A DNA stretch of 26,641 nt from a virus. The stretch is taken from the IMG/VR virus record IMGVR_UViG_3300035438_000665, positions 1 through 26,641 of that record; one strand, given 5' to 3'. Below the pieces are notes generated by a model. That model was not told the origin of the DNA. It saw nothing but the letters and a program-made list of their open reading frames with translations, and searched no databases. Positions 1-26,641 of this stretch are shown here, one piece after another (position 1 is the stretch's first letter; every line of letters begins with the position of its first letter). A program made the position numbers and the translations under genes.

Positions 1-1687
1 AGGACTTTAGTTGATAACCATTAAAGGTTGGGCCCTTAGTGGAGTCTGTGCTAAAGCGCTTAAGTGTGAACTTAAACGATAGGTACTCTTGTGGCCCTGC
101 AGGATAAGATACATTTACCTCTGGGGTAAAATCTCCTTCAGCAAAGTTACCAATCACATATGCTGAGTCAGCATTGTCAATTGACTCCATTGTTAAAGCA
201 CCATAGGTGTTATTGATACGAGCCTTTAAGTTCTTAAAGACTTTATTCTCTAGTGTGCCATAACGAATCTTACCAGTTGTTACGTAGCCAGATGATATTA
301 GGGTTGACGCAGATTCTACGTAGACTGCACCATCAGTAGATGCGGCATATGCGGTAGCGAACATAAGTCTATCAGCAGTGGTTGGGTCAGTATTGCCATC
401 AAAGCAGACAGCAGTTGTTGGATGCGCAGTTACTCCAGGAAAGTAAACATCGTTAGCATAAGCAAAGCGTAGTGTCTCTATCTCAGAACCTAAATCAATA
501 CGGACGAGTCCAGGCTCTCCACCAACAGATGTCGCGCACCATACAAACTTATCACGTGCTGCAAAGTCATAGCATGGTTGTGATGTCTCAACAATTAGTG
601 GGCCATAGTTAATAGAACCATCTTGGTCAGATACAATAGCGGCACGAACACCTTTGTTAGTACCAATCATCATATAGCCAAGGTAGTAGAAAATCTTATG
701 TACGATTTCACCTGCTGGCATTTCTGCTGCAGTAATTGCTGAGGTTAGTGTTGGCATTACGCCTGATGTATTAAGTGTAAACTTTTGAATAGTTGACTGG
801 CTACCATTGTAACCAGCAATATAAATAGCAGGACCAGATGCAGCAACAGATGTGTATACGTGAGTTGAAGTTGGATTAGTGTATACAGCAGTTGGCATTG
901 CTGTTGCCGATGTGGCGAATTCATATACCTTATTATCGGCACACAAGACAATTCTATCTTTTACATACTCCATAGTAGCATTTGATATTGTGCCAACTTC
1001 ATCAAACATTTTTGTATTAGCATCTGATGAAGTTAAAGTCAATGCTTTCTTATATACAGTTTTTTTAGTTGATGTATTGGTAATCCAATAAGCAAAAGTT
1101 CCATCATCGCAGATAGCGTATACAGGCGAATCAGTGCCAGCATTGTAGTCAATGAAGTGAACTGGATTACTTGGGTCTGTTACCTTAATCTTGTCTACGT
1201 CATACTCATCATGTAGCAAAGCACCAGTAAAGGTGCTCCACTTGATAGAGCGCATATGCTGTTGAACAACACCATTAGACGCAATTGGACCAGTCGTAGC
1301 ATGGCCTGATGTACAGGACTTAAGTAGCGTTGCTTGTCCTTTAGTCCAGATGTCGACACCTTTGCTATCAGCAAATCGGTATGATACTAATTCACCAGCA
1401 GATGGGTCGAAAAACTTGATACCTGAACCATTATGGAATGATGACTGAGCACGAACCCACCAACCAGTAATAGATTGCTCACCAGGCTCAGTGCTCTGGT
1501 CAATCTGTTGCTTGCGGTATTGTGCTGTCTGACGACGATAAGGAGTCTCATCGCTTGTTGTTAGGAAGAATGGTTGAGTACCAACTGCTATATCGTAAGA
1601 CTCAGCCGTCCCCGAGTAGGCAGTATTGCCAACAGGGTTAGATAAGTTATAGGGAATTCCCTCGGTAATATCATCGCCATATGCCAT
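1..1687 (-). CDS. Large tail protein, propeller-like, 3' end cut by window edge
   Basis: The open frame starts at ATG 1687 (MAYGDDITEGIPYNL) and stays open to base 1, giving at least 562 residues; the stop lies outside the window. The ATG shares one base with the TAA of the upstream gene (TAATG), which fixes the start. The N-terminal part contains GWWVRAQSSFHNGSG. The middle and C-terminal parts contain several short hydrophobic strand pairs such as RIVLCADNKVYEF, IYIAGYNGSQ, YMMIGTNKGV and FVWCATSVGGEPGLVRIDL, a spacing typical of beta-propeller blades. I infer a tail tip, tail fibre or receptor-binding structural protein from this pattern and from its place after three adhesin-like genes. 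No catalytic motif is seen. Phage structural identity is fairly safe; the exact role is not. Confidence 0.75.
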   Translation of the reverse strand, partial: MAYGDDITEGIPYNLSNPVGNTAYSGTAESYDIAVGTQPFFLTTSDETPYRRQTAQYRKQQIDQSTEPGEQSITGWWVRAQSSFHNGSGIKFFDPSAGELVSYRFADSKGVDIWTKGQATLLKSCTSGHATTGPIASNGVVQQHMRSIKWSTFTGALLHDEYDVDKIKVTDPSNPVHFIDYNAGTDSPVYAICDDGTFAYWITNTSTKKTVYKKALTLTSSDANTKMFDEVGTISNATMEYVKDRIVLCADNKVYEFATSATAMPTAVYTNPTSTHVYTSVAASGPAIYIAGYNGSQSTIQKFTLNTSGVMPTLTSAITAAEMPAGEIVHKIFYYLGYMMIGTNKGVRAAIVSDQDGSINYGPLIVETSQPCYDFAARDKFVWCATSVGGEPGLVRIDLGSEIETLRFAYANDVYFPGVTAHPTTAVCFDGNTDPTTADRLMFATAYAASTDGAVYVESASTLISSGYVTTGKIRYGTLENKVFKNLKARINNTYGALTMESIDNADSAYVIGNFAEGDFTPEVNVSYPAGPQEYLSFKFTLKRFSTDSTKGPTFNGYQLKS

Positions 1688-2598
1688 TAGAAAGTTATAC
1701 TCCCGCTTCCAGTAAACTTGTAAATTCTATATCCACCTGTGTTGGTGATTGTTGGTGAACCTGTTGTCTCAGATGCTGGAGCATAAATGTCCGCGTAACG
1801 AAGAACAACAATTCCCGAAGAACCACTTGTTGGACCAACTGAATTGCCAAGGGGATTATTATTACCAGAACCACCGCCGCCTGAACCTGTATTGGCAGCA
1901 GGAGTTGTTGCCGAAGTAGAAGCATTTCCAAAGGTTGTATATACGCAACCATTGCCGCCTACACCAGAGCCACCAAGTCCTTGAACTGGAACTGGAGTTG
2001 TCGAAACATTGTTCTGATTCATCGCACCACCACCGCCACCTGCGGCGTAAGTAACTGCTGCTCCAGTAATTGATGATGAAGTTCCTGCGCCACCATTTCC
2101 TGCATTTACACTAGCGGTACCACTTACACCTGCTCCGCTTGAACCACCACCACCTGAACCTGCGGTGTATGAGTTAGGGTTTCCTGTTGCTGCTCCACCA
2201 CCATTATTTCCTTGTCCAGAAGTTCCTGTGCCACCAGCAGCGTTAAATCCACCACCACCTGAGCCGCCATTAGCGCCTGTCACCAATGATGTATAGTTAC
2301 TTGCTGATGCCGCAGCACCTCCGCCGCCGCCTGTAGAAGTAATCGAAGAAAATACAGAATCACCGCCATTGCCAGCCGTGCCAGTACCAGAGTTTTGACC
2401 TACACCTATACCACCAGCACCAACAGTAACGGTTAAAGCAACTCCGCGAGTAACAGCAAAGCCTGTTGCAGTCCTAAAACCACCTGCACCACCGCCTCCG
2501 CCTGCTCCTCCGCCGCCGCCGCCACCGCCAACAACTAAGTATTCAACTGTTGGTGTTGCTTTCATCTTACTACTTGCGAGAATTCCTAAGATTGGCAT
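1687..2598 (-). CDS. Glycine-rich tail adhesin-like protein (copy 3)
   Basis: This 303-residue protein begins MPILGILASSKMKATPTVEYLVV. ATG 2598 overlaps the TAA of the preceding gene by one base and has AGGAG about 11 bases upstream. An ATG 27 bases further up (2625) is in frame but would overlap the neighbour more and lacks this arrangement. After a short beta start, EYLVVGGGGGGGG opens a long Gly/Ser/Thr/Ala region with many GGGG runs, ending in a compact SSGIVVLRYADIY motif and a short C-terminal beta segment. The same plan (LVVxGGGG ... VVLRY) is found in two other genes here. Glycine-rich phage proteins of this type form polyglycine II helix bundles at fibre tips in characterised adhesins, so receptor binding is inferred. 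Gly-rich composition is certain; function is by analogy. Confidence 0.75.
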   Translation of the reverse strand: MPILGILASSKMKATPTVEYLVVGGGGGGGGAGGGGGAGGFRTATGFAVTRGVALTVTVGAGGIGVGQNSGTGTAGNGGDSVFSSITSTGGGGGAAASASNYTSLVTGANGGSGGGGFNAAGGTGTSGQGNNGGGAATGNPNSYTAGSGGGGSSGAGVSGTASVNAGNGGAGTSSSITGAAVTYAAGGGGGAMNQNNVSTTPVPVQGLGGSGVGGNGCVYTTFGNASTSATTPAANTGSGGGGSGNNNPLGNSVGPTSGSSGIVVLRYADIYAPASETTGSPTITNTGGYRIYKFTGSGSITF

Positions 2599-3443
2599 TA
2601 GGCAATATCTCCTGTCACCAACCATGTATCGGTTGCAATTTTAATACAAGTAGCAACTGAGTTAACTACTCTTACTTTAGGTGCTGTCGATGTAGCACCA
2701 GTTGAAAGTACTGTTGTAGTTCCAGAAGTAACTGCGTTAATTGTTGGTTGACCAGCACCAGTAATCCACGCTACGTGTATTTGAGTACCAACTGGAAACG
2801 CAACAGATGCGTTAGTTGGGATAGATAGTGTCTGCGCTGAGGCATTATTAGATGTTACTAACTTACCATTGTCTGCTAAAACAAAAGTATAAGTTGTAGA
2901 TGTATTAGCATTAAGAGTTAAGTTTAACTTAGGGTCATCAATTGCTGGACTTGTTAAAGTCTTATTAGTTAACGTATCAGTTGTTGCTCTACCAACTAGA
3001 GTATCAGTTGATGTAGGTAGGGTTATTGTTCCAGTATTTACAATTGTAGAAATAACTGGGGCAGTTAAAGTCTTATTAGTAAGAGTCTGTGTGCCAGTAA
3101 GGCTAACTGCACTATCAACACCAGAGGTAAAGTAAGCCAAGTCATCGCTAGTAAGCACATGCTTAACAGTTGCGCCACCCGCATGAGTGATAGCAGATGT
3201 TCCAGCACGACCACGAACAATAGTAAGTGTGTCAGATGATACGCCAGTTACAAAGACAATTTCTTCATTGACGGTATCTGGGTCAAGAGCAATAGTAAAC
3301 TGGTCAACGTTACCAGCGGTAAGACTTACTCCACCCATAAAGGCAGACGCAGTTCCTGTTGCAACAATCATAGTTGTAGCACTATTAGAGATGGAAGATG
3401 CTAATGTAGTCTCTGTACTTATAGATGAATATCGTCTTGTCAT
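2598..3443 (-). CDS. Tail fibre-like protein with TLTNKTL repeats
   Basis: A 281-residue protein (MTRRYSSISTETTLA). ATG 3443 has AGGA seven bases upstream, ten bases after the previous stop. The N-terminal third (to about residue 100) is a beta-rich domain ending EIVFVTGVSSDTLTIVRGRAG, a pattern common in phage fibre attachment domains. It is followed by two copies of a TLTNKTL(T)xP(V/A)I motif, around residues 117-127 and 155-167, a motif widespread in phage tail fibres. The C-terminal part is a Thr/Val-rich beta region with ADNGKLVTSNNASAQTLSIP, also typical of fibre shafts. It is coupled by a TAATG overlap to the glycine-rich gene downstream, so the two may form one fibre, with this protein as shaft and the glycine-rich one as tip. 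That pairing is inference. Confidence 0.75.
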   Translation of the reverse strand: MTRRYSSISTETTLASSISNSATTMIVATGTASAFMGGVSLTAGNVDQFTIALDPDTVNEEIVFVTGVSSDTLTIVRGRAGTSAITHAGGATVKHVLTSDDLAYFTSGVDSAVSLTGTQTLTNKTLTAPVISTIVNTGTITLPTSTDTLVGRATTDTLTNKTLTSPAIDDPKLNLTLNANTSTTYTFVLADNGKLVTSNNASAQTLSIPTNASVAFPVGTQIHVAWITGAGQPTINAVTSGTTTVLSTGATSTAPKVRVVNSVATCIKIATDTWLVTGDIA

Positions 3444-3452
3444 GTATTTTCC

Positions 3453-4355
3453 TTAGCGTGTGTAGTGGATTTTAGTTGGGAAGCGACCATACAAGCGACT
3501 TGATTCTTCTTGTAAGCGTTGTTGATATAGAGCATATACATATTTTGCTGCGGAAGTACCAGAGTTAGATGGCAACTTAGTATCAGCGTTATCTGATTCG
3601 GCAGAAGTTAAGTTAAGTCTGCCAACATCAATGAAGGCTAGTAGACGCGCACATGCGCCTAGGATGATTACATCTTTAGAAGTCTCTGGTAGGCTAGTTA
3701 CATCTTTGAAATCTTCTGTATTGCTTTCCAATGTATTAGGTTGTGAGGTGTACCATACTTGAACAGTGCGACCAGGACTTATATAGTCATAGATTGAGAT
3801 AGATGAGTTAGAGTTAAACGCGGTGGCATTAGCCATAGCATCCAACTTCCAACGCTTGACTGATACCCATTCTTTAGATGGGCCAACAGATTCCCAACTA
3901 ACTGAGAGAACATCTTCGCAATCATCTGGTAAAGCGTATGAAGACTGCGCTGGATTAAAAGTAAATGTGGTAGAGTTTATACCCCATAGTTTAGGAAATA
4001 CGCTACTAATTGTATCATTGATTGCTTGCTTAATAGCAACACGTGGAAATGTAGGAGATAAAGTAACCTGTGAATAAAGAGCATGTGGAGCAGGGTTAGT
4101 GTTTTGATACCCGCGACCAAAGCCAGGAATAACATTTAATGTACTGTTAGCCTTATCAAAAGAATCAACCCAGATAAGTTCATCATCAATTTCAACAACA
4201 CCTTTAGCAAGGTTGGAAGATGAACCAATTTGAATAGCAGTGGTAGTAGTTGTGATACCTGAGGTATTTGCTAGATAGGTAATGCGGTCTTGACGCATTG
4301 TATATCCAGCCAACTTGGCACGTACCTCATCGACCATATCCTTAAATGTTGCCAT
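3453..4355 (-). CDS. Probable neck/head-to-tail connector protein
   Basis: A 300-residue protein (MATFKDMVDEVRAKLAGYT) starting at ATG 4355, with GAGGAAA a few bases upstream and a 14-base overlap with the preceding gene. The N-terminal helix is followed by a beta section (VVEIDDELIWVDSFD) and then AIKQAINDTISSVFPKLWG, with a middle part containing YALPDDCEDVLSVSWE. The C-terminus is helical (AAKYVYALYQQRLQEESSRLYGRFP). The combination of a helical start, an ALPxDxxxVLxVxW segment and a helical C-terminus resembles tail-tubular or gp11-type adaptor proteins of short-tailed phages. I recognise this as a pattern rather than a firm family match, so the connector call is tentative. It could instead be another tail-base protein. 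Confidence 0.5.
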   Translation of the reverse strand: MATFKDMVDEVRAKLAGYTMRQDRITYLANTSGITTTTTAIQIGSSSNLAKGVVEIDDELIWVDSFDKANSTLNVIPGFGRGYQNTNPAPHALYSQVTLSPTFPRVAIKQAINDTISSVFPKLWGINSTTFTFNPAQSSYALPDDCEDVLSVSWESVGPSKEWVSVKRWKLDAMANATAFNSNSSISIYDYISPGRTVQVWYTSQPNTLESNTEDFKDVTSLPETSKDVIILGACARLLAFIDVGRLNLTSAESDNADTKLPSNSGTSAAKYVYALYQQRLQEESSRLYGRFPTKIHYTR

Positions 4356-4608
4356 CTGTTTCCTCTTCTATTAATTGTTCTCCTGTAATGGGTGAAACAA
4401 AAGTGTCTGTAACTTCATCGTAGGTATCGCCAATTCCTGCATACTTACCACGAATGTTGCCATTGTATGAAGTACGGATACAGCGCTGTCCTCTAAAGTT
4501 GCCATACCACTCTTCAGTTGATAATCCTTCTATCAATTCAGTTTCATCAATGCCAGTAATAACTTCTGCAACTATATTGTTTTCATCTAAAAATGCGTAA
4601 TGTGCCAT
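4342..4608 (-). CDS. Short phage protein of the MAHYAFLDENN family
   Basis: An 88-residue protein. ATG 4608 shares a base with the TAA of the preceding gene (TAATG); an in-frame ATG nine bases further up (4617) is less likely. The sequence AHYAFLDENNIVAEVITGI at the start and QRCIRTSYNGNIRGKYAGIG in the middle match a small protein family often found in marine and freshwater phages, usually beside tail genes. Members often end in a proline- and tryptophan-rich YxWDExxxxW tail. This copy instead ends in an acidic stretch (EQLIEEETDGNI) and lacks that tail. Function is unknown, and the family recognition is from memory of its sequence pattern. Confidence 0.75.
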   Translation of the reverse strand: MAHYAFLDENNIVAEVITGIDETELIEGLSTEEWYGNFRGQRCIRTSYNGNIRGKYAGIGDTYDEVTDTFVSPITGEQLIEEETDGNI

Positions 4609-5546
4609 TATGCCCAACTCACGTTTCCAGTGCCTGCTGTAATTGTTGTGTACTTAAATCCACCAGAAGCCGCTGGTGTTGAACCTGTCAAACCTGCGCC
4701 TACTGTAATTGTCAAAGTGGCTGGGTATCTGAGAATAACCACACCTGAACCACCTGCACCACCAGCACCGAAGCCAGAAAGGTATCCTCCACCGCCACCG
4801 CCACCACCAGTATTGGCAGTTCCAGCAGTTGCTGCAGTTCTAGTATTACGTCCAGCACCTCCACCAGCAGTTGCTGTTCCTGCTGTACCTGGCGAACCAG
4901 CACCACCACCACCGCCACCACCGCGACTTACAGCAGTTCCAGTAATGCTATTGCTTAATCCTGAACCACCATTACCAGCGACTGTTGGGCTTCCGTTACC
5001 GCCATCACCTCCAGCACCACCACCACCGCCACCATTACCAGCAATTGGAGTAGTTAAATGGTTGTTACCACCATCAAAACCTTGTCCAGTAGCACCTAAA
5101 CCTTTGAACGCAGGAAACTCTTTTTGAGTAGCACCACCGCCAGAACCACCAACACCGCCAACAAGCACGTTGTTAATTGAAGAGCCTCTTCCACCACCTA
5201 TGGAAGTTATGGTTGCAAATACGCTATTGTTTCCACTGCCAGCATCCGTTCCTGATGAGGTACCAGCGGTTCCACCGCCACCTACGGTAACCGTGTAGTT
5301 TGTTGACAAAGCAATAACAAATTTCTTTTCAGCAATAGAGTTTTGACCTGATATTCCAGCAGAAGTTCTGTAACCACCAGCACCACCACCGCCACCAGAT
5401 AGTCCACCACCACCACCTCCAGCAATAACAAGGTAATCAATGCCCGCTATTCTTGATGGAACGGAAATAGTTTGAGTACCTGATGTCTGGCTAAACCAGT
5501 CAGAAACCTGACTTGATGAAAGCGTTCTGAGAAATGAACCACTCAT
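4608..5546 (-). CDS. Glycine-rich tail adhesin-like protein (copy 2)
   Basis: A 312-residue protein (MSGSFLRTLSSSQVSDWF). ATG 5546 overlaps the upstream stop as ATGA. The N-terminal SxFLRxxSSSQVSDxF segment is shared with the preceding gene and probably joins the protein to the fibre or to its partner. YLVIAGGGGGGLSGGGGGAGG opens a glycine-rich region that runs to about residue 270 with more than ten GGGG runs, closing with GGSGVVILRYP. A C-terminal segment of about 35 residues (LTITVGAGLTGSTPAASGG) follows. Characterised phage adhesins with similar composition build polyglycine II bundles whose loops contact the receptor, so a host-recognition role is inferred. The neighbour (5543-6457) is a clear paralogue. 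Confidence 0.75.
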   Translation of the reverse strand: MSGSFLRTLSSSQVSDWFSQTSGTQTISVPSRIAGIDYLVIAGGGGGGLSGGGGGAGGYRTSAGISGQNSIAEKKFVIALSTNYTVTVGGGGTAGTSSGTDAGSGNNSVFATITSIGGGRGSSINNVLVGGVGGSGGGATQKEFPAFKGLGATGQGFDGGNNHLTTPIAGNGGGGGGAGGDGGNGSPTVAGNGGSGLSNSITGTAVSRGGGGGGGAGSPGTAGTATAGGGAGRNTRTAATAGTANTGGGGGGGGYLSGFGAGGAGGSGVVILRYPATLTITVGAGLTGSTPAASGGFKYTTITAGTGNVSWA

Positions 5547-6457
5547 ACCGCATACCTCACTATAATTAATCCGTTAGCACCAGCACCACCACCAATAGCG
5601 GTACCAATGTTCGAACCAGCACCACCACCTGAACCAGTGTTAGCGACAGCATCTACACCAGCAGTAGTTGAAGTTCCTGACGCACCGCCTCCGCCAAGTC
5701 CTCCAGCGATAGACGGAGTACCGCCAGCGCCCGAACCACCTCCGCCACCACCAGCAAGGTAATTACTTACACCTAAACCAGTTGCGGATAATGCTGCCGT
5801 TAATGCGCCCCAGTTTGTAACTGAGGTAGTTCCAACGCCACCAGTGCTACCAGTATTGGTTGAAGCATTATCTGTACCAGTTGCGCCAGCACCACCACCA
5901 CCAGCGCCTGAAGCGCCAGATGTAGCAGTTCTATTACCACCACGAAAACCTTGTCCAGAAGTACCAGCACCACCGTTTCCGATAGTTGTAGTTCCAGCAC
6001 CTCCGCCACCCGAGCCACCAGCAGCGCCAGTATTGGGATAAGCACCACCACCACCGCCGACAGCGGCAGTTAGCGTTCCAAATTGTGAATTACTTCCATA
6101 CCCACCAGTAGTGCTTTGACTTCCATTACCGCCCATACCAATAAGAACTCTTTGAGGAGTTGTTATTGCTTGTGTAGCAAACGCTATTACGCCACCCGCA
6201 CCGCCACCACCGCCGTATGAAAATCCTCCACCTCCACCGCCAGCGACAACTAAAATGTCGCAAGTTACAGATGGAACTGTTGGGGCAAATGTGCCACTCA
6301 AAGTAAAGGCGTGATAGACATAATCGCTGGTAACTGTAATTGTTCCACCAGTTGCCTTTACTGAACTTTGGCGTGAAGGAACCGCTACTCCGTTACCCAT
6401 TTTGAATGAATCAGAGACTTGGCTAGAAGAAACCATACGGCGTAAAAAATAAGCCAT
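5543..6457 (-). CDS. Glycine-rich tail adhesin-like protein (copy 1)
   Basis: A 304-residue protein (MAYFLRRMVSSSQVSDSF). ATG 6457 shares a base with the upstream TAA, and its stop overlaps the next start as ATGA, so translation is coupled on both sides. The first 80 residues hold the SSSQVSDSF segment and a beta stretch (VYHAFTLSGTFAP). CDILVVAGGGGGGFSYGG then opens a glycine-rich region extending almost to the end, which is GANGLIIVRYAV. The (L/I)(V/I)VRY ending corresponds to VVILRY and VVLRY in the other two copies. The copies differ greatly in the loops between glycine runs, as expected if those loops bind receptors, but that role is inferred by analogy to known phage adhesins. Confidence 0.75.
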   Translation of the reverse strand: MAYFLRRMVSSSQVSDSFKMGNGVAVPSRQSSVKATGGTITVTSDYVYHAFTLSGTFAPTVPSVTCDILVVAGGGGGGFSYGGGGGAGGVIAFATQAITTPQRVLIGMGGNGSQSTTGGYGSNSQFGTLTAAVGGGGGAYPNTGAAGGSGGGGAGTTTIGNGGAGTSGQGFRGGNRTATSGASGAGGGGAGATGTDNASTNTGSTGGVGTTSVTNWGALTAALSATGLGVSNYLAGGGGGGSGAGGTPSIAGGLGGGGASGTSTTAGVDAVANTGSGGGAGSNIGTAIGGGAGANGLIIVRYAV

Positions 6458-6825
6458 TAGGAAATCCTATTTACATATCCTGAAATTGTAATCACATTTG
6501 TTGTGCCAGCGTAAGCGGCAACAGTATTTGCTGCGCTACCTGTACCAGTAATAATTAGTCCAGGTACAACCAAAGTTAAACCTGATGTTGCAGGGATAGA
6601 TAATTTAATTTCATTATCAACGGCAGTTACGCCGCCCCATTGGATAGTTAATATAACCGCACTTGCTGACGAGTTGTAGGCATAAAGCCAGACTTCATCT
6701 TCAATAGATGATGATGTGCCTGTTGCGTGGATAGTTGTACCAGCACTACCAGAAGTAGTAGCAGCAATTTTAATTGCCTTGCCTTGGGTACTACCTGATA
6801 ATAGTTCTTTTGTAAAAGTTGCCAT
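6457..6825 (-). CDS. Small beta-rich virion protein
   Basis: A 122-residue protein (MATFTKELLSGSTQGKAIKI) with AGGAT upstream of ATG 6825, placed between the collagen-like fibre gene and the first glycine-rich gene, which it joins by a TAATG overlap. The sequence alternates hydrophobic and Thr/Ser/Gly residues (DEVWLYAYNSSASAVILTIQWGG; LTLVVPGLIITGTGSAANTV), as in a beta-sandwich. No signal peptide or membrane segment is apparent. The context suggests a fibre accessory, decoration or trimerisation component. I do not recognise a family with certainty. Confidence 0.65.
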   Translation of the reverse strand: MATFTKELLSGSTQGKAIKIAATTSGSAGTTIHATGTSSSIEDEVWLYAYNSSASAVILTIQWGGVTAVDNEIKLSIPATSGLTLVVPGLIITGTGSAANTVAAYAGTTNVITISGYVNRIS

Positions 6826-6834
6826 TGTCTTATC

Positions 6835-7940
<1,106 letters not shown>

Positions 7941-7944
<4 letters not shown>

Positions 7945-8282
7945 TGAGTCACGCTCGGAGTTACTACGAATTTACCTTCCAGGAGACGTGTCACTACAGA
8001 GCCTGAGTCAAGGATTAAGTCATAAGCGTAACGGCTTGCTTCTAAATCAGCAGTTATGGTTGAACTTAAAGTGACCGTAACTTGTCCTGTTCCACCAACA
8101 ATAGCAATGCGAGCATTAGCGGTTGAGGCAGTCAGTGTAGTTTCATTAGAACCAACGAATGGTCGGACAGTCATGGTGGCTGTGTAGCCAGTCAGGTTCC
8201 AAGCAGTATCGCCAGTCTTAACTGTGAACTGGAAAGTAAATGTTGCACCCTGCTCGCAGGTAATATTATATTTAGCACTCAT
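7941..8282 (-). CDS. Ig/baseplate-like small beta protein of the fibre cassette
   Basis: A 113-residue protein ([20 protein letters not shown]). ATG 8282 shares a base with the preceding TAA, and its own TGA overlaps the collagen-like gene start. The order EQGATFxFxFTVKTG, then [23 protein letters not shown] and [25 protein letters not shown] matches a common phage family of about 110 residues usually located next to tail fibre genes. The predicted fold is an all-beta sandwich. It probably connects a fibre to the tail base. The family has no assigned activity that I can name. Confidence 0.75.
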
Positions 8283-8548
8283 TATGCGTTAATGCTCCTT
8301 AGTGCAGCAGGGGCTGCTAGTCCTGTGGTGCCAGCAAGTTCATTGCAAACACCATCAATATCCTTGAACTTATCTCGAGTGCGAGAAGAAGAAACTTTAA
8401 TGTTAAGAGCACCTACTGTAGCCAAACCAGTGGTACCCGCCCAGGCATTCGCAGCACCTTGTTCATCTTTATAGTTTGCTACATTGGTTATGCCAGCAAG
8501 ACGATTAAGTTCTTGAGTCAGACTGCTTCCTGCTTTGCCTAGTGCCAT
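8282..8548 (-). CDS. Small protein with an internal duplication
   Basis: An 88-residue protein (MALGKAGSSLTQELNRLAG). It contains a repeated segment: AWAGTTGLATVGALNIK near residues 35-51 and ELAGTTGLAAPAALRSI near residues 70-86, each preceded by a charged linker. ATG 8548 lies 13 bases after the glycosyltransferase stop, and its TAA is coupled to the next gene by TAATG. It sits at the head of the tail-fibre cassette and is probably a virion protein. I do not recognise a family with a known function. Confidence 0.65.
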   Translation of the reverse strand: MALGKAGSSLTQELNRLAGITNVANYKDEQGAANAWAGTTGLATVGALNIKVSSSRTRDKFKDIDGVCNELAGTTGLAAPAALRSINA

Positions 8549-8560
8549 TTGTTAACCTTT

Positions 8561-9286
8561 CTACTTCATATAATCTGGGGTAATCAATTTACTCTTAGGC
8601 TTCTTAGGTTCTTCTTGAGCACCCATGAAAGCGTTGTAGTAATTAATATCAAACGAGAATCGTTTCATATGTGGAACAGTTGCGCCTGTGTGCGCAAATA
8701 GTGGAACATCTGCTTTATCGCATAGTGCAAAGAAAAAGATATCTTCACCTAGGAAATTCTTGCCATGTCCAATATCTGAGAACAATGGTCCCTCTGGGAC
8801 GACTGCTCTAATTCTATCTACAACGCTTCTGTGCATTAGGACGTATCCCATGCCTGCTGCGCCTACCTGCATTAGTTGGTTCTTTGGCATTGGGTGAATA
8901 CGCTTAACACCGATTTGATTCTCGTTAACTACGAAGTCAAACAATGTTGGCATTGGTGTCATAAGAGTTTCTTCAGGTTGGTCAGTTGTAAAGTAAACAC
9001 CTGTCAACATTGGACGCTCTTGAACATCTTTGTTATCCCAAAGCAACTTAAAAGTATCTACGCTGATTACAACATCTGAGTCTACCCAAAGTAGCCAGTC
9101 AGACTTGTTGTTGTCATACCAGTAGTTAATTACCTTGTCACGCTGTCTTGCAATTTGATTGCCTTGACTACGCAAAGTAGTTGTGACTTCAACTCCAGAA
9201 TGGAGCATTACATCAGTAACGCCTTGCATAAACTTGCCATCAACCATACCGTTATCGCACCAGGCGATTGCTAATTTGTCAGTCAT
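8561..9286 (-). CDS. GT-A-type glycosyltransferase-like protein
   Basis: A 241-residue protein starting MTDKLAIAWCDNGMVDGKF. ATG 9286 follows GGTGGGGACA, the same ribosome-binding context as the Ntn-peptidase gene; a GTG nine bases further up is in frame but would lie inside this signal. Motifs fit a GT-A fold: RSQGNQIARQRDKVINYW early on, LLWVDSDVVI with the DxD metal/nucleotide-sugar motif near residue 70, GAAGMGYVLMHRSVVDRI in the acceptor region, and FLGEDIFFFALCDKADVPL with a GED triad. A C-terminal Lys/Pro-rich tail (EEPKKPKSK) follows. It sits among capsid and tail genes, so it may glycosylate a virion protein or alter the host surface. The sugar and acceptor cannot be told from sequence. 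Confidence 0.8.
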   Translation of the reverse strand: MTDKLAIAWCDNGMVDGKFMQGVTDVMLHSGVEVTTTLRSQGNQIARQRDKVINYWYDNNKSDWLLWVDSDVVISVDTFKLLWDNKDVQERPMLTGVYFTTDQPEETLMTPMPTLFDFVVNENQIGVKRIHPMPKNQLMQVGAAGMGYVLMHRSVVDRIRAVVPEGPLFSDIGHGKNFLGEDIFFFALCDKADVPLFAHTGATVPHMKRFSFDINYYNAFMGAQEEPKKPKSKLITPDYMK

Positions 9287-9305
9287 TGTCCCCACCTTTA
9301 GTTAG

Positions 9306-9563
9306 TTACCACTTAACCTTATCTGCCCAATATGCTGCAGACATCTTACCTTTTGCAATGTTCTTTGCATGACGCGCCTTAAATGATGCTTGACGTGCCG
9401 TTGGCTTCTTATCGCCAGTGACACCCTGTTGACCAAAGCGAATAGTCTTAACCTGAGTACCTTCTTTAGCCACAACTACGTGTGACTTCTTTGGGTGACT
9501 GGGTGTACGCTTTGGCTTATTAAAACCAGATACGCCTGCTCGCTTTAGTCTTGGGTCGCTCAT
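9306..9563 (-). CDS. Basic phage protein, possible DNA/RNA-associated virion protein
   Basis: An 85-residue, strongly basic protein (MSDPRLKRAGVSGFNKPKRT). Recognisable blocks are SHPKKSHVVVAKEGTQVKTIRFGQ and a C-terminal ARHAKNIAKGKMSAAYWADKVKW, both seen in small proteins encoded by many aquatic phages near head genes. It has about 20 Lys/Arg and few acidic residues, consistent with nucleic-acid contact or head association. No catalytic motif is visible. The next upstream gene (9573-9728) lies nine bases away. Conserved phage protein of unknown function; the family match is from pattern memory. Confidence 0.75.
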   Translation of the reverse strand: MSDPRLKRAGVSGFNKPKRTPSHPKKSHVVVAKEGTQVKTIRFGQQGVTGDKKPTARQASFKARHAKNIAKGKMSAAYWADKVKW

Positions 9564-9572
9564 TTTAAATCC

Positions 9573-9728
9573 TTAGTTAGTGTATCCGTTTTTCCATGAG
9601 CCAGTCTTCTTGGCTGCGGCTTCTTTATTTTTTATAAAATCTTTTAATGCCTTTTCTTGCTTGGCATCTTGAGCAGTTCTCACTGTGAGTTTAGGAAATG
9701 ACTGTTGCCATTGTGGGGTCTTATTCAT
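9573..9728 (-). CDS. Small basic protein, 51 aa
   Basis: ATG 9728 begins MNKTPQWQQSFPKLTVRTA, and the frame ends with KKTGSWKNGYTN at a TAA at 9573-9575. It lies one base after the stop of the 43-aa gene, and its own stop is followed nine bases later by the next start, so it fits the packed operon without leaving gaps. The sequence is hydrophilic and Lys-rich, predicted helical in the middle (DAKQEKALKDFIKNKEAAAK). No family recognised. Support is the frame, spacing and composition. Confidence 0.6.
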   Translation of the reverse strand: MNKTPQWQQSFPKLTVRTAQDAKQEKALKDFIKNKEAAAKKTGSWKNGYTN

Positions 9729-9729
9729 G

Positions 9730-9861
9730 CTACTTCTTCTTGCCCATCTTCTTCATTACTGTCTTCTTAATAACTTTCTTGCCAGACTTCTTTGCTTCCA
9801 TCTTAGCCATTGCCATACCCTTTGGAGTATAAGCAAATTCCTTCATTCCGACTTTTGGCAT
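9730..9861 (-). CDS. Very basic 43-aa protein
   Basis: ATG 9861 shares a base with the TAA of the Cys-rich gene (TAATG) and reads MPKVGMKEFAYTPKGMAMAK, ending KKTVMKKMGKKK before TAG at 9730-9732. About 16 of 43 residues are lysine and seven are methionine, with no acidic patch beyond two Glu. Such mini-proteins with a K(E)FAYTPKGMAxA start are frequent beside phage head genes. The charge suggests binding to packaged DNA or RNA, but this is inference. The one-base coupling to its neighbour supports it being translated. Confidence 0.65.
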   Translation of the reverse strand: MPKVGMKEFAYTPKGMAMAKMEAKKSGKKVIKKTVMKKMGKKK

Positions 9862-10334
9862 TATATTTGTCCTATCTCTTTCATTATCTCTACGGATTTG
9901 GGTGTTATGTCTTTTGTCTTAGGCATTGAGTCACCATCATATGCTTGACCTAATGTCTCTGACGCTTTATGTGCTGCTTCTACATCATGCATTCGAGTAC
10001 CAGATGGTTGAATACCTTGTGCTCTAGCATCTCTATATGCTTTGAGTTCGCCATTCCATTTCTTATCTGGTATATCTCTTCCTGCATCTCCAGTATTAAG
10101 TTGTAAACCTTTTGCTTTGCATCCGAAACATTCATATGGACCGCCACACTTGGTGTGGTCTACCTGCTTGAAATCATCTGAAACGAATGGCACATCTGAT
10201 GTCTCATCGCATTTAGTACATCCGTACAATGCCACATGAGAAACCATGTCACCATCTATTAAACTATATCCCCACTCTACTACTTTAGTAATGTGGTCAC
10301 AATCACTCTGCTGTAAAGTTTGCTTCCGTGACAT
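9861..10334 (-). CDS. Cys-rich putative zinc-binding protein
   Basis: A 157-residue protein (MSRKQTLQQSDCDHITKVV). Cysteines occur in pairs, YGCTKCDE near residue 40 and HTKCGGPYECFGCKAKGL near residues 60-76, giving a likely zinc-ribbon or treble-clef site. The C-terminal half is hydrophilic and helical with EAAHKASETLGQAYDGDSMP. The start overlaps the upstream gene by 32 bases; GGGGG lies eight bases upstream of ATG 10334, and no better internal ATG exists before the conserved Cys region. Probably a DNA-, RNA- or protein-binding accessory of virion assembly. No enzyme motif seen. Confidence 0.7.
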   Translation of the reverse strand: MSRKQTLQQSDCDHITKVVEWGYSLIDGDMVSHVALYGCTKCDETSDVPFVSDDFKQVDHTKCGGPYECFGCKAKGLQLNTGDAGRDIPDKKWNGELKAYRDARAQGIQPSGTRMHDVEAAHKASETLGQAYDGDSMPKTKDITPKSVEIMKEIGQI

Positions 10335-10575
10335 CGATGCCCCCTGCTATTAGTGCTGCCTTCGTTGCTTCACTTATATTACTATGCGTATATCCACCAC
10401 GATAAACTTCATCGTATGAATCTAAATCTTCATCTACTGCGTAGCGAATCTGCGAATAGGTGCTACCACTTTTAACAATGGTAATACCCTTGCGGAGTTT
10501 GGCAAAGTAAAACAAACGATGCCCACCTGATGGTCCTTCAAGGACATAAGGTGTAGTGAATTTGTATGTTGCCAT
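10303..10575 (-). CDS. Conserved small phage protein, post-capsid
   Basis: A 90-residue protein (MATYKFTTPYVLEGPSGGHR), first gene after the major capsid gene; AAGGAG lies six bases before ATG 10575. The segment GPSGGHRLFYFAKLRKGITIVKSG followed by a beta/acidic section (QIRYAVDEDLDSYDEVYRGG) and a helix ending ALIAGGIDVTEANF resembles a small family encoded by phages of Actinobacteria and Cyanobacteria near the capsid gene. It may be a head-completion or decoration component. No defined function that I can name. Confidence 0.7.
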   Translation of the reverse strand: MATYKFTTPYVLEGPSGGHRLFYFAKLRKGITIVKSGSTYSQIRYAVDEDLDSYDEVYRGGYTHSNISEATKAALIAGGIDVTEANFTAE

Positions 10576-10601
10576 TAGTTCTCCTTAATGAACTTACTCT
10601 A

Positions 10602-10627
10602 TGGCAGAGAGTTTTACCCCTCTGCCA
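10602..10627 (-). terminator. Stem-loop after the capsid gene (weak terminator or RNA stabiliser)
   Basis: TGGCAGAG (10602-10609) is perfectly complementary to CTCTGCCA (10620-10627), an 8-bp stem with a 10-base loop, placed between the capsid stop and the next ATG. No U-run follows on the minus strand, so complete termination is unlikely. A partial terminator or an mRNA-stabilising 3' end for capsid message is more likely. Confidence 0.5.
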
Positions 10628-10640
10628 CAGCGTCAATCAA

Positions 10641-11588
10641 CTAAGCGATTGATGAACCTGACTCAATGCGGTACAGGGCTTCTTCGCGGTAGCGAGCGAA
10701 ACCAAGAACTCCGTACCAACCCATTGGGCGGTGACGCATCAAGCGGTCAACGACTGGGCCGATGACTACATGTGGTTCTTCAGCAACGGCTTCTGCCATT
10801 GCTTGCTGTCCTGCTAGGATAGTACGATACACCTTTGCAGATGAAGCACCATCAGTTGCTGAGTAAAGACGTGGTGACTCTACGAAGTATGCACCTTCGT
10901 ATGTACCGATTTCTCCAGCCCAGATACGGTCTTGTGCAGAACCGTACTGATTTGGAAGCAACCAACCTGCCGAGCCTGTTTCTGCACGAAGGTCGTGTGA
11001 AACTTCTGGGTGGATACCAGCCCAGTATAGTGAGCCCTTGCGAGCGGTTGTCTTGTTAGCACGTAACTTAGCAACAGCCTTACGGATGTTAGCAGAAGAT
11101 AGTGTTGCAGCAGCAGTAACTGTTGCTGTAGATGTAGCGGTTGAACCAGAGTAGATAACGTTGGTTCCGCCACGAAGTGTTGTCATTGCAACTGCGTCGA
11201 TTGAATCGGCTAGGTTGAATGCGATGATGTTAGCAATTGCTGGGTCTACATCAGCAAGGCTGAATAGTTCCAAAGCACGTGTTACAAGAACAGAGTTACC
11301 GTACTCGTTAAGAGTAATTGTAACTGATGTTGGTGTAGACATTGCTACTGCATCTGGGTCTGTTGTTTCGGTTAGAGCAGTTGTTGCTGCTGATAGGTCA
11401 ACGTAGCGTTGTAGAACGACTGTTGAACCTGGGATTGATTGGTTAGTTGGGCGCTTGTCTGCGACAGAACGAATAAGGGGTTCTGAACGGAGAGCAAACT
11501 CCAAAAGACGGTCATACGCCTTCTGAACTAAACCTGCTGAACCAACTGTGCCGCCTAAAGAAGCGGAATCGGTGGATACGTAGGCCAT
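10641..11588 (-). CDS. Major capsid protein (HK97 fold, N4-gp56-like)
   Basis: A 315-residue protein (MAYVSTDSASLGGTVGSAGL). The N-terminal QKAYDRLLEFALRSEPLIRS is followed by GSTVVLQRYVDLSAATTALTE, DPDAVAMSTPTSVTITLNEYG and LADSIDAVAMTTLRGG. The C-terminal half has GSLYWAGIHPEVSHDLRAETG and ends FARYREEALYRIESGSSIA. This layout is that of the N4 gp56-type branch of HK97-fold capsid proteins, whose members are mostly 280-400 residues. The gene follows a scaffold-like protein, has the only full GGAGGTGA ribosome-binding site I see in the window, and is followed by a stem-loop, all consistent with the most abundant virion protein. Capsid identity is strong; the precise family needs a profile search. 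Confidence 0.87.
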   Translation of the reverse strand: MAYVSTDSASLGGTVGSAGLVQKAYDRLLEFALRSEPLIRSVADKRPTNQSIPGSTVVLQRYVDLSAATTALTETTDPDAVAMSTPTSVTITLNEYGNSVLVTRALELFSLADVDPAIANIIAFNLADSIDAVAMTTLRGGTNVIYSGSTATSTATVTAAATLSSANIRKAVAKLRANKTTARKGSLYWAGIHPEVSHDLRAETGSAGWLLPNQYGSAQDRIWAGEIGTYEGAYFVESPRLYSATDGASSAKVYRTILAGQQAMAEAVAEEPHVVIGPVVDRLMRHRPMGWYGVLGFARYREEALYRIESGSSIA

Positions 11589-11592
11589 GTTG

Positions 11593-11600
11593 TCACCTCC
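11593..11600 (-). promoter_or_regulatory. Consensus ribosome-binding site of the capsid gene
   Basis: GGAGGTGA, fully complementary to the 3' end of bacterial 16S rRNA, ends four bases before ATG 11588. Other genes here have only 4-6 bases of complementarity, so high translation of the capsid gene is indicated. Confidence 0.85.
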
Positions 11601-11624
11601 AAGTGACTAGATACTATGAATGAG

Positions 11625-12104
11625 TTATTCTTGTGAACGGAGGATAGACAAGATTTCTTCTGCGGATTCCGCAGCGCCTAATCGTTGTTCTAAGTTCTCT
11701 GCTCGGTCAGGTGTTATTGCACCTTGAGTTAAAACATCCTGCTGACGTAATGTAGCGCGGTCTGTTTCACTCGCTTTTGGTGCTTCCGTAGCAGTTAGAC
11801 CAAACAAGTCTCCATTATCTTCAAGCCAGTTATTAACTGACTCTTCGCTAACTTCGTCTAAATCCTTAAGGATTAGTCGTACTGCTTTGGGATTAACACC
11901 CTTTTGTTCTAGAACGTCTTTGACTGTACGCTCACGCTGCGTCTTGGAGAATCCCTCAAGTTGCTCAGTGAGTTCTTTGATACGTTTCTCATCGGCACGT
12001 TTTGCTTTACGCAACTTCTTTAATAAGTCGCTTCCACTTTCGTTACCTGTAATGGTATCGGTATCTAGTTCGTCTTCGTCTTCGTCCCAGTAGTTGTTGC
12101 TCAT
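11625..12104 (-). CDS. Scaffold-like protein
   Basis: A 159-residue protein starting at ATG 12104 (MSNNYWDEDEDELDTDTI) with GGTGGA about nine bases upstream. The frame could extend 12 codons to a TTG at 12140, but that site has no ribosome-binding signal. The N-terminus is very acidic, followed by a Lys/Glu-rich coiled coil (RKAKRADEKRIKELTEQLEG) and a helical C-terminus (AENLEQRLGAAESAEEILSI). Acidic, coiled-coil, Cys-free proteins directly before the capsid gene are typically scaffolding proteins, used to assemble the procapsid and removed or cleaved during maturation. The role is inferred from composition and position. Confidence 0.7.
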   Translation of the reverse strand: MSNNYWDEDEDELDTDTITGNESGSDLLKKLRKAKRADEKRIKELTEQLEGFSKTQRERTVKDVLEQKGVNPKAVRLILKDLDEVSEESVNNWLEDNGDLFGLTATEAPKASETDRATLRQQDVLTQGAITPDRAENLEQRLGAAESAEEILSILRSQE

Positions 12105-12228
12105 AGCAACTGTCCACCCTTCTATTCGTTTTAGTCGCAAGCCACAGATTCTATTCGGGGGAATAGGCTGGCTCTTGCTACCAGTCTTTTACGCCATCCC
12201 AGGCTGGTCGATTGGGATAGGATTCTAT
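12105..12228 (-). promoter_or_regulatory. Hairpin-rich spacer before scaffold and capsid genes
   Basis: This 124-base gap is the longest inside the leftward cluster. It holds a perfect 6-bp hairpin CTATTC-GGGG-GAATAG (12151-12166), a second stem ATCCCA/TGGGAT (12196-12218), and a 9-base direct repeat GATTCTATT (12147-12155 and 12221-12229). No U-run follows either stem and no convincing -35/-10 pair was found. It may process or terminate transcripts from upstream, or hold a weak promoter, so that scaffold and capsid are expressed apart from the ejection-type proteins. Confidence 0.4.
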
Positions 12229-13746
12229 TTAGATTAAGCCAGCGGCTCGTTGCTGTGAAGCAAACGCCTTACTGCCTATGTTTCCTGCTTTGCCAGCAAA
12301 TCGTGACCCCTCTAATTGCTTGAGTCTTTCGATTTCAGCAAGGTCTGCGGCGCTCTTACCAAATACAGCATTCTGTGCCTGCTCTTGAGTGAACTCAGTG
12401 CCACCGAATTGGGCTAGTGTGCCGCCACGACCAAGTCTGCTAACTTCTCCAGCGCCTGCTAAGGTTTGATTATAGTCGTAACCCATTGCAGCAATATCGG
12501 ATGCTTGAGCCATGTCAATTGTGAGACCTTGACTTTCGAAAGCAGATAGAACTGAAATGTTTTTAATCTTCCTTGATAAAGCAGCAGCGCCCTCTGGGCC
12601 CATAAGCATAGCCTTGGCTAGTGAAGTTCGGTCCGCAGCAGGATAATATCTTTTTAAGGTATCTTTCTGAGCCTGAGGAGCGTTATCAATAGCATAAAAT
12701 GCATCGCTAATTAGATTGCCTACTTCGGAAACTGACTTGCCACGACCAATAACATCGCCCAAAAACTCTTGAGTTGCTAGGTCACCAAGACCAGCAGCAT
12801 TTAATACTTCACCCATCTTGGCTTCTGCTGCAAAGAACTCAGCAACAGTTGGCACTGTAATTGCCTCACCAGCGCGTAACTTAGCATCAAGTGCAAAGAT
12901 ACCAGCAAAGCGTTTAGTAAATTCTGGGATAGCATTGTTGTTATATGCTTCACGAATTGCTAGGTTAATAGCCTCATCCTGGGTAGAACCAGTCTTGTAG
13001 AAACCTGAGACTAAATCATATAACTTTGATACGTATGCTTGACCTGCTTCTTTAGCACCAAAGGTTAAAGCAAATGTATTCTTAAATGTATCAATAGCAA
13101 GCACGCGTCCTGGAGCAGTGGTTGTACCGCCAGTTGAACCTGGTACAACTTCACTATAAATCCAACCATCATTGTCATCCCAAGAATAACCTGGGCCTTG
13201 CGGCTTTGTTGGACGGTCCCACATCTTGGTTAAAGGATTCCATATATAGGCTTCGCCTGGGCGTTCTGGGATTACATCTTTGTTTTCGTTTAGAAGGTCA
13301 GCAGTAACAGTCTCTGTCCAACCATTATTATCATCCCATGTGTATGACTTGCCACCTTTAGGTGACTCTGGCTTAACCCATCTAGAACCATTCCAAATCC
13401 ATGCTTTTCCTGGCTGAGTGGGTTTAACAAGTTTATTCTCTGCATTAGTGGCTTTAGTAGTAGCAAGGTCTGACTTTGTTCCAGCAATAGAAACACCAGT
13501 AGCAGCAACTTCAGCAGCAGCAGCCGCTGCTAGTTCTCTTCCAGCCTTAACGCCTGGGTCTGCCTCTAGAATATCTCTACGTTGTGGCGCACTTAAATCA
13601 TATGCCTTTTTTGCTTCATCTAATTTTACTTTTAATCCATTAATTATTGTACTGGATTCTTGATTCTTTACAGCAGCATCATAGGTTGCCTGTGCTTTTT
13701 TAAGTTGCTTAGCAGTAGCAGCAAGGTTTTCTTTTAATGTTGCCAT
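12229..13746 (-). CDS. Virion-associated helical protein with tryptophan-rich repeat
   Basis: A 505-residue protein (MATLKENLAATAKQLKKAQA) coupled to the preceding gene by TAATG. Residues 1-90 are a coiled coil. Residues about 105-205 hold two copies of a tryptophan motif, KAWIWNGSRWVKPESPKGG plus SYTWDDNNGW, then EAYIWNPLTKMWDRPTKPQG plus YSWDDNDGW, with PxxPG linkers. The remainder is helical with an Ala/Gly-rich end (GSKAFASQQRAAGLI). The YxWDDNxGW unit resembles the C-terminal Trp tail of small phage structural proteins. With the 323-aa and 1689-aa genes it forms a block between the peptidase and capsid genes. Internal or ejected virion protein is the best guess; no enzyme motif was seen. 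Confidence 0.65.
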   Translation of the reverse strand: MATLKENLAATAKQLKKAQATYDAAVKNQESSTIINGLKVKLDEAKKAYDLSAPQRRDILEADPGVKAGRELAAAAAAEVAATGVSIAGTKSDLATTKATNAENKLVKPTQPGKAWIWNGSRWVKPESPKGGKSYTWDDNNGWTETVTADLLNENKDVIPERPGEAYIWNPLTKMWDRPTKPQGPGYSWDDNDGWIYSEVVPGSTGGTTTAPGRVLAIDTFKNTFALTFGAKEAGQAYVSKLYDLVSGFYKTGSTQDEAINLAIREAYNNNAIPEFTKRFAGIFALDAKLRAGEAITVPTVAEFFAAEAKMGEVLNAAGLGDLATQEFLGDVIGRGKSVSEVGNLISDAFYAIDNAPQAQKDTLKRYYPAADRTSLAKAMLMGPEGAAALSRKIKNISVLSAFESQGLTIDMAQASDIAAMGYDYNQTLAGAGEVSRLGRGGTLAQFGGTEFTQEQAQNAVFGKSAADLAEIERLKQLEGSRFAGKAGNIGSKAFASQQRAAGLI

Positions 13747-14717
13747 TATACTCCAAATCCGAATGCTCTAGCAAGTGAGGTTGCAGAGTCACGTGCTAAT
13801 TCGTTTGCTTTAGTTGTTGTCTGCCACTTAGGACTAGCCTGTGCTTTACGTAGTAACTCTGTATAGGTGGCAGGCGCTGCCTTGCCATCTGCTCCACCTG
13901 GACGGAGATACTCTGCTACGATAGGTTCATCAAAGCCAATGGTACTAGGGTCCATTTCCCATTCTTTGGCCAACATGTTAATGATAGGAGAAGCAATATC
14001 TTTAACTGTTAGGTCTGGGTTATTAGCAAATCTATCTGCTAACTGTGGATATTCTTTAATAGCAACTTTATTTAATGTAACTTTATAGTCAGCCAGTGAC
14101 ATAGTTCCCATAGCGATTGCTTTAGCAGCAATCTGGGCTTCCTTATCTGTAACACCTAGTAGATTGTAATTCTTTATAAGTGCACGCACATCACTAAGTG
14201 CCGTAAGCGACTTAGGACCAAGTGTCTTTACGTCTTCAAAGTTGGTCTTTGCCCAGATAAAATCTTTAGCAAACACTTCTGGCTTGAAGTAATTTAGATA
14301 AGTCGTAGTTAATAAAGAATTTACGCTAGTTACTAGGTCTTCTGGTTTAGCACCAACCTTAGTGTTGCTTTGCGCTACTTTAATTACTTCGTCTAATTGT
14401 TGAGCAGACTTCTTATCAAATTCAGCAATGAATGAAGAGACATCAGCATCAGAGAACTTAAGTGGATAACCAGTAGCCTTTGCTTCTTGTTCCATTAAGG
14501 CACGTGCGGAAGCAGGTGTTAGTTTAACTAAGTTCTTATACTTAGATGTATCCTTGCTGGCAGTATCAGTTTTTACAGCGCCAAACTGAGTTAAAAGTTC
14601 CGCTGCCTTGGCATCACCAGTTGCTTTTTCCAGTTCTAATTTATGGCGCGCCGCAGTTTCTTGCGGAGTTTCATCTTTCATGAGACGAATGTCTCTTTCT
14701 TCTGCTGTCTCTGCCAT
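13746..14717 (-). CDS. Helical virion-associated protein, 323 aa
   Basis: Begins MAETAEERDIRLMKDETPQE at ATG 14717, which shares a base with the TAA of the giant gene; its own TAA shares a base with the next ATG. The first 60 residues are highly charged, then the protein is predicted almost wholly helical, with blocks such as ASARALMEQEAKATGYPLKF and LADRFANNPDLTVKDIASPI and a C-terminus SATSLARAFGFGV. No Cys and no catalytic motif. The strict coupling with both large neighbours suggests the three proteins act together, perhaps as an internal core or an ejected complex. Family not recognised. Confidence 0.65.
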   Translation of the reverse strand: MAETAEERDIRLMKDETPQETAARHKLELEKATGDAKAAELLTQFGAVKTDTASKDTSKYKNLVKLTPASARALMEQEAKATGYPLKFSDADVSSFIAEFDKKSAQQLDEVIKVAQSNTKVGAKPEDLVTSVNSLLTTTYLNYFKPEVFAKDFIWAKTNFEDVKTLGPKSLTALSDVRALIKNYNLLGVTDKEAQIAAKAIAMGTMSLADYKVTLNKVAIKEYPQLADRFANNPDLTVKDIASPIINMLAKEWEMDPSTIGFDEPIVAEYLRPGGADGKAAPATYTELLRKAQASPKWQTTTKANELARDSATSLARAFGFGV

Positions 14718-17700
14718 TATTTGATTCCTACCTGAGTTATTTTCATGGTATCGTTAATAAAGTATCTAGTAATAAGTTCTTGCAACGCAGGGTCCCATTG
14801 GGATATGTTTGCTGCTACTTGCGAGTTGTACATATTTTTAAGTTGGGATTTGCGTCTATCGCCATTGCCTAGCGTCTGGTATACTTCAGTGTACATGTTT
14901 CTTATACTTAAAAATCCCTGTACGTCTTGCCATAATTTGCTATTGCCATGTTTTGCCATAAACTTAACGTTATTGACAATTTCACCTAAGCCTTGAGCGT
15001 ACATGAAAGAATTATCAGGAGCCTTTGGGTCATTGAAGCGTTTAAACCATTCTGGACTTTTTACGGCTATAACTTCTTTAGCATAACGTTCTAGTTCAAC
15101 GTCTAAGTCGGCAGCAGCGAGGGTGCGCTTGCCTCTTGTTAAAGCAAGACTTTGCAACTTATCACGCTTTTCATTGTAGTCTGTCCAGGCACGATTAATC
15201 TGACGTTCAGTCTCTTCTTGCTCTGGGCTCAGTGCCAAGTCGTTGAGAAGTATATTGCCTGGTAGTTTAGTTTTAGGATTATTAAGAATGCGATAGATGC
15301 TAAGATTAAAATCTTCTTTTTTAACTGGAACATCTAGTGTCAAAAGAGAAACTAATTTAGGGTCATAGTTGGCAAGAGATGCAACCAAGTCATCATTTTG
15401 TTCAAATACGCGCTTATAGTTTTCCAACTGTGCTGGGATATAAGCCTTTTGTGTTACACCTTTATAGGTTACGCGGTCTAGTTTGAAGTCTGAACCTAGA
15501 TGAGAAAGCATTTCAAAGCCAGCAAGTTTTTTAGCCTCGATGCGCTCATATCCTTTACTGAGCCATTTCTCGGTTAAAACCGAAAAGTAGTCATCATATA
15601 ACTTCATTGGGTCAGTATCAACTTTAATTGGAACGCCGAGAGGTGAAGCAAATGTCCATTTTGCTTTTTCTAAGTAAAGATTTTTTACATCCTCACGCAC
15701 TTTATCCATTCCAGGAAATTTTTGTATCTTCATATCTTCAAGGGTTCTATAATAGTTCATAACAGATTTTAATGAATTTAGATAGTCAGCGCGAGATTCA
15801 TTTTCAAATATATAAGCGTTTGCAGCACTAAGCCAACCTGGAGTTAATGCTTGGGATATTGAACTTTGAGGACCATATGGAAAAATAATATCATAATTAG
15901 AGCCTAATATTTCTTTTAAGGTATCTTCGGCACTAGGTTTTGATTTCATTAATTGGCTAATTGGCGCAGCCATAAAGAATGATGGACCTGGTAAGTTAAG
16001 CAAGAAACCAATTGAACGTGCACTTAAGCGTACACCTTTGTCATTAAATAAACCGAGTTCTTTCGTAAGCGGCATTACAATATGTGTAACATCTTTGACA
16101 TCTTCTGCTGGGTTGCCATATTGGTCAATACCAAACGTAGTAAACATCGAGTTGTATGAATTAAGAAATCCAGTCACCCGTGTAGGATTTTGAATAGCGA
16201 AGCGACCATAACGGTAAAAAGCATTTAATGATGCAGACGGGAACGCCGTAACTGTACGCATAACATAAGCAGCGCGATTCGGTCTACGAATAGTGTAAAA
16301 TGTTTTTTCAGTTTCTTTTACTGCTTCAATAGTGGCAGACTGACGTATAGCATTTATTTTATTAATATTATTAGGACCAGACATATCTTCACCTTGCTGG
16401 GCAAGAATATTTGCTTTTTTAGCAAGAGTGTCCAAGAATACCTTATCAGCAAATGACCAACGGATTGGATTTTCTGGTTTAGCAAGAGCATTAAATGTCT
16501 TGCGAGCAAACCAAGATAATGCTTTATCTACACGTACTAAATCTTTAACTCCCTGAAAACCCTCATGTGCAGCATTATAGTTAAATTCAGTTGGGTGTAT
16601 AGCGGTTAGCACGTCTAAGTCTTTTGCTAGAATAGTTTGCAACTGGACTGAAGTTACTTCGCCTTTTAACACAGCCTCTCTAGCAACCTTGTTAGGCAAA
16701 TAACGGTTAACAAAAGACACACGATTACGGATAAAATCTGGTACGTTTCCTAATGTTTGACCACCAAATTGTTCCATGTATGCCATGCCAGATGGACTTT
16801 GACCCCATTTTACAAGGTCATTAAATTCTATATCGGCAAGAATCTGGTTAATAAGTGGGTCTCCACGCATTGCGCGGTTGGCCACGTACGCCAATTCTTC
16901 AAAGTATAAAGGACTTGAAACATCAGTAACAGTGTTGGGCGTTTTGCGCATAAGAATACTCTGGCGAGTTCCCATTGACAACTCATTTAAGTATGTAATT
17001 GCTACAGTGCTAGCATTGCCAGTTTCTTCGCGCATTGCTGCGCCAAGTTGATTTTCAGTATATAAACTATCTAATTTAGTATACTTATTATCAATCACAC
17101 GATAATTTTCTTCTTTACCAAAGAAACGCTTTTTATATTCAGCACCTTTGCCAAGCACTAATGCTTCTTTATATTTTGCTTCTCCAAGACTTTTTAACGC
17201 ATCATCAATTATATCGTATTGCTTACTAATTTCTATATTCTTTTTAATTAATTCAGAAGCATTAGGTAAAAGTGTATGCGTTTCTGCTTTAGCAGCACCA
17301 AGCGCAGCACGAGCATTAGCAATCTGTATTCCATATTTTCCAGATACAGCAGTCGATTCTTCTAGAAAATTAATACGTCGCTCCAGACGAGCAAACGTAG
17401 GAACTTGAGTAGTGGAGCCAAACGGTTTAGATGCAGATAGGAGTTCTAACTCAATGTCGTCTACCATTGCTTCTGCTCTTTTCACAGCATCAACTACTTT
17501 TGGACCGTTCGTAGCCTTGGCTACTGGAGATACATTTGTCGTCTTGTAGAAAGCATCGGCTTCTGCATTTAGAGCATTAAGATTATTAACTGCGATATCA
17601 AGTTGCGTAGTTAAATCATCTACAACTTTTTGAATTGATTTAATGGCAGGCTTATTGTGCAACCTTGAAGCAACATTGAGAACGCGATTACGATTATTTT

Positions 17701-19786
17701 GTAAAGAGCGTTTTGCAGCAGTTGGAATAGAGTTTACAATATAACCCGTACCTTGCGCAAGAAATGCGCTAAGTGTAGGCTCTGCTAATGATTGTTTAGG
17801 AATGTAAGAGGGCCGTGCTAGAACATCAAGTGTCCAATATCTATTAGCAAATTCAAATGCTTCTTTAGTAACATCGAATCCAGTAACGCCCATACGCTTT
17901 AACTTACCAGACTCCGCACCTTTAATAATTTCTTTTTCAATTACATTCCAAGGAAGGAAGCGATGCGACTCAACAAGTTGACGTTGAGTAAGCGGGTCGG
18001 TTATTACGCGATGACCTTGAGCGTCTATACCCATACCCGTTTGACCAAAAGCAGCGTGACTGCCGCTAATTTTAGCACGCAAATTGGTTATAGAATCTAA
18101 AATTTGTACTTCGTCAAAAAAGTTATTGGTGTAGGCTAAATGAAAACCTAAATCTCTGTCTAACGCTTCTAGAATTTCTTTACGTTTAATATCTGATTCG
18201 GCGCGCAAGAAATTAGTCTTAACTGCGTTACGATAATCTGATGCCTTCATTGTTTCTTTTTTGGCATTGATTGTAATTAAATTGTTTCCATTTTTAAATA
18301 ATTTCAAATCATCAAACATAGCATCAATTTCTACAATACCATCAAGTGGTCGAGCACCAGAGAATGTTACGTAACCAAGCGGTTTGTAGGAGCCAGTAAA
18401 ACTAATTACACGAGTTACGAAACGATTGCCTAGAAAACGTTCTGTAAATCCACCGATATCTGTAAAGTCACGAGAAACTGAGGCTGCTCGTGCGGAACTA
18501 ATGCGGGCAAGCGCAGTACCAATTTTTTGAGCGCCAATAATTGGTTCAATTGGAGCATAACCAGTACCGCCCATGCGTGGAGACTTATTGATTGGGTCCA
18601 TAAATGTTTCATAATACTTTTTATGTTCTGGTAGTTTGATACCGTCATCATAAAGAGCATTAATACGGTCTATGTTTAAGCCTTCGGGATGGTACACTCC
18701 ACCATTGTCCATTGCTTTATTTACAAAAACAGATTTTACGCCAGCAACTTCGCCTATTGTAGCAGGAGCCGAGGAAAGCAAACGGTTCATTGCGGCAAGA
18801 TTACCATTATCAGCAAGGATTAAATCTTTAACAATATTTACATCTGTTGTGTCAACAATAGTGTCAATCATTCTTGGGTTAACAGTGTAATTTCCAAGTA
18901 TATCAATTACATCATCAACTTTTGTTGTATCAGCAAGACGTTTAACATCATTTGCAGCGAGGGTGTATTTGCCAGTTTGACCACCGCTATTAAAGTGGTC
19001 TAAGCCGATAGAAACATCTTCTTCAAATGTTGCAAGTGCTTTATTTTTTGTGGTAAGTCCAGCCATCTTTCCAAAACTTTTGAAAACTGCGCCTGCAGCG
19101 CCACCTGCTGCTGTGATTGCAGCATTGGATAAGATGAAATCTCCGCCACCTGTATAGTATCTACCTACAACATTATCAGAAAAATTCTTTTTAACATCTT
19201 CATCGTCCCACAAGTTAACCTTGTTTATATCAATATTTCCATTAGAGAATATAGCATCCTGAATTGCATAACCAAGTGGATTTACACTACGAAGCAAATC
19301 AGACTTAGTAAGCGCCTGCATCGCTGTAACTTCTTCGCTGCGATTATAAGCGGCTTTAATATCGTTAAGTTGAAAACCTTTTTCATACTTACCTGGTTGG
19401 TATAAAGGAGAATTAAAATCTGTAACTAAACCAAAAGTAGCAATTGGCCGAGTTATACCCTTGGAGACAATAGGAGCAACAACTTCATTAGCGACTCTTA
19501 AGACTAAATCGCCAGTTACTGCTTTTTCCTGTGCTGAGTATTCAATATTTTTAGCAATTTCTTGTTGTACTTTTTCATCTAAACCTTGAGCAGATGTAAT
19601 TTTAGGTACAGTCATCTGTACGCCTGCTTTTATGATTGGAGAAGCAATAGCATTAGATGGACTAGATAATGCATTAGGGGTAAACCCTGCAGCCGTGAAT
19701 CCTTCACCTACACCTTTAACGCTACTTTCTATTGCGCGTCCAACAGGCTTGGCAATACGGTCTAGAAATGAATTCCATAATGACAT
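14717..19786 (-). CDS. Giant virion protein, candidate ejection/internal protein, 1689 aa
   Basis: One open frame of 5070 bases starting MSLWNSFLDRIAKPVGRAIE at ATG 19786 behind GGGGG. The N-terminal 100 residues are amphipathic (GRAIESSVKGVGEGF), and a small-residue hydrophobic stretch lies near residues 220-240 (AAITAAGGAAGAVFKSFGK). The middle holds long coiled-coil segments (KSIQKVVDDLTTQLDIAVNNL) and the rest mixes helices with short beta parts. No lysozyme, transglycosylase or peptidase motif was recognised. Its size, Ala-rich amphipathic start and coupling to two helical genes recall large internal proteins that short-tailed phages eject into the cell. It could act as a tape-measure-like protein, but the position upstream of scaffold and capsid argues against that. 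It makes up about a fifth of the leftward coding capacity. Confidence 0.6.
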   Translation of the reverse strand: MSLWNSFLDRIAKPVGRAIESSVKGVGEGFTAAGFTPNALSSPSNAIASPIIKAGVQMTVPKITSAQGLDEKVQQEIAKNIEYSAQEKAVTGDLVLRVANEVVAPIVSKGITRPIATFGLVTDFNSPLYQPGKYEKGFQLNDIKAAYNRSEEVTAMQALTKSDLLRSVNPLGYAIQDAIFSNGNIDINKVNLWDDEDVKKNFSDNVVGRYYTGGGDFILSNAAITAAGGAAGAVFKSFGKMAGLTTKNKALATFEEDVSIGLDHFNSGGQTGKYTLAANDVKRLADTTKVDDVIDILGNYTVNPRMIDTIVDTTDVNIVKDLILADNGNLAAMNRLLSSAPATIGEVAGVKSVFVNKAMDNGGVYHPEGLNIDRINALYDDGIKLPEHKKYYETFMDPINKSPRMGGTGYAPIEPIIGAQKIGTALARISSARAASVSRDFTDIGGFTERFLGNRFVTRVISFTGSYKPLGYVTFSGARPLDGIVEIDAMFDDLKLFKNGNNLITINAKKETMKASDYRNAVKTNFLRAESDIKRKEILEALDRDLGFHLAYTNNFFDEVQILDSITNLRAKISGSHAAFGQTGMGIDAQGHRVITDPLTQRQLVESHRFLPWNVIEKEIIKGAESGKLKRMGVTGFDVTKEAFEFANRYWTLDVLARPSYIPKQSLAEPTLSAFLAQGTGYIVNSIPTAAKRSLQNNRNRVLNVASRLHNKPAIKSIQKVVDDLTTQLDIAVNNLNALNAEADAFYKTTNVSPVAKATNGPKVVDAVKRAEAMVDDIELELLSASKPFGSTTQVPTFARLERRINFLEESTAVSGKYGIQIANARAALGAAKAETHTLLPNASELIKKNIEISKQYDIIDDALKSLGEAKYKEALVLGKGAEYKKRFFGKEENYRVIDNKYTKLDSLYTENQLGAAMREETGNASTVAITYLNELSMGTRQSILMRKTPNTVTDVSSPLYFEELAYVANRAMRGDPLINQILADIEFNDLVKWGQSPSGMAYMEQFGGQTLGNVPDFIRNRVSFVNRYLPNKVAREAVLKGEVTSVQLQTILAKDLDVLTAIHPTEFNYNAAHEGFQGVKDLVRVDKALSWFARKTFNALAKPENPIRWSFADKVFLDTLAKKANILAQQGEDMSGPNNINKINAIRQSATIEAVKETEKTFYTIRRPNRAAYVMRTVTAFPSASLNAFYRYGRFAIQNPTRVTGFLNSYNSMFTTFGIDQYGNPAEDVKDVTHIVMPLTKELGLFNDKGVRLSARSIGFLLNLPGPSFFMAAPISQLMKSKPSAEDTLKEILGSNYDIIFPYGPQSSISQALTPGWLSAANAYIFENESRADYLNSLKSVMNYYRTLEDMKIQKFPGMDKVREDVKNLYLEKAKWTFASPLGVPIKVDTDPMKLYDDYFSVLTEKWLSKGYERIEAKKLAGFEMLSHLGSDFKLDRVTYKGVTQKAYIPAQLENYKRVFEQNDDLVASLANYDPKLVSLLTLDVPVKKEDFNLSIYRILNNPKTKLPGNILLNDLALSPEQEETERQINRAWTDYNEKRDKLQSLALTRGKRTLAAADLDVELERYAKEVIAVKSPEWFKRFNDPKAPDNSFMYAQGLGEIVNNVKFMAKHGNSKLWQDVQGFLSIRNMYTEVYQTLGNGDRRKSQLKNMYNSQVAANISQWDPALQELITRYFINDTMKITQVGIK

Positions 19787-19787
19787 A

Positions 19788-19997
19788 TTACCCCCTTTGC
19801 GTTCCGCTTACATAGTTGCGTCCATCATTGCCTTGTGGCAAATCGCCTGTTATGGCGTGAATAAAAGAATTTCTATCTTGGACTGAATCCCAAGGAACCA
19901 TTGCTAACTTAATAGCAATTGCAGCATTCTCGTAACCTAAAGAGTTTGCGAACACATCAATGTGGTCATAAAGACTTCCCTCGCGCCACTTATCCAC
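19788..19997 (-). CDS. Small protein with GTG start, 69 aa
   Basis: The frame starts at GTG 19997 (M/V-DKWREGSLYDHIDVFAN), overlapping the end of the preceding gene by eight bases, and stops one base before the giant gene's ATG. It has no good internal ATG before residue 33. The middle is helical (ENAAIAIKLAMVPWDSV), with a Gly/Asn-rich end. No family recognised. The close fit between two genes supports translation, probably coupled to termination upstream because no separate ribosome-binding site stands out. Confidence 0.6.
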   Translation of the reverse strand: MDKWREGSLYDHIDVFANSLGYENAAIAIKLAMVPWDSVQDRNSFIHAITGDLPQGNDGRNYVSGTQRG

Positions 19998-20439
19998 TTA
20001 TCTCACTCGCAAGATAACTAAGGAATCGCTTATATGAATCTGGGGCATCTTCTAGTTGAGATGCGCGAGTCATTGCAGGAAAATACTTTTTAATAATATC
20101 TAAGTTGTCCGTAGGACGTGTGTCTGCTGAAATGTTTTTTGGCAAGACTTCTGAACCTGGGCCAGCACCAAAATCTACACCAGCAGTTATTGGCTCACTT
20201 GGGTTATTGGTTGGGTCTAATAATGTACCCATAGGAGCACCCTGTGGCATTGCAGGACCTGAAGACATAGAAGCGCCCTGTTGCTGTTGCATTAGTGCCT
20301 TTCCTTCTCCGTAAGTACCGCCTGAAATGTAACGATTTGGTTGACCATCTTTGGAGCCTGCTCCACCTGTTGCTGAAACACCCATGTTGTTCTGTGGTGC
20401 AGTTGGGCGCATACCGCCACTGTTCTCATTACCAGCCAT
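19990..20439 (-). CDS. Disordered Gly/Gln/Pro-rich protein, 149 aa
   Basis: A protein with GGAG seven bases before ATG 20439 (MAGNENSGGMRPTAPQNN). Residues 1-95 are low in hydrophobic residues and rich in Gly, Ser, Pro, Met and Gln (KALMQQQQGASMSSGPAMPQ). The C-terminal 45 residues look folded and helical (NLDIIKKYFPAMTRASQ, SYKRFLSYLASEISG). This plan of a disordered arm plus a small helical anchor is seen in phage head-assembly proteins, and the gene lies directly after the peptidase, so it may be that enzyme's substrate or an assembly partner. No family recognised. Confidence 0.6.
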   Translation of the reverse strand: MAGNENSGGMRPTAPQNNMGVSATGGAGSKDGQPNRYISGGTYGEGKALMQQQQGASMSSGPAMPQGAPMGTLLDPTNNPSEPITAGVDFGAGPGSEVLPKNISADTRPTDNLDIIKKYFPAMTRASQLEDAPDSYKRFLSYLASEISG

Positions 20440-20447
20440 GTTTACTC

Positions 20448-20993
20448 CTACTTAGAATATTGAACTTCTACCTGAAATGGTCCCTCTGAAAAAATACTTA
20501 ACTTAGCAGCAATTTCTACTGCCCTTACCGCTTCTGCTCCTGCATGTAGCGCACCAAGTGCTATCTGCGCACCTGAACCTACACCATAGAATCCATCAGC
20601 ATTGCGCATAACCGATAGGTCATCGCCAATATCAAATAACTCACCGTTTACTGCCATTAAGAATTGAAAGCGCGAACTAGAATCTTTTTCTTGTGGCTCA
20701 TCAAAGTTGTAACCATTTATTTTTAAGCATTCACGAAGTGAAGGCATTGCCTTTGTAATCATGAAATGGTAAACATCTTTTTTATCTTTAACAGTTACTA
20801 CTGGCGGCTCCCAGATATGCTGTGCAATATCACAAGGAGCAACTTCTCCAGCGCCTCCGATAAGGAATGCGCCTCGCTTATTAATCTTGGTCATCTGTGG
20901 ATGATTCCAAGTTCTGCCACTGTCATCACTAACTAGACTGTCAGCAACTAAGGTGCAACCATCTTTACTTTGTACACCGATAATTGTTGTCAT
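20448..20993 (-). CDS. HslV/proteasome-beta-like Ntn peptidase
   Basis: A 181-residue protein whose start follows TAGGGGACA. It begins M-TTIIGVQSKDGCTLVADS, so removal of Met leaves an N-terminal Thr, the nucleophile of proteasome beta and HslV peptidases. Asp18 (Asp17 in mature numbering) and Lys36 in MTKINKRGAFLIGGAGE align with the Asp17 and Lys33 positions of the family, with two extra residues before the Lys. The Gly-rich segment follows, then LMAVNGELFDIG and FYGVGSGAQIALGALHAG, the family's Gly-Ser-Gly signature helix. The C-terminus is AKLSIFSEGPFQVEVQY. Length fits HslV (about 175-180). No HslU- or Mpa-like ATPase is in the window. Between portal and scaffold it takes the usual place of a prohead protease, so head maturation is inferred; a role acting on host proteins remains possible. 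Confidence 0.85.
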   Translation of the reverse strand: MTTIIGVQSKDGCTLVADSLVSDDSGRTWNHPQMTKINKRGAFLIGGAGEVAPCDIAQHIWEPPVVTVKDKKDVYHFMITKAMPSLRECLKINGYNFDEPQEKDSSSRFQFLMAVNGELFDIGDDLSVMRNADGFYGVGSGAQIALGALHAGAEAVRAVEIAAKLSIFSEGPFQVEVQYSK

Positions 20994-21011
20994 TGTCCCC
21001 TACTTAGTTAG

Positions 21012-22784
21012 TTAACCTCTAGTTACTACGCGTGCTGCGCCTTTTCCTGATGAGGATAGGCTTGAAAGAATTGATTGAATATCTGGAGGTGGTGCCATTT
21101 GTTCTCCACCCATAGGGGAAGGAGCGCCTCCCGCTGGCATACCCTCTGGAGCAGGGGACGGTTGCTCAACAGGTGAAGCGGGTGCACCAGCAGGAGGAAC
21201 TTGTTGCTGTGGTGCGAAGGTTGCTTCAATAGCATCCTCTAGCGCTTGACCCTTTTGACGGGCTTTAATGACCTCAGCAATTTTGCGTACTACTTCCGAG
21301 GCATCCTGTCCCTGTGTTGCCATTTGTGGAATAGCCTGTGTATAGGCTGTAAGTGCTCCTAATAGCGCAGAGCGCATATCTTCAATTTCAATCTTCTCAA
21401 GTTCTTGAGTAACATTGACAGTAAATGGTAGTTCTCTCATCGCCATGTCCTTGGAGATAAGTTTGCCGCCTAGTGCTTGTAGCATGAAGATAAGACCTTG
21501 TGCGGGATTAAGACCTGCAAGCATACCATAACGAACATCTGCTGAGTAATCAGACTTGATATCCTTAGATGGCTTGTACGTAATCTCGTACGGAGAACCA
21601 GAATCAACACCACGAATGGTCTTTTCTTCTGGGTAAATCATCTCATCTGTTTCAAAGCAAATGCTAATTACATCGCGTAGCGCAGCAGCAAAGATTGCTT
21701 GAGCAGATTTGACTTGGGTATCGAACGCACCCATAAGCGCCTGCACACCCTGACCAGTAACAATCGAAGCATCGATGTTTCCAGTACGTCCCTCAGGGTA
21801 ACGAGCACCAACTCTAAGTTCTTGATTAAGAAGTTGTGCTTCGGTGAATGCGCCTTGTGGAATTGTGAGTTCTACACGACGTACACCTGCTGGGTTTGAA
21901 GTACGGATAACCGCATCTCCACCCAGTTGCAACTCTTGAACATCTTGTGGGAGTACAATAGGAGCCTGTACAGATTTCTCTGCGGCTTCCATTGCAAGCA
22001 ACGCAAAGCGGTTGCGTAGGAGTTGAATACCTAGGATGTCATCAAACTGGCCACGTAGTTCACCATCAATAGATGGCTTACGTGCTACAACAACCATCAT
22101 CTTACCGATTGGGTTCTTGGCCTTTGATAGTACTAGGTTATCTTTTGATGGAATAAAGATAAGTGATTGGTCTTTATCATAGTAGCGAATCATTTCAACC
22201 TGGTGATTGAGGTCTTGCTTATAGCCGTAGCCACCAAGCAACTCTCGCTCATACTCAGGGAACTGAGAAACCAGTTCGCCCAGACTCATCATATATCTTT
22301 TGGCAAATGCAACACAGCGCCCATAGCGGTCAAATTCTGGGTAAGCACCCAGTGGGTTTTCTATGCGGATACGAGGCAGTTTGCTTTCTTCGTCTAATTC
22401 AATAATGAATGGGACGAAACCGTATGTTATGTACCAGTCCGCTCCCGAGTACATATGTACCGAAAGGTCAGAATGGGAAAAATAATTAGAAGCAATACGC
22501 GTGCGCTTGTCGGCGAAAGTGCGAGCACGGTCGCTAACTTGATTCGCTGCCGAGCAGTTGACGGCTGGTAGTGGTGCCATAACCTCGGATAGGTCACGCG
22601 CAACAATGTCAATAAAATTTGCCACGACATTGGCATTTACTCCATCTGGAAAGAAGTCAGGATAGACTTCAGAAATCTTACCCTTACGGACTGCAAGGAC
22701 GTCAAGGTTACGAGCGTCGCGGTCAGCGTTGCGGTAGCGTAGCGATTGAACACGCGCTACTACTTGCTCCATTGATAATGCCAT
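21012..22784 (-). CDS. Portal protein
   Basis: A 590-residue protein (MALSMEQVVARVQSLRYRNA) starting at ATG 22784. A charged N-terminal helix leads into VNANVVANFIDIVARDLSEV. The middle part holds the wing/clip-like region (ENPLGAYPEFDRYGRCVAFA; KNPIGKMMVVVARKPS) and the long helix AALRDVISICFETDEMIYPEE; TGNIDASIVTGQGVQALMGA is typical of portals in related phages. The C-terminal 65 residues are Pro/Ala/Gln-rich (QQQVPPAGAPASPVEQPSP) and probably disordered. Size and place after the large terminase fit a dodecameric portal through which DNA enters and leaves the head. Identification rests on this pattern and on context. Confidence 0.82.
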   Translation of the reverse strand: MALSMEQVVARVQSLRYRNADRDARNLDVLAVRKGKISEVYPDFFPDGVNANVVANFIDIVARDLSEVMAPLPAVNCSAANQVSDRARTFADKRTRIASNYFSHSDLSVHMYSGADWYITYGFVPFIIELDEESKLPRIRIENPLGAYPEFDRYGRCVAFAKRYMMSLGELVSQFPEYERELLGGYGYKQDLNHQVEMIRYYDKDQSLIFIPSKDNLVLSKAKNPIGKMMVVVARKPSIDGELRGQFDDILGIQLLRNRFALLAMEAAEKSVQAPIVLPQDVQELQLGGDAVIRTSNPAGVRRVELTIPQGAFTEAQLLNQELRVGARYPEGRTGNIDASIVTGQGVQALMGAFDTQVKSAQAIFAAALRDVISICFETDEMIYPEEKTIRGVDSGSPYEITYKPSKDIKSDYSADVRYGMLAGLNPAQGLIFMLQALGGKLISKDMAMRELPFTVNVTQELEKIEIEDMRSALLGALTAYTQAIPQMATQGQDASEVVRKIAEVIKARQKGQALEDAIEATFAPQQQVPPAGAPASPVEQPSPAPEGMPAGGAPSPMGGEQMAPPPDIQSILSSLSSSGKGAARVVTRG

Positions 22785-22810
22785 TGTTGTCCTAACAGTT
22801 AAAGGGAAAA

Positions 22811-23029
22811 TTAGTTCTTTGGGCTCTTGCGTATTCTTTTTTCTAACTCAGCCAATGATGGTGGCTTATTATTTGATTGAATATACTTGCTAATGTCAGA
22901 GCGAGTAACTGAAGGAGATTCAGCAATCCCAAGTCTTTCTGCCATCATTTTATAAACTGGATTTATTTTGCTGCCACCATTGCCAGCAATGCCAGCAGTA
23001 ATTCGTGGAAGAATTGGTTTTTTTGCCAT
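22811..23029 (-). CDS. Small basic protein between terminase and portal genes
   Basis: A 72-residue protein (MAKKPILPRITAGIAGNGGS). It has a basic N-terminus, then NPVYKMMAERLGIAESPSVT, which looks like a helix followed by a turn, and a Lys/Arg-rich C-terminus (LAELEKRIRKSPKN). It lies nine bases after the terminase stop. DNA binding or a head-completion role is possible from its charge. No family recognised, and it is too short for a terminase small subunit of usual size. Confidence 0.6.
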   Translation of the reverse strand: MAKKPILPRITAGIAGNGGSKINPVYKMMAERLGIAESPSVTRSDISKYIQSNNKPPSLAELEKRIRKSPKN

Positions 23030-23038
23030 TTTGTTTTC

Positions 23039-24907
23039 CTATCCGTAGTATTCATTCCATTGGTCAGCAAAGGCTTCATCCAATTGGATTGAACCGCGCT
23101 GTGCTTTCTGTGCTCGGGTTGCCCAGCGATTAGGAGCGTATTGCCCTACTCTACTAGACTGTTGCATCATTTCTCTTACGCGAATAATCGCAAACCAAAG
23201 AGCCATAACGCAGTCAGTTGGGTTCTTAGTATCTGGCTTCCAGGTAATTAATTCCTGTACCAAAGTCTTCAAGCCTTCAGAACCTTCGTTAGAAGGTAAC
23301 TCAATAATATTGTTATCTTGGAATCGTTCATCACGAATAGTTCCAAATAGGCTAGCCATAGATGCTACACCGAATGAGGTGTCCCACTTATTCTTGCCAG
23401 TAAAGTGTGAGTTCAGTTGGCAACCATAAGATGCTAAAAAGTTTCTAAGGTTGTCATCAAGGGCGTAAGCCTTCTGGTGGGCGTTAATTTCTACGCGCAG
23501 TTCTTGAGGACGATACCGCTCAACCCATTCTTCAATGAGTGACTGAATCTTCATCGGTGTAGGCTCCGTCATATTGACGCAATCCAAAACGTAAATTCTA
23601 GAATCTGCCTTATTGTAAGTAACTACAACAGCACCAGTTGCTCCTGCCATAGCAGGGTCAAGACCGATAATAGTATAAGAGCCATCTACATGTTTAGGAT
23701 GGCCAGGTACGCCAGGCTTTAGAGGTCCTCGCTTGCGCATTCCGTTGACGGAACCTGCGACACAGGCAGGTGGGAAGATGGAATCGAATTCGACATCTTC
23801 TTGCTGGTAGACCATAGCCCATACTGACGGTGCGACTTCAGAGCGGCGCTTAAATAAAGAGGGTCCATCCCATTTCGGATAAAGTCCATCATCTAGCACC
23901 TCGTCAATATCGTTTTCCTGGATATTGGTTTTAGGCCAAAGCGTTTTCCAGTTCTCGGGTTTTTCGTCAAACTCTAATACGGCTGGCATAGCACAATAGG
24001 TGAACGGAGTTTTACCGCCAGTCCATTGCTTACCATCGCGTATCATCTTGTACAAATCTATGGGTGCGACACGGGTTCCTACTATAAGCAGTTTTCCATG
24101 CCGCCCCAGGCGGGTGATTACTTCTTTTTGAAGCCATTCAATTTGCTTCTCCCACTCATGGGCATTAGAACCCATCACCACGTCATCTAGGATAATGAGG
24201 TCTGCGCGAGCACCGTAAATCTGCGAACCGAACCCGAGGGCCTGGACAGTTGGGTCTTTCTCGCCAGAATCGCGTCCCGTGCCTAGATAAATCATATCGG
24301 CTGACCATTGTGTAGCATCTGCCTTGTAGCCACCGTTAGGACCGTAAGCGGTCTGTAACTTCATATAGGCTGGGTGACTTAGCCTGGTCTTGATAGCCCC
24401 AAGGAACTTGCGGGCCATGCCTTGAGTCTTGGATACAATAATGACTCGGGCATTAGGATTTGTTACAATAGTGTAAAGTGTATAGTTGGTAGTGATGGTT
24501 GTCGACTTAGCATGTTCAGGAGGAACATTGATAAGGACACGCTTTGGGTCGCCAGGCTCATAAGTCATACCTGCTGGTTGCCATCTTGGCTCACGACCTT
24601 CGATTAGGTCTAGCCAGTTGAGTTGATGGTCAAAGAGGGTAGTGTTTAAAAATTGCTGTGAGAACTCGGGATAAGAGATGTTCTTGAGTTCTGAGAGGTC
24701 AGCCTTGACCCCTTTGCCCGATAAACGGGCTTTGTCCGCTTTGTCTTTAAAGTCTGAATCTACCATAGACCATTGACGGAAGGTAGTATCGTTACGACCA
24801 ACGGCTGCCATAGCAGCGGTAATGGTCGCCCCATTTTCCAATAGGGTTAAGACTTTTGCTTGTGCCTCGTCTTTTGGTACAGATTGTACTCCAGGCTTGC
24901 GTCCCAT
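23039..24907 (-). CDS. terL: Terminase large subunit with N-terminal HTH-like segment
   Basis: A 622-residue packaging motor. The ATPase has a Walker A-like PPEHAKSTT (129-137, lacking the usual second Gly), Walker B LIILDD (237-242) and a coupling motif LLIVGTR (273-279). The RNase H-like nuclease has IIGLDPAMAGATG (Asp417), RVEINAHQ (Glu473) and NPTDCVMALWFA (Asp565) as its likely acidic triad. Residues 10-62 form an extra segment, KVLTLLENGATITAAMAAVG followed by DTTFRQWS, reading like a helix-turn-helix as found in small terminase subunits; no separate small subunit gene lies next to it. ATG 24907 follows GGGACA. The protein cuts concatemers and pumps DNA through the portal encoded downstream. 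Confidence 0.95.
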   Translation of the reverse strand: MGRKPGVQSVPKDEAQAKVLTLLENGATITAAMAAVGRNDTTFRQWSMVDSDFKDKADKARLSGKGVKADLSELKNISYPEFSQQFLNTTLFDHQLNWLDLIEGREPRWQPAGMTYEPGDPKRVLINVPPEHAKSTTITTNYTLYTIVTNPNARVIIVSKTQGMARKFLGAIKTRLSHPAYMKLQTAYGPNGGYKADATQWSADMIYLGTGRDSGEKDPTVQALGFGSQIYGARADLIILDDVVMGSNAHEWEKQIEWLQKEVITRLGRHGKLLIVGTRVAPIDLYKMIRDGKQWTGGKTPFTYCAMPAVLEFDEKPENWKTLWPKTNIQENDIDEVLDDGLYPKWDGPSLFKRRSEVAPSVWAMVYQQEDVEFDSIFPPACVAGSVNGMRKRGPLKPGVPGHPKHVDGSYTIIGLDPAMAGATGAVVVTYNKADSRIYVLDCVNMTEPTPMKIQSLIEEWVERYRPQELRVEINAHQKAYALDDNLRNFLASYGCQLNSHFTGKNKWDTSFGVASMASLFGTIRDERFQDNNIIELPSNEGSEGLKTLVQELITWKPDTKNPTDCVMALWFAIIRVREMMQQSSRVGQYAPNRWATRAQKAQRGSIQLDEAFADQWNEYYG

Positions 24908-24926
24908 GATTGTCCCATCTATATCA

Positions 24927-24998
24927 GCGCCCCAGTGGGAATCGAACCCATACTTCAGGATACGTAGTCCTGCGTGCTGTCCATTAAACTATGGGGCT
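24927..24998 (-). tRNA. tRNA-Arg (anticodon ACG)
   Basis: On the minus strand AGCCCCA (24998-24992) pairs with TGGGGCG, with only the first pair (A-G) mismatched. T8 and A9 follow, then a D arm containing TTTAATGGACA, a phage-typical D-loop with GG. The anticodon arm is CAGGA-CTACGTA-TCCTG with a perfect 5-bp stem, anticodon ACG at 24963-24965. The T arm is ATGGG-TTCGATT-CCCAC, with its outer pair mismatched. No CCA is encoded. T at position 37 (normally purine) and the mismatches suggest a divergent phage tRNA. It lies 19 bases before the terminase ATG and is co-oriented with it, so it may be cut from the leader of the late transcript. Confidence 0.85.
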
Positions 24999-25152
24999 AT
25001 GTTGGATTGTACTTCAGGGCCAGGGGCGACCTGGATATTTCCCCTTTTCACCACCAAGTAGATATTCCACTTTCTGCGAGAGGTGTCAGCCTCTAATTGG
25101 TGTCCAACAATTCTATTAAAAACGCCTTATTAACGGTTGGGTTAAACGGCAT
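24989..25152 (-). pseudogene. Possible short gene split by a frameshift
   Basis: ATG 25152 reads MPFNPTVNKAFLIELLDTN and stops at TAG 25093-25095. At a run of five T (minus strand; A at 25118-25122) the -1 frame is open for about 45 codons and reads VFNRIVGHQLEADTSRRKWN and further, ending QVAPGPEVQSNIAP at a TAG (24989-24991) just inside the tRNA 5' end. Joined at the T run, the two give about 57 residues. GGGA lies upstream of the ATG. This could be a decayed gene, a homopolymer sequencing error or a programmed -1 shift. An open frame of this length is not rare by chance, so the call is weak. Family not recognised. Confidence 0.3.
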
Positions 25153-25225
25153 AACTATCCCAATATTATTATATATTATCTATATTTAAGATTAGGAGCG
25201 AAGCCTTAGCGTAGCGACTAATTAA

Positions 25226-25254
25226 AATCTATACATATAAGATAACCTGTTCAA
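25226..25254 (-). promoter_or_regulatory. Candidate leftward promoter
   Basis: On the minus strand TTGAAC (25254-25249) and TAGATT (25231-25226) are separated by exactly 17 bases. It would transcribe the tRNA, terminase and downstream genes. The match is four of six to each consensus box and the region is AT-rich, so a chance match is possible. No other leftward pair was better. Confidence 0.4.
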
Positions 25255-25434
25255 ACATGTAAATCCGAACGTAGTTCGGGTATAATATACTGATAATGTC
25301 CGTTTTGTATGCATTTTAGTATATATCACCCCCACTATAATATAACAGAAAATTATTGGTTGACTATATAATAGCGCGCGGAGCCAAGTTAATAAACCCT
25401 AGGGTCAAATCAAATGAACTGAATTGTCGACAAA

Positions 25435-25446
25435 TCGATATATCGA
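25435..25446. promoter_or_regulatory. Palindrome TCGATATATCGA within a larger dyad
   Basis: A perfect 12-base palindrome. It lies inside a wider imperfect inverted repeat whose arms are GAACTGAATTGTCGA on the left and TCGACTTTAGTTC on the right, spanning about 25417-25456. A repressor operator or a replication-related site would look like this. No protein can be assigned. Confidence 0.45.
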
Positions 25447-25480
25447 CTTTAGTTCTTGGGTGAACTATCTCCCCAGACAA

Positions 25481-25509
25481 TTCTCAGGGGGCTATCAGTT
25501 TTCTCTCAG
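25481..25509 (-). repeat. CTGAGA iterons, minus-strand array of three
   Basis: Read on the plus strand, TCTCAG occurs at 25482-25487 and 25504-25509, with TATCAG (one mismatch) at 25493-25498. The starts are exactly 11 bases apart, so all three lie on one face of the helix. They are the reverse complement of the CTGAGA iterons further right. Co-operative binding by one regulator facing leftward transcription is inferred. Confidence 0.55.
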
Positions 25510-25526
25510 CCAGTAAATAAAATAAT

Positions 25527-25542
25527 TCGAACAGATGTTCGA
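25527..25542. promoter_or_regulatory. LexA (SOS) box 1
   Basis: TCGAACAGATGTTCGA is an exact match to the actinobacterial and mycobacterial LexA consensus TCGAAC-N4-GTTCGA. It lies 150 bases upstream of the rightward promoter and beside the iteron array that faces left, so it may control leftward transcription. Confidence 0.85.
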
Positions 25543-25553
25543 TACAGGTTAGG

Positions 25554-25569
25554 TGTGACGGCGGTCACA
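25554..25569. promoter_or_regulatory. Crp/GlxR-type palindrome
   Basis: TGTGACGGCGGTCACA contains TGTGA-N6-TCACA, the consensus of Crp-family regulators including the actinobacterial Crp and GlxR proteins. It lies 12 bases right of LexA box 1. Binding by a host cAMP-responsive regulator is inferred; a phage-encoded regulator using the same half-site is possible. Confidence 0.65.
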
Positions 25570-25583
25570 GTTCCCTACATGTT

Positions 25584-25602
25584 CCTGAGAATTTCCTGAG
25601 AG
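25584..25602 (+). repeat. Paired CCTGAGA iteron, unit A
   Basis: CCTGAGAATTTCCTGAGAG: two CCTGAGA cores with starts 11 bases apart. The same 19-base design recurs at 25621-25639 and at 26506-26524, differing at few positions. Confidence 0.7.
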
Positions 25603-25620
25603 CCATGAGCAGTGCCGGAA

Positions 25621-25639
25621 TCTGAGAGAATCCTGAGAA
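25621..25639 (+). repeat. Paired CCTGAGA iteron, unit B, abutting the -35 box
   Basis: TCTGAGAGAATCCTGAGAA: cores again 11 bases apart, ending four bases before the TTGATA box. A protein bound here would touch RNA polymerase at the promoter, either activating or blocking it. Confidence 0.7.
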
Positions 25640-25643
25640 TGAG

Positions 25644-25672
25644 TTGATAATCGGCTGGGAATATGGTAGGCT
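25644..25672 (+). promoter_or_regulatory. Promoter of the rightward gene
   Basis: TTGATA (25644-25649), a 17-base spacer and TAGGCT (25667-25672) form a good actinobacterial housekeeping promoter, with transcription expected to start near 25679. LexA box 2 covers about +11 to +26, a position where LexA would block it, and iteron unit B is directly upstream. Confidence 0.75.
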
Positions 25673-25689
25673 AAGTTACTGAGCAGTAA

Positions 25690-25705
25690 TCGAACAGATG
25701 TTCGG
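25690..25705. promoter_or_regulatory. LexA (SOS) box 2
   Basis: TCGAACAGATGTTCGG matches the consensus TCGAAC-N4-GTTCGA except at the last base, and shares the same N4 core (AGAT) with box 1. It sits just downstream of the predicted start of transcription, as expected for LexA repression of the gene at 25757. Confidence 0.82.
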
Positions 25706-25711
25706 AAATCT

Positions 25712-25728
25712 CACTTTATTATAAAGTG
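25712..25728. promoter_or_regulatory. Palindrome CACTTTATTATAAAGTG
   Basis: Perfect 8-base arms around one central base, in the untranslated leader between LexA box 2 and the start codon. It could be an operator for another repressor or an mRNA hairpin that affects translation. Nothing else like it was found in the window. Confidence 0.55.
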
Positions 25729-25756
25729 CCGAAATGGTGTTGAAATCTCCAAATCC

Positions 25757-26449
25757 ATGCTAAAATTTTCTCAATGGCAAACTCGCCAGATAAACGAAAT
25801 GGATAAAAAAATGACCGCTTCAAAAAATGCTCCAAAGTCAGTTAAAATCAACACTTTCGACACCTCTCTACAAACTGCTTACGCAAAATTTATTGAGTCA
25901 GCAGAAAATCAAAATATCGAGGGTCTAAATTTCATAGTCGAACTTAATGAAATGTTAGAAAATGGTCTGACTCAAGAAATCGCAAAGGCTTCAATGAAGG
26001 AAACCGCGAAAGATGTCAAAGTTAAGCCTTCAGTTCTGGCTTCACATATTCCCGCAATCTCAACTGCCGCCGCGATTATTGACCGCTTTAATGCTGAGAT
26101 TTCTGACCATAAAGTCAGCGCGATTTTAACACTGGCAGTTCGCGTAAATTGTGACGTCAAAACCGCTAACGCTAAAAAACATATCAAGCAATTCGCAACT
26201 ATCGCGGAACTGGCTGAAGGAACTGCCACGAAAGCAGAATCTCAAGCCCGCGATAAGGGTGAGGAATTGGAAACTGAAATCGTTGAGAAGGCTGAGGCAA
26301 TTACGCTTGAGTCGGTACTAGATGCGCTTGATGTTTACATCTCGACTAAGTCGCTGAAAGATTTAACTACTGCCGATTTGGCAAAGTTAAATAAGGTAAT
26401 TTCGAAACTGGTTACAGTTCAGAAAAATACTCAAGCCCTCGCAAAGTAA
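25757..26449 (+). CDS. Unrecognised helical protein, SOS-type promoter, monocistronic
   Basis: The only clear rightward gene. From ATG 25757 it gives 230 residues (MLKFSQWQTRQINEMDKKMT), but neither this ATG nor 25799 has a ribosome-binding signal. ATG 25811 (MTASKNAPKSVKINTFDTS) has GGA about eight bases upstream and could be the true start, giving 212 residues. The protein is predicted nearly all helical and has no membrane segment. Blocks include AYAKFIESAENQNIEGLNFI, AKDVKVKPSVLASHIPAIS and KKHIKQFATIAELAEGTATK; the last third is acidic and coiled-coil-like. No Walker, HTH, nuclease or protease motif was recognised. It is controlled by a LexA-box promoter, flanked by iterons and closed by a terminator. 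Its product may bind those iterons as an autoregulator, but this is a guess. Confidence 0.8.
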   Translation: MLKFSQWQTRQINEMDKKMTASKNAPKSVKINTFDTSLQTAYAKFIESAENQNIEGLNFIVELNEMLENGLTQEIAKASMKETAKDVKVKPSVLASHIPAISTAAAIIDRFNAEISDHKVSAILTLAVRVNCDVKTANAKKHIKQFATIAELAEGTATKAESQARDKGEELETEIVEKAEAITLESVLDALDVYISTKSLKDLTTADLAKLNKVISKLVTVQKNTQALAK

Positions 26450-26457
26450 TCTGAAAG

Positions 26458-26493
26458 AAAAGCCCTCGCCCAGAAAATCGGGCGGGGGCTTTT
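26458..26493 (+). terminator. Intrinsic terminator of the rightward gene
   Basis: AAAAGCCCTCGCCC (26458-26471) pairs with GGGCGGGGGCTTTT (26480-26493) in a 14-bp stem with one T-G pair and an 8-base loop; the run of five T (26490-26494) closes it. It begins nine bases after the stop codon, so the gene is transcribed alone. Confidence 0.92.
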
Positions 26494-26494
26494 T

Positions 26495-26641
26495 CATGCC
26501 CGAAACCTGAGAGTTTCCTGAGAAAAGGCTGGGAACCAGCCGACACAAACCAACACAAACTTTCTGCCACCAGCCGCCCGCCGAGAAAAACTGAATTCGT
26601 GCGCCCACCCGCCGACACAAACCCGCCGCGCCCGTCAGCCC
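26495..26641. promoter_or_regulatory. Post-terminator region with iteron and G-poor repeats
   Basis: No gene is seen. After the iteron pair (26506-26524) and GGCTGGGAA (26527-26535, also at 25653-25661 within the promoter spacer), a 13-base direct repeat GCCGACACAAACC occurs at 26539-26551 and 26611-26623, with a partial copy AACACAAAC at 26552-26560. The plus strand becomes C-rich and G-poor, unlike the rest of the window. It probably belongs to the control region of a next gene beyond the edge. Confidence 0.5.
26506..26524 (+). repeat. Paired CCTGAGA iteron, unit C
   Basis: CCTGAGAGTTTCCTGAGAA, with the same 11-base spacing as units A and B, located 12 bases beyond the terminator. It is followed by GGCTGGGAA three bases later, copying the element near the rightward promoter. 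Confidence 0.7.

Follow-up and report, generated by a model that had tools for sequence, protein, structure and literature searches.

The phased CTGAG repeats at the right end of a 26.6-kb viral record are, we propose with good confidence, operators for a host response regulator of the MprA/TrcR type (OmpR/PhoB family). That these repeats act as operators is well supported at the level of sequence, and their motif matches the box that OmpR-family response regulators of actinobacteria use, in which monomers sit head to tail on direct repeats with an 11-bp period. The same motif lies at the chromosomal targets mprA, sigB and pepD, at the promoter of a related regulator in genomes resembling the likely host, and upstream of the terminase gene in a subset of related phages, together with predicted boxes for LexA and CRP. 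Such an arrangement points to a virus that senses the condition of its host.

Results

Phased repeats in the control region

The window, that is the whole stretch of 26,641 nucleotides that was analysed, carries a leftward block of terminase, portal and capsid genes, with an intergenic control region and a lone gene towards the right end. Its relevant features are:

23039-24907, minus strand: large terminase subunit, pointing away from the control region and used as the seed for finding relatives
24927-24998, minus strand: tRNA-Arg(ACG), between terminase and control region
25482-25510, minus strand: triplet in 11-bp phase facing terminase (TCTCAGG at 25482, degenerate TATCAGT at 25493, TCTCAGC at 25504)
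25527-25542, no strand assigned: LexA (SOS) box with the perfect actinobacterial pattern, TCGAACAGATGTTCGA
25554-25569, no strand assigned: CRP/GlxR-type box, TGTGACGGCGGTCACA
25584-25601, plus strand: predicted response-regulator box pair 1, CCTGAGA-ATTT-CCTGAGA
25621-25638, plus strand: predicted response-regulator box pair 2, TCTGAGA-GAAT-CCTGAGA
25646-25651, plus strand: candidate -10 element GATAAT, a weak consensus match 7 bp after the array
25690-25705, no strand assigned: second LexA-type box, TCGAACAGATGTTCGG, with one end mismatch
25811-26449, plus strand: lone gene of 212 aa, predicted all-helical product, of a family typically divergent from terminase
26460-26494, plus strand: intrinsic terminator of the lone gene, a G+C-rich hairpin followed by five T, read directly and absent from the terminator scan list
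26506-26523, plus strand: predicted response-regulator box pair 3, 3' of the terminator, CCTGAGA-GTTT-CCTGAGA

An earlier interpretation made from the letters alone (the sequence-only reading) had described three plus-strand pairs with 11-bp spacing, and all three are present, at 25584, 25621 and 26506, with exact spacing; the unit at 25621 (TCTGAGA) matches in its core only. It had also described a minus-strand array at 25482, 25493 and 25504, of which the two outer units are exact CTGAGA cores but the middle one is CTGATA on that strand (TATCAGT on the plus strand), one base off. Its view that the phasing is hard to explain by chance is borne out, since the phased pair CTGAG-N6-CTGAG occurs three times in the window against an expectation of 0.047 per shuffle and a maximum of one among 2,000 dinucleotide-shuffled versions of the window. 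All three pairs lie within 25584-26523 and none elsewhere, so that the phased motif is not equally dense across the window. CCTGAGA itself occurs nine times across the window against 2.1 expected, a count that no shuffle reached, with exact copies in this region at 25584, 25595, 25632, 26506 and 26517 on the plus strand and at 25482 on the minus strand. The second pair starts 26 bp after the start of the last unit of the first, and a gap of 25-26 bp between clusters is seen again in related arrays. The relative L001 has a minus-strand triplet of the same period (CCTCAGC-TCTCAGC-ACTCAGA) at the equivalent place, and in L098 and L112 a box pair follows a terminator, as the third pair does here.

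Other repeats accompany the array. Just past the third pair, at 26542-26560, stands GACACAAACCAACACAAAC, a 10-bp direct repeat that is also found in L098, L112, L211 and L220, and repeats of ACACAAAC with 10-bp spacing are present in 21 of the loci gathered by their terminase. An AT-rich stretch at 25150-25360, in which GATAACC, GTTCAAA and the palindromic CCGAACGTAGTTCGG stand, is similar in L001, L013 and the cultured phage E7 and is a possible terminase promoter or origin element. A search of GenBank phages gave no DNA match for the control region.

The motif among related phages

Scanning viral contigs for CCTGAGA-N4-CCTGAGA returned at least 120 stretches; about half of the pattern matches were isolated, probably by chance, and were left out of use. 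In dozens of viral stretches three, four or five units follow one another at the 11-bp period, with CCTGAGAGTTT as their consensus; the phages concerned have a G+C content of about 45%, and the arrays often stand beside a 622-aa terminase frame. Thirty phage records, most of them picked because they carry the motif, held 97 phased pairs against none for a reversed control pattern. To avoid choice by motif, 80 loci were gathered through the terminase alone, 61 of them with at least 700 bp of upstream sequence. Upstream of terminase, 23 phased pairs were found in 11 of these 61 loci and none of the control pattern, and there were no phased pairs in 324 kb of terminase and downstream sequence from the terminase-seeded set. 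The upstream regions also show an 11-bp autocorrelation peak: a hexamer recurs unchanged after 11 bp about six times as often as it does downstream. Neither the lone gene nor an array is present at the equivalent place in the cultured phages E7 and F5, and E7 has one isolated phased pair inside a small reading frame; with the motif in 11 of 61 related loci and these two phages lacking an array, it is not essential to the phage lineage.

The other two predicted host-type boxes recur in the same regions. CRP-type boxes number 57, in 44 of the 61 upstream regions, with none in the 324 kb of terminase and downstream sequence, and in one group of relatives (such as L232, L238 and L251) its distance upstream from the start of terminase is constant at 225-227 bp. 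The predicted box in the window has the pattern TGTGA-N6-TCACA that is conserved upstream in relatives. Among relatives this CRP/GlxR-type palindrome is better conserved than the CTGAG motif. LexA-type boxes number 16, in 15 of the 61 loci. The window box fits TCGAAC-N4-GTTCGA, the pattern found before lexA and recA of presumed hosts. Each of 12 low-GC host-like genomes has one or two copies of TCGAACNNNNGTTCGA, some of which precede lexA, recA or a small conserved gene, and a 16-mer identical to the window box is present in three low-GC actinobacterial genomes.

Arrays in individual relatives differ in setting. The 96-kb phage L037 has four separate CTGAG arrays, at 1858, 2690, 3804 and 6257, all in one orientation and before small same-strand genes; they are a candidate phage regulon, and this placement fits promoters better than origin iterons. 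In L014, L033, L046 and L081, 11-bp-period repeats of GTAACA or TGAACA type lie immediately 5' of CCTGAGA pairs and resemble MtrA or PhoP/RegX3 boxes, so that mixed response-regulator arrays are possible. Loci gathered by their terminase showed no enrichment of GTAAC repeats, the MtrA-type pattern.

The motif in bacterial chromosomes

Across 84,980 species genomes (257 Gb) the 18-mer CCTGAGAGTTTCCTGAGA gave 12 matches, slightly above the 7.5 expected from size alone, yet three actinobacterial matches (L127, L128 and L134) are followed at once by a response-regulator/kinase operon. Among 396 Actinomycetota genomes there were 33 occurrences of CCTGAGA-N4-CCTGAGA and four of the reversed pattern. 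Three of these (L151, L170 and L172) stand 16 bp upstream of a gene that we take to be mycobacterial mprA, from its sequence, its HtrA-type protease neighbour and the target set; another (L163) is upstream of an MprA-like gene, and six are 59-114 bp upstream of sigB. A looser scan placed CTGAGA-N5-CTGAGA 98 bp upstream of an HtrA-like protease gene in L307, about 2.2 kb from the mprA box, a gene that by its position beside mprAB is pepD, and a similar site precedes an HtrA-type protease in another lineage (L292). In mycobacteria pepD is immediately 3' of mprAB, and sigE, sigB, acr2 and pepD are direct MprAB targets (PMC3062566). Since sigB and pepD are published targets, an unsupervised scan with a phage motif had returned known targets of one response regulator.

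For Corynebacterium glutamicum MprA a different motif, TKTTAAGAAM, has been assigned (PMC12113857). No MprA-specific model was found in NCBIfam, and no MprA came up among solved structures. 'MprA box' is a name for the motif here and not proof of orthology.

The likely host and its regulator

The window terminase is 80.7% identical to those of E7 and F5, phages grown on 'Ca. Planktophila' and belonging to a group first cultured in 2023 (PMC10202952), and because of this identity the low-GC freshwater order 'Ca. Nanopelagicales' (acI) is the most likely host. A rhodopsin search for Nanopelagicales in the phylum sample gave no small low-GC genome; a class-level sample supplied them, and MprA homologues were fetched from 25 small genomes of class Actinomycetes. 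Judged by size, G+C content and class, the small low-GC genomes appear to resemble the likely host.

In 14 genomes (G+C 41-51%) the best hit was a regulator of one clade, 46-51% identical. Its own promoter holds an exact CTCAG-N6-CTCAG pair in eight of the 14 and partial pairs in the rest, while none of 16 other regulator loci has an exact pair; the box would thus stand at a related regulator's own promoter in the presumed host. The only exact CTGAGA-N5-CTGAGA of the genome in G466, G537 and G560, and one of two in G569, lies 22-23 bp from the start of the MprA/TrcR-type gene, and the box at L314 shares 18 of 19 bases with the phage box at 26506. Among mycobacterial proteins its closest relative is a TrcR-like protein (59%), with MprA behind it (49%), hence the name MprA/TrcR type. 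No OmpR-type DNA-binding domain (Trans_reg_C) was found in 28 phage records, comprising the window and 27 relatives, several of them fragments, so that a host protein probably reads the motif.

The lone gene and its product

The lone gene probably begins at 25811 (212 aa) instead of 25757, since alignments with L001 and the other homologues start at MTA; the L001 protein is 80% identical. Iterated profile searches gave 44 homologous frames, the window gene being counted twice (once through a second locus), and the family usually lies 0.5-0.9 kb upstream of terminase and divergent from it. The sequence-only reading had called the product an unrecognised helical protein, and this description holds: the model is all-helical (mean pLDDT 87), and searches of Pfam, PHROGs, PDB and viral fold libraries gave nothing usable, with phrog_2403 a weak hit. 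The model had no match among solved structures and one unnamed weak match among viral models. No Rep homology was found in the protein, and tblastn gave no homologue in GenBank phages.

Discussion

Which protein reads the repeats

The sequence-only reading had suggested that the neighbouring 212-aa protein binds the repeats, for autoregulation or partition. Its gene is flanked by boxes, L098 and L112 share the layout of array, gene, terminator and array with a distant homologue, and the protein is lysine-rich as well as helical. However, gene and motif are independent among the 50 terminase-seeded loci with at least 2 kb upstream (four with both, 23 with the gene only, four with the motif only and 19 with neither; Fisher p = 1.0). 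Relatives that keep the gene and lack the phased motif, which that reading had named as evidence against itself, make up 23 of the 27 gene-bearing loci, and four of 23 gene-less loci have the motif; L001 retains both gene and triplet. No helix-turn-helix (HTH) or other known fold was found in the protein, and in bacterial chromosomes the motif sits at response-regulator, sigB and pepD promoters. The repeats are thus probably not operators of the adjacent gene's product, and we regard binding by this protein as quite unlikely.

A replication origin is also unlikely; on that view the repeats would be iterons or helper sites, with DnaA boxes and AT-rich DNA next to them. The stretch at 25150-25360 is AT-rich, DnaA boxes are found upstream of terminase in 14 of 61 loci (30 boxes, against six downstream), and in L001, the closest relative, three DnaA-type boxes at 910-945 (TTATCCACA or near variants of it) adjoin the CTCAG triplet and two LexA boxes. 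The window, however, contains no DnaA box, the 96-kb phage has its four arrays before small genes, and the same box is promoter-associated in hosts, although origin and promoter functions could coexist. Least probable, and in our view very unlikely, is a phage-encoded regulator of another fold, such as a WhiB-like protein or a small excisionase-type HTH protein. Phages of this group do encode WhiB (L001, PF02467; PMC10202952), and the right-hand part of the phage genome is missing from the window; but WhiB is described for all members of the cultured family (PMC10202952) whereas the motif is in a minority of loci, and 11-bp direct repeats with a CTGAG core lie at host response-regulator, sigB and htrA-type promoters.

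A model for the control region

On the preferred reading, in which a host MprA/TrcR-type regulator binds the repeats, envelope or secretion stress would lead the phosphorylated regulator to fill the tandem boxes. The filled boxes would recruit RNA polymerase to promoters abutting the arrays, rightward for the lone gene and leftward for terminase, and the pair past the terminator would serve the next operon onward; L098 and L001 have a good promoter 140-210 bp farther on. PhoB is an established activator that acts in place of a -35 element. An activator role of this kind is proposed here because TATAAT-like hexamers are concentrated right behind arrays, within 12 bp (22, compared with roughly four in each 6-bp bin elsewhere, the arrays counted not all being independent) and because GATAAT lies 7 bp past the array, which may stand in for a -35 ahead of it. 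We infer the identity of the binding regulator, activation over repression, and the biological purpose. CRP would add a metabolic input, and LexA would keep the promoters silent until DNA is damaged, with the box that separates array from gene as a site of repression.

It is possible, and we suggest it tentatively, that in phages of abundant freshwater actinobacteria one integrated control region reads at least three host signals and so sets the time at which early genes, late genes or both are expressed, no phage repressor being needed. The inputs to such a switch would be envelope stress through the MprA/TrcR-type regulator, DNA damage through LexA and carbon or energy status through CRP.

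Relation to known systems

The L5-type stoperators of mycobacteriophages are likewise repeated asymmetric intergenic sites near promoters and terminators, but they are bound by a phage repressor, whereas the window yielded no repressor of that sort and its motif is of host type. Mycobacterial MprA boxes (mprA, pepD and sigB) share the CTGAG half-sites, direct repeat and 11-bp period in our genome scans, with one pair per promoter in contrast to the tandem pairs in two orientations of the phage. Phages of Alphaproteobacteria carry CtrA-binding sites, a case of 'lytic deferment' (PMC9437464), and resemble the window in having promoter-located sites for a host OmpR-family response regulator (predicted here); phylum, regulator and motif differ, and the window adds LexA- and CRP-type boxes in one region. 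Cyanophage Pho boxes are read by host PhoB (Zeng and Chisholm 2012, via PMC10976474), and they too tie phage genes to a host two-component system through OmpR/PhoB-type sites. The cyanophage input is phosphate, whereas for the window a regulator of envelope-stress type is predicted, at a core control region for terminase and early genes. The temperate phage GIL01 is LexA-controlled (PMC4551915), with host LexA boxes in the phage control region, as predicted for the window.

Host response-regulator sites in phages are thus already known (PhoB, CtrA). A limited search of open-licence literature found no report of an MprA/TrcR-type phage case or of MprA/TrcR combined with LexA and CRP. The motif is strict enough to serve in locating such phages and in tracing the regulon of the host. 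The hosts of the nearest cultured relatives, 'Ca. Planktophila' ('Ca. Nanopelagicales', acI), are a dominant group among lake bacteria. If the proposal is true, the co-option of host response regulators by phages extends to Actinobacteria, where it is combined with SOS- and CRP-type input, and the host-type operator set would give a testable account of how the timing of phage infection is tied to host stress.
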